Source of the DNA: Aridibaculum aurantiacum
Lineage (GTDB): Bacteria; Bacteroidota; Bacteroidia; Chitinophagales; Chitinophagaceae
Length of the DNA stretch: 64,000 nucleotides
Assembly: GCF_017355875.1 (NCBI RefSeq)
Contig: NZ_JAFEWC010000001.1
Span: 434,001-498,000, forward strand
Direction of reading: 5' to 3'
Below, piece by piece: positions 1 through 64,000 of the stretch; the stretch's first letter is position 1, and every line of letters starts with the position of its first letter. The notes below the pieces were generated by a model that saw nothing but the letters and a program-made list of their open reading frames with translations, had not been told where the DNA came from and searched no databases. Both the position numbers and the translations under genes were made by a program.

Positions 1-1135
1 CCATATTGTAGAGCAAATTGTGATGATCGAAAAGATCATTGAAGATGGATATGCTTATGTAGCCAATGGCAGTGTATATTTTGATGTAGATAAATACCAT
101 TTAGATTTTTCTAAAAAGGGATTGCCTTATGGCATGCTTAGCGGCCGCATATTGGATGAGCAGATAGACAGCGTACGGGAACTGGATAACCAGGATGAAA
201 AGCGCAATCGTTCAGATTTTGCGCTTTGGAAAAATGCCCCTCCTGAACACATTATGCGGTGGAAGAGCCCATGGGGTGAAGGTTTTCCCGGTTGGCATAT
301 TGAGTGCTCTGCAATGAGTTCAAAATACCTGGGAGAGCAGTTTGATATACATGGCGGAGGTATGGATCTGCAGTTTCCGCACCACGAATGCGAAATAGCA
401 CAAAGCACCGTATGCAATCATGTAACGCCCGTAAAGTACTGGCTGCATAACAACATGATCACCATCAACGGTAAGAAGATGGGAAAAAGCTACAACAACG
501 TAATCAAGCTGACCGAAATGTTCAGCGGGTCGCACCCTATACTGCAGCAGGCTTATAGCCCTATGACCATACGTTTTTCCATTTTGCAAACCCATTACCG
601 CAGCGCACTCGACTTTAGCAATGAGGCTTTGCAAGCTGCTGAAAAAGGATTGAAGCGGTTGTGGGAAGCTTATGAAGCTTTGCAAAAAATGAAGCTGGGC
701 GAAGTGGAGTTTGATTTCAGTAAGATCAACCAGGAATTGGAAGAAAATGTACTGGAGCGCCTTGATGAGTTGGATGAATTCATGAACGACGACTTCAACA
801 CTGCCAAGGTTCTTGCCAGTATGTTTGAAATAGTGCCGGTCATTAATTCTATAAAAGATAAACATATAGAAGCAGCTTCTCTTTCTAAAGAAACGCTTAC
901 TCTGCTACAGCATAAGCTAAAGGTTTTCGTAGAAGATATCTTCGGACTTCGCTCCGAACTGGAAGGCGACCAGTCAAAACTTGATGGTGTGATCCAGGTG
1001 CTGATAGAGCTTCGCAAGCAGGCCAAAGCAAAAAAGGATTATGCTACATCAGATAGCATCCGCAACCAATTGCTGCAACTGGGTATAGCATTAAAAGATG
1101 AGAAGGATGGAAACATCTCGTACTCGTTCCTGTAG
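1..1135 (+). CDS. cysS: Cysteinyl-tRNA synthetase, 3' part (5' end outside window)
   Basis: Class I aminoacyl-tRNA synthetase that charges tRNA-Cys in the cytoplasm. The frame is open from base 2 (HIVEQI), so the ATG at 20 is internal and the catalytic N-terminus with HIGH lies to the left of the window. Visible are the zinc-site region (HIECSAMSS, then [11 protein letters not shown]), the KMSKS loop as KMGKS at about nt 475-490, and a helical C-terminal domain ending at the TAG. Glycine in the loop in place of the middle serine is seen directly; I believe it is usual in this phylum and not a defect. Length and order fit the family. The gene is followed by a 250-bp repeat-rich spacer and the convergent cdsA. 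Confidence 0.95.
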
Positions 1136-1388
1136 ATAGCTAAGGGAACGCTGATGCCGCGGATGGTGGTGATGAGTTATAGTTTTCAGGCAGGGAACGC
1201 TGATAACGCGGATGGTGATGATGGGGAGGATGTGTTGAATTATAAGTTATGAATTATGAGTTCTTGATGATAACTGATTGCTGTTAGTTCATGGTTCATA
1301 GCCGATAATTGGTTTTAGTAAGTCGTTAGGCAGGACACGTGAGGCGAGAGATGATGCCAGCTGATAACTGATAGCTCATAGCTGATCC
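1136..1388. repeat. Intergenic spacer with two direct-repeat copies
   Basis: Between the convergent cysS and cdsA there is no credible gene. Two near-identical units start with GGGAACGCTGAT at 1144-1174 and 1193-1223, each continuing into a GCGGATGGTG(G)TGATG-like stretch. Further short repeats of the type 'agctgataactgatagctcatagctgat' in broken form lie at 1260-1388. The first unit resembles one arm of the inverted-repeat elements around the tRNA genes at 10.4-12.9 kb (AACGC-GAT plus a GATGGT core). Confidence 0.6.
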
Positions 1389-2264
1389 CTAAAAAAGCAT
1401 CCTCAGTGCCAGCCACACAAAAGGTGTTGCTAGTAGCAGACTGTCAAATCTATCCAGGAAGCCGCCATGCCCGGGCATGATGTGACCGCTGTCTTTTACG
1501 CCGGCCATACGTTTCATTTTACTTTCTACCAGGTCGCCTATAGTACCTATAACTGCAGCAATGGCTGCCACCGTTACCAGTTGATACTCCATCTCCGGCA
1601 ACCATTGATGTGCTACCAGCCATACCACGCCTATACAAAGTATGGCACCGCCAATGGTTCCTTCCCATGTTTTTTTAGGAGAGATAGGCGACAAAGATGT
1701 TTTGCCAATGAACGATCCAACCAGGTAGGCCATCGTATCATTGATCCATATAGAAGCAAGCAGGAACATGGGCAGTATCCATCCTTTGTCTTCCACTATA
1801 GTTGAACCTGATAACTGCATGTTGTCTTGCCGCAGGTCCATCATCAGTGACCAGCTAAGCGAGATGTACAACAATCCAAGAAACGAATAGCCAATATGTT
1901 TTGCATTGATATTTCGGCTAAACAATACTTCTATAATGGGAAGCACAAAGGCTAGTACTAGCAATAGCCAAAATCCTATCTCGTGCAGCGTGACTGTAGC
2001 AAAATGAAACGAAGCATTCGTTACCCACAGCATAAGAGCAACGCCTGCCAGTATACTACTGTACTTATGAAAAGAGGAGATGTCGTTATAGGAGGTGTCG
2101 ATTTTTGCTATGAGCTTTTGATATTCTATCCAGCAACCCACATGAATGATCAAAAACAGGATCAAAAAAGACCAATGGTTCCAAAGAAGCCCCAACAGCA
2201 TTACCACCACAAAAACGATAGCAGTAAGTGCACGGGTCTTAAAAGTTTGTAGGTTAAATGCCAT
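1389..2264 (-). CDS. cdsA: Phosphatidate cytidylyltransferase
   Basis: Makes CDP-diacylglycerol from phosphatidic acid and CTP at the inner membrane, the precursor for phosphatidylethanolamine and other phospholipids. The protein has 291 residues and about eight hydrophobic segments. The family signature lies at residues 248-275: SKMKR, then KDSGHIMPGHGG and FLDRFDS, with the conserved K-D, PGHGG and D-R-x-D residues intact. It is the last gene of a leftward run with the DUF2007 gene and the CPBP protease, 24 nt after the former, so co-transcription is likely. Confidence 0.93.
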   Translation of the reverse strand: MAFNLQTFKTRALTAIVFVVVMLLGLLWNHWSFLILFLIIHVGCWIEYQKLIAKIDTSYNDISSFHKYSSILAGVALMLWVTNASFHFATVTLHEIGFWLLLVLAFVLPIIEVLFSRNINAKHIGYSFLGLLYISLSWSLMMDLRQDNMQLSGSTIVEDKGWILPMFLLASIWINDTMAYLVGSFIGKTSLSPISPKKTWEGTIGGAILCIGVVWLVAHQWLPEMEYQLVTVAAIAAVIGTIGDLVESKMKRMAGVKDSGHIMPGHGGFLDRFDSLLLATPFVWLALRMLF

Positions 2265-2288
2265 GAAGCAGTTGGTGTTGTTCTAGAG

Positions 2289-2495
2289 TTAATTTGCCAG
2301 CCCCTTATCCATCAGCTGTTTTGCCACATCCATCAGGTGAAACGGGACATAAACTTCTATGTAGCCAAAGTTAAGATAACTGCTGTCCTGCTTGTTCATA
2401 ACCATCACTGGCACATTGTTTTCCTCCAGCATACCTTGTACTATGGTTGCTTCAGGCAAAGTGCGCGCACTATATAACAGGCTCCATTTATGCAT
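2289..2495 (-). CDS. DUF2007-type small protein (putative signal-transducing domain)
   Basis: A 68-residue soluble protein. The sequence 'LPEATIVQGMLEENNVPVMV' and the C-terminal 'VYVPFHLMDVAKQLM' match the short DUF2007 fold, related to the PII-like ferredoxin-fold proteins, in which an 'interface between two strands and a helix' is conserved. Its biochemical role is not known. The start codon shares one base with the stop of the CPBP protease gene (2495), so translation is probably coupled, and cdsA follows after 24 nt. This placement suggests a membrane-lipid or envelope role but does not prove it. Confidence 0.75.
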   Translation of the reverse strand: MHKWSLLYSARTLPEATIVQGMLEENNVPVMVMNKQDSSYLNFGYIEVYVPFHLMDVAKQLMDKGLAN

Positions 2496-3421
2496 CAGGC
2501 AATATAATCAATGTCTTCTTCAGTAGTGCTGGCGGGCAAAACTTCCAGGCTTTTGTTGTACATAAACAAGATGAAGCCTATGGCTACAGCCAGGCTTAGC
2601 AGTGCTGTATACCATTGCACGGTTACCTCGTCATTTGCCAGTTTTTCCAGCATAGGATACTTAGGTGAAAAATATACTGTAAGCACAGCCAATCCATTGT
2701 TCATAAAATGAATAATGATGGTATACCACAGGTTGCGTGTTACGTGGTAGATGACGCCCAGCATAAGACCTAAGGTGAAAATTGGCAGGAACTTGAAGAT
2801 GGTTCCATGCAGTAAAGCAAAAATGGACGCCGAAAAAACAATGGCAACAACCGGCATTTTTGTAAGCCGAAGTAGTACTTTTTGAAAAGCGCCTCTGAAA
2901 AACGCTTCTTCTGCAATAGCCGGTAGCAAAGCCATTATCACCAGGTTGATCAAAACATCGCCCACTCCGCGCATTTTTAAAAATGCCTGTAAAGCGCGAT
3001 TATAAGTAGCTTCTGTTTCCTGCATGGTCTGCTGCAGGCTGCCAAAGTTTATCTTACTGTTCAGCGATCCTATCCAACCTACAAATGGCTGTACCGCCAC
3101 CAGGAAAAGCAGGCTTACCAGTACCAGCAATACATTTATTCGCGGTTGAACTCCTATATAAGGCAGGGCCTTTGGCGATGAGAAGTAACCAAGCAACAGC
3201 GCTGGCAACAGGAACGAAATGATGGCACTCATAGCCTGCGCAGCTTTAAACTGTACCACCATTTCAGGTTTTATAGTTGCAGTTTTATCCAGCAGAACCG
3301 CCGTTAGATCACTGAAGAAAAAGTGCGTCAACAAGCTATTGAGAACGATAAAACCACCCGCCAGGCCTAGGAAAGCAAAGAACTGTACACCAGGCGGTTG
3401 ATATTTTAAGTAAGTATTCAT
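2495..3421 (-). CDS. CPBP-family intramembrane glutamic protease
   Basis: 308 residues with about eight membrane helices. The diagnostic motif EEAFFRG lies at residues 171-177; the downstream histidines are in ALLHG (about 204) and IIHFMNNG (about 238), giving the Rce1/CPBP catalytic set E-E-R, H, H. CPBP proteins include CAAX-type prenyl proteases and bacterial self-immunity proteins; the substrate here cannot be told. It is the first gene of the leftward run ending in cdsA and is divergent from dusB, with about 108 bp between the two starts. Confidence 0.88.
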   Translation of the reverse strand: MNTYLKYQPPGVQFFAFLGLAGGFIVLNSLLTHFFFSDLTAVLLDKTATIKPEMVVQFKAAQAMSAIISFLLPALLLGYFSSPKALPYIGVQPRINVLLVLVSLLFLVAVQPFVGWIGSLNSKINFGSLQQTMQETEATYNRALQAFLKMRGVGDVLINLVIMALLPAIAEEAFFRGAFQKVLLRLTKMPVVAIVFSASIFALLHGTIFKFLPIFTLGLMLGVIYHVTRNLWYTIIIHFMNNGLAVLTVYFSPKYPMLEKLANDEVTVQWYTALLSLAVAIGFILFMYNKSLEVLPASTTEEDIDYIA

Positions 3422-3529
3422 ATTAGGTAATACTGTAACAGCGTAGCTTTGCCGACGCTTTTACCGGGGTGCAATATAAGGACGAAAGACCGCAAGCATG
3501 CACCGCCCGGTGGTAGCAGCAAATTATTT

Positions 3530-4567
3530 ATGACTACAATTGGAAACATTCAATTACCGGCTTTTCCGCTTCTTTTGGCGCCAATGGAAGATGTGAGCGA
3601 TCCGCCTTTTCGTGCAGTATGCAAAGAGAATGGCGCTGACCTGATGTATACTGAATTCATCAGCAGCGAGGGCTTGATCCGTGACGCCATCAAAAGTCGT
3701 CGAAAGCTCGACATTTTTGATTACGAAAAGCCTATAGGCATCCAGATCTTTGGAGGCGATGAAGACAGCCTGGCCATGGCTGCTAAAATTGTTGATGTTA
3801 CCAATCCCGACCTGCTTGATATCAATTTTGGTTGTCCTGTAAAAAAGGTGGCCTGTAAAGGTGCCGGCGCAGGTGTACTGAAAGATATCGACCTGATGGT
3901 TCGCCTAACAGATGCGGTGGTACGCTCTACCAGTCTGCCGGTAACGGTAAAGACCCGTCTTGGCTGGGACGATAGCAGCCTTAATATAGAAGAAGTGGCT
4001 GAGCGCCTGCAGGATGTAGGAATTAAAGCGCTTGCTATCCACGGCCGTACCCGCTGCCAGATGTACAAAGGCGTAGCCGACTGGACACTGATTGGTAAGG
4101 TGAAGAACAACCCGCGCATCAAGATCCCCATCTTTGGTAATGGCGACATCGACAGCCCTCAGAAAGCCGTGGAATACAAGAACAGGTATGGCGTAGACGG
4201 CATCATGATCGGCCGTGCTGCCATTGGTTATCCATGGATCTTCCGCGAGATACATCATTACGAGCAGACAGGCGAACTGCTGGCGCCACCAACGGTAGAA
4301 GAGAGGGTGGCAGTTAGTAAAAATCACCTGCGCAAATCAGTAGAATGGAAAGGCCCAATCGTTGGTATAAATGAAATGCGCCGCCATTATTCAAATTATT
4401 TAAAGGGCTTGCCTAACATAAAAGAGTATCGCAACAAGCTGGTTACGCTTAAAACAGTAGAAGAAATAGAAGCTGTTCTTGACGATGTGCTAACAACCTA
4501 CAGCGGTTTTAATGTAGAACGCCAGGAGATCGTGCTGGAAAATTACCACGAACATTGCCCGGTTTAA
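3530..4567 (+). CDS. dusB: tRNA-dihydrouridine synthase
   Basis: FMN/NADPH-dependent enzyme reducing uridines in the tRNA D-loop. 345 residues from the ATG at 3530; the frame is open upstream to 3449, but the extra 27 residues are Pro/Gly/Lys-rich and the family start (LPAFPLLLAPMEDVSD) fits the ATG. The TIM barrel carries the active-site cysteine at residue 102 in NFGCPVKKV, the following GAGAG, the FMN-phosphate segment VKTRLGWD, and HGR and GNGDI further on. It ends in the helical domain typical of DusB. A strong terminator follows. DusB may also act on the D-loop-like segments of the tRNA mimics at 10.6 kb, as tRNA enzymes do on enterobacterial Y RNA; that is inference. Confidence 0.93.
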   Translation: MTTIGNIQLPAFPLLLAPMEDVSDPPFRAVCKENGADLMYTEFISSEGLIRDAIKSRRKLDIFDYEKPIGIQIFGGDEDSLAMAAKIVDVTNPDLLDINFGCPVKKVACKGAGAGVLKDIDLMVRLTDAVVRSTSLPVTVKTRLGWDDSSLNIEEVAERLQDVGIKALAIHGRTRCQMYKGVADWTLIGKVKNNPRIKIPIFGNGDIDSPQKAVEYKNRYGVDGIMIGRAAIGYPWIFREIHHYEQTGELLAPPTVEERVAVSKNHLRKSVEWKGPIVGINEMRRHYSNYLKGLPNIKEYRNKLVTLKTVEEIEAVLDDVLTTYSGFNVERQEIVLENYHEHCPV

Positions 4568-4587
4568 CACAACCTCATTGAATAAGT

Positions 4588-4626
4588 AGCAAACAGCTTT
4601 TGATTATCAAAAGCTGTTTGCTTTTA
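4588..4626 (+). terminator. Intrinsic terminator after dusB
   Basis: A perfect 16-bp stem: AGCAAACAGCTTTTGA at 4588-4603, loop TTA, and its complement at 4607-4622, followed by TTTATA. It lies 21 nt after the dusB stop codon. Confidence 0.9.
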
Positions 4627-4692
4627 TACATGCATCTGTAAGGCAACCATTTTCCATACTTCATTAGGAGTAGTAACAACATGAGGAGGAAC

Positions 4693-5121
4693 TTAAACCT
4701 CATGTATCACATACGTCACTACGCCCCACACGCTAAATTCTGCAAAAGGATCAACCTCTATGGGCGCTAGTTTATTTGTCTCCGGCACCAGCCTTATTTT
4801 GTTGAAACTCTTTTCCAGCCTGCGCACCAGCATCTCGCCGTTCAGCACGGCTATTACTACTTTGCCATTTACATTGGTAATGCTGCGATCTACGATCAGT
4901 GCATCGCCGCTAAAGATGCCGGCGCCTGTCATGGCATCGCCGTTCATGCGAAAGAAAAAAGTAGCGGGCTTATTGCGGATCAGTTGTTCATTCAGGTCAA
5001 TCCCCCGTTCCATGTATTCATCGGCAGGCGTGCTAAATCCGGTGGCGTCGGCCCTATGCACATCGTGCTGTGTAAATTCTTTGGTGCCTTTATAGCTGCT
5101 GTTATATACTTCCCGTTCCAT
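4693..5121 (-). CDS. umuD: UmuD-like S24-fold protein lacking the catalytic Ser-Lys pair
   Basis: 142 residues from the ATG at 5121 (a TTG-initiated frame reaches 5157 but would run through the operator). The fold matches UmuD closely: GFSTPADEYMERGIDLNEQL aligns with the region after the E. coli cleavage site. The nucleophile serine (E. coli Ser60 in GDSM) is Ala63 here (GDAM, codon GCC), and the general-base lysine (Lys97 in TVKKL) is Arg100 (LVRRL). The cleavage dipeptide Cys-Gly reads Thr27-Gly28. So the protein should not self-cleave. It may act as a structural or regulatory partner of the UmuC at 61.4 kb, or be cleaved in trans. The palindromic operator GCTAAATATTTTAGC ends 20 nt upstream of the start. 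Confidence 0.85.
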   Translation of the reverse strand: MEREVYNSSYKGTKEFTQHDVHRADATGFSTPADEYMERGIDLNEQLIRNKPATFFFRMNGDAMTGAGIFSGDALIVDRSITNVNGKVVIAVLNGEMLVRRLEKSFNKIRLVPETNKLAPIEVDPFAEFSVWGVVTYVIHEV

Positions 5122-5140
5122 ATAATGAGTTCTTTTATAT

Positions 5141-5155
5141 GCTAAATATTTTAGC
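5141..5155 (-). promoter_or_regulatory. SOS-box-like palindromic operator of umuD
   Basis: The 15-bp palindrome GCTAAATATTTTAGC, followed on the far side by AAAA, lies 20 nt upstream of the umuD ATG. The same 15-bp frame occurs in front of the 2H gene at 7.85 kb and in front of umuC at 61.26 kb. Two of the three genes encode a UmuD/UmuC pair, which suggests a damage-responsive repressor site. The repressor itself is not in the window. Confidence 0.7.
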
Positions 5156-5318
5156 AAAATTGTGCCAAAAAAACAACTGTTGCAGGTTGTTGGTTATTTT
5201 ATTTTTTAGATACCAGCTTACGGTTTTTATAGCGTCATCGTTGCGTCGCAATCACTTCATCTGTAGGGCATGTGGCGGCGGTAGTTCAGCAGCAGGAATG
5301 TTCTTCTGCATTTCCACC

Positions 5319-6386
5319 TTAAAACAACCTCCCCTGTTCCCCCGGTCTTCTAAACTGCGAACAGTCAAGTTCCAGTCGTTCATGATTTAATCCATACTTG
5401 TTGGTGTACTTACGGTATTGCATGGCTACCATGTCGGCTATATTCCCGCTGCCGCGCATTCGACGGCCCCAGTCACTGTCGTTTACTTTGCCGCCGTGGC
5501 TGTCTTGTATCATATGCCATACTTTGTCTGCTCTGTCAGGAAAGTTCTTGTGCAGCCAGTCGTGAAACAAAAACTTGATCGCGCCATTCAACCGGATGAA
5601 TGTGTAAGCAGAAAACGTGGCGCCTGCATCACTTGCTGCTTTTATGATATCGTGCATCTCGTGTTCGTTCAGCCCGGGTATCATTGGTCCCAGCATTACA
5701 CCCATACGTACACCTGCTTTGCTCATTTCTTCTATTAATCGTATTCTTTGTTTGCCTGTGGTAGTTCGCGGTTCCATTACTCTTCGCAGGTCTTCGTTGA
5801 AGGTGGTAATTGACACCAGCACCGATACCAGGTTTTTCTTTCCCATCTCCTGCAGCAGGTCTTTGTCGCGCAGCATGCCTGCGTTCTTAGTAATCATACC
5901 TACTGGCTGGTTGAACTCATTGCATACTTCCAGGCACTGCCTTGTAAGCCTGAACTTCTGTTCGGCCGGCTGATAACAATCTGTATTCCCGCTGATGCTG
6001 ATCGGTACACATTCCCACTTAGGGTGCATCAGGAACTTGCGCAGCAGCTCCGGCGCATTTTTCTTTACAATGATCTTTCGCTCGAAGTCAATACCTGCAC
6101 TGTAGCCCCAGTACTCAAAGGAGTTGCGGGCATAGCAGTAAATGCATCCATGTTCGCAGCCCTGGTACGGGTTCATACTGTAGTACATACCAACATCAGC
6201 ACTTTCTACCTTATTGACAATGCTCTTTGCATTGTCTTCTAAATATTGTGTGGCTTCGTTCTTTTCAGTCCAATCATCTATACCCTCTACATGCTCCTGT
6301 ACGCGCTGGTTCTTCAGGAACTTGTTGTGCGTGTTGAACTGGGCGCCGCGACCTTTTTTATATTCATTCACTTGTTCTTGCATCAC
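5319..6386 (-). CDS. PA0069/Rv2578c-type radical SAM protein
   Basis: 355 residues. The radical-SAM iron-sulfur motif is CEHGCIYC (Cys77, Cys81, Cys84) after NPYQG, the arrangement of the SplB-related PA0069/Rv2578c family; its substrate is unknown. Other conserved blocks are SGNTDCYQPAE, VSITT and the C-terminal W-x2-RMRGSG. Relatives often sit beside error-prone polymerase genes, which fits the neighbouring umuD (198 bp downstream, own operator) and the two 2H proteins upstream. The 231-bp gap to the 2H gene holds repeat-like sequence, so it may have a separate promoter. The first of two adjacent ATGs was taken as start. Confidence 0.88.
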   Translation of the reverse strand: MMQEQVNEYKKGRGAQFNTHNKFLKNQRVQEHVEGIDDWTEKNEATQYLEDNAKSIVNKVESADVGMYYSMNPYQGCEHGCIYCYARNSFEYWGYSAGIDFERKIIVKKNAPELLRKFLMHPKWECVPISISGNTDCYQPAEQKFRLTRQCLEVCNEFNQPVGMITKNAGMLRDKDLLQEMGKKNLVSVLVSITTFNEDLRRVMEPRTTTGKQRIRLIEEMSKAGVRMGVMLGPMIPGLNEHEMHDIIKAASDAGATFSAYTFIRLNGAIKFLFHDWLHKNFPDRADKVWHMIQDSHGGKVNDSDWGRRMRGSGNIADMVAMQYRKYTNKYGLNHERLELDCSQFRRPGEQGRLF

Positions 6387-6617
6387 GTATGTTTTTGGGC
6401 CGCTAAGGCGCTAAGTGTTTTTTGTGCCACGAAGGCACAAAGGACAATAAGGGGCATTAAGTATTATTTACATCGATACTCTTTATTCTTCGTGCTTAGG
6501 CGGGCAGTTGAAGGAATTATCACCAGTAAAAGTGAGTGACACAACGATGATGATCAGCGATCAACTGCTTGCTCCCTAATTCCTCCTAATCCTTCTCGCA
6601 TCTTTTCAATCATGGTT
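6387..6617. repeat. Intergenic spacer with CACGAAG/CACAAAG-type repeat
   Basis: No gene. The stretch at 6393-6442 contains GGGCCGCTAAGGCGCTAAG and TGCCACGAAGGCACAAAGGA, the same word family as the hairpin element at 13965-14040 (CCACAAAGACACCAAG, CACGAAG). The rest is AT-rich without clear signals. Confidence 0.4.
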
Positions 6618-7223
6618 CTAAAACAGTTGCCCTTGCGTAGTTACCACGGGCATATTCAGGAACTCGAAACTTTCCACTGTTTGGAAATTTTTTTCGCCTT
6701 CAGCTTTGCGTAGCAGTAGCATGTTGTTGGCTATAAACCTGCCGGTGAAATGTTTGTGGCTGTACTCAAGCCATCCCTTTTCGTATTGCCATGGTAGTAG
6801 TTGCCGCGCAATGGTTATGTAAAAATCCTCCATGAAGTGCGGCTTTTGCTCCTTTGTTTTCAGCAGCGATTGCGCCGTCTTTAGGTGCTTGATAGCCATT
6901 TGCAACGGTATCTTGCTTTCCACATTTAAATAGATGGTGTGCGATGGCTGGCTGCCAAAATCTTTTAGTTCTATTTTAAATGCAGGCAGGGCCATAGCTA
7001 TGGATTTCAACCGGCTGATGATTCTATCTTCCATCATTTGCAACTGCGAGAAACGGAGCAACGTGACCTGTGGCTTACCACATTCTGCCGATGGCGCTTC
7101 GTACGTTGCAGCAAATTCCTTCTTCACCTGGATAATCGTATTCCACAGCTCCTCGTGCGGTTGTATTGCCAATATGTAGTCGCACAAGCGATAGCCAGGC
7201 AGGTTAGATAAATCGTTGTTCAT
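6618..7223 (-). CDS. 2H-phosphoesterase (2'-5' RNA ligase)-like protein with both histidine motifs lost
   Basis: 201 residues with the bilobed 2H layout: an N-terminal lobe with KPQVTLLRF (residues 50-58), a middle HTIYLNV strand, and a C-terminal lobe with FYITIARQL (134-142). In active 2H enzymes each lobe carries His-x-Thr/Ser. Here the histidines are Gln52 and Tyr135 while the threonines remain, so catalysis of the usual kind looks lost. It is a diverged paralogue of the gene immediately upstream (12-nt gap, same strand; both share the HTIYL strand, the TIA-x-x-L strand and a closing LLRR/LLRK strand). The pair probably forms an operon controlled from the palindrome at 7885. A role in binding RNA ends or cyclic nucleotides is possible. 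Confidence 0.72.
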   Translation of the reverse strand: MNNDLSNLPGYRLCDYILAIQPHEELWNTIIQVKKEFAATYEAPSAECGKPQVTLLRFSQLQMMEDRIISRLKSIAMALPAFKIELKDFGSQPSHTIYLNVESKIPLQMAIKHLKTAQSLLKTKEQKPHFMEDFYITIARQLLPWQYEKGWLEYSHKHFTGRFIANNMLLLRKAEGEKNFQTVESFEFLNMPVVTTQGQLF

Positions 7224-7235
7224 AGGTTGCTGATA

Positions 7236-7847
7236 CTAATTGTACAACTCGCTGGTTGCCGGTTGCAGTTTGAAAATGTTTACCGGCTTGTAAGGGTCGT
7301 ACTGGTTCTGCCGACGAAGCAGCACCAATTCGTTAACGGTAAATGTTTCATGAAATGTTTTCTGTGCATACTCCATCAATGCTTTTTCAAAAAGACTTGC
7401 AGGTAGTTTTTTGGCAATGGTTAAATGAGGCGTTCCATGCAGTTGTATTGGCGGGCAGGCGCACGAGCTGATGTAGCTGCTTACAGATTTTAGCTCATTG
7501 GCTAATTTCTGAAAAGGGCTGTGGTTTTGAACGCGCAGGTAGATGGTATGTGGTGGAATGCCGCTGTAATTGTTAAGCGCCACCTGGAAACCCTGCTGGT
7601 TACTGCAAATACGATGCATATAACGTATAATGGTGGCTTCCATGTCTTCGCGTGCATGGAAGCTGGCCAGCGGTATATGTGGCTTGTCTGCTGCAGGTTT
7701 ATGATGAAAAAGTTGATACAGTAATTCCTTTTCTGTCAGTACTTTTTGATGAATATCAGCTCCCGGCTGTACTGCCAGTAAGTACTCATGTAGCCCGTTC
7801 TGAGTCCAGCTTGCTCCTGGTGCAGTTGTTACTAATCCTTTATTCAT
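7236..7847 (-). CDS. 2H-phosphoesterase (2'-5' RNA ligase)-like protein
   Basis: 203 residues, 2H superfamily. Motif 1 is KPHIPLASF (His57-Ile-Pro59, with proline where Thr/Ser is usual) and motif 2 is TPHLTIAKKL (His141-Leu-Thr143). So both histidines are kept but one of the two hydroxyl residues is missing. Family members open or close 2'-5' or cyclic phosphodiester bonds in RNA or nucleotides; the substrate is unknown. First gene of the leftward pair with the degenerate paralogue at 6618. A 15-bp palindrome identical in frame to those of umuD and umuC lies 38-52 nt upstream, which places the pair in the same presumed damage regulon. Confidence 0.78.
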   Translation of the reverse strand: MNKGLVTTAPGASWTQNGLHEYLLAVQPGADIHQKVLTEKELLYQLFHHKPAADKPHIPLASFHAREDMEATIIRYMHRICSNQQGFQVALNNYSGIPPHTIYLRVQNHSPFQKLANELKSVSSYISSCACPPIQLHGTPHLTIAKKLPASLFEKALMEYAQKTFHETFTVNELVLLRRQNQYDPYKPVNIFKLQPATSELYN

Positions 7848-7884
7848 GCTTCTTTGTATTGGACAATAAAATTAGCATAATAAT

Positions 7885-7899
7885 GCTAATATATTTAGC
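7885..7899 (-). promoter_or_regulatory. SOS-box-like operator of the 2H gene pair
   Basis: GCTAATATATTTAGC followed by AAAAG is the second of three sites with the frame GCTAA-5 nt-TTAGC. It overlaps another imperfect palindrome, TTAGCAT-AATA-ATGCTAA at 7872-7889, which reads in the opposite half-site order; the two share one GCTAA half. The position between divergent units (2H genes leftward, a 28-codon reading frame and the metalloprotease rightward) would let one repressor act on both sides. Confidence 0.62.
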
Positions 7900-7932
7900 A
7901 AAAGAAGGAATTAAATTTTAGCTCATTGGAAC

Positions 7933-8019
7933 ATGGCACTTGCTGGTAAGGAGAAGAAAGAGCAAAATAAAGAAGCTGTTAAAGTGGTTGCGCCGGTTGA
8001 ACTCAACGGCTATCGTTAA
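7933..8019 (+). CDS. Possible 28-residue lysine-rich peptide
   Basis: ATG at 7933 to TAA at 8019 encodes MALAGKEKKEQ, then a NKEAVKVV core and a NGYR end. It begins 34 nt after the operator at 7885-7899, divergent from the 2H pair, and ends 29 nt before the start of the metalloprotease gene. The ribosome-binding sequence is weak and I recognise no family. The peptide is basic and without a membrane segment. It could be a leader peptide, an unannotated small protein or chance. Confidence 0.25.
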   Translation: MALAGKEKKEQNKEAVKVVAPVELNGYR

Positions 8020-8048
8020 GTCTTAACCATCTTAAAACCCTTTTGAAG

Positions 8049-9134
8049 ATGAATAGAATTTTTACTTTTTTCAGTTTTATACTTCTACTGTTTTCGGCAA
8101 CCGTACAAGCTCAGACGCATGGTGGCTTTCATGAGCATAAGCATATAAATATGGCTGCAGTACTTGCGGCTAAACCTTCTTCGCTAGCCATGGGCTTTTC
8201 TTCGGTCAGCGAAGCAAGGACCATCATTGGCGACATCATGGATGTGGTGGACCAGCAGCAGAATTTTGAAGTTGTTTCTACCTCGCAGGTTGATAATGCT
8301 GCTGCTATGTTCTACAACGGCAAACGTTATATACTGTATAACCCGCGCTTCATTAATAACCTGAACAATGCAGCAAATGATAGATGGGCTGCTATAAGTG
8401 TACTTGCTCACGAAATTGGGCACCACCTGCTGGGACACACGCTTGATGGCCGTGGCAGCCAGCATCCTAAAGAGTTAGCTTCAGATGAATTTTCAGGATT
8501 GGTATTGCGTAGAATGGGTGCAAGCTTGCAGCAGGCGCAACTGGCTATGGCACTCATCAGTTCACCACAGGGAAGTGCATCGCATCCGGGAAAGAACGAA
8601 AGGCTGAATGCTATTGCAAAAGGCTGGAATGGAACTCAGGTGCGTAAAAATGATCATAATGATGTGGCGATAGATTATCCTCCTGCAGGTGATAGAAGAA
8701 ATCAACCATCAACAAACACAGGTAGATATCCATCAGAAGATAGAAGAGGATATCCAACAGGTAGAGGTGGAACCATGGGTAATGAACGTAATTATCCTCA
8801 AAGAGGAGGTAGCGGCTATCCTACAACTGGTAACCAACGAGGCCAATATCCACAGCGTGGTGGTGTAGTTACATATCCGCAGCGACAAGCAACTCAAAGC
8901 CTTGTTTATCGCCTGCAGTTTAATGGAAATATGCGCCAGCAGTATTTTATCACCTCTCAAAATAATGTGGTGGTTTTACATGGCAACCGAATCCAAACAG
9001 TAGCTAAAATAGCGGGTACGAATAGCGTACAATACCCGTACATTATCTACGATGATCGGCTTCAGTTGCAGGTAGACAGGAGAGGAAATATTTATTCGAA
9101 TGGAAGGAGTGTGGGTGTGATAACAAGAGCTTAA
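8049..9134 (+). CDS. Secreted M48-like zinc metalloprotease domain protein
   Basis: 361 residues from the ATG at 8049 (an in-frame TTG lies 6 nt earlier). A signal peptide occupies residues 1-22, ending ATVQAQ. The peptidase core has HEIGH at 121-125 within SVLAHEIGHHLLGH, and the third zinc ligand region ELASDEF at 142-148, which is the E-x3-D pattern of M48 gluzincins. Residues 205-280 are a low-complexity linker rich in Arg, Gly, Tyr, Pro and Gln. The C-terminal 70 residues form strands (QYFITSQNNVVVLHG), possibly a small beta domain. It should act in the periplasm or at the surface; the substrate is unknown. A bidirectional terminator follows. Confidence 0.8.
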   Translation: MNRIFTFFSFILLLFSATVQAQTHGGFHEHKHINMAAVLAAKPSSLAMGFSSVSEARTIIGDIMDVVDQQQNFEVVSTSQVDNAAAMFYNGKRYILYNPRFINNLNNAANDRWAAISVLAHEIGHHLLGHTLDGRGSQHPKELASDEFSGLVLRRMGASLQQAQLAMALISSPQGSASHPGKNERLNAIAKGWNGTQVRKNDHNDVAIDYPPAGDRRNQPSTNTGRYPSEDRRGYPTGRGGTMGNERNYPQRGGSGYPTTGNQRGQYPQRGGVVTYPQRQATQSLVYRLQFNGNMRQQYFITSQNNVVVLHGNRIQTVAKIAGTNSVQYPYIIYDDRLQLQVDRRGNIYSNGRSVGVITRA

Positions 9135-9157
9135 AAACAATACAAGCCTATAACGTA

Positions 9158-9191
9158 ATAAAGCGGAGTGTTTAGCTCCGCTTTATTTTTT
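9158..9191 (+). terminator. Bidirectional intrinsic terminator
   Basis: ATAAAGCGGAG at 9158-9168 pairs with CTCCGCTTTAT at 9176-9186 around a 7-nt loop, then a T-run. It lies between the convergent metalloprotease and CBS genes and can serve both. Confidence 0.88.
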
Positions 9192-9222
9192 GCAATCAGA
9201 TGATTTCTTATAGCTGATCCAC

Positions 9223-9678
9223 TTATAAAATCTTGCTGCTGGCATCGTTGTTCAATAACGATGTGGTAAGTGTATCATCAAAGACCTGGTGCTTATTTGC
9301 CAGTACCTGCCTTAGCAGATCATGGATGGTGATGATGCCTAAGAAGTCTGCTTCATTATACACTGCAAGATAACGTGCGCCGCGAATGTTCATTTGGTAC
9401 ATGCATTCTTCTACTGTATTGTCTGGTGTTACTTCAGGCAGATCAACTGTCATTACATCCTGTACTGCGGTGTTCCTGCTGGAGCGATCCTGCAACACAA
9501 GCTTGCGCGTATAATCGCGTTCGCTAAAAAGACCTTTGAATTCTCCATTTTCCATTACTACCAGGTAACTCAGGTTTACATCTATCAATTTCCTCAATGC
9601 ATCAATTACCATGGTTGAAGGTTCTATCACATTGTCTTCTTTATCTTTTATATCCAGGATATTTTGTACAGTACGCAT
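9223..9678 (-). CDS. Two-CBS-domain protein
   Basis: 151 residues made almost wholly of a CBS pair (about residues 10-65 and 75-130; motifs VMENGEFKGLFSERDY and VYNEADFLGIITIHDLL). CBS pairs bind adenosine nucleotides or SAM and act as energy sensors. No effector domain is attached, so this is a stand-alone sensor of the kind common in Bacteroidota. Its partner cannot be told from the neighbours: the metalloprotease is convergent and the upstream 280 bp lacks other genes. Confidence 0.88.
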   Translation of the reverse strand: MRTVQNILDIKDKEDNVIEPSTMVIDALRKLIDVNLSYLVVMENGEFKGLFSERDYTRKLVLQDRSSRNTAVQDVMTVDLPEVTPDNTVEECMYQMNIRGARYLAVYNEADFLGIITIHDLLRQVLANKHQVFDDTLTTSLLNNDASSKIL

Positions 9679-9902
9679 TCAGTAGTTTTTTTAAAGTTAG
9701 CAGATAGATCACAAATATCGTTTGGCTAATTCTTTAGTTGTTTAAAAATCATTCCATTAGATGAAAATTTTTGCATGAAGGATGTTTAGGATACAGATGT
9801 TTATGAAAATAAAGTTATCATCCCAATCTGTTGAAACACGCGCTATCATTGAGTTTCAGCAGAAATAGCAACAATGTTTAAAAAATATAATTTGTCAAAA
9901 TT

Positions 9903-9934
9903 TTGTTAATGAGGAGCAGAAGCATGTATGTTTG
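9903..9934 (+). promoter_or_regulatory. Bacteroidota-type promoter
   Basis: TTG at 9903-9905 and TATGTTTG at 9927-9934 (a perfect TAnnTTTG), 21 nt apart. A start near 9941 would give a transcript of about 160 nt ending at the terminator at 10079-10106 and containing the 29-codon frame at 9959. Confidence 0.6.
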
Positions 9935-9958
9935 CATCATCAAAATAATTACGTAGAA

Positions 9959-10048
9959 ATGCAACGCTGGAATTTACATACCGAAACAATAAAAGGATTT
10001 AGTCCACTTATGGATTATATCTTTTTAGCGAGGCATTTTAAGAGTTAA
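9959..10048 (+). CDS. Possible 29-residue peptide in a short transcript
   Basis: ATG to TAA encodes MQRWNLHTETIKG, then FSPLMDYIFLARHFKS. It begins about 18 nt after the predicted transcription start and is followed 30 nt later by a strong terminator, so it is either a true small protein or the leader of a small RNA. No family is recognised. A GAGGAG-like purine stretch lies at 9911-9916, too far upstream for initiation. Confidence 0.35.
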   Translation: MQRWNLHTETIKGFSPLMDYIFLARHFKS

Positions 10049-10078
10049 GTACAACCAAAACTGACTGAATAAAATTTA

Positions 10079-10106
10079 CCTCGCTCAAAAAGCGAGGTTT
10101 TTTATT
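10079..10106 (+). terminator. Intrinsic terminator of the 9.9-kb small unit
   Basis: CCTCGCT, loop CAAAA, AGCGAGG, then TTTTTT. The 7-bp GC-rich stem with a clean T-run marks the end of the short transcript starting near 9941. Confidence 0.88.
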
Positions 10107-10151
10107 GCTATTAGCTAAGCAAATAAACAAGGAGAAAAAGGAATAGAACAT

Positions 10152-10307
10152 ATGACAGCAAACAAATCAATCACAAGCAACAACTGGTGCAGCATGATGC
10201 GTAAACAAGGCGGACAAAGCTTTGGCAGGAATAGGTATGCGCTGGAACTACGCAATAGTGAGTTTGATAATATACGACCGGGAGATATTCATTGGCGGGA
10301 GCAGTAA
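10152..10307 (+). CDS. Possible 51-residue small protein
   Basis: ATG at 10152 to TAA at 10307, preceded by purine-rich AAGGAGAAAAAGGAA. The peptide runs MTANKSITSNNWCSMMRKQ, a GGQSFGRNRYALELR core, and ends in the acidic/Trp segment GDIHWREQ. It sits alone between two terminators, in the position of an own transcription unit directly before the RNA-repair island. No family is recognised and there is no membrane segment or signal. It is below the usual length cut-off of gene callers, so it may be unannotated in relatives. Confidence 0.45.
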   Translation: MTANKSITSNNWCSMMRKQGGQSFGRNRYALELRNSEFDNIRPGDIHWREQ

Positions 10308-10325
10308 TGCTTCAGCATGAAGAGG

Positions 10326-10360
10326 AAAGCCCGGTCACCAGAAATGACCGGGCTTTTTGT
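10326..10360 (+). terminator. Intrinsic terminator before the RNA-repair island
   Basis: AAAGCCCGGTCA at 10326-10337 pairs perfectly with TGACCGGGCTTT at 10345-10356 around a CCAGAAA loop, followed by more T. It insulates the RNA island from upstream transcription, so the island needs its own promoter. Confidence 0.9.
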
Positions 10361-10372
10361 TTTAAAAACATA

Positions 10373-10449
10373 GAACGCAGATGATTGTGAGTATTGTGAT
10401 TAACACAGATTATCATAACCCATCATATCAATCATGATAATCTGCGTTC
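10373..10449. repeat. Inverted-repeat element, copy 1
   Basis: GAACGCAGAT at 10373-10382 and its exact complement ATCTGCGTTC at 10440-10449 enclose AT-rich sequence with GATTGTG/CAATCA-type inner pairing. Four similar elements lie at 12.41-12.88 kb. All five lie within 2.5 kb and only in the RNA-gene part of the window, apart from a related half unit at 1.14 kb. Confidence 0.75.
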
Positions 10450-10617
10450 CACTAAAAATAATCGTTGATGCACCCCATCAACACAAAAGCTTCCTTAACG
10501 GGAAGAAGGGTACAGGCAGTTGACTGCAAACCAGGCGAGGGTTTCGATATAGCCCCGCAGTGCAGCGATGATCATCAGTTGTATGCTGTTGCAACAATGT
10601 GCAGTGCCCTCCATGAC

Positions 10618-10679
10618 TGTGTCTGTCAGAGGTTCGACTCCTCTTCCCTAACGGGATAACTCAGTGGTAGAGTAACACA
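10618..10679 (+). ncRNA. Permuted tRNA-like module 1 (break in the anticodon loop)
   Basis: Read in genomic order: TGTGT (10618-10622), a 5-nt variable-like link, T arm AGAGG-TTCGACT-CCTCT (10628-10644), a 4-bp acceptor-like hairpin TCCC-TAAC-GGGA (10645-10656), TA as positions 8-9, D arm ACTC-AGTGGTA-GAGT (10659-10673) with the conserved GG, one A, and ACACA (10675-10679). ACACA is exactly complementary to TGTGT. The two would form the anticodon stem, so the 5' and 3' ends fall where the anticodon loop should be. The acceptor stem is closed and short, so aminoacylation is impossible. T and D arms keep the tRNA consensus. This resembles the tRNA-like domain of the bacterial Y RNA YrlA in topology. 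Confidence 0.62.
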
Positions 10680-10685
10680 ACAAAC

Positions 10686-10757
10686 GCAGGTTCGAATCCT
10701 GCCATGTACTTCGGTACATGTAGCATAGTGGCCAAATGCAAAGCACTCTTAATGCTT
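10686..10757 (+). ncRNA. Permuted tRNA-like module 2 (UUCG-capped acceptor, Lys CUU anticodon loop)
   Basis: All four arms pair perfectly, but in permuted order. T arm GCAGG-TTCGAAT-CCTGC (10686-10702); 7-bp acceptor stem CATGTAC/GTACATG closed by the tetraloop TTCG with a C-G closing pair (10703-10720); TA; D arm GCAT/ATGC with loop AGTGGCCAA (10723-10739); A; anticodon arm AAGCA-CTCTTAA-TGCTT (10741-10757). The loop has U33 and the anticodon CUU. The ends fall in the variable region. With a sealed acceptor it cannot be charged. The loop is identical to that of the genuine tRNA-Lys(CUU) at 12321, although the stem sequences differ. A non-permuted reading fails, because the flanking acceptor halves do not pair. 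Confidence 0.72.
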
Positions 10758-11035
10758 GAAACACGGAAGTATGCCGCTTCCCTAAAAATGGCAGCAAAGC
10801 AGGTACGCCTCACCGGCTGCTAATCACTACTGATCACCAGCAACCGGTAGCACGCCAGTAGACGGGTGTATACATCACCGGCTGACGCATCACTTGCACT
10901 TGCATGAAGGCTTGCAGCAGCAAGTACAATGCCTGTGCAACTGTTACGGGCAGCAGTGGTTGAGCCCCGCCTCCGCGAATGCCACCGGTGGTGAGCCGTA
11001 CAAGCTTTATTAGTAAACGAACAAAAACGACAGAT

Positions 11036-12133
11036 ATGAAGTGGATTAGAATCAACGCCTACCAGGTAGGACTGGTGTTTAGAAACGGCGTGTACGAGAA
11101 GATGCTTACCGAGGGTAAGTACTGGTTTTGGGGCGATGAGCGTGTAGAGATCTATGATCGTGCACTGCCTTTCATCCCAACCGTAGAGCTAAACATTTTG
11201 CTGCAGGACCCTGCATTGGCTGAACAGCTGATCGTAGTAGACGTAACCGAACAGCAAATTGTATTGCAATACGTGAATGGTTTGCTGAAGCAAGTGTTGA
11301 CTGCAGGTCGCTACGCATTCTGGAAGGGTGTGATCGATTACAGGTTTGTATATGCTGACATCAGCAAGATCGAGATCACCGAAGACATTGACCGTGCGAC
11401 TTTGCTGAGCAAGGTAGTAAGCCCGCATGTGCGTGCCTACACTGTAGAAAGCTACGAAAAGGCGGTGCTGTTTGTAGACGGAAAGTATGCGCAGCAACTG
11501 CCGAGCGGTATCTACCTGTGGTGGAGAAACAGTATCCCCATTACTGTAGGTAAGGTGGATACCCGCCAGCAGCAAGCCGAGATCAATGGACAGGAGATCC
11601 TGACCAGGGACAAGGCCGGCCTGCGTGTGAACGCCTTTGCTCAGTACGTGGTTACTGACATCGAAAAGGCTTTGTTGGAAAACAAGGAATACGATCGCCA
11701 GTTATACGTAGTGTTCCAGTTGGCATTGCGCGAATACATCGGCACCATGACTTTGGATGAGTTGCTTGAAAAGAAGGAAGCAATTGCGCCAGTCATCTTG
11801 CAGAACGTAGCAGCCAATGCCGCAGCACTGGGTGTGCAGGTCACCGGCTTTGGTATCAAGGATATCATACTGCCGGGCGAAGTGAAGGACATCATGAACC
11901 AGGTGTTGATCGCCGAAAAGAAGGCGCAAGCCAACACCATCATGCGTCGCGAAGAAACCGCCAGCACCCGCAGCTTGCTAAACACAGCCAAGCTGATGGA
12001 AGACAACCAGATGTTGTGGAAGCTGAAGGAGATGGAATACGTAGAGAAGATCGCTGAAAAGATCAATAGCATTAGTGTGAGTGGAAACGGTGTGCTGATC
12101 GACCAGCTACGACAGATCTTCAGTGGCAAGTAA
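11036..12133 (+). CDS. Soluble slipin-type SPFH protein
   Basis: 365 residues from the ATG at 11036 (MKWIRINAY); an open frame continues upstream into the RNA region but is not credible. The central part (about 165-290) is an SPFH/band-7 domain (DTRQQQAEINGQEILTRDK, then YVVTDIEKALL and LGVQVTGFGIKDIILPGEV). A helical tail rich in Glu/Lys follows. The N-terminal membrane hairpin of typical slipins is absent. Instead the motif 'V-x-F-x-N-G...L-x-x-G-x-Y-x-F-W' occurs three times, around Gly18-Trp32, Gly82-Trp96 and Gly149-Trp163. SPFH proteins form large oligomeric scaffolds. Slipins of this kind are known companions of RtcB in predicted RNA-repair operons. Ends 12 nt before a cluster of hairpins and tRNAs. 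Confidence 0.88.
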   Translation: MKWIRINAYQVGLVFRNGVYEKMLTEGKYWFWGDERVEIYDRALPFIPTVELNILLQDPALAEQLIVVDVTEQQIVLQYVNGLLKQVLTAGRYAFWKGVIDYRFVYADISKIEITEDIDRATLLSKVVSPHVRAYTVESYEKAVLFVDGKYAQQLPSGIYLWWRNSIPITVGKVDTRQQQAEINGQEILTRDKAGLRVNAFAQYVVTDIEKALLENKEYDRQLYVVFQLALREYIGTMTLDELLEKKEAIAPVILQNVAANAAALGVQVTGFGIKDIILPGEVKDIMNQVLIAEKKAQANTIMRREETASTRSLLNTAKLMEDNQMLWKLKEMEYVEKIAEKINSISVSGNGVLIDQLRQIFSGK

Positions 12134-12134
12134 C

Positions 12135-12207
12135 AGGTTGAGGTAAGGATCCGCCTCAACCTTTCTTCAAGCTTGCTACTGTGGTATGTTGTAATGATGT
12201 AGCAAGC
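12135..12207 (+). other. Two strong hairpins after slipin
   Basis: AGGTTGAGG (12135-12143) pairs with CCTCAACCT (12154-12162), followed by TTTCTT, a weak terminator. Then GCTTGCTAC (12171-12179) pairs with GTAGCAAGC (12199-12207) around a 19-nt U/G-rich loop. Partial termination after slipin with read-through into the tRNA and ykuK/rtcB part, or processing of a long transcript, are both possible. Confidence 0.6.
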
Positions 12208-12320
12208 ATTTATCCTCTCTTCAACTCCTGTTGCGTCGCACACTTGTACAGTTGGTGCGCTATTCATCTTCAGTTTCATATTCAGGTGCTGTTGCTCATT
12301 ATCAACAACAAAATAATTAT

Positions 12321-12393
12321 TGGCTCGTAGCTCAATTGGCAGAGTAGCCGGCTCTTAACCGGCGGGTTGTGCGTTCGATCCGCACCGGGCCAA
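12321..12393 (+). tRNA. tRNA-Lys (anticodon CUU)
   Basis: 73-nt cloverleaf. Acceptor TGGCTCG/CGGGCCA (one G-U pair), D arm GCTC/GAGT-type with AATTGGCA loop, anticodon arm GCCGG-CTCTTAA-CCGGC with U33 and A37, variable GGGTT, T arm GTGCG-TTCGATC-CGCAC, discriminator A. CCA is not encoded. The anticodon reads codon AAG. It sits between slipin and tRNA-Gln inside the RNA-repair island and has the same anticodon loop as permuted module 2. Confidence 0.93.
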
Positions 12394-12404
12394 CTGTTGG
12401 ATGA

Positions 12405-12592
12405 TAGAACGCAGATTTTTATGATGGTCATGATTTACGCAGATAAATAATGTTCTAGTCATACCCATCAGCATGATCATGATGATCAGCATTCTCAGTT
12501 CTAGAACGCAGATGATTATGATGGTCATGATTTACGAGATGAAAGTCACTGTTATCATAATTCATCATAACAATCATGATAATCAGCGTTCC
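12405..12592. repeat. Inverted-repeat elements, copies 2 and 3
   Basis: Copy 2 starts GAACGCAGATTTTTATGATG at 12407 and ends with the complementary ATGATGATCAGCATTC at 12493. Copy 3 starts GAACGCAGATGATTATGATG at 12504 and ends ATCATGATAATCAGCGTTC at 12592. Each can form a hairpin of 70-90 nt. They fill the whole space between tRNA-Lys and tRNA-Gln. Confidence 0.75.
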
Positions 12593-12605
12593 TTCTTCAA
12601 TACCC

Positions 12606-12678
12606 TGCCGGGTAGTGTAATTGGCTAACATATCACACTTTGACTGTGATGTTCCTGGTTCGAGCCCAGGCCCGGCAG
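12606..12678 (+). tRNA. tRNA-Gln (anticodon UUG)
   Basis: 73-nt cloverleaf. Acceptor TGCCGGG/CCCGGCA (7 perfect pairs), anticodon arm TCACA-CTTTGAC-TGTGA with anticodon UUG (codon CAA), T arm CCTGG-TTCGAGC-CCAGG, discriminator G. CCA is not encoded. The weak A-T rich D arm with TAATTGGC loop is typical of Gln tRNAs. Flanked on both sides by the inverted-repeat elements. Confidence 0.93.
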
Positions 12679-12688
12679 CTTGTACATA

Positions 12689-12875
12689 TAACGCAGATTT
12701 TTATGATGGTCATGGTATACGCAGATTAATAATGTATTGATCATAGTCTATCATCATAGTCATGATGATCAGCGTTCTCAATGTTAGAACGCAGATGATT
12801 ATGGTTGATCATGATGACCGCTGATAGCCCATAACATCTTAACCAATCATAATAATCATAAAAATCTGCGTTCCA
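12689..12875. repeat. Inverted-repeat elements, copies 4 and 5
   Basis: Copy 4 begins ACGCAGATTTTTATGATGG at 12690 and closes with CATGATGATCAGCGTTC at 12777. Copy 5 begins GAACGCAGATGATTATGG at 12787 and closes with AATCTGCGTTCC at 12874. Together with copies 1-3 they share the outer arms GAACGCAGAT and ATC(T/A)GCGTTC and an inner ATGATGGTCATGAT-like core. The last copy ends 19 nt before the ykuK start. Confidence 0.75.
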
Positions 12876-12893
12876 CTTAAAAATCAGAAGATC

Positions 12894-13376
12894 ATGAAAC
12901 AACAGCAATGGAGGAAGTTGAGTGGTCAGCGGATCACCATTCCCATCGAAGATGAAGTACGGCAAGTGCTCATGCGCGAACATGAGGCAGGCAATGCTAT
13001 GCGGGTGTTCATTGGTACCGATAGCCAGGTGAAAGGCCGGGTAATTGAGTTTGCCACTGTAATTGTTTTTCTGCGGAAGAACAAAGGCGGCTTCATGTAC
13101 ATCACCAACGAACAGGTGAAGCGCGGCATGCCCATCAAGCAGCGGATGCTGGAAGAAGTAGCACGGAGTATTGAAGTTGCATACAGCTTCTGCGACCTGT
13201 TTACTGCATTCAATGTTGCAATGGAAGTACACGTAGACATCAATACCAACCCAAACTTCAAGAGCAACGATGCTTTGAAAGAAGCCATGGGTTATATTAT
13301 GGGGATGGGGTTTGCATTCAAAGCCAAGCCACATGCCTTTGCAAGCTCAAGCTGTGCGAATAAGGTGGTGCAGTAG
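12894..13376 (+). CDS. YkuK-type RNase H-fold protein (DUF458)
   Basis: 160 residues. The block MRVFIGTDSQVKGRVIEFAT (about 36-55) is the hallmark of the YkuK/DUF458 family, predicted to have an RNase H-like fold with the Asp of GTDSQ as a metal ligand. A second acidic strand, MEVHVDINTNPNFKSN (about 110-125), supplies further candidates. Enzymatic activity has not been shown for the family as far as I know. In this window it lies between tRNA-Gln and RtcB, 41 nt before the small membrane protein gene, which suggests a nuclease or RNA-binding part in the repair system. The start follows the last inverted repeat and has no strong Shine-Dalgarno. Confidence 0.85.
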   Translation: MKQQQWRKLSGQRITIPIEDEVRQVLMREHEAGNAMRVFIGTDSQVKGRVIEFATVIVFLRKNKGGFMYITNEQVKRGMPIKQRMLEEVARSIEVAYSFCDLFTAFNVAMEVHVDINTNPNFKSNDALKEAMGYIMGMGFAFKAKPHAFASSSCANKVVQ

Positions 13377-13417
13377 GAAGTCAAAAGTCAAAATTTAAAA
13401 GTCAAAAATGTAAGATC

Positions 13418-13933
13418 ATGATGTGGTTATTTATAGCAATGGTTTACGTAATCGTAAGACTGGTGGCCTGGATCATCGGGCAGGTAGATAGGACCGGCTG
13501 GAGATTAACTAAAAGAAAAATAAAGGCTGTTGCAGGTTTATTTGTCAACAACTATGTTGATGGCAAAATGCTGTTCGTAAGCAAGTTTGGTGAAGTAGCA
13601 AGCCTGGGTGTTATCACTCAAATTGATGCTACTGCAGCTTATGCTTTATTAAAAGACAAGCTGGGTGCAGATATCGTTGATGTACACCAGGTGAATATGT
13701 ACGACTACGATGAAGCAAAAAATTACTTCACCATTACCATACTTGAATTAACTGCAAAGCGGATGATCGAAATAGGTAATGGCTATGTAGAAGTACTGTA
13801 CACCAGCAAGCATTACGACTGGGCGATGCAATTACTAGATGAACTGGCTGTTTGCAAAGCAGAAGTACAGGTAGTGGAAGAAGAGAAGGCTCCTACTATC
13901 ATCGGTTTTGCAAGAGCAATGGAGATGAATTAG
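13418..13933 (+). CDS. Unknown protein with N-terminal membrane helix, RNA-repair island
   Basis: 171 residues; I do not recognise a family. Residues 1-22 (MMWLFIAMVYVIVRLVAWII) form one hydrophobic helix, followed by a basic stretch (GWRLTKRKIK) that would lie in the cytoplasm. The remainder is a mixed alpha/beta domain with VSKFGEVASLGVIT, a YALLKDKLG helix, YDYDEAKNYFTITILELT and a final helix pair; residues 150-165 are Glu/Lys-rich. Its position between ykuK and rtcB on the same strand suggests it belongs to the repair island, perhaps tethering it to the membrane since the slipin here lacks its own anchor. That is inference. Confidence 0.75.
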   Translation: MMWLFIAMVYVIVRLVAWIIGQVDRTGWRLTKRKIKAVAGLFVNNYVDGKMLFVSKFGEVASLGVITQIDATAAYALLKDKLGADIVDVHQVNMYDYDEAKNYFTITILELTAKRMIEIGNGYVEVLYTSKHYDWAMQLLDELAVCKAEVQVVEEEKAPTIIGFARAMEMN

Positions 13934-13964
13934 CGGGCATACATCTTGCCTTAATTTATGGATG

Positions 13965-14040
13965 AGCCACAAAGACACCAAGCCCACGAAGGTGCACCAA
14001 GCTTCGTGTTCCTTAGTGCTCTTAGTGTCTTGGTGGTTCG
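13965..14040. repeat. Nested hairpin repeat between the unknown gene and rtcB
   Basis: Outer arms CCACAAAGACACCAAG (13967-13982) and CTTAGTGTCTTGGTGG (14021-14036) pair at 14 of 16 positions. Inner arms CACGAAG (13985-13991) and CTTCGTG (14002-14008) pair perfectly. It is a REP-like or MITE-relic-like palindrome. A related fragment occurs at 6.4 kb. It ends 12 nt before the rtcB start and could mask its initiation region. Confidence 0.7.
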
Positions 14041-14052
14041 AAAACTTTAGAA

Positions 14053-15513
14053 ATGGGAAAACTAAAACTAAGAGGAAAACAACTGCGGGATATTGGTTAT
14101 CCTGAAGCGCCTGTCATCAGCATTGCTATGCAGGTAATGGAGAAGCATTATAAAAGAAACGGAACGCATCATGTGCTTGGAATACTTGAGAAAATTTTTC
14201 AAGACCCAGAAGCCTACAAAGAAGATGAAGTGCTTGGTAAAATCGCGAATGAGCTGTTAGAAATGAGAGCAAAAGAAGAAGCAAAGGCAGCATCAGCTGT
14301 AGATCTTTCTTCAGAAGGAGTGCCTTACAACATTTTCGGTGCAGAGTTCATTGAAGAAGGTGCATTATCACAAATGAATAGTGCTGCGCGGCTTCCTATA
14401 TCTGTTGCGGGTGCATTGATGCCCGATGCACATCACGGATATGGACTACCGATTGGAGGTGTGCTGGCAACGCAAAATGCAGTCATTCCGTATGGAGTTG
14501 GTGTTGATATTGGCTGCAGGATGTGCCTGAGCATTTTTGATATCGATCCAAAGGAACTGGAGTTTCGGGCTGATTACTTCACTCGTGAACTGAACGAAGC
14601 AACCTTGTTTGGAAGCGGAAGAGAGTTCAAGAAAAGGAGCGATCATGATGTACTGTACAGGCCTGAATTCCACGAGATTGGAATCTTGCGGCAACTAAAG
14701 GATAAAGCTGCTTCGCAATTAGGCTCAAGTGGTGGAGGAAACCACTTTGTTGAGTTTGGGATTGTTGAAATACCCGAAGCAGATGCGGTGCTGGGTGTGC
14801 CTGCTGGCAAATACCTCGGACTGCTGTCGCACAGCGGTTCAAGAGCTATAGGGGCCAATGTAGCCAATCACTATACAAAGCTTGCAAAAGAGAAGCGCAA
14901 GCTGCCGCCTGATGCTGCTAATCTTGCATGGTTTACACTGGATGAAGAAGAAGGAATTGAATACTTCATGGCAATGAACCTTGCGGGTGATTATGCCAGT
15001 GCGTGTCACCACGTGATACATGAAAAGATTGCAAAGCAACTGGGACATGAGCCGATGAAGATGGTAGAGAACCACCACAACTTTGCATGGAAGGAATTAT
15101 ATGAAGGCAAGGAGGTGATCGTCCATAGGAAAGGTGCAACACCTGCAGGTAAAGATGTTCTGGGCATCATACCGGGTAGTATGACAGCGCCGGGATTTAT
15201 AGTAAAAGGTAAAGGTGAAACAGCTTCCATCAATTCTGCATCGCACGGTGCAGGCAGGTTGATGAGCCGTACATCAGCAATGAACAATATCACTGCTAAA
15301 ATGCTAAAGGAAGAACTAGCGAAGCAGGGAGTAAAGCTCATCGGCGGCGGACTGGATGAAGCGCCTTTTGCTTATAAAGACATTCACCAGGTGATGAATG
15401 CACAGAAGCAATTGGTAGATACTGTTGGTACGTTTACACCAAAGATTGTAAAGATGGATGATACACCACCCCGCAACAGGAAGAAGCTGGACAGGTTCGA
15501 TGCTGGAGAGTAG
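14053..15513 (+). CDS. rtcB: RtcB-family RNA ligase
   Basis: GTP-dependent ligase joining 2',3'-cyclic phosphate or 3'-phosphate RNA ends to 5'-OH ends, as in repair of cleaved tRNA. 486 residues, longer than the E. coli enzyme because of an N-terminal extension of about 90 residues. Key residues are present: Asp152 and Cys155 in GVDIGCRMC, Asn230-His231 in SSGGGNHFVEF, His260 in LLSHSGSR, His341/342 in VENHHNF, and the guanylylated His398 in SASHGAGRLMSR. It belongs to the branch with GVDIGCRM. Last gene of the island with tRNA mimics, slipin, tRNA-Lys, tRNA-Gln and ykuK. No RtcA, archease, Rsr or RtcR gene is visible. A terminator follows. Confidence 0.95.
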   Translation: MGKLKLRGKQLRDIGYPEAPVISIAMQVMEKHYKRNGTHHVLGILEKIFQDPEAYKEDEVLGKIANELLEMRAKEEAKAASAVDLSSEGVPYNIFGAEFIEEGALSQMNSAARLPISVAGALMPDAHHGYGLPIGGVLATQNAVIPYGVGVDIGCRMCLSIFDIDPKELEFRADYFTRELNEATLFGSGREFKKRSDHDVLYRPEFHEIGILRQLKDKAASQLGSSGGGNHFVEFGIVEIPEADAVLGVPAGKYLGLLSHSGSRAIGANVANHYTKLAKEKRKLPPDAANLAWFTLDEEEGIEYFMAMNLAGDYASACHHVIHEKIAKQLGHEPMKMVENHHNFAWKELYEGKEVIVHRKGATPAGKDVLGIIPGSMTAPGFIVKGKGETASINSASHGAGRLMSRTSAMNNITAKMLKEELAKQGVKLIGGGLDEAPFAYKDIHQVMNAQKQLVDTVGTFTPKIVKMDDTPPRNRKKLDRFDAGE

Positions 15514-15549
15514 TAGAACCGCGATCAAAAGGGATTTGACAATGGATTA

Positions 15550-15596
15550 GGAGGAGCACAAAAAGCTTGATGCTTATTGGTTGTTCCTCCTTTTTT
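15550..15596 (+). terminator. Intrinsic terminator after rtcB
   Basis: GGAGGAGCA (15550-15558) pairs with TGTTCCTCC (15582-15590, one G-U) around a 23-nt loop, then TTTTTT. It closes the RNA-repair island. Confidence 0.8.
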
Positions 15597-15650
15597 ACGT
15601 TTACTAATTATCGTTTAATTGATGGATGCTACTTACCTAAAAAACATCCA

Positions 15651-17651
15651 TCACTTAAATACCTTCTCCGCCTTGCTAAGCACCTTTTGCATATCTATTC
15701 CTTTTCCTAATACTCCTTTGAAAATATCTCCCACATCTTTTATCCTGTCCACCGCGTTAAAGATGGTGAAGTTGCGGATCTGCAAACCCTTCTTTACTTC
15801 CTCCCAATGCAGTGGCATACTTACAGGTGCACCCGGTTTGGGACGCAAAGAATAAGGACCAGCAACAGTAGCCTGTGGCCTGTTCTGCAAAAAGTCGATG
15901 TACATTTTGCCACCGCGGTCTTTTGTCTTCCTTTCTATGCTGGTGAACGAAGGAATTTCTGCATGTACCAGCTTAGCTATTACTCTACCAAACTCCTTCG
16001 ACTGTTCATAATCGTATTTTGCTCCAAGCGGTATGTATATATGAATGCCTGTACTTCCTGAAGTTTTAGGATAAGAGACAACACCAATAGCATCCAGGAT
16101 TTTTTTGGTTACACAAGCTGCTTCTATCACTTGTTCAAAAGTGTTTTTGTCGGGATCAAGATCTATGATGCACCAATCAGGATTATCAGGTGTTTGTCGT
16201 TTGCTACTCCACGGGTTTATTTCAATACAACCCAATGCTGCTATGTATAGTAGACTTGCCTCATCAGTTATAACAGAAAATTCTTTATCCCTGTTATCCA
16301 TAAAGCTGAAGTAAGGAAACGTTTCCAGCCATTCAGGTGCTTTGCCTTTTACATCCTTTTGATAAAAAGTTTTTCCTTCTATGCCATTTGGAAAACGGTT
16401 AAGTGTTTGCGGTTTGTCTTTAATGTAAGGCAACATGATAGGAGCCACCTGGTAATAGTAGTTCAGCATGTCGCGTTTGGTAACGCCTTCTTTAGGCCAG
16501 TACAATTTGCTAAGGTTGCCAAACTTTATGTCGTGGCCGTTTATGCTGCGTACTTGTGTTTCTTCCTTTGGATTAAGCAATGTATTTCGTTCCTTCTTCC
16601 CCGGCGACTTGATCATCTTCTTTTCTACCAATGCTTCTGGCACAACATCGTTGGTATGAGCAGGTACTTCCATCACCACTTCGCTTGCACTTTTATCTTC
16701 ACGCAAGCCTTTGAAAGATGGATGCCTTATGGCTCCGTCTTTGGTTCTTTGGCGGTAGCTGATCTCGCATACTACCTCAGGCTTTACCCATGTCACGTCG
16801 GCTTTAGGCGGGTTGGGCCTGAAGCGTGAAGGTTTATTAAATTCAGGCATGACAACAAATGGGCACTTAGGCGTTTCAAGCGGTTTCAGCTTTTGGAGTA
16901 TTGCTTCTTGTAGCTTGTTGCTAAAGCCGGTGCCCACCGGGGTGATGTGGTGGAACTGGCCATTTTCAAAAATGCCTAGTAACAGTGCGCTAAATTTCTT
17001 GCTGGTCCCTTCATTCTTTGTGTAGCCGCCAATGATCGCTTCCTGTCGCTTCTCTGTCTTTATTTTCAACCATTCCTTGGAGCGCAGATCAGGCACATAT
17101 TTACTATCAGCTTTTTTGGCCATTATTCCTTCCAAACCCATCTTGTCTGCAAGTGCAAAGAATTCTTTACCTGTTGCTTCAAAGTTTTCGCTGAATTTGA
17201 TGGTTCTGTTTTCTGCAGGAACCACTTGCCTGAGCAATTCTTTTCGCTTGTGCAGTGGCTCATTCATCAGGTCTTTTCCGTCCAGCCACAGCAGGTCAAA
17301 AAGATAGAATGCCAGGTGACCATCTGCCTCGCTGCGCCAGCCTTGCAGGTCGCTGAAGTCAGGAACACCTTTTTCATTTACCACTACTATTTCGCCGTCT
17401 ACTATGGCATTTATCTTCCACTGCTGCAGCGCCTCGTACACAGGGTAAAACTTCTCATCAAAGGTCTTGTTGTTTCTTGACCTGATCTCGACCGTTCCAT
17501 TGTTCATATATCCAAGAGCCCTGTAGCCATCCCATTTTACCTCGTACAGCCATCCCTCTTCCTCTATTGGTACATCTACCAGCGTTGCAAGCATCGGTTT
17601 TATATCGGTTGGAAAAGTATTGGAAGTAGTGGCTTTTGTTTTACCCGGCAT
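15651..17651 (-). CDS. ligD: DNA ligase D, ligase-polymerase form
   Basis: ATP-dependent ligase and primase-type polymerase for non-homologous end joining with Ku. 666 residues from the ATG at 17651 (a GTG three codons earlier is possible). The ligase domain covers about 10-320, with the adenylated lysine in EVKWDGYRA (Lys39) and IVDGEIVV. The polymerase domain covers about 375-650, with VTKRDMLNYYYQVAP, WCIIDLDPDKNTF (Asp-x-Asp metal site) and SGSTGIHIYIPLG. The N-terminal 3'-phosphoesterase domain of Pseudomonas-type LigD is missing. No ku gene lies in the window. Convergent with rtcB. Confidence 0.93.
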   Translation of the reverse strand: MPGKTKATTSNTFPTDIKPMLATLVDVPIEEEGWLYEVKWDGYRALGYMNNGTVEIRSRNNKTFDEKFYPVYEALQQWKINAIVDGEIVVVNEKGVPDFSDLQGWRSEADGHLAFYLFDLLWLDGKDLMNEPLHKRKELLRQVVPAENRTIKFSENFEATGKEFFALADKMGLEGIMAKKADSKYVPDLRSKEWLKIKTEKRQEAIIGGYTKNEGTSKKFSALLLGIFENGQFHHITPVGTGFSNKLQEAILQKLKPLETPKCPFVVMPEFNKPSRFRPNPPKADVTWVKPEVVCEISYRQRTKDGAIRHPSFKGLREDKSASEVVMEVPAHTNDVVPEALVEKKMIKSPGKKERNTLLNPKEETQVRSINGHDIKFGNLSKLYWPKEGVTKRDMLNYYYQVAPIMLPYIKDKPQTLNRFPNGIEGKTFYQKDVKGKAPEWLETFPYFSFMDNRDKEFSVITDEASLLYIAALGCIEINPWSSKRQTPDNPDWCIIDLDPDKNTFEQVIEAACVTKKILDAIGVVSYPKTSGSTGIHIYIPLGAKYDYEQSKEFGRVIAKLVHAEIPSFTSIERKTKDRGGKMYIDFLQNRPQATVAGPYSLRPKPGAPVSMPLHWEEVKKGLQIRNFTIFNAVDRIKDVGDIFKGVLGKGIDMQKVLSKAEKVFK

Positions 17652-17900
17652 GGTTTGCACTTTTTACGTATCCATTTATAAATCATGCCACTGCGCCAGC
17701 CAGAAAAACGAAGAAACGGCAGGTGGTAAGGGAAGCAGATGCCTGTGCAGATTAGAAGCTTTAAACCTTTAGCCTTTTAGTAAATCTATAATAGAGCTGG
17801 CAGGATAAGTTTAACTCTGGCATAGTTTTCGTCTTAAGACAGAAATTATCCTGCTGAATTAGGAACTTAAAATTTAGTAACCGAAGAAAAACACGAGATC

Positions 17901-18431
17901 ATGAAAAAGATATTTTCCGTTGTTGCCTTTGCCGCAATATTTGCCGCATGTAACAGCAACACAAAAACAGCTGAACAATCAACGGCTACACAACAAGCAG
18001 ATACTGCAGGTTTAGCCCAATTTAAAGAGTGGAAACAACAACAGGAATTCCTGGAGCAAAGCAGGATGTATAATGGTTTGAACGAACAGCAAAACCTGCA
18101 AAATGTAGAAGCACAAGCTGCGCCTCCACGCGAAGTAGTTCGTGAAAGAGTGATCTACAGGGACAGGCCAGCGCCACGTACAACTACACGTTCTTCCAGT
18201 GCATCACGTTCTTCTAGTGGTACAGTAGCAAGTGCACCAGCACAAACACAAAAGAAGAAAGGATGGAGCCATGCAGCTAAAGGAACTGCTATTGGTGCCG
18301 GTTCAGGTGCAGTAGTAGGTGCGGTAGTAAGTAAAAATAAAGCTGCCGGTGCTGTAATTGGTGGTGTTGTAGGTGGCGTAGGTGGTTACGTTATCGGCCG
18401 TTCTAAAGACAAGAAAGAAGGCAGATACTAA
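17901..18431 (+). CDS. Glycine-zipper lipoprotein
   Basis: 176 residues. Signal peptide with a lipobox-like FAACNS, Cys18 being the likely lipid attachment site. The middle is Gln/Ser/Arg-rich with a charged RERVIYRDRPAPR segment. The C-terminus (about 120-168) has the glycine zipper GTAIGAGSGAVVGAVVS and AVIGGVVGGVGGYVIG, the two-helix pattern of YMGG/2TM glycine-zipper proteins that insert in membranes. A function cannot be given beyond an envelope role. Terminator 23 nt downstream, so it is monocistronic. Confidence 0.85.
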   Translation: MKKIFSVVAFAAIFAACNSNTKTAEQSTATQQADTAGLAQFKEWKQQQEFLEQSRMYNGLNEQQNLQNVEAQAAPPREVVRERVIYRDRPAPRTTTRSSSASRSSSGTVASAPAQTQKKKGWSHAAKGTAIGAGSGAVVGAVVSKNKAAGAVIGGVVGGVGGYVIGRSKDKKEGRY

Positions 18432-18452
18432 AACATAGAAAGATTTTTATAG

Positions 18453-18487
18453 AAGGAGTAGGACTGAAGTACCTGCTCCTTTTTTTG
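18453..18487 (+). terminator. Intrinsic terminator
   Basis: AGGAGTAGG (18454-18462) pairs with CCTGCTCCT (18472-18480), one G-U, then seven T. Confidence 0.85.
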
Positions 18488-18590
18488 TGCCCATAGGTGG
18501 CTAAAACAACTGCCTGAAATCAACAATGAATAACATCAGCCTCTGCAATCTTTCAATTAATTATACTTTTACCGGCCTATAAAAACAACG

Positions 18591-20042
18591 ATGGAAAAAA
18601 TCATTGCTGCCGTTTCACAGCTTTTTGAACAATACAAAAAACAACCTGCAGGAAAAATTGAAAAGCTGCCGCAGTCAGGAAGCGACCGGGTTTATTTTAG
18701 AATATTTAGTGACAGTGGTGAAAGTTATATAGCTACCTATAACCAGAACATCAAGGAGAATGAAACTTTCCTCTCCTTCACTGACCATTTCAGGAAGGCA
18801 GGATTGCCAATGCCGCAGGTTTTGATAGTGAATGATGACAAAACAATTTATTTACAACAAGACCTTGGAAGCCACTCTTTACTGGATGTTCTGGAAAGAG
18901 AAGGGCATAATGAACACACATACAAGTTATTTGAAAAAAGCCTGAGAACCCTGGCGCATATCCAAATTGAAGGGCATGAAGGTTTTAACTATGACTGGTG
19001 TCTTACAGCAAAAGAATTTGGCAAGCAGGCAATAATGAGTGACCTGCTGTATTTCAAATATTATTTTCTTGACACGCTAAAACTGCCATACGATAAGCAG
19101 GCACTGTTAGATGATTTTGATGCGCTGGCATCGTACTTAACCAACAATAAGTATAATTATTTTATGTACCGTGATTTCCAGAGCAGGAACATAATGGTTA
19201 AGAATGATGAAGTTTGTTTTATAGACTACCAGGGTGGAATGAAAGGAGCTTTACAATATGATGTGGCTTCTATGCTTTGGCAGGCAAAAGCGAACCTTTC
19301 AGAGGAATGGAAGAATAAGCTGCTGGATGATTATATAGATGAAGTAGAAAAATTATTAGGTGAAGAAATCGATCGAGAAGAATTCATCAGCCAGTATAAT
19401 GGTTATGTATTGATACGACTGTTGCAGGTGCTAGGTGCTTATGGGTTCAGGGGATTATTTGAGAGGAAAGCTCATTTTTTAACTAGCATCCCCTTAGCAC
19501 TTCGTAATCTCCAGTTTTTCCTACTCAATAAAAAAGTGGATATAAATATTGAGGCTTGTTGGCAGATACTGCAAGAGATAGTACAGCCAGCAGTGATAGA
19601 AAGATTCGAAGTAGTTCGTGCAACTGAGGAGACGCCACTGGTTGTAAATATTTGCAGTTTCTCGTATAAGAAAGGCTGCCCGGTAGATGATAGCGGTAAT
19701 GGAGGTGGGTATATGTTCGACATGCGGGGTATACTAAATCCAGGCCGGTTCCATGAGTATAAAACACTTACTGGTCGTGACAAGCCGGTAATAGATTTCT
19801 TGGAGCAAAAAACAAGGATGCCGGAATTTCTGAGCAATGTTTTTTCTGTGGTTGACATCACCATTGAGGATTATATACAACGCGGTTTTGAAAATCTTTC
19901 CATAAGCTTTGGATGTACCGGCGGGCAACACCGGAGTGTATATGCTGCCGATGCCATGGCTCGACATTTAAAAAATAAATACGGGGTAAAAGTGAAGCTA
20001 TGTCATGTGGTACAGGAAGCTAAGAATTGGTGCAATACATAA
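18591..20042 (+). CDS. AmgK-like sugar kinase fused to a RapZ C-terminal domain
   Basis: 483 residues with two domains. Residues 1-325 are an aminoglycoside-phosphotransferase fold with the catalytic YRDFQSRNIMV (Asp about 198) and metal-binding FIDYQGG (about 212); the loop pattern and the partner gene point to the cell-wall recycling kinase AmgK (MurNAc/GlcNAc 1-kinase). Residues 350-480 match the RapZ C-terminal domain: VVNICSFSYKKGCP, FDMRGILNPG, LTGRDKPV, and the anion-binding GCTGGQHRSVYAAD (about 440). In E. coli this domain binds glucosamine-6-phosphate and the small RNAs GlmY/GlmZ; the RapZ kinase domain is absent here. The MurU-like gene follows after 79 nt. The fusion may sense an amino-sugar phosphate to control the kinase. 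Confidence 0.85.
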   Translation: MEKIIAAVSQLFEQYKKQPAGKIEKLPQSGSDRVYFRIFSDSGESYIATYNQNIKENETFLSFTDHFRKAGLPMPQVLIVNDDKTIYLQQDLGSHSLLDVLEREGHNEHTYKLFEKSLRTLAHIQIEGHEGFNYDWCLTAKEFGKQAIMSDLLYFKYYFLDTLKLPYDKQALLDDFDALASYLTNNKYNYFMYRDFQSRNIMVKNDEVCFIDYQGGMKGALQYDVASMLWQAKANLSEEWKNKLLDDYIDEVEKLLGEEIDREEFISQYNGYVLIRLLQVLGAYGFRGLFERKAHFLTSIPLALRNLQFFLLNKKVDINIEACWQILQEIVQPAVIERFEVVRATEETPLVVNICSFSYKKGCPVDDSGNGGGYMFDMRGILNPGRFHEYKTLTGRDKPVIDFLEQKTRMPEFLSNVFSVVDITIEDYIQRGFENLSISFGCTGGQHRSVYAADAMARHLKNKYGVKVKLCHVVQEAKNWCNT

Positions 20043-20121
20043 TTCATCTTTACCAGCCAACCATAACAGCTGGTGCTGCAGGTGGTCAGAATTTTGTAAT
20101 AAATGAACTAAGAGTTAAGCT

Positions 20122-20919
20122 ATGAATGAGAACACTGGAACACTGGTGACAGAACATACTTCACGCCAATCGAAAGGTATTAGTAAAGCGATGATATTGG
20201 CTGCCGGTCTTGGTACCAGGCTAAAGCCATGGACGGACAATAATCCTAAAGCACTGGCTATAGTAAATGGTAAAACGCTGCTTCAGCGAAACATAGAATA
20301 CCTGCAGCAATACGGCATCAACGAGGTAGTAGTGAATGTTCATCATTTTGCTGATATGGTTAAAGAAGCAATTGATGCGAATAATGGATGGGGGAGTAAG
20401 GTGACGGTAAGTGATGAAAGTGATGCTGTTCTTGAAACAGGTGGAGGTATATTGAATGCTGCTACATACTTAGATGGAGATGAGCCTTTTGTTGTTCTCA
20501 ATGTAGATATCCTTACGGATCTGAATCTCGCATCCATGATGAATTATCACCTGGAGAAAAAACCACTAGCCACACTTGCTACAAGCACCAGGGCCACCAG
20601 CCGTTACCTGTTGTTTGACGAAGGCAATAACCTGTGCGGTTGGTACAATACAAAAACAGGAGAGGAGTTAGCGGGATCAGAAGCTAATCTCGGTTTACAT
20701 AATAAGCCAGGTGTTCAAGCAAAAGCATTTAGTGGTGTTCATATTATTGAGCCTTCCATCTTCAAACTAACAAATCGTTCAGGAAAATTCTCAATTATTG
20801 ATCTGTACATGGATCTGATGGGGAGTAATACCATCAAGTCTTTTGATGACTCCGACAGCCGCTTTATTGATGTTGGGAAGCCTGAGAATGTAGAAAAGGC
20901 CGAGGCAATGTTCCGGTAG
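20122..20919 (+). CDS. MurU-like sugar-1-phosphate nucleotidyltransferase
   Basis: 265 residues. The nucleotide-binding signature AAGLGTRLKPWT, followed by NNPKAL, lies near residues 28-43, with the metal-binding VLNVDILTD at about 120-128 and a GVHIIEPS block. It lacks the left-handed helix of GlmU, which fits MurU (MurNAc-alpha-1-phosphate uridylyltransferase). The AmgK-like fusion directly upstream supports a two-gene shunt making UDP-MurNAc from recycled MurNAc. A mannose- or glucose-1-phosphate role cannot be ruled out from sequence alone. Confidence 0.85.
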   Translation: MNENTGTLVTEHTSRQSKGISKAMILAAGLGTRLKPWTDNNPKALAIVNGKTLLQRNIEYLQQYGINEVVVNVHHFADMVKEAIDANNGWGSKVTVSDESDAVLETGGGILNAATYLDGDEPFVVLNVDILTDLNLASMMNYHLEKKPLATLATSTRATSRYLLFDEGNNLCGWYNTKTGEELAGSEANLGLHNKPGVQAKAFSGVHIIEPSIFKLTNRSGKFSIIDLYMDLMGSNTIKSFDDSDSRFIDVGKPENVEKAEAMFR

Positions 20920-21136
20920 AGAAGGTTCTTCATTTTGTTTTAAAGCATAAGTGACAGAAGTTTAAAGAGTTGCCTGTAAAGCCTTATGTTCCCTTCATAA
21001 TTTCTTAATGGATGTACTTGCTTATAGCATGTTGATAAACCTGTAGACTTCCACGAAGTTTTCAACCCTGGCATGGATTAGCCGGCAAAAAGGCTTTAAA
21101 AGCCTTGTGTGGCAGCGGTTTTGCAAGATTGAGTTT

Positions 21137-21985
21137 ATGAAAAACTTGCTACTGCTTTTATCCATATCCGTATTTTTTTCATCTGCTTACAGTCAAAGAA
21201 CTCACTACAGCCTTCACGTTGGCACTGCAAATTATTCAGGTGAGTTGTTCTACAAGAAAAGCAAACTTCCCGAGTACGACCTTCAGAATGCTAAGCTAGC
21301 GGTAGGTCTTGGTATAGAGTACGAACTGCTGGAGAAGGTAAGCCTACGCGGCACCTTTATGTATGGGAAAATTGGTGCTGATGATAAAAAGACAGGCATT
21401 GATCCTGCACGAAATTTAAGTTTCGCCACATCACTTTGGGATTTGACACTTGGGGCTCAATATTATTTGCTCAACCCGCAGCGATATAACCTTCAGCCAT
21501 ACTTATTTACAGGTGTTTCCTTTTTTCACTTCAACCCATATACTTATGATCGTGCGGGAAATAAAGTATACCTGCAGCCCTTAGGAACCGAAGGGCAAGG
21601 GATAATCCCCGGCCGCGATCCATACAAGCTTTACCAGGTGGCAATACCTTATGGTGCAGGTATTCGCATGCAGGTATCAGACAACCTACGGGTAGGACTG
21701 GAAATAAGCGCCCGCAAAACCTTCACCGATTACCTCGATGATGTGAGCACTACATTCGTTGATGAAGAGTACCTATTCTTCCACCGCGGCCAACAAGCAG
21801 TAGACCTTGCTTTTAGAGGAAACGAAGTAAACCCGCATGCAGATTATCCTGCAGCAGGCACACCAAGAGGAGGATCAGACTTGAACGACAGGTATTATTT
21901 TTCAACTGTTTCTTTCTCTTTTAGATTGAACCAAGGTGGTGGCGGTGTCGCAGGCAAAAGGATGAGGTGCCCGAAGTTTTTTTAA
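21137..21985 (+). CDS. DUF6089-type outer-membrane beta-barrel protein
   Basis: 282 residues from the ATG at 21137 (MKNLLLLL). Signal peptide 1-20, ending SSAYSQ. The opening 'LHVGTANYSGELFYK', the repeated aromatic strands (YLFTGVSFFHFNPYTYD) and the YFSTVSFSFRLN end are typical of the DUF6089 barrel, a family near-universal in Bacteroidota and of unknown role. An N-terminal extension from 21107 is open but lacks signal-peptide character. No partner genes are adjacent. Confidence 0.8.
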   Translation: MKNLLLLLSISVFFSSAYSQRTHYSLHVGTANYSGELFYKKSKLPEYDLQNAKLAVGLGIEYELLEKVSLRGTFMYGKIGADDKKTGIDPARNLSFATSLWDLTLGAQYYLLNPQRYNLQPYLFTGVSFFHFNPYTYDRAGNKVYLQPLGTEGQGIIPGRDPYKLYQVAIPYGAGIRMQVSDNLRVGLEISARKTFTDYLDDVSTTFVDEEYLFFHRGQQAVDLAFRGNEVNPHADYPAAGTPRGGSDLNDRYYFSTVSFSFRLNQGGGGVAGKRMRCPKFF

Positions 21986-22557
21986 ATAATCAATCAAGCC
22001 CGTAGACCTCCGTTAACTGTAGTTGTATGAATTACATACAGCGCCCATGGAAACGCAGGAATAGTGGCTTCTTGTGGTTCTAAGAGCAGCTTGCTTTTAG
22101 AAGTCTTGCAGGAATTTGATTAAGGTAGAACTACAACAACTCCCTCGCTGTCAGCATTAACAGTTGCTAATTCCTTATGGTTAATGCGAATCTAACTAAC
22201 TCAAAGAGTCGGATTGTAGTTGGGTAGGAGTGGGATCAGAGTGGTACCTGAGAAGGAACAGAAAGCTGTTTTATACTCCTCGCATTCCATTTCAATAAAA
22301 AAGATCAGGCAAAAAATATTAAGGCACTGAATAACCCTTCATGGAGTGTAAGCAATATCCATGTGTGGTTATTCTTGTCATGGATGTACCACCAGATTGA
22401 GATCTTTAAGTGCATTGATGAAATGGATGATCAAGTGTTGAAGTGTTTTTGGAATGTTGTTACTTGTAAAAGAAAGGCTTCTTCTGGGATCAAGAAGCCA
22501 TATAATTCAGTGACCCATTCCACACGTGGTGATATTTCCTATGCCTAATATTTTTAC
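21986..22557. other. Intergenic region without recognised features
   Basis: About 570 bp between the DUF6089 gene and the terminator of the giant secreted-protein gene. I see no RNA gene, no repeat shared with the rest of the window, and only a 61-codon frame at 22363-22548 with no convincing start context. Confidence 0.5.
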
Positions 22558-22588
22558 ATAAAAAAACCGACTGCCATAGGCAGTCGGT
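22558..22588 (-). terminator. Intrinsic terminator of the giant secreted-protein gene
   Basis: ACCGACTGCC-ATA-GGCAGTCGGT, a perfect 10-bp stem at 22566-22588, with a run of seven A on the plus strand, that is, a T-run for leftward transcription. Confidence 0.9.
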
Positions 22589-22631
22589 TAATCTAAACTT
22601 GTCTTATGATTCTAAGCCATTCGATATTCTG

Positions 22632-25600
22632 TTACAGCTTGATAAGCTTTAGAACTTTACGTTCTTCACCTTGAACAACCTCGACAAAATAAGTTCCTTT
22701 CTTATATGCATTCCCAATTGAGATGATTTTATTTGGAACTACATTCAGTTCCTGGATCTTTCTACCAGCCATATCTATAACTCTTAAACTAGCTGCTCCA
22801 GGTGCAATTGTAAGCACCTGCAGTTGAAACGCTGTTCTTGTTGGATTATTCAGCACTTTTACTGCAAGCTTTTGGTCACCTTGAGTTACTTGACTGGATT
22901 GTTCTTCTGCTGCCTGTGCTACAGTAGTAATTGCATCTTCACTAATTGTAAATGCCTCACTTGTTGAACGGCTAGTTTCACAACTGTTTGGTGAGGTAAT
23001 GGTTATGTCATCTATACTCACACCAAATGTGGTAGTGCCACCCTTTTGCATGGACATGGTAAACCTGTACTTAAACTTATTGGTCTGTAAACCAGTTGGA
23101 ATGGTTATACTATATTCTTTACCACTTGCATTCACTACATCTGCCGGTGAAACACTTGCTACCTGTGTCCAGCTGCTACCATCATTGCCAGAGAATTCCA
23201 GCTTCAAGTTTGATTTTACATCACCAGAAGTTGCTGTTCTCTTCCAGATTTTGAAGTTCATTATTGTCTTAGCTGGGCAACATGTACCTGAAATATTATT
23301 AGCTGGTGACAAAGCAGTTGCAGATGCTGTGCTCTTATTGTCGGTTTTCAAAACTTCAAGTATAAGTGCATTGGTAGATCCACCATGTGAGTTATTACTA
23401 GCAACTATACCAAACGAATTGGCTGATAATGTCCAGGTTTTTGACGATACTCCGGAAGATCCAGTTAAAGTATAATTCTTTCCCTTTTCAAGGTTTATGT
23501 TGACACTGTTAGGGAAGGTCTCAGCTGCGATATCAGGATTGGTACATGCAGGTATTTCTACCTTCAGACCAATGTCGATCGTGTGGTTATTCTGGGTAAG
23601 GTTGATTGTTCCTGTTCTCACTTCGGTAGGAGAGAATTGTAATCCATTGTTGTCATTATCAACTCCATTGTTCACATCGGTAAAATGCGTAGTACTAGCA
23701 AAGTGATTAGCTGGAAGAGTAACCCCTACAACATAAAATCCAGGTTGACGATTGTTGAAGGCATATGATCCATCAGCGGCAGTAGTTGTTGTAGCTACAA
23801 CATTATTGTCGCGATATAACTTAACTGTCAGGCCGCCTATCCCATTTTCATTGTTTAATATTCCATCTCCATCTGCATCATTCCAAACCTTATCTCCAAT
23901 TGTTAATTCTCCAGGGCAATCAGAAGGAACAATTACTTCAGAATCCTGTCCGGTTTTACTAGGACTTGCGTGTAAGCCAGTTATCATAGGATAACCAAAT
24001 CCAACAGTACCAAATACTGATTTTTTAACCTTGAATTCGTACCACACGTCATAGATCCAATCAGAACGATTAGGATCAGTCAATCCAGGTGAATTCACCA
24101 GGTACTGGCTGCCGAATGACTGCCCCAAATTGACAGCAAGTGAGCTGTTGAAGTCTTTAAGATCATCAGCATTGGCCAATCGGGTTGGGAAGATCATAGC
24201 TCCATCACCACCAGTTGCACCGAGAGAAATATACTTGCTGCCAGACTTAGATATGTAGTCCATTTTAAATTCAAGTTTTCTAACTCCTGCTTTATCAAAT
24301 AGTGCAAATTGTAATTGATCTGATTGAACAAGGTGGTTGAATGTGTGATTGTTACCTGGCCAACCAATTGCGTTCGTTCCATAAGAATTGTCAACAAAGG
24401 TGTTTGCCAAAGTTGCTCTTACAATGATGTAGTTGCTGTTTATTGGATCTTCGAACCAAATGGATTTAGCATTTACTATTGCAGCCTTAGTTGGACTTTC
24501 GAAGCATTGTTCCTCGCAATTTTTGTTGATCTGCAAATGAACAATATCAGTACAGCCAAACTTATCAGAAACTACATACGTGTGTTGTTTCACTGTTAGA
24601 TTACTGAAAGTCATTTCGTTTCCGTCTATACCTACACCATTTACTTTATAAGGAGCTGTACCCCCTGTAATGGTTAATTTGAATGATCCCCCTACACCTG
24701 TAATACAGTCTGCAGGTGTTAATAAAGATGTTGAAGCATCAAGTGGAGTTACAGTTTGCTTTATGCAGACGTGTTGTGGCAAAGCAATTAGGTCATTAGC
24801 ATCAACCAGCTCTACTTTGTAATTTGACCACGGTCCAAAGCCAGGAATAGTTATTTCTGTTCCTGAGAAACTACCTATAATTGGTCCGCTAACAAAGCCT
24901 GATATGGTATAGTGATAAGGTGCAGTACCACCAGAAGCAACGATGGTTATAGTACCATCAGCCTGGCCTGCACATTTTATATCTGTACCTGTAGCTGTGA
25001 ATGAAAACGGCACACCAACACAAGCTGACTGGTTAGCCTGGAAACCAGTTTCCGTACTACCATCTGTGCCATCTATAAGCCATGGCGTGAAATTGGCTTT
25101 GCCAACTATATAACCTTTTTTAGCATAAGAAGGCATTTCTTCTTTAGTGCCAGAATAATGTTTAGGTGTCGTACCAAACCAATTACAGGTGGCGCATAAA
25201 GTTCCTTCGCCGGCGTTGCAGATTGGGAAATCGTTGGTAAGGCCGAGGTCGTTGTACCTCGCACAGATGTCCATGTTAGAGATATCTGAATTACTCTTTA
25301 GATTAATACCAACATGGGAGTTCACAACCTTATTGAATTCTATAACAACTTTGCCGAGTGCATCTAGTTCAAAAAGATGTATACCACCATATTCACCAGG
25401 AGAAATATTTGCTTCAGTAATTTCATTAAGCGTTACCGCAGCATTATTGATCATTCCAGCTAGTTGTATACCATCTTCATTAGTTTTGAATACTTTATTC
25501 TGTGAAAGTAGAACCTGTTCAATTCTGTTTGCACTACCGTTGATAAGCATACCAGCATTTGCTGTTGTTATGGTGTTCCTGGTGATGGTTATATCATTTC

Positions 25601-26870
25601 CTCCTGCTATTTGAATAGCAGGTCCGGTGATGTTGGTGAAGCTGTTGTTGTCTATATAAATTTTCTTCCAGATAAATTTACCGAAAATCGACAAAGCATT
25701 CTCAACTACATTGTTTTGGAAGATGAATTCTGCACTTTCCCATTTTTCATTACCATCATGAAGCGGGTGGCCATTGATGAATTTTATTCCTAAAACGGAA
25801 ACTTTTGTATCGTTAGTATTGATGGTTATACACCTTTTTTCGGCTGAACTGCTACCGTCTATAATTGTTTCTGCGTTCCTTAAACCCGAAGCTGGGATCA
25901 GGTAATTGTTGCCGTGGAGCTCTATGGTTTTCCAGACATTCAAATTTTCAACGAATGTTCCTGCACTTATTAGTAGTTTATCGCCAGGTTCAGCAAGATC
26001 TATTGCATCTTGTATATTATAAAACTCCTTATTCGTTCTTTGATTTTTTACCGAATGATTGGCTGGAATTGGAGCGTTATATCCTAAGGTCCAATTAGAA
26101 TATATGGTTTCTAGTTTAAAATTGTGTAAAGTGCCATTGAAAGCTGGGTCAACTGCATTTATCAACGTATTCACACTGTTATTGTTACCATAAGCGCTGC
26201 CTTGGTTAAATTGAAAGTAGGAGATCAAACCTAGTTCACTAGCCGCGACATTAGTATTACGATAAGTTGAGATTTCTGCTTCTGTTCTTGCGGAACTCCA
26301 AATACGAGCCTCATCTATGTAACCAACATAAGCTCCTTTATAATATAGCGGGTCACTAAATGTTGCACTTGGGTGCACATTAGATTTAGATCCGGCAATT
26401 CCAGTATGCTTGTAGACGCCATCTATATATAACTTTGGAACCCTGTTCTCATATACCACAGCAATGTGGTGCCATCCTAATATTGGAGCATTGTAAATAA
26501 GTACAGCGGGGAAATAACCACCTCCACAATGCTCGTATACTGTAACTCCATTAGTACCAATAGACAAACCTGCCCCTGCATGATCACCTTCATATTGTGC
26601 AGGGAAAATGGCATATTGTTGCCCCCACTCATAACCACTTCCAGAGGAAGCTTCTGTTGTTGTTGTAATTGTTCTTTCTGCCTTTGGAAAAACCCATAAC
26701 TCCATCGTGAAGTTATTGGAATAGCCTTTGAATGCTTCTGCAGTATTGGTGGTAACAAAATCATTAGGAGTATTATCTCCTCTACCTTTAAAGTGCAGCC
26801 CATGTTCCTGGGCAGACACCAGTGTTGTGAATAAAAGAAGTGCCCATGCGAAGGCAACCATCTGTTTCAT
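22632..26870 (-). CDS. Giant T9SS-secreted protein (LamG, beta-helix, SdrD-B-like, sorting domain)
   Basis: 1412 residues. Signal peptide 1-20 (LVSAQE). A LamG/concanavalin-like lectin domain at about 25-225 (FTMELWVFPK, WHHIAVVYENR, LYIDGVYKH). A parallel beta-helix at about 270-570 with many N-x-I/F turns (IDNNSFTNITG, ITITRNTI). SprB-type repeats near 640-780 (GTAPYHYTISG). An SdrD-B-like domain at about 1030-1110 (IGDKVWNDADGDGILNNENG). A further jelly-roll-like domain, and a type A T9SS sorting domain in the last 75 residues (VLNNPTRTAFQLQV to KVLKLIKL). It is expected on the cell surface or secreted, possibly binding polysaccharide. No partner is visible. Confidence 0.88.
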   Translation of the reverse strand: MKQMVAFAWALLLFTTLVSAQEHGLHFKGRGDNTPNDFVTTNTAEAFKGYSNNFTMELWVFPKAERTITTTTEASSGSGYEWGQQYAIFPAQYEGDHAGAGLSIGTNGVTVYEHCGGGYFPAVLIYNAPILGWHHIAVVYENRVPKLYIDGVYKHTGIAGSKSNVHPSATFSDPLYYKGAYVGYIDEARIWSSARTEAEISTYRNTNVAASELGLISYFQFNQGSAYGNNNSVNTLINAVDPAFNGTLHNFKLETIYSNWTLGYNAPIPANHSVKNQRTNKEFYNIQDAIDLAEPGDKLLISAGTFVENLNVWKTIELHGNNYLIPASGLRNAETIIDGSSSAEKRCITINTNDTKVSVLGIKFINGHPLHDGNEKWESAEFIFQNNVVENALSIFGKFIWKKIYIDNNSFTNITGPAIQIAGGNDITITRNTITTANAGMLINGSANRIEQVLLSQNKVFKTNEDGIQLAGMINNAAVTLNEITEANISPGEYGGIHLFELDALGKVVIEFNKVVNSHVGINLKSNSDISNMDICARYNDLGLTNDFPICNAGEGTLCATCNWFGTTPKHYSGTKEEMPSYAKKGYIVGKANFTPWLIDGTDGSTETGFQANQSACVGVPFSFTATGTDIKCAGQADGTITIVASGGTAPYHYTISGFVSGPIIGSFSGTEITIPGFGPWSNYKVELVDANDLIALPQHVCIKQTVTPLDASTSLLTPADCITGVGGSFKLTITGGTAPYKVNGVGIDGNEMTFSNLTVKQHTYVVSDKFGCTDIVHLQINKNCEEQCFESPTKAAIVNAKSIWFEDPINSNYIIVRATLANTFVDNSYGTNAIGWPGNNHTFNHLVQSDQLQFALFDKAGVRKLEFKMDYISKSGSKYISLGATGGDGAMIFPTRLANADDLKDFNSSLAVNLGQSFGSQYLVNSPGLTDPNRSDWIYDVWYEFKVKKSVFGTVGFGYPMITGLHASPSKTGQDSEVIVPSDCPGELTIGDKVWNDADGDGILNNENGIGGLTVKLYRDNNVVATTTTAADGSYAFNNRQPGFYVVGVTLPANHFASTTHFTDVNNGVDNDNNGLQFSPTEVRTGTINLTQNNHTIDIGLKVEIPACTNPDIAAETFPNSVNINLEKGKNYTLTGSSGVSSKTWTLSANSFGIVASNNSHGGSTNALILEVLKTDNKSTASATALSPANNISGTCCPAKTIMNFKIWKRTATSGDVKSNLKLEFSGNDGSSWTQVASVSPADVVNASGKEYSITIPTGLQTNKFKYRFTMSMQKGGTTTFGVSIDDITITSPNSCETSRSTSEAFTISEDAITTVAQAAEEQSSQVTQGDQKLAVKVLNNPTRTAFQLQVLTIAPGAASLRVIDMAGRKIQELNVVPNKIISIGNAYKKGTYFVEVVQGEERKVLKLIKL

Positions 26871-27407
26871 ACAAATTGTTTTAAGTGTTTAAAGCTCTCC
26901 CAGAGTAGGATTAGATGGTATTCAGAGAAGAATGGGATTAGGGGGAATGGGCTCACGAAATTAATAGGATTTATTATATCATCCTTAATTTCAATGTTTT
27001 ATAATTCTTATTTCTGACGATAAGGGTAATTTTGAAGATGCAAGAGCGATAGAATATTTTTTATGAATCCTCATTTGCAACCAATATTTATTCAAAAACC
27101 TCTTACTCCTGTACTATTTGTGGACGCCAGCCAATATTGCTATGATCAGCTAACGGAAGTTGAACATATGTCTACTTGGTGTAATGGGTGCTGCAAAACA
27201 TTATATTTGCCACTCACCCTGTGAGGCAACCCTAGATTTATGCGATATATTGTAATGTGTGGGCAAGAGACTTCTGTGAAAAATAATTTTACTTCTTAAG
27301 AGGAAATATGCATTCTGCTGTTTCCTCTTTTTTATATGTATCGCGTTGATTGTTTGGGACTAAGGTGGCGAAGCTGTGTCAATCGGGATAAAATAAAAAG
27401 AAAATAA
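26871..27407 (+). promoter_or_regulatory. Leader region of the exopolysaccharide locus
   Basis: 537 bp between divergent genes. It contains a candidate promoter (TTG 27176-27178, TATATTTG 27202-27209, spacing 23) and an intrinsic terminator at 27298-27333, before the Wza-like gene at 27408. No open reading frame in it looks real. A leader with an internal terminator suggests attenuation or antitermination control of the long operon. Confidence 0.5.
27298..27333 (+). terminator. Terminator inside the exopolysaccharide leader
   Basis: AAGAGGAAA (27298-27306) pairs with TTTCCTCTT (27321-27329) around a 14-nt loop, followed by more T. It lies about 90 nt after the candidate promoter and 75 nt before the first structural gene. 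Confidence 0.75.
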
Positions 27408-28163
27408 ATGTTCAAGAAATGCTTTCCTTACGTAATAATCTGGTGCATAGCTATATCCTTGTTTTCATGTACACCGGCCAGGCATCAAAACTATTTTAGT
27501 TCCTATGGTATTGATAGTAGTCATACCTATATACATCAAAGTTTTGAAGTGCCAATACAAGTTGGAGACGTGTTGGCCATAACCGTTTCGGCCTTGAATC
27601 CTACTTCTGCTACTCCCTATAATCTTCCCTTAGGAAATAAAGGAATTACAGTAGAGCAGGACGGAAGAATTGTTTATCCGCAATTAGGACTTTTGCGTGT
27701 TGCCGGTTTAACCAGGAGCCAGGTGAGAGATCTTATGGTATCTAGGTTAAGAACCTATTTAACAGAGCCTGTGGTAACAGTAGACTTCGTAAATTTTAAA
27801 GTTACTGTTCTCGGGGAGGTAAATGCTCAAGGTGTTATTAACGTGCCTGATGGAAAGATCAATATCCTTGAAGCAATTGCCAGATCAGGAGATTTAACCA
27901 TTTATGGGAAACGTTTCCCTGTTACGGTGGTGAGAGAAACGAATGGTAGACGAGAGTTCGGTTATGTTAACCTTCTTTCAAATTCTATTTTCTCTTCTCC
28001 TTATTATCGTCTACAGCAAAATGATATAGTGTATGTGCAGGCCGATGAAAGAAAACCTACTGTAGATGATCAAATTTCTGCGAGAAGGTTCACAACAGTA
28101 ACATCTGTACTCGCCATATTAAGTACATTGACTCTCCTTGTCTTAAATTTAATAAGAAACTAA
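27408..28163 (+). CDS. Wza-like polysaccharide export lipoprotein
   Basis: 251 residues. Lipoprotein signal with lipobox LFSC (Cys21). Polysaccharide-export (PES) domain at about 45-130 (VGDVLAITVSALNP, then GRIVYPQLGLLRVAG) and an SLBB domain at about 135-215 (VTVLGEVNAQGVINVP, INILEAIARSGDL). A hydrophobic C-terminal helix (about 230-248) fits the outer-membrane helix of Wza-type channels. Start codon ATG at 27408, first gene of the locus; the Wzc-like gene follows after 1 nt, so they are translated together. Confidence 0.92.
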   Translation: MFKKCFPYVIIWCIAISLFSCTPARHQNYFSSYGIDSSHTYIHQSFEVPIQVGDVLAITVSALNPTSATPYNLPLGNKGITVEQDGRIVYPQLGLLRVAGLTRSQVRDLMVSRLRTYLTEPVVTVDFVNFKVTVLGEVNAQGVINVPDGKINILEAIARSGDLTIYGKRFPVTVVRETNGRREFGYVNLLSNSIFSSPYYRLQQNDIVYVQADERKPTVDDQISARRFTTVTSVLAILSTLTLLVLNLIRN

Positions 28164-28164
28164 T

Positions 28165-30528
28165 ATGAGTTCAGCCAGTAATCCAGGCTCTAAAAGTGGA
28201 GGAAGCTCTACTGTGAAAGACGTTGTTTTGAAGTACCTGAGTTATTATCCACTATTTATTATCATACTGGGTTTATCATTCAGCACTGCCTATATATACA
28301 TACGGTACCAGGTACCAATGTTTTCTTCATCCATTTCAGTACTATTCACCGATGTATCTAATAAAGGTGGTAGAGATGTAGAAGGAACTTTAGATGACGT
28401 TATAACCCTAAAGAAGAAACTGAGCCTCGCAGGGGAGATTGAGCTATTGAAGACAAAGACCTTAATGAGCCGGGTGGTAAAAAAGCTTGACCTGAACCTA
28501 CAGTATTACAGAATTGGCCAGGTTAAAAAAACTGAGCTGTATAAGTCATCACCTATAAGGGCTGAAGTACTTTCAGTAAAGGATAGTAGTGCCGGAAGTG
28601 ATATTCAGTTTGTAAGGCAGGGACAAAAATTATTTACAATTGAAGGAGAAAAGAGAAAACCTGTTGATTTATCCAGGCCCGTACAAGCAGGTAATGTTAC
28701 TTATAAGGTTTATGCAAACATTGATGATCTAACGGAAAATAACATTTATGGGATCAATTGGCAACCTATTATCAATGTTGCAGCTCATTATGCAGGTTCA
28801 TTAAATATTCATCAGCCAATCAGGGATGCAAATATTCTCCAAATTTCCATTGCTACAGAAGATCCTCAAAAAGGTGTTGATATATTAAACCAACTAGTAC
28901 CTGAGTATAATGCATCAAATTTAGAAAAGAAGAACAGGGTAATTGATAACACATTAGATTTTATTGATGAAAGGTTATCATTATTAAGTGGTGAATTGGG
29001 AAAGGTAGAAAGTGGGCTACAACAATACCGTCAGGCCAATGAAATCACTGATGTAGATAAGCAAAGTTCAGCTGGCATCAGCGAGGTGTCTCAAACATTT
29101 AACCAGCTGCAGGATGCTGATGTAAAATTGCAAGTGATTGATATGGTAAGGGAAAGTGTAGGAAATCCTTCCAGGAGTTTTAGCACTGCCCCTACATTAG
29201 GTATTAATGATCCTACTCTACTGAGTATGGTTCAACAATACAATGGCTTACAAGTACAGCGAGAAGAACTTCTAAAGACTATGCCTGCTGCGAACCCTGC
29301 AGTAAGATCAGCAGAAGGACAAATTGAAAAGCTAAGGGGTGGAATCCTTGAGAACCTAAATAATATTAAGAACTCTACAAGTCAACAACGAAACAGGCTT
29401 CGATCGGAATATGACATGTACAGGTCCCGCTTAAGAGCAGTACCAAGGCAGGAGAGGCAATTACTAGAGATCAACAGGCAAGCAAGTGTTAAAGAAAATT
29501 TGTTTAAGTTCCTCTTACAAAAAAGAGAAGAAGCTGCCATCACCAGGGCTTCTGTTACAGAAGCTTCTGCACCTTTAGATCCTGCGGTAGCGTCCTGGGC
29601 TCCAATAAGTCCAGATAAATCGAAAACCTATAGAATGGCAATTATCATAGGAATATTAATACCTATTGGTCTGATTTATCTTAAAGAACTACTTAATGAT
29701 AAAGTAATCACACAAAAAGATATTTCTTCTGTAACGGCTGCACCTATAATAGGTGAGATAATGAATAATCCTGATAATTCTGTACGCAAAATTGTTGTAG
29801 GATATGATGATCGGACAGTACTTGCCGAACAGTTCAGGATGCTTAGAACAAATATTCCATTCCTTGTTAGAGGAAACGATAAAAAGATCATCTTATTTAC
29901 TTCTTCTAATGCTGGTGAAGGAAAAACTTTCTGCTCATTAAATTTGGCTGCTGCTTTAGCAGTGGCGGGTAAAAAAACCGTTTTAGTAGAAATGGATCTA
30001 CGGAAGCCGAAAGTTGCAGAGTCTTTAGGTATACCAAGTTCCTTGCCTGGGATAACACATTATATTGCTGGTCAAGCTTCACTTAAAGAATTACCTATTC
30101 CGTATAATGATTTACCTAATTTATTCATAGTTTCCGCTGGTGCCATTCCACCAAATCCTTCTGAGATATTAGTAGATGAAAGGATTGGAGAAATGCTAGG
30201 ATACCTGGAGGAAAAATTTGATTTTGTAATAATTGACTCGGCTCCTATTGGGTTGGTAAGTGATGCAAAAATCGTTGCAGATCATGTTGATGTTGCTATC
30301 TATGTAGTAAGGCAAAGAACAACACATAAAAAATCAATAAGGTTGGTTAATGAGATATACCAGGATAAAGTTTTCAAAAATTTGTGTGTGTTGGTGAATG
30401 ACGTAAAATCTTCTGGTGCAAGTTCTTATTATGGCTATAATCGAGGGACTTACGGCTATGGATATGCGTATGGTGCAGAACCTAAAAGGAATATGTGGCA
30501 GAAAATGAAAAATACAGTAGGTTTTTGA
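28165..30528 (+). CDS. Wzc-like polysaccharide co-polymerase with BY-kinase domain
   Basis: 787 residues. Wzz domain with membrane helices at about 30-50 and 490-510 flanking a long coiled-coil periplasmic part (GNW-type GNPSRSF and RLRAVPRQERQLLEI). Cytoplasmic bacterial tyrosine kinase with Walker A SSNAGEGKTF (about 581-590), Walker A' VLVEMDLRKPK (about 606), Walker B FVIIDSAPIG (about 687). The Tyr-rich tail (YYGYNRGTYGYGYAYG, about 752-770) holds the autophosphorylation cluster. It controls chain length and export with the Wza-like protein encoded directly upstream. Followed by a 120-nt gap before the methyltransferase. Confidence 0.95.
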   Translation: MSSASNPGSKSGGSSTVKDVVLKYLSYYPLFIIILGLSFSTAYIYIRYQVPMFSSSISVLFTDVSNKGGRDVEGTLDDVITLKKKLSLAGEIELLKTKTLMSRVVKKLDLNLQYYRIGQVKKTELYKSSPIRAEVLSVKDSSAGSDIQFVRQGQKLFTIEGEKRKPVDLSRPVQAGNVTYKVYANIDDLTENNIYGINWQPIINVAAHYAGSLNIHQPIRDANILQISIATEDPQKGVDILNQLVPEYNASNLEKKNRVIDNTLDFIDERLSLLSGELGKVESGLQQYRQANEITDVDKQSSAGISEVSQTFNQLQDADVKLQVIDMVRESVGNPSRSFSTAPTLGINDPTLLSMVQQYNGLQVQREELLKTMPAANPAVRSAEGQIEKLRGGILENLNNIKNSTSQQRNRLRSEYDMYRSRLRAVPRQERQLLEINRQASVKENLFKFLLQKREEAAITRASVTEASAPLDPAVASWAPISPDKSKTYRMAIIIGILIPIGLIYLKELLNDKVITQKDISSVTAAPIIGEIMNNPDNSVRKIVVGYDDRTVLAEQFRMLRTNIPFLVRGNDKKIILFTSSNAGEGKTFCSLNLAAALAVAGKKTVLVEMDLRKPKVAESLGIPSSLPGITHYIAGQASLKELPIPYNDLPNLFIVSAGAIPPNPSEILVDERIGEMLGYLEEKFDFVIIDSAPIGLVSDAKIVADHVDVAIYVVRQRTTHKKSIRLVNEIYQDKVFKNLCVLVNDVKSSGASSYYGYNRGTYGYGYAYGAEPKRNMWQKMKNTVGF

Positions 30529-30650
30529 TTTTGTTTACGAGATACAACTAATCTAATGAAAGAATAGTCATTGCTTCGGACACTTGTTTAGCTTCTAGAT
30601 TTTTTTCCAATCCTTTGCAAAAAATTAATCCTTTAAATTCTATTGCATCC

Positions 30651-31502
30651 ATGCAACTAAAGACACTGGCATATAAGTATAATAAGTTGATGCAGAAGGC
30701 TTCAGTCAACTTTAATATAAATATAAATGGGCATAATTTTAAAATCCCACTTATTGAAGATATAGGATTTAGCAATTTGTATCTGAAAGATGATTGGTTT
30801 CTTCAGATCATAAAGAAATTAAACCTGGATCCTGATACTGATATTATCGATGTAGGTGTTAATGTTGGTCAATCACTACTTCACTTCAAAAGTATTTTGC
30901 CTAATAGATATTGGGGTTTTGAACCAAATCCTAATTGTTTGCATTACCTGGATAATTTAAAGAAGCTCAACCAGTTCGAGCACGTTACAATATTCCCGGT
31001 AGGATTGTCTTCTCATAATGGAATAGTAGGTTTTTATAGTGATAATGAAAGTGATTCGTGTGCTACCATTGTAAGCGATTTAAGACCTGGTTGGTATAAA
31101 GCAAAAGAAAAAAAATATGTACCCGTTTTTGCTTTTGATCAATTAGATACGACAGACATAAAAAAGGTATCATTTTTAAAAATAGATGTTGAGGGTGCAG
31201 AGCTTGAAGTTATCAAAGGAATGGTGCAAAGAATTCAAGCTGACCAGCCGGTTATACTGTGCGAAATACTAGATTATAATTCTGAAGAAAGTGCTAGTGT
31301 TCTCCAGGCCAGGGCAAATGAATTAGTTGCTCTAGTACATAGTTTAAGTTATTCCATTTATAAAATAGATCATCATAGTAAACAGGTTGTTGAATATTCC
31401 TTACTTGAAGAAGTTAAGTTGAAAAAGTGGTCTGACGACAGCTTTGATGGTAATGACTACCTATTTGTTCCTTCACATTTTGACGCAAGGTTACTGCAGT
31501 AA
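30651..31502 (+). CDS. FkbM-family methyltransferase
   Basis: 283 residues from the ATG at 30651; the frame is open to a TTG at 30615. SAM-binding motif I is DIIDVGVNVGQSLLHF (about 59-75), and the later FLKIDVEGAELEVIKG block is diagnostic of FkbM methyltransferases, which O-methylate sugars among other substrates. Placed 6 nt before the ABC permease in the exopolysaccharide operon, so it probably methylates a glycan residue; terminal methylation is a known stop signal in ABC-exported O-antigens, and the Wzt here has an extended C-terminus. Confidence 0.88.
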   Translation: MQLKTLAYKYNKLMQKASVNFNININGHNFKIPLIEDIGFSNLYLKDDWFLQIIKKLNLDPDTDIIDVGVNVGQSLLHFKSILPNRYWGFEPNPNCLHYLDNLKKLNQFEHVTIFPVGLSSHNGIVGFYSDNESDSCATIVSDLRPGWYKAKEKKYVPVFAFDQLDTTDIKKVSFLKIDVEGAELEVIKGMVQRIQADQPVILCEILDYNSEESASVLQARANELVALVHSLSYSIYKIDHHSKQVVEYSLLEEVKLKKWSDDSFDGNDYLFVPSHFDARLLQ

Positions 31503-31508
31503 TTAATT

Positions 31509-32381
31509 ATGAATATCAAAAACAACGTACAAGCAGTTGAGCACGATTGGGAAATAACTTCCGCCAATAGCTTATTTGATCTTAAGTTAAAGGATGTTTG
31601 GGATTATAGAGATCTGCTTTGGTTATTGGTAAGAAGAGATTTCGTGTCCTTTTACAAGCAGACGATTTTAGGACCTGTTTGGTTCTTTGTTCAGCCTCTG
31701 CTTACAACATTGATGTTCACACTGGTTTTTGGTAATCTTGCTGGTATATCAACAGACGGTTTACCTAAGCCACTTTTTTATCTTGCAGGCATTACAGCCT
31801 GGAATTATTTTGCTGATTGCCTCACAAAAACCTCCACGGTGTTTAAAGACAATGCAAACATCTTTGGCAAGGTTTATTTTCCGAGGTTAATAATGCCTTT
31901 AAGTATAGTTGTAAGCAACCTGGTAAGGTTTGGAGTCCAATTCCTCCTGTTCCTGGTAATCATGTTGTACTACAAAATACAGGGAGTAGAATTTCAAGTT
32001 ACATGGGTTGTTGCACTTTTTCCAATAGTTGTATTATTAATGGCGGCACAAGGTTTGGGCTTAGGCATGATCATCTCTGCCATGACCACAAAATATAGAG
32101 ATCTCGCATTTCTTTTAACTTTTGGCGTGCAACTATTGATGTATGCAACCACGGTTATATATCCACTGTCTGAAGTGAAGTTGAAACATCCTGATCTTGC
32201 CTGGATAATTGAGGCAAACCCAATGACTGCGGTGATAGAAACTTTTCGTTATGGTTTTTTGGGTGAAGGAACTTTTAGTGCTGCATCTCTTGGCTATACT
32301 ACACTAGCTACGCTTGTTTTCTTAATTGCAGGTACTGTTATATTTAATAAAGTTGAAAAGTCGTTTGTAGATACAGTTTAA
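31509..32381 (+). CDS. ABC-2 permease for polysaccharide export (Wzm-like)
   Basis: 290 residues with six membrane helices and an amphipathic N-terminus (DYRDLLWLLVRRDFVSFYKQT) of the TagG/Wzm/KpsM type; conserved GPVWFFVQPLL and the late EANPMTAVIETFRYGFLG. It should form the channel for a lipid-linked glycan across the inner membrane with the ATPase encoded 4 nt downstream. Confidence 0.93.
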   Translation: MNIKNNVQAVEHDWEITSANSLFDLKLKDVWDYRDLLWLLVRRDFVSFYKQTILGPVWFFVQPLLTTLMFTLVFGNLAGISTDGLPKPLFYLAGITAWNYFADCLTKTSTVFKDNANIFGKVYFPRLIMPLSIVVSNLVRFGVQFLLFLVIMLYYKIQGVEFQVTWVVALFPIVVLLMAAQGLGLGMIISAMTTKYRDLAFLLTFGVQLLMYATTVIYPLSEVKLKHPDLAWIIEANPMTAVIETFRYGFLGEGTFSAASLGYTTLATLVFLIAGTVIFNKVEKSFVDTV

Positions 32382-32385
32382 TAGA

Positions 32386-33684
32386 ATGAGTAAAATAGCA
32401 ATCAAAGCTGAGAACATTTCAAAGGCTTACCAGCTTGGAGAAATTGGTACTGGTACTTTATCAAGAGACCTTGAGCGCTGGGTAGCAAAACTGAGAGGTA
32501 AAGAAGACCCATTTCTAAAACTTGGGGAGGCGAATGATAGAACTACAAAAGGCACCAGCAATATTGTATGGAGCTTGAAAGACATCAATTTTGAAATTGA
32601 GCAAGGTGATGCAGTGGGTATCATTGGAAGAAATGGTGCAGGTAAAAGTACATTGCTAAAATTGCTTAGTCGTGTCACAAGTCCAACCACCGGAAAAATT
32701 TCAGGACGAGGTAGAATAGCTAGCTTACTAGAAGTCGGTACCGGTTTTCATCCGGAACTTACCGGTCGGGAAAATATCTACCTGAATGGAGCTATTCTTG
32801 GAATGCGCAAAAAAGAGATACAACGGAAATTCGACGAGATCGTTGATTTTTCTGGTGTAGAGAGATATATTGATACTCCGGTAAAACGCTATTCCTCTGG
32901 TATGTATGTACGCCTTGCATTTGCAGTAGCAGCACATCTTGAATCTGAAATTTTAATAGTGGATGAAGTACTAGCAGTTGGCGATGCGGATTTTCAAAAA
33001 AAATGTCTTGGAAAGATGAATGAAGTTAGTAAAGGAGAAGGGCGCACTGTTTTGTTTGTGAGTCATAATATGGCTTCAATAAAAAATCTTTGTAATACAG
33101 GCATCCTGTTGAAAAATGGAAGTATAGTTTCACACGGCTCTATTGATCATGTTGTGGAATTTTATCTTGATAATTTCAAAGGTTTTAATACTATTAATAA
33201 AGTTATCATAGATGCTAGTCACCGTATACATGATCATTCTAAGGATGTTGAATTTATAGCCGTAGAGCTATTATTCATGCAAAGAGGCAACTGTATCTCG
33301 AAATATGATCCTATCAAAGTTAAAGTTACTATGAAAGGTCATAAGGAAGTGAATTCTTTCAGAGCTGCAATGGGTGTTTATTCAACTGATGATACTTGCG
33401 TCGGCTGCGTATTCTCCGAAGATATATTAAATATTCGATCAGGTGAAACAAAAGAGGTGCTGTTACAGTTGAACAATCATCAGCTTGCTAAAGGGCAGTA
33501 TTATATTGATTTTTCTTTAGGGATAGGTAATGACTCTAGCGGGATTCGTGATTTCGATCATATACATAAGCCTTTGTACTTCGAAGTTGCATTTAGGGAT
33601 CGAGAACGACAAGAGATGATTCCTTTGTGGATGTCACAATGGGGGAAAATTAACTTTGAAAGTCTTGAACTTTTTGAAATGTAA
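32386..33684 (+). CDS. ABC ATPase with glycan-binding C-terminus (Wzt-like)
   Basis: 432 residues. ATPase half: Walker A GIIGRNGAGKS (about 77-87), signature YSSGMYVRLAFA, Walker B EILIVDEVLAVGD, H-loop FVSHNM. The C-terminal 165 residues (from about 265) form a Wzt-type jelly roll, which in O8/O9 antigen systems binds the capped chain end. With the Wzm-like partner it exports a finished, probably capped polysaccharide. The presence of such an exporter beside Wza/Wzc-type genes is unusual. Confidence 0.93.
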   Translation: MSKIAIKAENISKAYQLGEIGTGTLSRDLERWVAKLRGKEDPFLKLGEANDRTTKGTSNIVWSLKDINFEIEQGDAVGIIGRNGAGKSTLLKLLSRVTSPTTGKISGRGRIASLLEVGTGFHPELTGRENIYLNGAILGMRKKEIQRKFDEIVDFSGVERYIDTPVKRYSSGMYVRLAFAVAAHLESEILIVDEVLAVGDADFQKKCLGKMNEVSKGEGRTVLFVSHNMASIKNLCNTGILLKNGSIVSHGSIDHVVEFYLDNFKGFNTINKVIIDASHRIHDHSKDVEFIAVELLFMQRGNCISKYDPIKVKVTMKGHKEVNSFRAAMGVYSTDDTCVGCVFSEDILNIRSGETKEVLLQLNNHQLAKGQYYIDFSLGIGNDSSGIRDFDHIHKPLYFEVAFRDRERQEMIPLWMSQWGKINFESLELFEM

Positions 33685-33810
33685 ATGAAACTTTTATATT
33701 AGCTAAAATATGAAAAATTATCAAGGGCTAATACTGACGAGTTCTATTTTGAAGGACACTTAAAATAAGATTAACTGCAGCGAAGGTCACAAAAATCATC
33801 AAACAATTAA

Positions 33811-34842
33811 TTGAAACCTACTCTTACTATAGCAATACCAACTTATAATCGGCTTGATAAAGTTAAAAGGGCACTTAGTAAACTTCAAAGTCAGATAGGA
33901 GATAATGTCTGTGTCAAAATCTTTGATAATGCATCTGCCCCTCCAGTTGCTGAGAACGTCAAAGGTTTTGATAGTCTCGAAATCTTTACTAGCAGCGTCA
34001 ATGTTGGACTTAGCGGAAACTTTTTACGCTGTTTTGAATACTGTGAAACGGACTGGCTATGGATATTAAGTGATGATGACATTCCGCTGGATAATGCTGT
34101 AGAAATTATTCTTGACACCATACAAGCTAATAATAAGGCAGTTTTTATCAATTTCTTTTCTGAGTTGAGCCGTTCCGAACCCTTTCCAAATAGATATGAA
34201 ACTTGTGTTGGCATCTCACAACTTGTCAGCAGCTTGCGTAGCTTTTCAAATTTACTTCTAATATCTACATCGATATATAAGGCAAGTGAACTAAAAAGTA
34301 GCATAAAAGCTGGATATTATTTCTCTACTACCATTGCCCCGCATTTAGCAATTTTATTTGATTATTTAACAGGAAATGAAAATGCAGAAATAGTTTATAG
34401 TAACAATAGCATTGTCCATTATCAAGCGCCGACTACAGGTAGCCATTGGAATATTGTTAACCTGAACAAAGGCGTATCAGACTTGGTGCTGCAAATCAGA
34501 AATGAAAGCGATAGGAGAAACCTTTTTAAAAAAATACAAGAAGTACATCCATATTATCATTTACCTCCCAAAGAGGTAGTTCGTTATGTGGTTAATTCGC
34601 GAGAAGCAAATATACATTTAGTTGTTTCTGATTTTCTTCGAGATCATACGTTCCTGTACTGGGCCAATGGTGGCAGCACTTTTAAATTCTTATTTTTTAT
34701 AATGAGCAATGTAGTTCTATTGCAACTACTTCAACTTAAGGTAATAAGAAATATCTTGAGAAAGCTGATGAGGAACAAAAACATACATAGAATTCCTATT
34801 TATAATCGCTACGAGGCATTAAAAACTGATCTTAGACTTTAA
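33811..34842 (+). CDS. Family 2 glycosyltransferase
   Basis: 343 residues from a TTG start at 33811 (no ATG fits; LTIAIPTYNRLDKV is the conserved beginning). GT-A fold with the metal-binding LSDDDIPLD (about 88-92). The C-terminal 110 residues are poorly conserved, with a hydrophobic stretch (FLFFIMSNVVLLQLL) that may associate with the membrane. The 126-nt gap upstream is AT-rich. Donor and acceptor cannot be named. Confidence 0.82.
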   Translation: MKPTLTIAIPTYNRLDKVKRALSKLQSQIGDNVCVKIFDNASAPPVAENVKGFDSLEIFTSSVNVGLSGNFLRCFEYCETDWLWILSDDDIPLDNAVEIILDTIQANNKAVFINFFSELSRSEPFPNRYETCVGISQLVSSLRSFSNLLLISTSIYKASELKSSIKAGYYFSTTIAPHLAILFDYLTGNENAEIVYSNNSIVHYQAPTTGSHWNIVNLNKGVSDLVLQIRNESDRRNLFKKIQEVHPYYHLPPKEVVRYVVNSREANIHLVVSDFLRDHTFLYWANGGSTFKFLFFIMSNVVLLQLLQLKVIRNILRKLMRNKNIHRIPIYNRYEALKTDLRL

Positions 34843-34852
34843 AAATATATTA

Positions 34853-36004
34853 GTGAGGTTACTAATGATTTCTCATGATGCTGCACGTACGGGTGCGCCT
34901 ATCGTCCTGTTGCATCACTTAAAGCAGTTCAGGATGAATGGCTACTTTGACTTTGACTGCTTTTTGCTGCGGGATGGAGCTTTAAGATCCGAGTTTGAAG
35001 GCTTGTCTGCTACTTACAAATTGGAAGTTCCTGGAGTTGTAGAGAGAATCCGGAACAAGTTTCTGAAGACAATATCTGGTGAACAGAAGGCAGTTGAAAA
35101 ACTCACGAAACGATACCAGCTAGCGTTTGGAAACACTGCGGTTACATGCAGTTTCCTGAAAGAGATGAAGCTGTTGCAAGGAGCCAAAACTGTATGTCAT
35201 GTCCATGAATTAGAATATGCCATTAAGCATTTTGTTGGGCAGGAAAGGTTTCGGGATGCTATCCCTTACATCGACCATTTTTTAGCTGCGTCATATGCTG
35301 TAAAAGACAACCTGGTTAAGAATTACAAAATACCAGCCTCCAAAGTAACAGTACATTACGAGTACATACCAGTTCCCGCTGATGCAGCTATTGCACCAAA
35401 ACATGACGTCTTTACCGTGTGTGGCTCCGGCACCTTAGATTGGAGAAAAGGAATAGATATCATGATGCAGGTTGCCTTAGTTCTTAAACACAAAGCAAAC
35501 ACTTCTTTCAAGTTTTTGTGGATAGGAGGAGAAAAAGGGACCATTGAATATGAGCGTGCAAAATTTGACCTGGAAAGAATGGGGCTAACGGACGTATTTG
35601 AATTAATAGAGACCTGTACTAATCCACATGATTATATCCGCTCTTGCGATTTGTTTTTTCTGACGTCACGTGAGGATCCATTCCCACTTGTTTGTCTTGA
35701 GGCAGCGGCATTAGGGTTACCCATTATGTGCTTTGATAAAGCAGGTGGAATGATTGAATTTGTTAATGAAAATAATGGATGGGTTGTTCCATATTTAGAT
35801 GTTAATCGTGCTGCTGCTACTCTACTTGAAGTGATGAATGATCGAGCAAACGCGAAAGAAAAAGGAGTGCTAGCACAGAAAGAAGTAAGCCAATATGACA
35901 TCATTATCGGAGAAAAAAAGTTAAGCAAGTTTTTGCTTAACCTCATGAATGGCCAGCATAGCATGGCACCTAAAAAGGAAGACGCATGTCAGGAAACAAT
36001 ATAA
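34853..36004 (+). CDS. Family 4 glycosyltransferase
   Basis: 383 residues from a GTG start at 34853 (RLLMISHDAARTGAP). GT-B fold, with the C-terminal nucleotide-sugar motif TSREDPFPLVCLEAAALG (about 272-289) giving the E-x7-E pair. Gap of 10 nt from the previous gene, and the last 19 nt overlap the GH99-like gene, so translation is likely coupled. Confidence 0.88.
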   Translation: MRLLMISHDAARTGAPIVLLHHLKQFRMNGYFDFDCFLLRDGALRSEFEGLSATYKLEVPGVVERIRNKFLKTISGEQKAVEKLTKRYQLAFGNTAVTCSFLKEMKLLQGAKTVCHVHELEYAIKHFVGQERFRDAIPYIDHFLAASYAVKDNLVKNYKIPASKVTVHYEYIPVPADAAIAPKHDVFTVCGSGTLDWRKGIDIMMQVALVLKHKANTSFKFLWIGGEKGTIEYERAKFDLERMGLTDVFELIETCTNPHDYIRSCDLFFLTSREDPFPLVCLEAAALGLPIMCFDKAGGMIEFVNENNGWVVPYLDVNRAAATLLEVMNDRANAKEKGVLAQKEVSQYDIIIGEKKLSKFLLNLMNGQHSMAPKKEDACQETI

Positions 36005-37125
36005 GAACTCTCGCATTTTACCTCCCCCAATATCACCCGATACCGGAGAATGATAAGTGGTGGGGTAAAGGTTTTACTGAATGGACAAACGTGGCGAAAG
36101 CTAAACCACTCTTCAAAAATCACGTTCAACCAAGAGTTCCGGCAGATCTTGGATTTTACGATCTGAGACTGGCAGAGTCTCGTGCAGCGCAAGCAGAGCT
36201 TGCTAAAGAAAATGGTGTTGATGGTTTTGTATATTATCACTACTGGTTTGGAAACGGTAAGCGTTTACTAGAACGTCCTCTTGATGAGATACTTGATTTA
36301 GGAGAACCTGATTTCCCTTTCTGCTTATGCTGGGCTAATCAAACGTGGTCTGGTATATGGTTTGGTGCAGCTGATCAAATTTTGATGAAGCAGGAATATC
36401 CTGGTAAAGAAGATACTGCAGCTCACTTTGAATACCTTATTAAAGCTTTTAGAGATCCCAGGTACATTACTGTTGATGGTAAGCCGCTGTTTATGGTATA
36501 TGACGTTACAGGTTTACCCGATCCTAAACAATTTTCGAAGGAGATAAAAGCAGCCGCAATTGCTGCTGGATTGCCTGGAGTATACCTGATGGCTTCAAAC
36601 CTTACGGATGATAATTGGGATGTAGCTGCCAATGGATTTGATGGTAAAGTGTCACATGCTTTTAATAAGTCGTTGGTATACCTCAAGTACTATAACAGTT
36701 TTATTAAAAAAGTGAAAGCCCGGCTACTGAAGTACTTCAAAAAAGATCTGCATACAGGGCTCAAGGTAGTAGATCATCGCGAACTTGTAGAACACATGGA
36801 TTATGTGCAGTCGACAGGTGACACTTACCCAGTAGTAGTACCTAATTGGGATAACACACCACGTAGTGGAAAAAGAGGTGTTGTGCTGACTCATTCATCT
36901 CCTGAACTCCTGGCAACCCAGGTAGAAAAGAGCATTGATTTTCTCGAAAAAACAAAACAGAAAGAAAATCTCATTTTCATCAAGTCGTGGAATGAATGGG
37001 CAGAGGGAAATTATCTTGAGCCAGACATTCTCACCGGGCATAAATATCTTGAAGTATTCAAACGAATCAAGAACAGAAAGCAAACGAAGCCAGCTAAACC
37101 TTCTACAGCAGAAATTGATGCCTGA
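35986..37125 (+). CDS. GH99/WbsX-like glycan-processing protein
   Basis: 379 residues. The beginning (LAFYLPQYHPIPENDKWWGK, GFTEWTNV) and the blocks FVYYHYWFGNGKRLL, CWANQTWSG and FIKSWNEWAEGNYLEPD are the signature of WbsX proteins, related to GH99 endo-alpha-mannosidases and common in O-antigen and capsule loci. Whether it hydrolyses, trims or transfers glycan is not established. Soluble, no signal peptide. Overlaps its neighbours by 19 and 8 nt. Confidence 0.9.
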   Translation: MSGNNIRTLAFYLPQYHPIPENDKWWGKGFTEWTNVAKAKPLFKNHVQPRVPADLGFYDLRLAESRAAQAELAKENGVDGFVYYHYWFGNGKRLLERPLDEILDLGEPDFPFCLCWANQTWSGIWFGAADQILMKQEYPGKEDTAAHFEYLIKAFRDPRYITVDGKPLFMVYDVTGLPDPKQFSKEIKAAAIAAGLPGVYLMASNLTDDNWDVAANGFDGKVSHAFNKSLVYLKYYNSFIKKVKARLLKYFKKDLHTGLKVVDHRELVEHMDYVQSTGDTYPVVVPNWDNTPRSGKRGVVLTHSSPELLATQVEKSIDFLEKTKQKENLIFIKSWNEWAEGNYLEPDILTGHKYLEVFKRIKNRKQTKPAKPSTAEIDA

Positions 37126-38059
37126 TAAATCCCTTGTTTCAGTAATTATACCTTTTTACAATAGCGCCGCTTACTTAAGCGAAGCTATAGAGAGTGTTAT
37201 TAAACAAGATTATCCATATGTAGAAATCATTCTTGTGGATGATGGTTCCAGCGACAATAGCTCCTCAATTGCCGCAGGATTTGTTTCAGATGGTATTCTT
37301 TTAGTAAAGCAACAAAACGCTGGAGCCTCTGCTGCTCGTAATACAGCTTTAAAAAACTGCAAAGGTGATTTTGTAATCTTCCTGGATGCAGATGATATTT
37401 TATTGCCGGGAGTTATTACACTTCTTGTAAAAGAGGCTGTGAATTGTGATATGGTCTTTGGAGGGTGGAGCAACTTTTTAAACCAAAGAGACAACATAAT
37501 AAGTGAAGTCAGTTATGATACTTCTCTTCACCCGCTAACAGCTTTCTTCAAGTATAAGCCTACTATATCAACCGTTCTGATAAGAAGGAGCCAAATTGAA
37601 AAACAATGGGATGAAAAGATGAAGGTTTGGGAAGTCACCAAATTCTTCTTTGACATCATCCGAACAGGGGCACGAGTTAAATTTATTGGACCAATAGTAA
37701 CAAGTATCCGTCAGCATGTTAGTGCCGAACGGATTACAATAAAATACGATCATTTTAATCCTGTAAATACAGCTTTATTTCTTTTACAGTGCAAACAGCA
37801 ACTGCAAGAAAACGGAATGCTGAATAACGAGGTTGAACTTGTGATTGACCGGGAGCTGGTAGCATACAATCATTTGGCGCTACGCAAAGGAGTTGATAAA
37901 GCAACAGTTCGAAATAATTTCCACCCTGTGAACTGGAAGGCCATTAAAAACCAGAATGGGTTTCTGCGAACTCCTATCTACTGGTTTATTTATTACCTGA
38001 AAGGGTTTAGAGGCTTGTATGCCTTTCACCAAATTAATAAACTTCTTAACAGAGGATAA
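37118..38059 (+). CDS. Family 2 glycosyltransferase
   Basis: 313 residues from the ATG at 37118, chosen because the GT2 beginning SLVSVIIPFYNSA follows at once; the open frame upstream runs through the end of the GH99-like gene. Nucleotide-binding EIILVDDGSSDNS and metal-binding FLDADDIL (about 88-95). Overlaps the preceding gene by 8 nt and shares one base with the next. Confidence 0.9.
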   Translation: MPDKSLVSVIIPFYNSAAYLSEAIESVIKQDYPYVEIILVDDGSSDNSSSIAAGFVSDGILLVKQQNAGASAARNTALKNCKGDFVIFLDADDILLPGVITLLVKEAVNCDMVFGGWSNFLNQRDNIISEVSYDTSLHPLTAFFKYKPTISTVLIRRSQIEKQWDEKMKVWEVTKFFFDIIRTGARVKFIGPIVTSIRQHVSAERITIKYDHFNPVNTALFLLQCKQQLQENGMLNNEVELVIDRELVAYNHLALRKGVDKATVRNNFHPVNWKAIKNQNGFLRTPIYWFIYYLKGFRGLYAFHQINKLLNRG

Positions 38060-38985
38060 TGCCAAAAGTTTCAGTTATCATACCGGCTTATAACTGCGCG
38101 GAGTTTATAGAGAAGACGCTTGCTTCCGTAGAAGCACAAACCTATCCGCAAAAGGATATTGAGGTCATTATAGTAAATGATGGCTCTACAGATAATACCG
38201 CAGACGTTTTAAGGAGATATAGCGACTATACTGTAATACAGATTCCAAATGGTGGGGTAAGTAATGCAAGAAATACAGGTATAGAGGTAGCGACGGGAAA
38301 ATATATACAGTTTCTTGATAGCGATGATCTTCTTTGCAAGGGAAAAATAGAGGAACAAGTATCTCTTTTGGAAGCTAATAATGCGGACGTTGCTTATGGT
38401 TTTTTCGATCGTTTTGAAGAAGTAGGAGGTGATCTAAAAATTGTAGCCACAAGTAAGCCCCAACTTTCCAAAGAACCTGAAATAGATATCTTCAAATCCA
38501 ATTTTTGGTGTCCTCCTGCTGCACTTTTGTATTCTAAACGAATAGTAGAAAAAGTAGGCGGATTCAAAACATGGTTGCCCGTAGTGGAAGATGCAAGATT
38601 CCTTTTGGACGCTTACCTGGTAGGAGGTAAGTTTTTTGGTGTCTCAAAGGTTGTAGCATTATATCGCGTAAACCAGGCGCAATCGCTATCGCAGAGGAGC
38701 AGGTTGCAGTTTATAAACTGTAGTTTTCTGAATGCAGTTGATATGAGTAAGATTTGGAAAGATGATAAGAAAAAATTAGCTGCGGTAGTCGATGCAATTC
38801 GTTTCTGCATTACAGAGTTTTCTCTTCTCGATTACAAAAAATTTTCTGAGGCTATTGATGTCTTACTAAAGATACAGCCGAAGTATGTTCCCCATACGAG
38901 CGGCCCCTTACGTATCTTATCTAAAACAGTAGGATATAAAAAAGCTGAACATTTCGCTCGGTTAAAGAGGAGATTGAATAGATGA
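38059..38985 (+). CDS. Family 2 glycosyltransferase
   Basis: 308 residues. KVSVIIPAYNCAEFIEKTL start, VIIVNDGSTDNT, and DxD-type FLDSDDLLCKG (about 84-92); also PVVEDARFLLDAYLVG near 175-190, the acceptor-side block of GT2 enzymes. Similar in plan to the gene immediately upstream but only about one third alike by eye, so not a recent duplicate. Overlaps the next gene by 4 nt (ATGA). Confidence 0.9.
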   Translation: MPKVSVIIPAYNCAEFIEKTLASVEAQTYPQKDIEVIIVNDGSTDNTADVLRRYSDYTVIQIPNGGVSNARNTGIEVATGKYIQFLDSDDLLCKGKIEEQVSLLEANNADVAYGFFDRFEEVGGDLKIVATSKPQLSKEPEIDIFKSNFWCPPAALLYSKRIVEKVGGFKTWLPVVEDARFLLDAYLVGGKFFGVSKVVALYRVNQAQSLSQRSRLQFINCSFLNAVDMSKIWKDDKKKLAAVVDAIRFCITEFSLLDYKKFSEAIDVLLKIQPKYVPHTSGPLRILSKTVGYKKAEHFARLKRRLNR

Positions 38986-40232
38986 AAGTAACTCTTGTAA
39001 CTGATTATTTCTATCCCAAATCAAAGGGAGGAACAGAGAAATATGTTTATTTACTTGCGTCTTATTTATTAACTGCAGGTTGGGAGGTACAGGTGCTTTC
39101 TATAGATAATGAAAAAGAAGCAGGAAGCTACAATGGTATCAATATTACCTACATCAAAGAATACCAGGGTACAGATAAGAATGTTTTTAAAGGCAGGGTG
39201 CCACCTGACAATAAAGAAGTTTTCCTTGAACGTTTAAAGCAGTTTAATCCTTCAGTTGTTCATTTTCATACTCTAACATCTAACATCAATCTTTTCCATA
39301 TACAATGGGCTCGGAAGGCTGGTTATAAAGTAGTCTTTACAACACATATTCCAAGTCATATTTGCCTTCGGGGCGACTTGCTGTATAGAGGGAAGAGAAT
39401 GTGTGATGGGTATGTAAATATGGTTAAATGCGGTACCTGCCTTGCAGGTAAGAAATCTGCAGGGAAAATAGATTTTTTAAAGCATGCTGCATATAACATA
39501 CTTCATCCTTCAAGTAGTGTCAAAATCAGGTTACAGGAATTTTCTGTATTTAATAAATATGCACATGCTGTAGTTCCTGTTTCCAAATGGCAGGAAAGAA
39601 TGTTTTTAAACAATGGCTTTAAGAAGGAAAAGTTGGTTGTTTGCAGGCAAGGGGCTGAGTTACCCATAGGGTTGAAAAGAGCGGGTTCCACAAATACATT
39701 GAAGCTAGGATTTGTAGGTAGAATTGAGCCTATCAAAGGTTTAGATCTGCTTGTAGAGGCAATTGAACAGCTGGATCATAAAAACATTGAGCTGCATGTG
39801 GCAGCTATACCACAGCTTGGTGAGCACGAAGATTATTATAATAAATTAAAAAATAAGGTCAAGAGTTTTCCAGGATCAACTTGGGTAGAAAGTTTACCCG
39901 CTGAGAAACTACCTGCATTTTACCAGTCCCTTACTTACCTGGTTGTTCCATCGCTTTGGCTAGAAACTGGACCATTTGTGGTTTACGAGGCATTAGCAAA
40001 CCAACTACCTGTTATAGGAACCGATCTTGGAGGTATTAAAGAATTGGTACAGCATGGTAAAAGTGGGTTTCTCTTTCAGCCAAATGTTGAATCATTGGTT
40101 GCTACACTTAAAGATGCTGCAGGTAGTGTCCAGGAGATTTCATCTTTTATGGAAAATTACCAAGTGCGTTCTTCTAATGAAATCGGAAAAGAAATGACAG
40201 CCTTATATCAAAAACTGTTACAAGAAGCTTAG
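38982..40232 (+). CDS. Family 4 glycosyltransferase
   Basis: 416 residues. N-terminal glycine loop YPKSKGGTEKYVYLLA, C-terminal LGFVGRIEPIKGLDLLVEA and PSLWLETGPFVVYEALA (about 322-338). A cysteine cluster at about 128-160 (HICLRGDL, MCDGYVNMVKCGTCLAG) recalls the insert of GT4 enzymes with a structural zinc-like loop. The next gene begins at the base after its stop codon. Confidence 0.9.
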   Translation: MKVTLVTDYFYPKSKGGTEKYVYLLASYLLTAGWEVQVLSIDNEKEAGSYNGINITYIKEYQGTDKNVFKGRVPPDNKEVFLERLKQFNPSVVHFHTLTSNINLFHIQWARKAGYKVVFTTHIPSHICLRGDLLYRGKRMCDGYVNMVKCGTCLAGKKSAGKIDFLKHAAYNILHPSSSVKIRLQEFSVFNKYAHAVVPVSKWQERMFLNNGFKKEKLVVCRQGAELPIGLKRAGSTNTLKLGFVGRIEPIKGLDLLVEAIEQLDHKNIELHVAAIPQLGEHEDYYNKLKNKVKSFPGSTWVESLPAEKLPAFYQSLTYLVVPSLWLETGPFVVYEALANQLPVIGTDLGGIKELVQHGKSGFLFQPNVESLVATLKDAAGSVQEISSFMENYQVRSSNEIGKEMTALYQKLLQEA

Positions 40233-41240
40233 ATGAAGATTGCTATAACTGCCGATCCTGAAATCCCTGTTCCACCAAAATTATATGGAGGTATAGAACG
40301 CATCATACACCAACTGTGTAAAGAGTTAGTAACACTGGGTCATGAGGTAACATTATTTGCTCATCGAGAATCTAATGTTCCATGTAGGTTGGTGAAGTAC
40401 ACAGGTACAGACCAGTCAAAAAGTGCGGTACTGAAAAATGGGGTTTTAATAACCAGATACGTTTTTAAAGAAAAGTATGATGTGGTGCATAGCTTTGGAA
40501 GGCTTGCTTATCTTTCTATGGTTTTGCCCACGAGAGTAAGGAAAGTGATGAGCTATCAGAGGGAGCCCACAATTTCGCAAATAAAACTTGCTACAAAGCT
40601 TTCTCGTAAACACAGTTTATTATTTACAGGATGTAGCGATTACATAGCAAAGCAGATAAGACCTTTTGCGCCCAGCTATTGTGTACATAATTTCGTTGAT
40701 ACAGATTTTTATACTCCCATTTACGAGGTTGCCAACGATGCTCCGTTAGTATTTCTTGGTCGCCTTGAGCAAATCAAAGGCGCACATATAGCCATTGAGG
40801 TGGCAAAGAAGGCAGGAAAAAAGTTAGTAATTGCCGGTAATATTCCACCAGAGGCCCAGCATTATTTTAATGAACAAGTTCAGCCGCACATCGATGACAA
40901 GCAAATCACTTACATAGGTCCTGTTAATGATGAGCAGAAAAACAGAATGCTTGGTAAGGCATCCGCATTCCTTATGCCAATATTATGGAATGAACCATTC
41001 GGTATTGTAATGGCTGAAGCCCTTGCATGCGGTACTCCTGTTATTGGATTTAGCAGAGGATCTGTTCCCGAGGTGGTTTTAGATGGAGTTAATGGTTATC
41101 GTTGTTCTTCTATTGATGACATGGTTCATGCCGTATCACAAGTAAAAAATATTTCCCGAAGCTCTGTAAGGGAAGATGCCGAAAAAAGATTTTCGTCAAA
41201 AATTATCACAGACGCTTATCTATCCGTCTATCAGAGTTAA
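40233..41240 (+). CDS. Family 4 glycosyltransferase
   Basis: 335 residues, a compact GT4 enzyme. VPPKLYGGIERIIHQLCKEL start, PLVFLGRLEQIKGAHIAIEVA and ILWNEPFGIVMAEALACG (about 250-267). Clearly related in beginning and motif (YGG-x-ER, WNEPFG) to the isolated glycosyltransferase at 58292. Directly abuts the gene before it. Confidence 0.9.
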   Translation: MKIAITADPEIPVPPKLYGGIERIIHQLCKELVTLGHEVTLFAHRESNVPCRLVKYTGTDQSKSAVLKNGVLITRYVFKEKYDVVHSFGRLAYLSMVLPTRVRKVMSYQREPTISQIKLATKLSRKHSLLFTGCSDYIAKQIRPFAPSYCVHNFVDTDFYTPIYEVANDAPLVFLGRLEQIKGAHIAIEVAKKAGKKLVIAGNIPPEAQHYFNEQVQPHIDDKQITYIGPVNDEQKNRMLGKASAFLMPILWNEPFGIVMAEALACGTPVIGFSRGSVPEVVLDGVNGYRCSSIDDMVHAVSQVKNISRSSVREDAEKRFSSKIITDAYLSVYQS

Positions 41241-41250
41241 TACAGTTATT

Positions 41251-42495
41251 ATGAAATGTCTTGTTGCCAATCCTAATATAGCTGCTTATATAAAAGAAAG
41301 CGTTCTTGCATATCACGATCATGATATGCTCCGTGCTTTTTATACAACATTCTTCGACCATCCGCAAAATCCTCTTACCAGGACATTAGGTGGTGTCTTC
41401 CCCCAGTTGAAAAGGGAATTTGGTAGAAGATCTATAGCAGAACTACCAATAGAATTTATCCGCTCAAAACCATTGAGGGAGTTAATGCGTGTTGTGTCAG
41501 CAAGAAAATTAAATCCAGTGCTTACAGATAAAGTTTGGGAATGGAGCGAGCTTTCTTTTGATAGGTGGGTTGCACGTAATCTGCCTGCTGATATTGATCT
41601 GGTTCACGTATATGAACATGCTGGTCTTGCTATTTTGGAACGCGCCAAACAGCTAGCTATTACTTCGCTTTACGAACAGCCAAGTCAACATCACCAGATG
41701 TTCACCGATATTGTTAATGAGCAGATAAGGCTTTATCCTGAACTGGCGTCCGAGGCTACCACTCTACTTTTTGATGATAATGCGAACAGGCGAAACGAGC
41801 GAAGAGACCAGGAATTACAACTGGCAGATTATGTGATTTGCAATTCATCTTTTACAAAAAGATCTCTTGTAAGTGCAGGTGTTTCAGCCGAAAAGATAGT
41901 TACTGTACCTTACGGATTTCCACAGGTTGACACAACTGTTGACTTTTCTAAACCTGTGGAGAAACTTATTTTTATGAATGCAGGTACCCAGAACCTGCGA
42001 AAGGGAATTCATATTCTTTACCAGGCATGGCAGGAAGCTAACATTCCAGGTACAGAAGCTGAGTTATGGATGATTGGCTCGAATAGCTTACCCAATTCTG
42101 TAAAAGCAGGTCTTCCTGAAAGTATCAAGTTCTTTCCGAACATACCAAGGGTGGAATTAATGGATAAATACAAACAGGCACATGTATTCATTCTTCCAAC
42201 ATTAGCGGATGGTTTTGGTATGGTGATTTCTGAAGCGATGTCTAGAGGAGTGCCGGTAATCACAACTTATAATTCTGGTGGACCAGACATAATAGAACAT
42301 GAAAAAGAAGGCCTGCTGATTAATCACAATGATAAAGAAGCTATCATCCAGTCTCTTAAGTGGTGTGTGTCAAACAAGCACAAACTATTGGAAATGGGTA
42401 AAGCTGCTTACGATAAAGCAGCATCCTATTCATGGCTTGATTTCAGAAAACGACTAATTGCTGAAGTCAAACATAAAACGGCGGTACCTGCATAA
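41251..42495 (+). CDS. Family 4 glycosyltransferase
   Basis: 414 residues from the ATG at 41251 (MKCLVANPNIAAYIKES); a longer frame from 41176 would overlap the previous gene by 65 nt. C-terminal motif PTLADGFGMVISEAMSRG (about 315-332) and NAGTQNLRKGIHILYQA. A Glu/Arg-rich middle (ANRRNERRDQELQLADY) precedes the hinge. Shares one base with the next gene. Confidence 0.88.
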   Translation: MKCLVANPNIAAYIKESVLAYHDHDMLRAFYTTFFDHPQNPLTRTLGGVFPQLKREFGRRSIAELPIEFIRSKPLRELMRVVSARKLNPVLTDKVWEWSELSFDRWVARNLPADIDLVHVYEHAGLAILERAKQLAITSLYEQPSQHHQMFTDIVNEQIRLYPELASEATTLLFDDNANRRNERRDQELQLADYVICNSSFTKRSLVSAGVSAEKIVTVPYGFPQVDTTVDFSKPVEKLIFMNAGTQNLRKGIHILYQAWQEANIPGTEAELWMIGSNSLPNSVKAGLPESIKFFPNIPRVELMDKYKQAHVFILPTLADGFGMVISEAMSRGVPVITTYNSGGPDIIEHEKEGLLINHNDKEAIIQSLKWCVSNKHKLLEMGKAAYDKAASYSWLDFRKRLIAEVKHKTAVPA

Positions 42496-43730
42496 TGAAG
42501 AAGATCTGCCTGATCACGCCGGGTCATATTTCATCCAATCCAAGGCTAGTGAAGGAAGCTGAATACTTTCAGCAACAAGGGTATCATGTACACCTTGTTT
42601 TTACACAATACCTGGAGTACTTGCAAAAGGAGGATGAGAAGATCATAAAGGCCAATAGGTTCAGTTATTCTGTTCTGGATTGGACTGGTAAAACCAAAAC
42701 TTCTGGTATAAGAAGACTTGCTTCTGGTTTGCTTCAGAAAATTGCATTTAAAGCAGTAGTTGTAAAAAGAGGGACAGTAGGCTCTGCTCATTTTGTGTCA
42801 CTGAACCGCAATTATCATTGGCAGAAACAGCAGGCTAGCAAAGTAAAAGCTGATTTATATATAGCGCACAACTTAGGCGCCTTGCCAGTTGCAGTTGCCG
42901 CCGCCAAGGTCAATCGTGCAAAATGTGGGTTTGATGCAGAAGATTTGCACACTCATGAGGTTTCAAATGACTCTACTCATCCAGATGTAGTATTGAAAAA
43001 ATCTGTAGAAGAGGCCCTGCTTCCAGAACTTACTTACATGATTGCAGCTAGTCCTCTTATTGCTGATAACTACCAGCAGTATCGCAAGAACAAGATTGAC
43101 ACTGTACTTAATGTTTTCCCCCGGTTAGAATTTACACCTGCTGAAATCAGTCCTGAAGAACCATTGAAGTTGTTCTGGTTCAGTCAAACCATTGGTCCTG
43201 GTCGTGGACTCGAAGAAGTTATTGGGGCATTAAATGAACTTCATGATAAAAATATTGAGATGCATCTTCTAGGAGCGCTTAGCTCTGAAGATGAAACTTA
43301 TTTCAATAGGTTAGCTGTTGAAAAGGTGCGGGAAAGAATACATTATTATCCTCCTATCTCGCCTGATGAGGTACTTCCGTTTTCAACAAACTTCCACGTT
43401 GGGCTGGCCGCGGAAACTGGATTTCCATTGAACAGGGACCTTTGCCTGACTAACAAGATCTTCACGTATATCCAAGGCGGGTTAGCTATTCTTGCCAGTG
43501 ATACGAAAGCTCAACAGCTATTTCTCCATCAGCATCCTAATTTAGGGTTTATCTACAAGAGGGGTGATAAAGCTGGAATTATAGATGCACTCGCAACCTA
43601 TTGCCATGATAAAAGCATCTTATCTACGCATCGTAAAAATGCTTACTCACTGGGGCAAAATGAATTAAACTGGGAGTTAGAAACTACGATTTATGAAACC
43701 CAGATATTGCCATCTGTGCTAGGCGCATAA
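42495..43730 (+). CDS. Glycosyltransferase, GT4-like
   Basis: 411 residues. ICLITPGHISSNPRLVKEAE is a common GT-B beginning in Bacteroidota capsule loci; the C-terminal lobe has LFWFSQTIGPGRGLEEVI and a weak nucleotide-sugar motif around AAETGFPLNRDLCLTNKIF (about 300-320) instead of the usual E-x7-E, so the donor site is divergent. Function as a sugar transferase is probable but less sure than for the neighbours. Confidence 0.75.
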   Translation: MKKICLITPGHISSNPRLVKEAEYFQQQGYHVHLVFTQYLEYLQKEDEKIIKANRFSYSVLDWTGKTKTSGIRRLASGLLQKIAFKAVVVKRGTVGSAHFVSLNRNYHWQKQQASKVKADLYIAHNLGALPVAVAAAKVNRAKCGFDAEDLHTHEVSNDSTHPDVVLKKSVEEALLPELTYMIAASPLIADNYQQYRKNKIDTVLNVFPRLEFTPAEISPEEPLKLFWFSQTIGPGRGLEEVIGALNELHDKNIEMHLLGALSSEDETYFNRLAVEKVRERIHYYPPISPDEVLPFSTNFHVGLAAETGFPLNRDLCLTNKIFTYIQGGLAILASDTKAQQLFLHQHPNLGFIYKRGDKAGIIDALATYCHDKSILSTHRKNAYSLGQNELNWELETTIYETQILPSVLGA

Positions 43731-43742
43731 TATCAACCCAAA

Positions 43743-45035
43743 TTGGCTTTGAAGAAAATTATTATTGTAGCTCCACATTTCCCTCCATCTAACCTTGCAG
43801 CCGTGCATAGAAGTAGGCTTTTTGCACAGCATCTACCTCAATTTGGATGGGAGCCTATTATTGTTACTGTTGATCCAGACTTTTACGAGGAAGAAAAAGA
43901 TCCTTATTTGGCAGAGACTTTACCAACCAATCTTCGTGTTGAGAAAGTTGGTGCATTACCTGTAAAACCTGTTCGTTTGGTAGGTGACATTGGAATAAGA
44001 GGTTTTTACCAGATGTACAAACGTATAGTCTCAATCATCAAGAAAGAGCAAATCGAATTTCTCTATATACCCATTCCTTCACATTTTGCAGCGCTCTTAG
44101 GTCGTCTTGTTTATGCCCGAACAAAAGTTCCATATGGCATTGATTATATTGACCCTTGGGTGAATACATGGCCTGGTACTGAAATAAAGTATAGTAAGCA
44201 TTGGTGGAGTATGAAAATGGCGGATTGGCTTGAGCCGATAGCTGTAAAGAATGCTTCACTTATTACTGGAGTTGCACCTGGATATTATTCTGCGGTTCTG
44301 GATAGAAACCCACATCTTAAGCAGCAAAGCGTTACAGCCGCCATGCCTTATGGGGGCGAAAGGTCTGATCATGCTTATATAAAAGAGAAGAAGATAAAGC
44401 CTTATCTTTTTGAGAAATCGAGTAGTAAGATTGATTTGGTTTATGCTGGAGCCATGTTGCCCAAAGCGTTCGGTCCATTAGAGCAGGTGCTTGAACAACT
44501 AAAGCTGCATCAAGCTGATTTCTCTAATGTAAGATTTCACTTTATTGGTACAGGCAAAAGTCCTAATGATCCTAATGGTTATAATATCAAGCCGATAGCA
44601 GAAAAGTTTGGCCTTTTTGGTGATTTGGTCTTTGAATATCCAAAGCGTATTCCTTACCTGGATGTGCTGGCACATCTTGAAGCTGCCGATGGGGCGTTCA
44701 TTTTAGGCAGCACAGAGGCTCATTACACTCCTTCCAAGGTTTATCAATCAGTTCTAAGTGGAAAGCCAATATTGGCTGTCCTTCACCAGGATAGTACAGC
44801 TTCTAAAGTTATAGAGGCAACTAATTCAGGATTGGCATTAACTTTCGCCGGTGAAAATGACCTTGCAACCATCGGAAGTCAGTTTGCAAGCAAGCTTAGC
44901 CAATACCTGGAGCTGATAAAGACATTTGATTCCGCTCAGGTAGACCTTCAAGCCTTTGATGAATTTTCTGCAAGAAATGTTACCAGGATCCTGGTTGAAG
45001 CGTTGGAGAAAGTAGCAGAAGGAGGAGCAAGATAA
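43743..45035 (+). CDS. Glycosyltransferase, GT4-like
   Basis: 430 residues from a TTG start at 43743 (12-nt gap). KKIIIVAPHFPPSNLAAVHR is the beginning of a GT-B group with a Pro-Pro-Ser loop. The C-terminal lobe has IDLVYAGAMLPKAFGPLEQVL and a divergent ILGSTEAHYTPSKVYQSVLSG (about 320-340) where Ser/Tyr replace the usual acidic residue. Shares one base with the following gene. Confidence 0.78.
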   Translation: MALKKIIIVAPHFPPSNLAAVHRSRLFAQHLPQFGWEPIIVTVDPDFYEEEKDPYLAETLPTNLRVEKVGALPVKPVRLVGDIGIRGFYQMYKRIVSIIKKEQIEFLYIPIPSHFAALLGRLVYARTKVPYGIDYIDPWVNTWPGTEIKYSKHWWSMKMADWLEPIAVKNASLITGVAPGYYSAVLDRNPHLKQQSVTAAMPYGGERSDHAYIKEKKIKPYLFEKSSSKIDLVYAGAMLPKAFGPLEQVLEQLKLHQADFSNVRFHFIGTGKSPNDPNGYNIKPIAEKFGLFGDLVFEYPKRIPYLDVLAHLEAADGAFILGSTEAHYTPSKVYQSVLSGKPILAVLHQDSTASKVIEATNSGLALTFAGENDLATIGSQFASKLSQYLELIKTFDSAQVDLQAFDEFSARNVTRILVEALEKVAEGGAR

Positions 45036-46189
45036 TGAAGAAGAAGCTTGCTATTATTGTTACGCACCCGATCCAGTATTATGCGCCGGTGTTTCAGTTA
45101 CTTGCCGAGCGTGGTTTGATAGATATAAAGGTCTTTTATACATGGGGGGAGGGAGCCAAAGCCAAATTTGATCCAGACTTTAAGCGCGCTGTAGATTGGG
45201 ATATCCCACTTCTGGATGGGTATAAGTATGAATTCGTTGCCAATTCATCTAAAGATCCAGGATCTCATAGCTTTTTTGGTATTAAAAACCCAAAGATTAT
45301 TGATGCTATAGAAACGTATTCTCCGGATGCAATATTAGTATATGGTTGGGCATACCACAGTCACCTAAAGATCATGAGACACTTTAGGTGTAAATGCCAC
45401 CTGATGTTTAGAGGTGATTCTAATTTACTTGAAGGAGGTAGCACTATCAAACGCTTTCTTCGTCAGCGCTTTCTTTCGTGGGTGTACAGCTCCATAACTA
45501 CCGCTTTGTATGTCGGCAGCCAGAATAAGAGATACTTCAAATATTGTGGTCTAGATGAGCAAAGGTTAGTATTTGCTCCACATTCTACAGATAATAACCG
45601 ATTTGGGGCACCAAGGGAAGAGGAAGCCAAAATTTTAAGATCGAAATTGGGTATTGAGGAAGAAGCCATAGTGATACTTTTTGCAGGTAAATTTCAGCAG
45701 ATAAAGAATGTTTCAATATTACTTGAGGCCTTTATTAAAGCTAATGTGGCTGGTTGTCATTTACTTTTGGTTGGAAATGGAGAACTAGAGGAAGAACTGA
45801 AAAAGACCAGCAATAACCGGCACAATGTTCACTTTCTGGAATTTCAGAACCAGAGCTACCTTCCAGTTATATACCAGGCTGCTGATATATTTTGCCTGCC
45901 ATCCCTACATGAAACATGGGGTTTAGCAGTGAATGAAGCTATGGCCGCCGGCAATGCTATTTTAGCGTCCCGCACAATTGGATGCGCAGTAGATTTGGTG
46001 GAAGAAGGTGGAAATGGTTATGTCTTTGATCCAACTTCTGTTTCAGATCTTCAGGATAATATGGAGAAGCTATGTGCAGATAGAATCAAGCTTATGAAAA
46101 TGAAAGTTCGTGGAAAGGAACTAATCAGAAATTGGTCTTTTGAGAAACAGGTTGAGGCCATTGAAGCGTGTGTAATAGACCATGAATAA
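45035..46189 (+). CDS. Family 4 glycosyltransferase
   Basis: 384 residues. IIVTHPIQYYAPVFQLLAE start, MFRGDSNLLEGG at about 125-136, IVILFAGKFQQIKNVSILLEA and PSLHETWGLAVNEAMAAG (about 288-305). Overlaps the membrane polymerase gene by 8 nt, tying its translation to it. Confidence 0.9.
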   Translation: MKKKLAIIVTHPIQYYAPVFQLLAERGLIDIKVFYTWGEGAKAKFDPDFKRAVDWDIPLLDGYKYEFVANSSKDPGSHSFFGIKNPKIIDAIETYSPDAILVYGWAYHSHLKIMRHFRCKCHLMFRGDSNLLEGGSTIKRFLRQRFLSWVYSSITTALYVGSQNKRYFKYCGLDEQRLVFAPHSTDNNRFGAPREEEAKILRSKLGIEEEAIVILFAGKFQQIKNVSILLEAFIKANVAGCHLLLVGNGELEEELKKTSNNRHNVHFLEFQNQSYLPVIYQAADIFCLPSLHETWGLAVNEAMAAGNAILASRTIGCAVDLVEEGGNGYVFDPTSVSDLQDNMEKLCADRIKLMKMKVRGKELIRNWSFEKQVEAIEACVIDHE

Positions 46190-47600
46190 AATTTTTGTTA
46201 TACTCAAGCTCATTGCTCCGTGGCTCATAGCTGAGTTACTTTCAATGGACGCTATATTATCTTACTACATTGCGTGGTTAGGTTCCATCTATGTCTTTTG
46301 GATTTGTTGGGTTCATGAAAAAGAAAAGTTTAGTGGCAGCGTTTCATCAATTGAAAGAGTGATGCGTCCTATTTTTTTATTGCATTTCATTTTTGCGGCT
46401 TTCATGTGCCTTACTTCGATCTTTTATTTTCTAGATCATTGCGGGTATTACAACTTTGAACAATTAGTAAAAGGATTCAAGCCCAACTCTGAAACTTTCC
46501 TCATAGCTAAGTGTCAACGATTGTCGCTGTTGGCTCATATAGCCTTAGTAGTTGGTATTTTATTATTGGTAGATAACAAGATTGAAGATAAGATCAAGGA
46601 CGATTTCAATGTTAAAAGAGATCCCTCTAATTTGATAATCAAGTTATGTATCGGAATATATGTGGCATCCATTGCCACTAAATTTGTTCCTGCCATCAAT
46701 CAGTTTTCAATTGGTCTCACAATGATGGCTCTTATTCTGTCCGCTGCACTTTTGATTGATGGCATAGTAAGTCGCGATACAAGAACTTCTTCTATTGGGG
46801 GAGGATTGTTTTTCCTATTCTTCATTGCTGCCACTCTTTCAGGTTATAAAGAAAACATTCTTAATTGTTTCATCATATTAGGTTGTATAGCTTATCCATA
46901 TTATAAGCGGTTAATAAACATAATTGCTGTTCCTTTATTTGTGCTGTTATTCTATGTGCTTCCAACATATGCTACTGTAATGCGAGAAAGCAACTGGTCG
47001 GGTAATTTATCAGCTGCGGAGGCGAGGGATCTTGCTATACAGCAAATATTAGAAGGGGATAAAGTAGCTGAAACTAATTGGGAATTCTTGACAGATCGAC
47101 TTTCGGAAATTGGAATGTTCACTCAATTTGTTAAGAAAACTCCTGAAAACATTGGATACTATGGTTTAGAAATTGTTCAGCAGTCAGTATTAGCAATAAT
47201 ACCAAGGGCATTTTGGCCTGGAAAACCAAATATGGAAGAAGTGTCAATGGAGCGGGTTCTAAAAGCAGAAGTGGTTGACGAAACATCTGCGGTTTCCGCT
47301 AAAACCCGTCCTGTGGTAGATGCTTATTTAAGCTTGGGAACTTTTGGTGTCGCCTTCTTTTTCTTGATACTTGGAGCTATTTGTCAGTGGCTAAATAATC
47401 AAAGTGAGCTTTTATTTGGAGGCTACAAGTTTGGATGCGTAGTCGTCTTCAATGGTATCTTTCACACTTTGTGGCGAGGAAACAACTTTGAGTTTATGAT
47501 CCCGAATATCTTCTGGGGTTTTATCCTTGTACTACTTCTTCATTATGTTTTAAAACGAATGCAAATTCTTGTTCCCGTAAATGAAATTACTCCAGATTAA
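46182..47600 (+). CDS. Wzy-like polysaccharide polymerase (multi-pass)
   Basis: 472 residues with about ten to twelve membrane helices and one larger periplasmic loop (about 270-370) containing IIPRAFWPGKPNMEEVS and KTRPVVDAYLSLGTFG, a pattern of O-antigen-polymerase-like proteins in Bacteroidota. Wzy enzymes join repeat units on the periplasmic side, which conflicts with a purely ABC-exported glycan; see the finding on the mixed pathway. An O-antigen ligase role is the main alternative. Confidence 0.72.
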   Translation: MNKIFVILKLIAPWLIAELLSMDAILSYYIAWLGSIYVFWICWVHEKEKFSGSVSSIERVMRPIFLLHFIFAAFMCLTSIFYFLDHCGYYNFEQLVKGFKPNSETFLIAKCQRLSLLAHIALVVGILLLVDNKIEDKIKDDFNVKRDPSNLIIKLCIGIYVASIATKFVPAINQFSIGLTMMALILSAALLIDGIVSRDTRTSSIGGGLFFLFFIAATLSGYKENILNCFIILGCIAYPYYKRLINIIAVPLFVLLFYVLPTYATVMRESNWSGNLSAAEARDLAIQQILEGDKVAETNWEFLTDRLSEIGMFTQFVKKTPENIGYYGLEIVQQSVLAIIPRAFWPGKPNMEEVSMERVLKAEVVDETSAVSAKTRPVVDAYLSLGTFGVAFFFLILGAICQWLNNQSELLFGGYKFGCVVVFNGIFHTLWRGNNFEFMIPNIFWGFILVLLLHYVLKRMQILVPVNEITPD

Positions 47601-48732
47601 CGCCTCTTATAAACCCGCTTATGTTTACGGTGGACCGACTATATCTGTTTCTACATTGTGTGAACATTTGTCTGAAGCAGGAGTTGCATTAGATGTAGTT
47701 ACAACAAATGCAAACGGTGAAAGTAATCTTGATGTTAGTAATGGGAAGAAAGTGGACGTTAATTCTGTGAACGTCATATACTTCCACCGGCTTACAAAAG
47801 ATCATTCGCATTTTACACCAGCTCTATATAAGCATCTTTATAATGAATTGAAGAATTATCAGTTGGTACATATCCATGCGTGGTGGAATTTTGTTTCGGT
47901 CGGAGCTGCTTTTGTTTGCAAGTTGAAAAGGAGAACATTTATTCTATCACCACGAGGAACGCTTAGCAATTACTCATTTTTTAATAGAACCTCGCTGCCA
48001 AAGCGCCTGTTTCATCAACTGGTGGGTAAATGGCTGTTGAAGCGGGCGATTTTCCAGGTAAGTTCGAAAAAAGAAGAGCAGGATATTTTACGTCTGTTCC
48101 CCAAAGCAAAGACGCATGTAATACCAAATTTTATAGAATTACCTAAACCTGGTGAAACCATAAGACTGATAAATACGTCTGATGAGTTTAAGTTGATCTT
48201 CTTTTCGCGAATTGAACAAAAGAAGGGGCTTGAGTTTTTACTTGCTGCGCTGGAACACTTAGATTTTAAATATACACTTGATATATACGGTGAGGGTGAA
48301 CCAGGTTATGTGGAAGAAGTAAAAAAGGTGGTGCCGGAAGCAGCAAAAGATAAAGTTTACTTCAAAGGACCTTTTTATGGTTCGCAGAAGTTTCAGTTAC
48401 TGGCAAACTATGATTTGATGGTTTTGCCTTCCTATGAAGAGAACTTTGCTAATGTAGTTATAGAAACCCTTTCTGTAGGTACGCCAGTGCTTCTGACAGC
48501 TAATATTGGTTTGTCTGATTATGTTGTAGCTAAAAACTTTGGCTGGTTGTGCGATCAAGATCCAGTTGATATTAGGACGAAGATCCAGTTGATCTATAGA
48601 GATGTGGAATCACGCAGGCGAATAGGAGAAGAGGCTCCCAAAGCAATAGAAAGAGATTTTTCTAAAGGAGCCTTGCTTTCTAAATATTTACGATTTTATG
48701 AAGAACGAATTCAATCAGGAAGTGAACAATAG
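47581..48732 (+). CDS. Family 4 glycosyltransferase
   Basis: 383 residues. Beginning LLQINASYKPAYVYGGPTIS, VHIHAWWNFVSVGAAF, SPRGTLSNYSF, C-terminal LIFFSRIEQKKGLEFLLAAL and PSYEENFANVVIETLSVG (about 283-300). This is the type seen with WcaF-like acetyltransferases in colanic-acid-like loci. The start overlaps the polymerase gene by 20 nt. Confidence 0.9.
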   Translation: MKLLQINASYKPAYVYGGPTISVSTLCEHLSEAGVALDVVTTNANGESNLDVSNGKKVDVNSVNVIYFHRLTKDHSHFTPALYKHLYNELKNYQLVHIHAWWNFVSVGAAFVCKLKRRTFILSPRGTLSNYSFFNRTSLPKRLFHQLVGKWLLKRAIFQVSSKKEEQDILRLFPKAKTHVIPNFIELPKPGETIRLINTSDEFKLIFFSRIEQKKGLEFLLAALEHLDFKYTLDIYGEGEPGYVEEVKKVVPEAAKDKVYFKGPFYGSQKFQLLANYDLMVLPSYEENFANVVIETLSVGTPVLLTANIGLSDYVVAKNFGWLCDQDPVDIRTKIQLIYRDVESRRRIGEEAPKAIERDFSKGALLSKYLRFYEERIQSGSEQ

Positions 48733-49618
48733 CTTACCCTATCATACACCCGTATCAGTTATTATATTAACTTTTAACGAGGAAAAGAACATTGTTGATT
48801 GCCTTGAGAGTGTAAAAGATTTTACCGATGATATAATAGTAGTGGATTCTGGCTCTACAGATGATACACTAATGCTTGTTGAACGCTATACATCCAACAT
48901 CTATCACCATCCTTTTGAAAACTACTCAAAGCAACGCAACTGGGCCATTGATAATGTAGATCTGAAGTATGATTGGATAATGAACATTGATGCTGATCAC
49001 AGGCTAACAAAAGAGTTCAAATCGGAATTAGCAGGCAAGTTCAGAGCAGGTATAAGACCAGGAATCGTAGGTTTCATGGCATCGAGAATCGGTTTGTTTA
49101 TGAATGGCTACATACGTCACGGAGGTAATTACCCGGTTTATCATGGAGTGGTTTTTAAGAAGGGGTTTGGCCAATGTGAAGACAAACTGTATGACCAACA
49201 CTTTCTCATTAATGGTGAGACTGAAAAATTAAATGGAGACATTGTTGACATAATTACAGACTCAATAGACACGTTTACCTTTAGACACAATAAATGGGCG
49301 ACACTTGAAGCCCGTGATGTAATGCAATTAATGGTTGATGCAGATAAACGCATTAAACCCAATAAAAAAGGTAACCTAATGGAGCGTAGAAGGTACCAGA
49401 GGATGAAGTATTATAGCTATCCTATTTTTCTTCGCGTCTTTGTATATTTCTTTTATAGATTTATATTGAAGGGCGGGTTTAGAGATGGGAAACCAGGCTT
49501 GATCTTCCACGTCTTACAAGGTTTCTGGTTCAGATTTTTGGTTGATGCAAAAATTTATGAAGCACGCATGGCGGCGGCGAAAGAATTGAAAAAAAAGAAG
49601 GAACTTGAACTAAACTGA
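48698..49618 (+). CDS. Family 2 glycosyltransferase, WaaE/KdtX-like
   Basis: 306 residues. VSVIILTFNEEKNIVDCLES, DDIIVVDSGSTDDT, SKQRNWAID and NIDADHRLT (about 95-102) match the WaaE-type beta-glycosyltransferase group, including the RHGGNYPVYHGVVFKKG block. C-terminal hydrophobic segment (YPIFLRVFVYFFYRFIL) then a Lys/Glu tail. Overlaps the preceding gene by 35 nt. Confidence 0.88.
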   Translation: MKNEFNQEVNNSLPYHTPVSVIILTFNEEKNIVDCLESVKDFTDDIIVVDSGSTDDTLMLVERYTSNIYHHPFENYSKQRNWAIDNVDLKYDWIMNIDADHRLTKEFKSELAGKFRAGIRPGIVGFMASRIGLFMNGYIRHGGNYPVYHGVVFKKGFGQCEDKLYDQHFLINGETEKLNGDIVDIITDSIDTFTFRHNKWATLEARDVMQLMVDADKRIKPNKKGNLMERRRYQRMKYYSYPIFLRVFVYFFYRFILKGGFRDGKPGLIFHVLQGFWFRFLVDAKIYEARMAAAKELKKKKELELN

Positions 49619-49624
49619 TTTATA

Positions 49625-50203
49625 ATGCAGCAGACAGTTGTACAAACACCTATTAGGGCAACCGTTGAATTCTCTCTTTATGATAATTCCTGGTACAAGC
49701 CAGGTGGTACCATCAAAAGAGCAATATGGTTTATTATAAACATTGTGTTCTTTAATAACAAGTTTGCTGTTTTTTCTCCATTAAAGGTGGCCTTGTTAAG
49801 GCTATTCGGTGCATCAGTGGGCAAAGGTGTGGTTATCAAACCTTCAGTGAACATAAAGTATCCATGGATGCTAAGCATTGGTGATCACTGCTGGATTGGT
49901 GAAAACGTTTGGATAGATAATGTTGCTCAAGTTGTTATAGGAAGAAACGTTTGTATATCCCAAGGAGCATATATTCTTTGTGGTAATCATGATTTTACTA
50001 CAGTTGGTTTCGATCTTATAGTTAAGCCTATAACCCTGGAGGATGGGGTTTGGATAGGAGCCAGGTCTACCGTTTGTCCAGGGGTAACTTGTAAAAGTCA
50101 TTCTATTCTTACTGTTCAGTCGGTGGCTACAAAAAACCTGAATGATTACACAATCTACCAGGGCATTCCGGCTGTTGCTGTCAAGTCCAGAATAATCAGG
50201 TAA
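49625..50203 (+). CDS. WcaF-like hexapeptide acetyltransferase
   Basis: 192 residues of left-handed beta-helix: KGVVIKPSVNIKYPWMLSIG, ENVWIDNVAQVVIGRNVCI and the catalytic-loop GNHDFTT (His about 121). The colanic-acid acetyltransferase WcaF/WcaB group has the same build and a short N-terminal helix. It likely O-acetylates a sugar of the polysaccharide or its precursor. 6 nt after the GT2 gene; a 189-nt gap follows. Confidence 0.88.
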   Translation: MQQTVVQTPIRATVEFSLYDNSWYKPGGTIKRAIWFIINIVFFNNKFAVFSPLKVALLRLFGASVGKGVVIKPSVNIKYPWMLSIGDHCWIGENVWIDNVAQVVIGRNVCISQGAYILCGNHDFTTVGFDLIVKPITLEDGVWIGARSTVCPGVTCKSHSILTVQSVATKNLNDYTIYQGIPAVAVKSRIIR

Positions 50204-50392
50204 ATGCAACCTATACTCCATGTAAATTGTCTTATAGTAGAAGCATCTACTCTATGAAAATTGCCAGAAGATTTTTCTACTCATCCTGGGTAGTTTTTCT
50301 GGAATTAGTAATAACAATATTTATGAAAGCTTCAATCTCCAATATTCTCAAAGACCTTAATCGTAAATCAAAAGTTTACATAGAAACAGGTT

Positions 50393-51133
50393 ATGAGAGT
50401 ATCGATCATTACAGTATGTTATAACAGCGCGGCAACAATTGCAGACACCATCAGGTCTGTTAGTAAGCAAAAATATCCTGATATTGAACACATTATTATT
50501 GATGGAGTTTCAACTGATGGAACATTAGACATCATTAAAAACAGCAGTTTCACGGGTACACTTGTATCTGAAAATGATAATGGGCTGTATGATGCAATGA
50601 ATAAAGGCATCAAGATGGCTACAGGAGACGTAGTGGGGATTTTAAATTCTGACGACTTTTATCCCGATGAAAATGTGATCACTGATGTTGTAAAGCATCT
50701 AATAGAACAGGATTGTGATGCTGTCTATGCTGACCTTGACTTCATCAACATGTCAAAACCTAAAAAGATCGTCCGTAAATGGCGCTCCGGTCAGTATAGG
50801 TACGAAAAGTTTAACTTCGGCTGGATGCCACCTCACCCTACTTTCTTTGTGAAGAGGGAAGTTTATGAAAAATACGGGTTGTTTAATACAGGCTTGAAAA
50901 GTGCAGCAGATTACGAGCTGATATTAAGATTTTTGTATGTGAACAAAGTGAAGGCGGAGTATCTTCCAAGAGTATTGGTGCACATGAGAGCTGGTGGGGT
51001 GAGTAACAGAAGTTTCTCCAATAGGCTAAAAGCTCACCTGGAAGATTACAAGGCTTGGCGGATAAATGGCGGTAGTCCGCATTGGTATACAATGGTTCTC
51101 AAACCACTGCGAAAAGTTTTTCAATATATGTAA
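50393..51133 (+). CDS. Family 2 glycosyltransferase, WcaA-like
   Basis: 246 residues. VSIITVCYNSAATIADTIRS, HIIIDGVSTDGT, LVSENDNGLYDAMNKGI and LNSDDFYPD (about 82-90) match the colanic-acid WcaE/WcaA-type short GT2 enzymes. The 189-nt spacer before it contains a 56-codon frame that is probably not a gene. Last gene of the first transcript; a terminator follows at once. Confidence 0.9.
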   Translation: MRVSIITVCYNSAATIADTIRSVSKQKYPDIEHIIIDGVSTDGTLDIIKNSSFTGTLVSENDNGLYDAMNKGIKMATGDVVGILNSDDFYPDENVITDVVKHLIEQDCDAVYADLDFINMSKPKKIVRKWRSGQYRYEKFNFGWMPPHPTFFVKREVYEKYGLFNTGLKSAADYELILRFLYVNKVKAEYLPRVLVHMRAGGVSNRSFSNRLKAHLEDYKAWRINGGSPHWYTMVLKPLRKVFQYM

Positions 51134-51139
51134 TTAAAG

Positions 51140-51160
51140 ATCCGCGGAAGCGGATTTTTT
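51140..51160 (+). terminator. Intrinsic terminator inside the exopolysaccharide locus
   Basis: ATCCGC-GGAA-GCGGAT, then TTTTT, 6 nt after the GT2 stop codon. It separates the 24-kb first operon from the asparagine-synthase-like gene. Confidence 0.88.
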
Positions 51161-51237
51161 TATTTTAATCGACAACTTGAGGAAAAGATATTTCATCATA
51201 TTGTTGTTCTAAATTCAGCCAATTAAGCAAATCGTGT

Positions 51238-53013
51238 ATGTGTAGAATAGCCGGACTTATTAGTAAAAAAGAAAATGTGCAGGAGCGGCTGCTTCGAATG
51301 ACAGGTGCAATGGCTCATGGTGGTCCGGATGATAATGGAATATATTTTGATAACAATCTTCATGTAGCATTAGGGCACAGACGTTTATCTATTATAGATC
51401 TTTCGCCTTTAGGTCATCAGCCTATGGAGGACCCTACTATAGGTTTCCAGATAAGCTTCAATGGCGAAATATATAATTATAAGGAATTACGCGCTGAGCT
51501 TATACAGATGGGATATTCCTTTAAATCCCATTCAGACACAGAAGTTCTTCTAAAAGGGTACCATGCATGGGGGCCAGCTATGCTGCCCAGGTTGAAAGGT
51601 ATGTTTGCTTTTTTGCTTCTTGATAATAATAAAAAGCAACTTTTAGCTGCACGAGATCATGCAGGTATCAAGCCTCTTTATTACGGCACTCACGACGGCG
51701 ATATGTATTTCAGTTCAGAAGTGCGTGGACTGGAAGCGGCAGTGCCAAATTGGAAAGAAGATCCAAACTGGCCTATCAGGTTTCTCACTTTTGGCTTTAT
51801 ACCAGAACCATACAGCACTTTAGAGGGCGTTTTTCATCTGCCGAAGGGCAGTTACATGCTTTATGACCTGGAGGCCGGTTCATATACAATCGAAACTTTT
51901 ATTTCCTTTCCATTTACTTCTGATATAACCAATCTTGATGATGCCGTATCATTAACAAGGTCTGCAGTTCTTGATTCAGTTGAAAGGCACCTGGTTGCCG
52001 ATGTTCCGGTAGGAATTTTTCTTAGCGGAGGTGTAGACTCCAGCATTCTCACTTTTGCATGCCGCAAATACAACAAGGAGCAGATCAAGACACTTTCCAT
52101 TTACTTTGATGACGAAAAATATTCAGAGAAGTATTACCAGGACCTGGTTATTCAAAAAACCGGTGTATCTCATCAATCATTTTTAGTTACTCAACAAGAT
52201 TTTGAAGATAGTTTGCCTGACATTTTCCGAGCCATGGATCAACCATCCATTGATGGCATTAATACTTATTTTATTACCCGCTATGCTCTCCACTATGGTT
52301 TAAAGGTGGTGCTTAGCGGTTTGGGTGCTGATGAACTGTTTGGCGGGTACCAGGCGTTTAACAATAGCCGGTATAGTAAGCTTAAGAAGATGAGGATGGC
52401 AGCTAAAGTAGCTGGAGCCTTTATGGGTAATTATCCTGCAAAGAAGCTCCAGTATATGCGCAATAATGATCCTCTTGAAGAGTACCTTTTCAACAGGGGA
52501 GTCTTTGTTCCGTCAGATGTTGGCCGAATGGTTGATCTGCCAGTTAGTAAAGTGAAAGAAGTTATTTATAATGATACATTAGGCACTTATCAAAACCTGG
52601 ATGCAGGGAATAGGGTAAGCATGTTGGAACAAAATGTATATATGCAAAACATGCTGCTGCGCGACAGCGACATATACAGTATGTGGCACAGCATTGAGTT
52701 GAGGGTGCCTTTCCTTGATGTAGATGTGATAAAGGCTGCACATTCTATTGCACCTTCAGTTAAATTCAATGAACACCAAAAAAAGCATTTGCTTATAAAG
52801 GCATTCCAGCAAGAGTTGCCTGAGGAAGTTTGGAAGCGTCCAAAGATGGGCTTTACCTTTCCATTTGATCAATGGTTTAAAAAATCATCCTATTTACAAC
52901 AGGCAGAGTCTTCGACTCCATCGTTAGAGCCAGCTCGTCGGGAATTTGATGCAGGTAAGTATAACTGGTCGCGCTACTGGGGCCAATTTGTTACTGCTGA
53001 ATTCCAGAAGTAG
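51238..53013 (+). CDS. Asparagine-synthase-like glutamine amidotransferase
   Basis: 591 residues. Class II amidotransferase with nucleophile Cys2 (MCRIAGLI) and AHGGPDD, GHRRLSIIDLS, then the AsnB ATP-pyrophosphatase domain with FLSGGVDSS (about 261-269) and GLGADELFGGY. Within polysaccharide loci such proteins often amidate uronic-acid residues instead of making free asparagine; the setting favours that, but a general AsnB is not excluded. Own promoter probable after the terminator at 51140. Confidence 0.85.
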   Translation: MCRIAGLISKKENVQERLLRMTGAMAHGGPDDNGIYFDNNLHVALGHRRLSIIDLSPLGHQPMEDPTIGFQISFNGEIYNYKELRAELIQMGYSFKSHSDTEVLLKGYHAWGPAMLPRLKGMFAFLLLDNNKKQLLAARDHAGIKPLYYGTHDGDMYFSSEVRGLEAAVPNWKEDPNWPIRFLTFGFIPEPYSTLEGVFHLPKGSYMLYDLEAGSYTIETFISFPFTSDITNLDDAVSLTRSAVLDSVERHLVADVPVGIFLSGGVDSSILTFACRKYNKEQIKTLSIYFDDEKYSEKYYQDLVIQKTGVSHQSFLVTQQDFEDSLPDIFRAMDQPSIDGINTYFITRYALHYGLKVVLSGLGADELFGGYQAFNNSRYSKLKKMRMAAKVAGAFMGNYPAKKLQYMRNNDPLEEYLFNRGVFVPSDVGRMVDLPVSKVKEVIYNDTLGTYQNLDAGNRVSMLEQNVYMQNMLLRDSDIYSMWHSIELRVPFLDVDVIKAAHSIAPSVKFNEHQKKHLLIKAFQQELPEEVWKRPKMGFTFPFDQWFKKSSYLQQAESSTPSLEPARREFDAGKYNWSRYWGQFVTAEFQK

Positions 53014-53039
53014 TCCTAGCGTTTCTACTTTTTACAGAG

Positions 53040-54029
53040 ATGAAAGTTGTTTATTTCCACCGCAGAAACCCCTATAAGTATGTAAGTATTGAGGCTTATT
53101 TTGAAAACGTAAGGCAGCATCTGCCGCCAGGTATTAAGCCTATTGTAGCTGAATCAAAGTATTATAGTAATGGCTTTTTCAAGCGACTGTATAATGTCTT
53201 TGAAGCAGCTTTCAGGCAAGGGGAGGTAAATCATATTACAGGTGATGTTCACTTTCTTGCATTGATGATGCAGAAAAGAAAAACCATTCTAACCATTCAC
53301 GATATTGGATTTTTAGATCACCCTTCTCCACTCGTTCGTAAAGTCCTTGAAATTTTTTGGGTAAAGTGGCCGGTAAAAAGATCAGGAATAGTAACCGCTG
53401 TTAGTGAAACTACACGCCAGGCTATTATAGAAAATACTAAGTGCGACCCAGCGAAAGTGGTGGTGGTGCCTACTTGTATTGGTAATCATTTTACAAGAGT
53501 AAAGAAGCAGTTTAATAAAGAGAAGCCTGTTATCTTACAAATAGGTACGGTGGCCAATAAAAACTGCATTCGTATGGCAAGAGCCTTAGAAGGAATAAAT
53601 TGTAAACTTAGTATTGTAGGACAGCCAGGTGTGGAGTATCTTGATGTTCTAAAGGAATGTAATATTGATTTTTCGGTGTCTTCTCATCTTTCGGATAATG
53701 AAATGTTTGAGAAGTACGTAGAATGTGATCTGCTACTCTTTGCATCTACCCTTGAAGGTTTTGGAATGCCTATTATTGAAGCAAATACAGTAGGTAGGGT
53801 AGTAGTAACGAGCAATATTTCATCCATGCCAGAAGTGGCAAATGATGCTGCTTGTTTAGTAGATCCTTATGATGTAGCTTCAATACGTGAAGGTGTTCTG
53901 AAGGTTATAAACGATGATAGCTTCAGGGAAAGCCTGGTTGAGAAAGGATATAAAAATGCGCTTCGATATAATGTAAAGGTAGTAGCTGAACAATATGTTT
54001 CTTTGTATAAGAAAGTTATTCAGCAGTAA
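53040..54029 (+). CDS. Family 4 glycosyltransferase
   Basis: 329 residues. VVYFHRRNPYKYVSIEAYFE start, HITGDVHFLAL, ILTIHDIGFLDHPSP, AVSETTRQAI and ASTLEGFGMPIIEANTVG (about 233-250): the mannosyltransferase-B-like GT4 group. 26 nt after the amidotransferase gene, probably the same transcript. Confidence 0.9.
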   Translation: MKVVYFHRRNPYKYVSIEAYFENVRQHLPPGIKPIVAESKYYSNGFFKRLYNVFEAAFRQGEVNHITGDVHFLALMMQKRKTILTIHDIGFLDHPSPLVRKVLEIFWVKWPVKRSGIVTAVSETTRQAIIENTKCDPAKVVVVPTCIGNHFTRVKKQFNKEKPVILQIGTVANKNCIRMARALEGINCKLSIVGQPGVEYLDVLKECNIDFSVSSHLSDNEMFEKYVECDLLLFASTLEGFGMPIIEANTVGRVVVTSNISSMPEVANDAACLVDPYDVASIREGVLKVINDDSFRESLVEKGYKNALRYNVKVVAEQYVSLYKKVIQQ

Positions 54030-54092
54030 TAGTATATCAACTGCTTCCTGCTAATAAGATCCAACATCCGTTTTCTGTAAACAGTTAAAGTC

Positions 54093-54953
54093 ATGCTTAT
54101 GAAAACGTGGATCCTTTTGATGTCGTTGTTTTTTTGCTTACATGCTTCAGCCCAGGATAAAGTAGAAAAGGAAGAAAAAGTTCCAATGCCTGTATGGCCT
54201 GCTATGACTTTGGAAAATCCTTCCGGTAGCGGTATGCTGGGAACAATTATTCCTGGTTTCTCTTTTCAAAGTAAAAACAGGTTAGGTAATGTTTTGGATG
54301 GAAATGCTGCAGCATATTTTGGTTTAGGTGATCCGGTGAACTTTTTAGGGGCTGGAGCAACAATCAATACCTACGGGTTTACCCATACTGCCGGCAGAAG
54401 AATAAACATTGGCCATGGTGGCCTTGATCTGCATATAAACACCTTCCTGTTCAAGCAAAAAGTACTTCTTGATGCAGGGATAACCAACCTCGTTACCTGG
54501 GGTGGTGATGAAGCTTTCAGGAACTATGTCACCTTCCAGAAAAGTTTGTATATCAGTGCCAACTATATACATCAAATCAGTTCTGATTCGTATGATGAAC
54601 CTTTTAGTTATGTGGCCATTACTGTAGGTGGAGGAAATGGCTATTACCAGCAGGATAAAGACTATTTACCTGGAGAGCAGGGTAAATTGAATCCATTTTT
54701 AAGTTTAGCAACTCCTATTTTTCATTCCACAAATCTCATAGCCGAATGGACTGGATTTGACATCGCTATTGGCGCATCCAGTTTTCCTTTTGAGTTTCCT
54801 TTAGGATTTAATTTTGAAGTAACAGATATAAAGTATGGTCAGCCTCGCTTCATTCTGGGGTTGTTATACAACTTCCAGTTAAAGAGTGTGGACAAAAACA
54901 CCACCAAGCGTCCAATAGGTACTAAACTGGTGAGACCAACAAGGACTATATAG
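54093..54953 (+). CDS. Outer-membrane protein of unknown family, paralogue A
   Basis: 286 residues with a signal peptide (ends HASAQDK). Not a family I can name. Repeated amphipathic strands suggest a beta barrel. Conserved with the next gene: WPAMTLENPSGSGMLGTI, AYFGLGDPVNFLGAGATIN, GLDLHINTFLFKQKVL, PFLSLATPIFHSTNLIAEWT, EVTDIKYGQPRFILG and the C-terminal RPIGTKLVRPTRT. The last motif lies beyond the last strand and is retained in both copies, so it may be functional. 63 nt after the exopolysaccharide glycosyltransferase. Confidence 0.75.
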   Translation: MLMKTWILLMSLFFCLHASAQDKVEKEEKVPMPVWPAMTLENPSGSGMLGTIIPGFSFQSKNRLGNVLDGNAAAYFGLGDPVNFLGAGATINTYGFTHTAGRRINIGHGGLDLHINTFLFKQKVLLDAGITNLVTWGGDEAFRNYVTFQKSLYISANYIHQISSDSYDEPFSYVAITVGGGNGYYQQDKDYLPGEQGKLNPFLSLATPIFHSTNLIAEWTGFDIAIGASSFPFEFPLGFNFEVTDIKYGQPRFILGLLYNFQLKSVDKNTTKRPIGTKLVRPTRTI

Positions 54954-55187
54954 TATCCTCCATAGAATATATCAATGCAGTGCCTATGAGATGAGCTAGC
55001 CTCAATACTGCAGTTCATCCGCTTTCTCCATCAATATTTTTCAGATATAAATATTCTTATGCAATAGCGAGAGTTTATTATAGTTTTTGTTGCAGTAGTT
55101 GTTTACTCATTGATATGCAGCTATTTCCATGGTTGTAGCATCTTTATTTCGACCCTTATTTTACCTTGGTTTACCCCTAACTAACTT

Positions 55188-56039
55188 ATGAAACTGCTGC
55201 TCCCCCTGCTAGCTTTTGCCATTTCATTCAATTTGTTCGCTCAAGATAGTGCAGGTCAGCAAAACCCAACATCCTCTATTTGGCCCGCTACCTCTATGAA
55301 CAATCCTTCGGGAGGAGGTTCATTGGGAACTTTGATTGTAGGCGCTACCTTTCACGAAAAAACAAGATTAGGAACAAAGATGGATGGGCATGCAGGAGCA
55401 TATCTCGGCCTTGGTGACCCAATAAAATACATAGGTGCAGGAGCAACTGTTAATATTTATGGACTATCCAATTCCAAAGGTGAACCTGAAAATTTAGGTA
55501 GCGGCGGCCTGGATCTTCATATAAACAGGTTTTTCTTCAAACAGAAATTAATGGTGGATGCAGGTGTTCAAAACCTGGTTTTGTGGGGAATACATCCTTC
55601 ATTTATCAACTACATCACCTACCAGCGCAGCTACTATGTTGCTGCTAATTACCTGCTGAAGCTCTCGAAAAAATCATACTCTTCTCCCTTTAGCTATCTA
55701 TCAATATCAGCAGGGGCCGGCAATGGTTTTTATGTTCAGGATGCCAAGCATGATATTACCAGGGGTGGTAAAATGAACCCATTTTTCTCACTAGCTACTC
55801 CCATTCTTCCTTCTACTAATCTTATTGGTGAATGGACAGGCTACGATTATGCTTTCGGCATTTCGACCTTTCCATTTCCTAAAGTCCCTCTTGGGATAAA
55901 TATTGAAGTGACGGACATCAAATACCAGAGACTAAGATACATCTTTGGTATAGCTTACAATCTACAACTGCTTCATAAAGCTAGTACTAGTTCACGACCC
56001 GTAGGAACAAAATTAATAAGACCAGCAAGAACACTATAG
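55188..56039 (+). CDS. Outer-membrane protein of unknown family, paralogue B
   Basis: 283 residues, signal peptide ending FNLFAQD. Tandem paralogue of the previous gene over its whole length (WPATSMNNPSGGGSLGTL, AYLGLGDPIKYIGAGATVN, GLDLHINRFFFKQKLM, PFFSLATPILPSTNLIGEWT, EVTDIKYQRLRYIFG, RPVGTKLIRPART), at about half identity, so the duplication is old. A 234-bp spacer with no gene separates the two. Role unknown; possibly an outer-membrane partner of the polysaccharide. Confidence 0.75.
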   Translation: MKLLLPLLAFAISFNLFAQDSAGQQNPTSSIWPATSMNNPSGGGSLGTLIVGATFHEKTRLGTKMDGHAGAYLGLGDPIKYIGAGATVNIYGLSNSKGEPENLGSGGLDLHINRFFFKQKLMVDAGVQNLVLWGIHPSFINYITYQRSYYVAANYLLKLSKKSYSSPFSYLSISAGAGNGFYVQDAKHDITRGGKMNPFFSLATPILPSTNLIGEWTGYDYAFGISTFPFPKVPLGINIEVTDIKYQRLRYIFGIAYNLQLLHKASTSSRPVGTKLIRPARTL

Positions 56040-56146
56040 CAACTACCTGCTCCATCTTTCTTCTTGCGTTGATACTTCTCTTCCCAATCTTCCCTCTTTA
56101 CTTTCACCTCCTTCCGCTAATTTTGCGCACTGTTTAAAAAGAAATT

Positions 56147-57700
56147 ATGCAACAACACCTGAGTGAGCAGGAGCTGATCCGTAGAGAGAAACTTGCTGAA
56201 CTGCAAAGGCTGGGGATTGATCCGTACCCGGCGCCATTATATCCTGTAAATACTACCTCTGTTTTTATAAAAGAGCATTATAAGGGTGAAGAGAATAAAG
56301 CAGATTTTGCTGATGTATGCCTGGCTGGACGTATTATGAGTGTGCGTGACATGGGTAAGGCTTCATTTGCTGTTTTACAAGATGGTGTAGGAAAGATCCA
56401 GGTGTATATACGCCGCGATGATATTTGCCCTGGCGACGACAAAACAATGTATGACCAGGTTTGGAAGAAACTGGTTGACATGGGAGATATAGTGGGCGTA
56501 AAAGGTTATGTTTTCACAACCAAAATGGGAGAGATATCGGTACATGTAACCGAGTTTACGCTGCTTACTAAATCACTGAAACCACTCCCGGTAGTAAAAG
56601 AAGCAGAAGGACAAACTTTCGACGCTGTTACCGATCCTGAATTTCGCTATCGCCAGCGGTATGCTGATCTGGTAATTAACCCGCACGTAAAAGAGGTATT
56701 TGTAAAGCGCAGCAAGCTGGTTAATTCAATTCGCGAGTTTCTGAATGAACAAGGAGCATTAGAAGTAGATACACCTGTTCTGCAGGCTATTCCGGGTGGT
56801 GCAGCTGCCAGGCCTTTTGTTACACATCACAATGCGCTGGATGTTCCTTTTTACATGCGTATCGCCAACGAGCTATACCTGAAACGCCTGATCGTTGGTG
56901 GCTTCGACTGGGTGTATGAATTCAGTCGCAACTTCCGCAACGAAGGCATGGATAGAACACACAACCCGGAGTTTACAGTACTGGAGTTTTACACGGCGTA
57001 CAAAGACTACGAGTGGATGATGGAAACAACCGAGCAGTTGATGGAGCGCGTTGCCATTGCCGTTAATGGTACTACCAAAGCAATGGTGGGCGATGTGGAG
57101 ATTGATTTCAAAGCACCGTACCGCAGGATCAGCATATACGATGCTATTAAAGAAAATACAGGTATTGACGTAAGCGAAATGGATGAGGCGCAGCTTCGCG
57201 ATGTTTGCCACCAGCTGCACATCCATGTTGAAGCAAGTATGGGCAAGGGCAAACTCATTGATGAGATCTTTGGCGAGAAGTGCGAAGGCAAATACATTCA
57301 GCCAACGTTCATTATCGATTACCCTGTTGAGATGAGTCCCCTTACCAAGAAACACCGCAGCAAACCTGGGCTGGTAGAGCGTTTTGAACTGATGGTAAAT
57401 GGTAAAGAATTAGCAAACGCTTATAGTGAGTTGAACGACCCAATTGAGCAGCGTGAACGTTTTGAAGAGCAGGTGAAACTAATGGAGCGCGGTGATGACG
57501 AAGCAATGTTCATTGACTATGACTTCTTACGTGCTCTAGAATATGGTATGCCGCCAACTAGTGGTATCGGCTTCGGTATCGACAGGTGGTGTATGGTACT
57601 CACCAACCAACCAAGCATTCAAGATGTGTTGCTGTTTCCGCAGATGCGGCCAGAGAAACTGGAAGACCTGGGTGAACAAAAAGAAGAAGAAACAAAATAA
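56147..57700 (+). CDS. lysS: Lysyl-tRNA synthetase, class II
   Basis: 517 residues. OB-fold anticodon-binding domain at about 55-160 (CLAGRIMSVRDMGKASFAVLQD), class II core with motif 2 NFRNEGMDRTHNPEFT (about 264-279) and motif 3 GIGFGIDRWCM (about 475). It charges tRNA-Lys, including the CUU isoacceptor at 12.3 kb. The C-terminal tail is very rich in Glu/Lys. A terminator follows. Confidence 0.95.
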   Translation: MQQHLSEQELIRREKLAELQRLGIDPYPAPLYPVNTTSVFIKEHYKGEENKADFADVCLAGRIMSVRDMGKASFAVLQDGVGKIQVYIRRDDICPGDDKTMYDQVWKKLVDMGDIVGVKGYVFTTKMGEISVHVTEFTLLTKSLKPLPVVKEAEGQTFDAVTDPEFRYRQRYADLVINPHVKEVFVKRSKLVNSIREFLNEQGALEVDTPVLQAIPGGAAARPFVTHHNALDVPFYMRIANELYLKRLIVGGFDWVYEFSRNFRNEGMDRTHNPEFTVLEFYTAYKDYEWMMETTEQLMERVAIAVNGTTKAMVGDVEIDFKAPYRRISIYDAIKENTGIDVSEMDEAQLRDVCHQLHIHVEASMGKGKLIDEIFGEKCEGKYIQPTFIIDYPVEMSPLTKKHRSKPGLVERFELMVNGKELANAYSELNDPIEQRERFEEQVKLMERGDDEAMFIDYDFLRALEYGMPPTSGIGFGIDRWCMVLTNQPSIQDVLLFPQMRPEKLEDLGEQKEEETK

Positions 57701-57703
57701 TAG

Positions 57704-57727
57704 AAGGGGCTGCAAAGCCCCTTTATT
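57704..57727 (+). terminator. Intrinsic terminator after lysS
   Basis: AAGGGGCT-GCAA-AGCCCCTT, then TATT. It reaches into the last codons of the convergent gene at 57723. Confidence 0.8.
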
Positions 57728-58172
57728 GTACCCGCTTGTAGTTGAAGTCAGATGATTTTTCTGTACCTCCAACCAATCCTTCTATACGGGCTGCTATACT
57801 GTCTGTTCCAACAAACTTGTAGATGATCCGCTGCGGGAAGTCATGCATTTTATTCTCAAAGATCCACTTGTTATTGCTTTGACTAATAAGCCTGAAGCTT
57901 ACCGGTTGCTCGTTTTGATCCGGCACACTTACCCTGTACACAAGGTCTTCTTTCTCCTTCATTAGTTGTACTGTCTCCATTATAATCGTATCACTCCCGC
58001 TAATCCTGTAGCTCTTACCAGAGAATTCTTGTGCATTCAGCTTTACCCACTGTTCATAGAGAGCGCCTTTGGAGGTTTCCATTTTCCATGTGCCAACAAG
58101 TTGTTCTAAACCTTTGGATGGCTCTTGTTGCAGTAAGGCAAAATGAAGTAAGAAGAGAAAGATGTTATGCAT
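57723..58172 (-). CDS. DUF6265-type small secreted protein
   Basis: 149 residues from the ATG at 58172 (MHNIFLFLLHFALLQQ), with a short hydrophobic leader; a longer start at 58196 is possible. LEQLVGTWKMETSKGALYEQW and NKWIFENKMHDFPQRIIYKF are the blocks of the DUF6265/lipocalin-like family with the HDFPQRI-Y motif, a small beta barrel of unknown ligand. Convergent with lysS. Confidence 0.72.
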   Translation of the reverse strand: MHNIFLFLLHFALLQQEPSKGLEQLVGTWKMETSKGALYEQWVKLNAQEFSGKSYRISGSDTIIMETVQLMKEKEDLVYRVSVPDQNEQPVSFRLISQSNNKWIFENKMHDFPQRIIYKFVGTDSIAARIEGLVGGTEKSSDFNYKRVQ

Positions 58173-58291
58173 TAGTAATGGTTGACTTGGATACAATATA
58201 AGCCCTACAAACTATTTCGCAGCATAGATGTAGCTTCTTTACCTGTTGCAACTCGCGATGCCTACTTTTGTGGCCGCACAACCTGTGATGC

Positions 58292-59275
58292 ATGCATATA
58301 CTTATAGTTGATCAAAGCACTATTCCTGTAAAAAAATACGGCGGAACTGAAAGAGTGATCTGGAGCCTGGCAAAGGAGCTGGTGCAGATGGGGCACAAGG
58401 TGACCTTCCTGGTGAAAGCGGGCTCGCATTGTGATTTTGCTAAGGTGCTTATTATTGATGAAACAAGGAAGCTGGCTGAGCAGGTGCCGCCTGATGTTGA
58501 TGTGGTTCATCTGAATGTATTGCCCGATGGAGAAATGCCAAAGCCATACATCGTTACTTTTCATGGCAACATCAACCACCAGGCAGATCTTGACCTAAAT
58601 ACTGTTTTTGTTTCACGCAATCATGCGGCTCGTTTTGGCTCTGCCTCTTATGTGCACAACGGCCTTGACTGGAATGAATACCCCAAGCCACTGCTTGATA
58701 ACCCCAGGAGCTATTTTCATTTTTTAGGCGATGCTTCGTGGCGGGTAAAAAATGTCAAAGGAGCAATAGATGTGATTACAAAAACCAAACAAGAGCGGCT
58801 GAAAGTGCTGGGAGGTCATCGCATCAACTTTAGGATGGGCTTCCGCCTCACCCTGTCGCCGCGGGTAAGTTTTGCTGGTATGGTGGGTGGTGCAGAGAAA
58901 ACTAATCTACTTCAAGGCTCTAAAGGTTTAATATTTCCTGTGCGGTGGAATGAGCCGTTTGGGCTGGCAATAACCGAAAGCCTGTACATGGGCTGCCCTA
59001 TATTTGGTACACCTTATGGATCCTTGCCTGAACTGGTTCACAATGACGTTGGATTTCTTTCTAACAACAGTACAGCGTTGGCGCAGGCAGTAGAAGGTGC
59101 TGATGCCTTTAGCAGAAGGCTGTGTCATGAGTACACAGCCGATGTTTTCAACAGTAAAAAAATGGCTGAAGCTTACCTTGAAAAATACCAGGTAGTAATG
59201 AATGGTGGTAAGCTAAACAAAAAGCATCCGCGGCTGCAGCAAGTACAGCAAGAAAAATTTCTTGATTGGAAGTAG
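58292..59275 (+). CDS. Family 4 glycosyltransferase, isolated
   Basis: 327 residues. HILIVDQSTIPVKKYGGTER start, a compact N-lobe, PVRWNEPFGLAITESLYMG (about 216-234) as nucleotide-sugar motif and a basic tail. The beginning and the WNEPFG motif relate it to the EPS gene at 40233. It stands alone between lysS and the SDR gene and its stop codon touches that of the convergent SDR gene. Confidence 0.88.
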   Translation: MHILIVDQSTIPVKKYGGTERVIWSLAKELVQMGHKVTFLVKAGSHCDFAKVLIIDETRKLAEQVPPDVDVVHLNVLPDGEMPKPYIVTFHGNINHQADLDLNTVFVSRNHAARFGSASYVHNGLDWNEYPKPLLDNPRSYFHFLGDASWRVKNVKGAIDVITKTKQERLKVLGGHRINFRMGFRLTLSPRVSFAGMVGGAEKTNLLQGSKGLIFPVRWNEPFGLAITESLYMGCPIFGTPYGSLPELVHNDVGFLSNNSTALAQAVEGADAFSRRLCHEYTADVFNSKKMAEAYLEKYQVVMNGGKLNKKHPRLQQVQQEKFLDWK

Positions 59276-60094
59276 TTACAAGAACAGGTCGGTATACAAA
59301 GTAGCACCGGGAACAACCGCATAATGCTCCAGGTCTGTAATGCCTTCCTGCGCCAATACTTGCTCATCTATAAATGTATTTCCCGTACACTCAGTGGCAG
59401 GTTTTTGCAAAATATAATAAGCAGCATCTGCAATGATTTCAGGCTTTCGGCTCATTTTTATTAATGCATCGCCGCCTAATAGATTTTGTACAGCAGCAGT
59501 GGCAATGGTGGTTTGAGGCCAAAGTGTATTGGCAGCTATATTGTATTTTTTCAATTCACCAGCCAGCCCCAGCGCAATCATGGTCATGTTGTACTTGCTC
59601 ATGGTATACGCAACATGGCTTTTAAACCACTTCATATCCATATTCACGGGAGGCGAGAGGTTGAGAATATGGGCATTGGTGCCTTTCTTCAAATAAGGAA
59701 TACATGCTTTGCTCATAAAGAAAGTGCCGCGGACATTGATGTCGTGCATCAGGTCGAAACGCTTAGGCTCGGTTTGCTCTACAGGTGTAAGCGAAATGGC
59801 TGAAGCATTGTTCACCAGGATATCGATACCTCCAAAAGTGTCTGCTGCTTTTTGTACAGCCTGCTCTACCTGCTCTTCATTTCTTATATCAAGTTGAATA
59901 GGAAAAGCCTTGCCTCCTGCACGTTCTATCTCCTCCGCAGCCGAATAGATGGTGCCGCCGAGTTTTGGGTTCTCTTCTACACTTTTAGCAGCTACAACTA
60001 TATTGGCTCCTTCTGCAGCAAGGCGAAGCGCAATGGCCTTGCCTATTCCGCGGCTGGCGCCTGTAATAAAAACAGTTTTGTTTTGGAAAGACAT
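59276..60094 (-). CDS. Short-chain dehydrogenase, HSDL2-like
   Basis: 272 residues. NAD(P)-binding TGASRGIGKAIALRLA (about 11-26), NNASAI, catalytic Tyr-x3-Lys in VAYTMSKYNMT (about 164-168). SPPVNMDMKWFKSHVA and the C-terminal ECTGNTFIDEQVLAQEG are typical of the HSDL2-type SDR group. The substrate is unknown, possibly an acyl chain. No operon partner. Confidence 0.88.
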   Translation of the reverse strand: MSFQNKTVFITGASRGIGKAIALRLAAEGANIVVAAKSVEENPKLGGTIYSAAEEIERAGGKAFPIQLDIRNEEQVEQAVQKAADTFGGIDILVNNASAISLTPVEQTEPKRFDLMHDINVRGTFFMSKACIPYLKKGTNAHILNLSPPVNMDMKWFKSHVAYTMSKYNMTMIALGLAGELKKYNIAANTLWPQTTIATAAVQNLLGGDALIKMSRKPEIIADAAYYILQKPATECTGNTFIDEQVLAQEGITDLEHYAVVPGATLYTDLFL

Positions 60095-60162
60095 ATTGTT
60101 GCTTTGAACATGTAATATAACCCGTTACTACAGGTGCTGAACAATTTGTTTCAACACATCTC

Positions 60163-60531
60163 TTACAACTGGTTGGTTGATTTAGGATCCAGTATCACCG
60201 TATACTCATTCTCATCAAAGCCAATTAGCAAGTCATTGTTTTTTTCTACTACTGGTCTTTTTATCATAGAAGGATTGGCAGCCATTACAGTTAGTGCAGC
60301 CTTTTCACTTGTCACTTTTTCCTGCTCTTCAGGTGACAGCTTCCTCCAGGTCGTACCTTTTTTGTTCAGCACTTTCTCCCAGCCAAACCGGTCACTCCAT
60401 TCTTTCAATTTCTTTTTATCTATACCCACCTTCTTGTAATCATGAAATTCAAATTCTATATCATGCTGCTTCAACCAATCAAGCGCTTTTTTTACTGAAC
60501 TGCAATTGGGGATGCCGTATACCTTCACCAT
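60163..60531 (-). CDS. ArsC/Spx-family protein (YffB-like)
   Basis: 122 residues. The thioredoxin-fold beginning VYGIPNCSSVKKAL has one cysteine (Cys10) followed by SSV; the resolving CxxC cysteine of Spx is absent, as in YffB-type ArsC-like proteins. RFGWEKVLNKKGTTWRKL and NPSMIKRPVV are conserved. Likely a glutathione- or thiol-dependent reductase of unknown substrate. 4 nt from gmk, hence probably in one operon with it. Confidence 0.85.
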   Translation of the reverse strand: MVKVYGIPNCSSVKKALDWLKQHDIEFEFHDYKKVGIDKKKLKEWSDRFGWEKVLNKKGTTWRKLSPEEQEKVTSEKAALTVMAANPSMIKRPVVEKNNDLLIGFDENEYTVILDPKSTNQL

Positions 60532-60535
60532 GTGC

Positions 60536-61102
60536 TTACTTATTTAGAAATTCGATTATTATTTCTTCTGCTTCCTTACAGGCTGTTTCAAGGTTGTGGT
60601 TTGTGATCACCCTGTCGAAAGAATGCTTGAATGACAGCTCATAGCTTGCCTTATTCAAGCGTGTTTTTATAGTTTCCTCATCATCTACTCCACGACCTTC
60701 CAGGCGATTGCGCAGTTCATCTATAGAAGGCGGCTCTATAAAAAGCGAAATAGTATTTTCCGGGTACTGCTTCTGAATGTGAATAGCCCCTTTTACATCT
60801 ATGTCAAGTATTACAGCCTTCCCCTGCGACCATAGTCTCTCCATCTCCGTTTTCAACGTACCATAGTACTTGCCTTCATACACCATTTCCCATTCCATAA
60901 ACTCATTCCTGTGTATCCGCTCCTGGAACTCTTCCACGGTCATAAAATAGTAATCAACACCATTTTTTTCTTTACCACGTGGCAGGCGAGTAGCTGCAGA
61001 AATGGAGAATGCCAGTTGATCATATTTTTGCAGCAGGTAGCGCGTAATACTTGTTTTGCCAGCGCCAGAAGGTGCAGTAATTACTATGATTTTTCCTTTC
61101 AT
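60536..61102 (-). CDS. gmk: Guanylate kinase
   Basis: Converts GMP to GDP with ATP. 188 residues, P-loop ITAPSGAGKTS (about 8-18), GMP-binding TRLPRGKEKNGVDYYFM and VYEGKYYGTL, LID region RLEGRGVDDEETIKTRL. Full length. First gene of the pair with the ArsC/Spx-like gene and divergent from umuC, with the palindromic operator at 61259 in between. Confidence 0.95.
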   Translation of the reverse strand: MKGKIIVITAPSGAGKTSITRYLLQKYDQLAFSISAATRLPRGKEKNGVDYYFMTVEEFQERIHRNEFMEWEMVYEGKYYGTLKTEMERLWSQGKAVILDIDVKGAIHIQKQYPENTISLFIEPPSIDELRNRLEGRGVDDEETIKTRLNKASYELSFKHSFDRVITNHNLETACKEAEEIIIEFLNK

Positions 61103-61258
61103 ATAGATAAATGAACTGCAAAGAAAACAAAGTTTGCTTTAGCAGCACAAAGCATTACAACTACCACGTGACCCATACACCAACATCTTCCTTCACATGA
61201 AGATTGTCTAGTATCCTATGCAGTGGCTGTTGTAGCTCTTAAACAAGATTGAGAAAGA

Positions 61259-61273
61259 GCTAAAAATTTTAGC
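61259..61273 (+). promoter_or_regulatory. SOS-box-like operator upstream of umuC
   Basis: GCTAAAAATTTTAGC followed by AAAAAGC, 102 nt upstream of the umuC ATG. It differs from the umuD site at one base and keeps the same 15-bp frame. This link between distant umuD and umuC genes is the main support for calling these sites a regulon. Confidence 0.7.
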
Positions 61274-61375
61274 AAAAAGCTGCCAGTAACGGAGAACGAG
61301 ATCAAGGAAAAACTACCTTGCACCTGTTTTACAGGCTCAACTCTTCATGCAGCCTGTCGGCAAAGCAAAACAGGA

Positions 61376-62659
61376 ATGAAAGCGATAGTTGATTGCAATA
61401 ATTTTTATTGCTCGTGCGAAAGGTTATTCAAGCCTCATTTGAACGGGAAACCTGTTGTGGTACTTAGCAACAACGATGGATGCATTATTTCAAGAAGTGA
61501 TGAAGCTAAAACATTGGGTATAAAAATGGCGCAGCCATACTTCCTTAGCAAGCCCCAACTTCAGCAGAATGGTATCACCGCTTTTAGCAGCAACTACAAC
61601 TTATACGGCGACTTAAGCAAGCGTGTTATGGAAACTATGCAAAGCATGTTGCCTGCTCATTGTGTAGAGGTTTATTCAGTTGACGAAGCTTTTGTTGATC
61701 TTAGTGAAGTGCCACTGAATAAGCTAAACGAGGTGGTAAAAGAGATGAAGGAGCGCATCATGCATTGGACAGGTATTCCGGTTAGCATAGGTGTGGCACC
61801 TACAAAAACGCTGGCTAAAATTGCTAATCGACTAGCTAAAGACAACAAGGCTAAAAGTCATTGCATGCTGGTGCTTGATACTGCAGGAAAAGTGGATGCA
61901 GCACTTAAAAGAACACCTGTAGACGAGATATGGGGAGTGGGTAAACAATACGCTGCTAAAATTGAAAAGCTAGGCTACAATACAGCTTTCGATCTAAAAC
62001 AGGTGCCGGAAGATTGGGCACGAACGCACTTAGGTGGTGTGGTAGGCGTGCGGCTGATAAAAGAACTAAATGGTGTTCATGCTATTGGTTTAGATGAACA
62101 GTTAGCTACTAAAAAAATGGTATCGTGTACACGTCGTTTTGGGCATCCACTGCAACAGGTGGAGCCAATGAAAGAAGCCGTTGCCATGTATGTAAGTCGT
62201 GCAGCAGAAAAACTGCGCAGGCAAAATAGTGCAGCCAAAAAAATGACTGTTTTTGTCATTGAAAAAGCACTGGATAAAGGAGATGTTTACAAGCCAAACG
62301 AGCCAATCAATAAAGTGATGGTGTTGCCTGTTGCCACCTCTAATACCAATGAGCTTATTAAACCTGCATTACAACTGTTAGAGGAATTGTACCAGCCAGG
62401 TGTGGTGTACGAAAAAGCAGGCGTCATCTTTAGCAACCTTGTTCCGGATGATTCTGTTCAGCAAAATATATTTACGCCTTCTGAAGGAACAAAGGTTTCT
62501 AAAGCCTTGATGGAAAAGATAGATAACATCAACTTCAGCATGCGCAACGAGAAGGTGAAGTTCGCCTCCTCTGGCACCAATAGGGAATGGAAAATGCGGC
62601 AGGCCTTGCTGACACCAAAATATACCTCCCGTTGGAATGAACTAAAAGATGTAGAGTAA
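61376..62659 (+). CDS. umuC: Y-family DNA polymerase V catalytic subunit
   Basis: Error-prone translesion polymerase. 427 residues, the UmuC length. Catalytic acids Asp6 (AIVDCNNFYCSCE) and Asp103-Glu104 (VYSVDEAFVDLS), the steric-gate region SNNDGCIISRS typical of UmuC, two helix-hairpin-helix segments (VDEIWGVGKQYAAKIEKLG), and the C-terminal UmuC domain (LLTPKYTSRWNEL). The umuD gene lies 56 kb away on the other strand, not in an operon as in E. coli, but shares the palindromic operator. Because UmuD here lacks its protease residues, activation of the polymerase must differ from E. coli. Confidence 0.94.
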   Translation: MKAIVDCNNFYCSCERLFKPHLNGKPVVVLSNNDGCIISRSDEAKTLGIKMAQPYFLSKPQLQQNGITAFSSNYNLYGDLSKRVMETMQSMLPAHCVEVYSVDEAFVDLSEVPLNKLNEVVKEMKERIMHWTGIPVSIGVAPTKTLAKIANRLAKDNKAKSHCMLVLDTAGKVDAALKRTPVDEIWGVGKQYAAKIEKLGYNTAFDLKQVPEDWARTHLGGVVGVRLIKELNGVHAIGLDEQLATKKMVSCTRRFGHPLQQVEPMKEAVAMYVSRAAEKLRRQNSAAKKMTVFVIEKALDKGDVYKPNEPINKVMVLPVATSNTNELIKPALQLLEELYQPGVVYEKAGVIFSNLVPDDSVQQNIFTPSEGTKVSKALMEKIDNINFSMRNEKVKFASSGTNREWKMRQALLTPKYTSRWNELKDVE

Positions 62660-62693
62660 CTGGTGGAGGTTATTCTACCACCAGTTACTGTAG

Positions 62694-63608
62694 TTAGAAC
62701 CTTACTTCCATTCCGTCTGTATTTACATACGTTGTCTTACCATTTGCCAATCTTAGCTCATACACTTCTGGCCGTCCCTGCACCTGCACCCGGCTAATGC
62801 TTGCCACCTGGAAAGTAGCAGGCTGTTTTGCAATAAAAACAGACACCGGCGCCGGAGGCTGAACCAATGGAATATCAGTTCGCATATTGATGCGCGTTCC
62901 TGATGCATCGTACGTAGATGTAACCCACGATGTGCCTGCTTTATACCTAACCGTATATTGATTGGTATCTACCTGGTTGCGTGTCCATGCAGCATTGTTA
63001 CTTGCCGGAAATTCCCTGTTAAAAGAAGCAGTGATAGGTGGTGGTATTGTCCACTGGCTTTCACCTACCGTGTTTCTTACACCATCACCCCAATTGGTTT
63101 GTCCAAACTGCGCTTGTCCCGATCTATCTACAGCTCCTGATGTAGTTGTTACGCCTTCAGTAGTTGTTATTGTATTCACATTAAAAGTTGTATCGTTTCC
63201 ACCTGGTACTACGGTACCTACAGTAGCACGGGCAGCAGGACCTTGCGTCACAATGGTATCAAAAGTGCGGGCAGCATTTGGCGCTGCATATACACCTTGT
63301 ACAAAAGGACTATTAGGCTGTGCGTTTGAAGCACCCTGCCTGTTGATATTGGTATTGCTGGCGTTGCTCCTGTTTATCTCAGTTGGCCTGTCGTTAGGTG
63401 TAGGCGCTACAGAAGGCGAATTAGGATTGCCCCTTACAGAAGGTGAATGCCTGCTGGAAGTCTTAACTGGTGATGTATGCTGCCGGCTGTTTTGCGGGTA
63501 GTTGTCTTTGCCTTTTTTAGGTAAAGGATGTGTATTAGCCACCTGCCCCTGCGCCCATATTCCCATGGCCATGCATATGCCTATAATTAGTGTTTTCATA
63601 TTCCTCAT
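62694..63608 (-). CDS. Secreted low-complexity protein with C-terminal PepSY-like domain
   Basis: 304 residues (an alternative ATG three codons in gives 301). Signal peptide ending WAQGQVA. Residues 25-120 are disordered and rich in Asn, Ser, Pro and Thr with repeats of NSPSV and SNA. Residues 180-300 contain NREFPASNNAAWTRNQVD, YTVRYKAGTSWVTSTYD and a final strand pair (YELRLANGKTTYVNTDG), the look of the PepSY-like/BLIP-like proteins of Bacteroidota. Role unknown. Confidence 0.7.
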   Translation of the reverse strand: MRNMKTLIIGICMAMGIWAQGQVANTHPLPKKGKDNYPQNSRQHTSPVKTSSRHSPSVRGNPNSPSVAPTPNDRPTEINRSNASNTNINRQGASNAQPNSPFVQGVYAAPNAARTFDTIVTQGPAARATVGTVVPGGNDTTFNVNTITTTEGVTTTSGAVDRSGQAQFGQTNWGDGVRNTVGESQWTIPPPITASFNREFPASNNAAWTRNQVDTNQYTVRYKAGTSWVTSTYDASGTRINMRTDIPLVQPPAPVSVFIAKQPATFQVASISRVQVQGRPEVYELRLANGKTTYVNTDGMEVRF

Positions 63609-63880
63609 TTATGTATAAGTATTCAAAAACCATACGTCATCTTTTCTCATTGCAAACGGGATTTGCAACACCTAGTGGTTCTAATAATCAAGGCGAATAT
63701 TTACCGAAACCCTTACCAGTAGCGGCTTTTATGGGGAAAGAATGCAGGTTGCGTCCAACATTTTATACAGCGGTTACACACTTGTTTAGAGGCTGCATAA
63801 ACACGAAAATGGCATGTATAAACACAGCTTTTAAATAGCTAAATGCATAGAATTTGTACCCTGTAGATAAAACATGTGTT

Positions 63881-64000
63881 ATGGCAAACTCAAACAAAAA
63901 ATCTTCCACCAAGAAAGATCCTTGCTGGAAGAACTACGAGCAAAAAGGCACCAAGAAAAATAATGGAAAACAAGTACCTGATTGTGTTCCTAAGAAGAAG
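63881..64000 (+). CDS. Small basic protein, 5' part (right edge)
   Basis: ATG at 63881, open to the window end (40 codons). MANSNKKSSTKKDPCWKNYE, then QKGTKKNNGKQVPDCVPKKK. The pattern D-P-C-W-K-x-Y-x-x-x-G-x-K-x-x-x-G-x-x-V-P-x-C-V-P is a short two-cysteine module that I have seen in small proteins of phages and bacteria, with no established function. Upstream AT-rich sequence (63841-63880) may hold the promoter. Confidence 0.6.
   Translation, partial: MANSNKKSSTKKDPCWKNYEQKGTKKNNGKQVPDCVPKKK

Follow-up and report, generated by a model that had tools for sequence, protein, structure and literature searches.

Our comparisons show that a permuted tRNA mimic with a sealed acceptor stem, found upstream of a slipin gene in Aridibaculum aurantiacum, is a real structure, and that it is the second of two tandem mimics inside a larger element. 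The window that we analysed, i.e. the whole stretch of DNA, covers 64,000 nt (GCF_017355875.1, NZ_JAFEWC010000001.1, 434,001-498,000 of the forward strand), and all positions are counted from its first letter. Judged by its conservation, the element extends over about 10490-11010 (~520 nt) upstream of slipin and near rtcB (Table 1). Our tentative explanation, which we put at a little less than an even chance, is that this conserved RNA serves as a non-chargeable anticodon bait or sensor for enzymes attacking anticodon loops. The sequence-only reading of this DNA had described mimic 2 as a lone non-chargeable mimic. Its sealed and permuted form is borne out but it does not stand alone, and mimic 1, a 5' domain, a pseudoknot adjoining on the 3' side and a 3' domain all lie beyond the module first described.

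Table 1. Features of the element and of the genes downstream of it, in window positions.
Feature	Position	Strand	Basis
Leader hairpin GTTGATG-CACCC-CATCAAC, just 5' of the element	10464-10482	+	sequence
Hairpin CTTCCT-TAAC-GGGAAG opening the conserved 5' domain	10490-10505	+	alignment
5' domain, sequence strongly conserved	10507-10610	+	RNAalifold, n=28
5' domain, closing helix	10507-10513 with 10604-10610	+	RNAalifold
5' domain, inner parts: GAGGG..AGCCCC hairpin and GCAGTGCAGC..TGTATGCTG arm		+	RNAalifold
tRNA mimic 1	10618-10679	+	covariation, Rfam YrlA 29.6 bits (gathering 69)
Mimic 1, outer anticodon-stem-like helix TGTGT/ACACA	10618-10622 / 10675-10679	+	covariation
Mimic 1, variable-loop-like CTGTC	10623-10627	+	comparison
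Mimic 1, T arm	10628-10644	+	covariation
Mimic 1, sealed acceptor	10645-10656	+	covariation
Mimic 1, D arm	10659-10673	+	covariation
Linker between mimics; last base C10685 stands in for position 48 of mimic 2	10680-10685	+	15-48 covariation
tRNA mimic 2 (module first described): T arm, UUCG-sealed acceptor, D arm, anticodon arm	10686-10757	+	sequence, covariation, model R2
Mimic 2, T arm GCAGG-TTCGAAT-CCTGC	10686-10702	+	sequence
Mimic 2, closed 7-bp acceptor hairpin CATGTAC-TTCG-GTACATG	10703-10720	+	sequence
Mimic 2, T-A (U8-A9)	10721-10722	+	sequence
Mimic 2, D arm GCAT-AGTGGCCAA-ATGC	10723-10739	+	sequence
Mimic 2, anticodon arm AAGCA-CTCTTAA-TGCTT; U33, triplet CUU (Lys)	10741-10757	+	sequence
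H-type pseudoknot GGAAG-TA-TGCCG-CTTCC-CTAAAAA-TGGCA	10765-10793	+	parse and pair counts
3' domain closed by long-range helix (about 10796-10822 with 10982-11010), then TTTATT before slipin	10796-11010	+	duplex energy, helix score
Slipin / SPFH protein (Band_7)	11036-12133	+	Pfam PF01145, 108.5 bits; start placed by alignment
tRNA-Lys(CTT), the sole one among 35 genome tRNAs; loop CTCTTAA equals the mimic 2 loop	12321-12394	+	ARAGORN
tRNA-Gln(TTG), one of two among the 35	12606-12679	+	ARAGORN
RNase H-like protein (PF04308)	12894-13376	+	Pfam
RtcB-family RNA ligase	14053-15513	+	Pfam PF01139, 274.5 bits

The four perfectly paired arms claimed for mimic 2, in the order T arm, acceptor, D arm and anticodon arm, are all present, as are the claimed U8-A9, D loop, T loop and U33. 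The claimed UUCG seal is present too, but it is particular to this genome and not conserved across 39 copies, in which the sealing loop has 3-10 nt in mimic 1 and 3-11 nt in mimic 2. Since the acceptor loops have only 3-11 nt, no CCA end is left and charging is impossible. The element thus lacks the open acceptor with a CCA end that a functional tRNA has, while the D- and T-loop bases, U8, the 15-48 pair, U33 and R37 of functional tRNAs are all found. The alignment column taken as position 18 of mimic 2 is mixed (G in 23, T in 15 and C in 1 of the 39 copies). The minimum-energy fold of 10686-10757 alone retains the T arm and the acceptor hairpin without the D and anticodon arms, and that of 10600-10780 has both T arms, both acceptor hairpins and the anticodon arm without the D arms; the D arms therefore rest on comparison. 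We rejected ordinary tRNA genes as an explanation, because ARAGORN calls no tRNA at the module or elsewhere in the element and the acceptors are sealed.

The structure is kept among relatives by compensating changes. We aligned with MAFFT 39 of the 63 loci having two tandem T arms (alignment A2). In these relatives, picked by a parse score that favours paired sequences, 96.1% of 1499 cells are base-paired versus 70.3% in shuffles, and 36 of the 40 base pairs show change on both sides with pairing kept. The covariation score of 0.689 drops to at most 0.151 when the partners are slid, and RNAalifold, run unguided, predicts these helices as well, with compensatory change in 31 of 35 pairs. Covariation extends to the tertiary 15-48 pair, in mimic 2 (CG 17, TA 19, others 3, n=39) with 36 observed against at most 30 in permutations; mimic 1 has 36/39 against at most 35, and in both cases the permutations ignore relatedness. 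Neither mimic varies at U8, A14 or the T-loop bases, except for G or A at position 57 in mimic 1.

A model (R2) with automatic structure, built from 31 of the 39 A2 relatives with the window sequence excluded (L001, L050, L052, L059, L079, L080, L085 and L106 were omitted from training), finds 10619-10757 in the window with 126.5 bits and E 1.5e-32, and in the whole genome with E 1.2e-30, both E-values being rough owing to a short calibration. The next match in the genome has 30.1 bits and lies within a tRNA gene cluster. Another model, R1, matches close upstream of slipin with at least 61 bits in 69 of 90 loci, 39 of these being training sequences. The best R1 match there has 23-60 bits in 18 loci, and three have none (L097, L102 and L100, which has only 226 nt upstream). 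Homologous structure, which the sequence-only reading expected upstream of slipin/rtcB in relatives, is hence found there, and its stems vary by compensation.

Mimic 1 came to light through a weak Rfam YrlA match at 10620-10679, upstream of the module first described. It corresponds to a tRNA opened at the anticodon, which is the order of YrlA, and has no anticodon loop; in mimic 2 the opening is in the variable loop, and the anticodon hairpin is intact. The variable-loop-like stretch of mimic 1, CTGTC in the window, reads GGGTC or GTGTC in many relatives. In 91 regions of up to 800 nt upstream of slipin, a module finder detected one or more units of T arm, hairpin and D arm in 87 and at least two in 66, some of the counted units being real tRNAs; among mononucleotide shuffles 12 of 455 had any unit, and among reverse complements 2 of 91. 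Two consecutive tandem-mimic matches at L154:1501-1807 and L185:1850-2156 suggest a doubled mimic pair.

The anticodon of mimic 2 varies among the copies. We ran R1 on 87 sources, mostly loci known to match, and obtained 87 distinct matches, which include L055:9007-9172 inside a tRNA array and two from L154. A 5/7/5 anticodon hairpin is found in 76 of the 87, with U33 in 64 of the 76; given the 12 hairpins without U33 and the 11 matches without such a hairpin, a clean anticodon is not in every copy. The 64 U33 hairpins carry 23 triplets and 33 loop sequences, and 10 of these loops have an exact counterpart in this genome's 35 tRNAs, e.g. CTGTCAC, CTTAGGA, CTGTTAA and TTCCTAA. Position 37 follows position 36 in these 64 loops, as G36 goes with G37 in 23 of 24, T36 with A37 in 19 of 20, A36 with A37 in 13 of 15 and C36 with A37 in 5 of 5, a pattern also seen in 33 of the 35 tRNAs of this genome. 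Across three divergence bins of 12 close pairs (<20% divergence), which are not independent and are uncorrected for phylogeny, the triplet differs at 22%, 56% and 56% of positions and the loop flanks at 0, 8 and 25%. Two anticodon arms were seen by eye in L095, L098, L101, L111 and L123. The two Gln tRNAs of this genome have the loops CTTTGAC and TTTTGGT, the former belonging to the tRNA-Gln(TTG) of Table 1, or the reverse.

The mimics are embedded between other conserved structures. In alignment A5, which holds 28 of 51 prepared references, RNAalifold gives compensatory changes in 26 of the 37 pairs of the 5' domain. The pseudoknot follows directly after the anticodon arm of mimic 2. A pseudoknot parse succeeded for 43 of 44 loci, a few of them at displaced positions (L011, L066, L107, L123), and for 151 of 880 shuffles. 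Its alignment covers 38 of the 44 loci (L011, L107, L114, L117, L118 and L123 were omitted), and in the 37 distinct rows 88.1% of cells are paired versus 78.4% when shuffled, with two-sided change in 7 of 10 pairs.

Several other features were noticed around the element. A palindrome-like repeat, AACGCAGAT..ATGATGGTCATGAT..ATCTGCGTT, was seen by eye around the element and between the tRNA genes, at about 10375-10452, 12402-12473, 12493-12590, 12684-12775 and 12787-12870. The region of about 9902-10106 may be an attenuator: it has a promoter-like TTTG..TATGTTTG, a short open reading frame starting at about 9959 and, near 10078-10106, a terminator-like hairpin with a weak tryptophan-leader match. 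A weak match of this kind occurs upstream in L003 too. At 10152-10364, in the gap preceding the element, a terminator-like hairpin comes after an open frame of 51 residues.

The element keeps its place next to slipin in many genomes. Full-length slipin loci were taken from 11 of 59 genomes searched, and the 80 best of 508 slipin relatives from named contigs make up the loci L044-L123, of which L044, a duplicate of L002, was dropped. Among the 69 good-match loci, 66 have enough sequence downstream, and rtcB lies within 3.7 kb in 46 of them and was not found within this distance in 20. Of the 58 loci with 5 kb of upstream sequence, 28 have at least three tRNA genes upstream, 30 an RNase H-like gene and 19 a WYL regulator. 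A divergent WYL-domain regulator is located upstream of the element in many loci (L036-L040, L043 and others); it adjoins Ro60 in L043 and is a candidate shared regulator. PADLOC recognises no defence protein among the four operon proteins given to it. A 171-residue protein at 13418-13933 has no Pfam, NCBIfam or PADLOC match and has weak relatives in several slipin loci.

We searched 195 genomes of the family and 395 of the phylum, four being in both, with R1 at E 1e-14 or better, and found matches in 31 and 23 of them, respectively. Tandem real tRNAs also score with R1 (59.4 bits at L011:3362-3520, 73.9 at L055:9007-9172 and up to 90.1 in G581), and we therefore checked the genome matches for neighbouring slipin and tRNA genes. 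The match lies directly upstream of slipin in 30 of the 31 family genomes and 16 of the 23 phylum genomes (46 of 54 in total). The remaining eight, one from the family and seven from the phylum, are ordinary tandem tRNA arrays without adjoining slipin and were removed. Phages and plasmids gave no match to the element, nor did viral contigs searched with one exact 5'-domain pattern, and we accordingly rejected a spread on mobile elements.

The element could instead be a derivative of a Y RNA, namely a YrlA-type RNA that, having lost Ro60, would now serve RNA quality control as the scaffold of a different partner (slipin, RtcB, PNPase or tRNA-modifying enzymes), the mimics being docking modules and not bait. 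We consider this somewhat unlikely. The sequence-only reading had linked the module to YrlA, and the link holds for mimic 1, which has the sealed T arm, acceptor hairpin and D arm within an anticodon-like stem and is the better match to Rfam RF02553 (29.6 versus 23.7 bits for mimic 2, both below the gathering score of 69), but not for mimic 2, in which the anticodon hairpin is intact and the order of the arms differs from YrlA. Weak YrlA matches occur in 10 of 11 slipin-upstream regions, and five loci (L079, L094, L109, L113 and L121) have a Ro60 (TROVE) gene upstream of slipin. The basal stem of YrlA is reported to bind Rsr, and TruB and DusA to modify YrlA (PMC8394870). Against this explanation, the intact and species-variable anticodon of mimic 2 is left unexplained, and the Y RNAs of the Ro60 loci are separate units. 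Those of L043, L079, L094, L109, L113 and L121, missed by the Rfam YrlA gathering score, have the lower-stem motif GATGCCGTA..GGGTTACTTCG in common. They are located upstream of Ro60 in L109; in L079, L094, L113 and L121 their place is between Ro60 and the element. This motif, which was taken from L079 after reading that locus, is found in 6 of 7 TROVE loci, in 0 of 74 slipin loci without TROVE and not in the window.

Ro60 and the element also occur together at about the level of chance. The genome of the window has no match to Ro60 (TROVE, PF05731), and Ro60 is present in 4 of the 69 good-match loci. After removal of the false matches, 2 of the 30 family carriers have both (16 of 195 genomes with TROVE; 2.5 expected) and so does 1 of the 16 phylum carriers (27 of 395 with TROVE; 1.1 expected). 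G015, with TROVE and a 61.5-bit copy below the cut, would be a third such family carrier. In the window at 9000-13000 only two real tRNAs pass the gathering scores of Rfam 15, with no family on the element. The YrlA gathering score is unreached in all seven Bacteroidota loci with Ro60 as well, so that the failed Rfam test is weak by itself. Pieces of the element in L002, L004, L008, L011 and L079 pass the gathering score of 29 of the tRNA model, at 30-37 bits. As the genome has no Ro60, the lower-stem motif is absent and the YrlA score falls well short of the gathering score, we judge that the element is not a classical Y RNA.

It is unlikely, in our estimate, that the element is a leader acting in cis on slipin (and rtcB) within the mRNA to which it belongs, either through attenuation at its 3' helix and T-rich end or because its tRNA-like fold stimulates translation. 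Its fixed place directly upstream of slipin fits such a role, as does the long-range helix, whose end lies 25-99 nt 5' of the slipin start in 44 loci and often precedes a T-rich stretch. This helix has a duplex energy of -27.3 kcal/mol in the window and a mean score of 11.3 versus 7.7 shuffled in the 44 loci, the ungapped score of the window being only 9.6 versus 8.2. Yet a long untranslated RNA would account at least equally well for the two mimics, the 5' domain and the boxA-like signal of some loci, and a variable anticodon is unexplained unless it is the part being sensed. BoxA is a mark of long untranslated RNAs; the boxA-like GTTCTTTAAAA, a pattern chosen by eye, precedes the element in 11 of 54 loci, where 0.22 would be expected, and none is obvious by eye in the window. 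The Bacteroidota-type promoter consensus TTTG..TAnnTTTG occurs within 1200 nt upstream in only 1 of 50 loci, and in the window once, at 9902, far upstream of the element. Leaders with a tRNA-like fold, e.g. the yjdF riboswitch, are described as able to raise translation (PMC9142559). The Y-RNA-like scaffold, the cis-acting leader and the bait or sensor may hold simultaneously.

We regard as very improbable that the element is a permuted tRNA gene whose precursor is processed into working tRNAs with the ends joined by RtcB. Permuted tRNA genes occur in algae and archaea, and the T-acceptor-D-anticodon order and the nearby RtcB ligase recall them, but the sealing loops of 3-11 nt in the 39 copies leave no room for a 3' CCA, leader and trailer, and mimic 1 has no anticodon loop. 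Decayed tRNA genes in chance order, which the tRNA genes upstream in many loci might suggest, have a negligible probability, being refuted by the compensatory covariation and the out-of-sample recovery.

A bait or sensor would suit the data better than a plain docking module, because the element is non-chargeable, keeps the tRNA elbow, carries changing tRNA-like anticodons and has an RNA ligase and tRNA genes nearby. We picture the ~520-nt structured RNA as being transcribed either separately or as the leader of the slipin mRNA, with mimic 2 predicted to fold in three dimensions so that it shows the anticodon hairpin of one particular tRNA, the choice of tRNA changing between species. Anticodon nucleases might then bind and cut the bait, which would spare the real tRNAs, and/or the cut would open the adjoining pseudoknot and the 3' domain and thereby alter slipin and rtcB expression. 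The bait could be reset by RtcB, which would rejoin the cut ends. Going further, we speculate that there may be a class of resettable-bait RNAs in which one mimic holds the tRNA elbow while the other offers anticodon nucleases an exchangeable anticodon loop, a cut both spares the tRNA and switches the slipin-RtcB operon, RtcB reseals, and species swap the anticodon as their attackers change; we think it doubtful that all of this holds together. As we read PMC7790460 and PMC8394870, the natural targets of repair by bacterial RtcB and the role of the tRNA mimics in Y RNAs are open questions. The present element separates a tRNA mimic from Ro60 and its anticodon can be read from sequence, which gives for each species a directly testable prediction of the attacked tRNA.

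We found no description of this element in the open PMC literature, and subscription papers may hold an earlier mention. The trn operon and TrcR regulon of Anabaena resembles it in gene content, as the loss of TrcR is reported to raise a tRNA array, rtcB and a slipin gene, and the repression by TrcR to be relieved under translational stress (PMC10272220). That system is cyanobacterial, its gene numbers indicate separate loci, and the term 'tRNA-like' appears 0 times in the text of PMC10272220. The yjdF riboswitch is likewise a tRNA-like fold upstream of a gene with no free 3' end, but it is drawn as one cloverleaf unit that binds azaaromatic compounds (PMC9142559), whereas the present element is larger and linked to slipin/rtcB. 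The rsr-yrlBA-rtcBA operon of Salmonella similarly encodes a tRNA-like RNA with RtcB, there under the control of RtcR and with Ro60 (Rsr) (PMC7790460), while the loci studied here have slipin, often the RNase H-like protein, tRNA genes, a WYL regulator in some and Ro60 in few. For YrlA itself, Hughes 2020 considers, among other options, competitive inhibition of an anticodon nuclease by the tRNA-like domain, a precedent for the bait. Fragments of YrlA were not found in that study, so that in Salmonella the mimic is not a substrate, which counts against the bait; YrlA has no anticodon loop (PMC7790460). Mimic 1 resembles YrlA (RF02553) in its T arm, sealed acceptor hairpin, D arm and closing helix like an anticodon stem, in the conserved T- and D-loop bases and in the RNA-repair surroundings (rtcB). 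The element differs from YrlA by being without Ro60 in this genome and without the lower-stem motif of the Ro60 loci, by its tandem mimics, the second opened in the variable loop and having a full anticodon hairpin, and by its extra 5' domain, pseudoknot and 3' domain.
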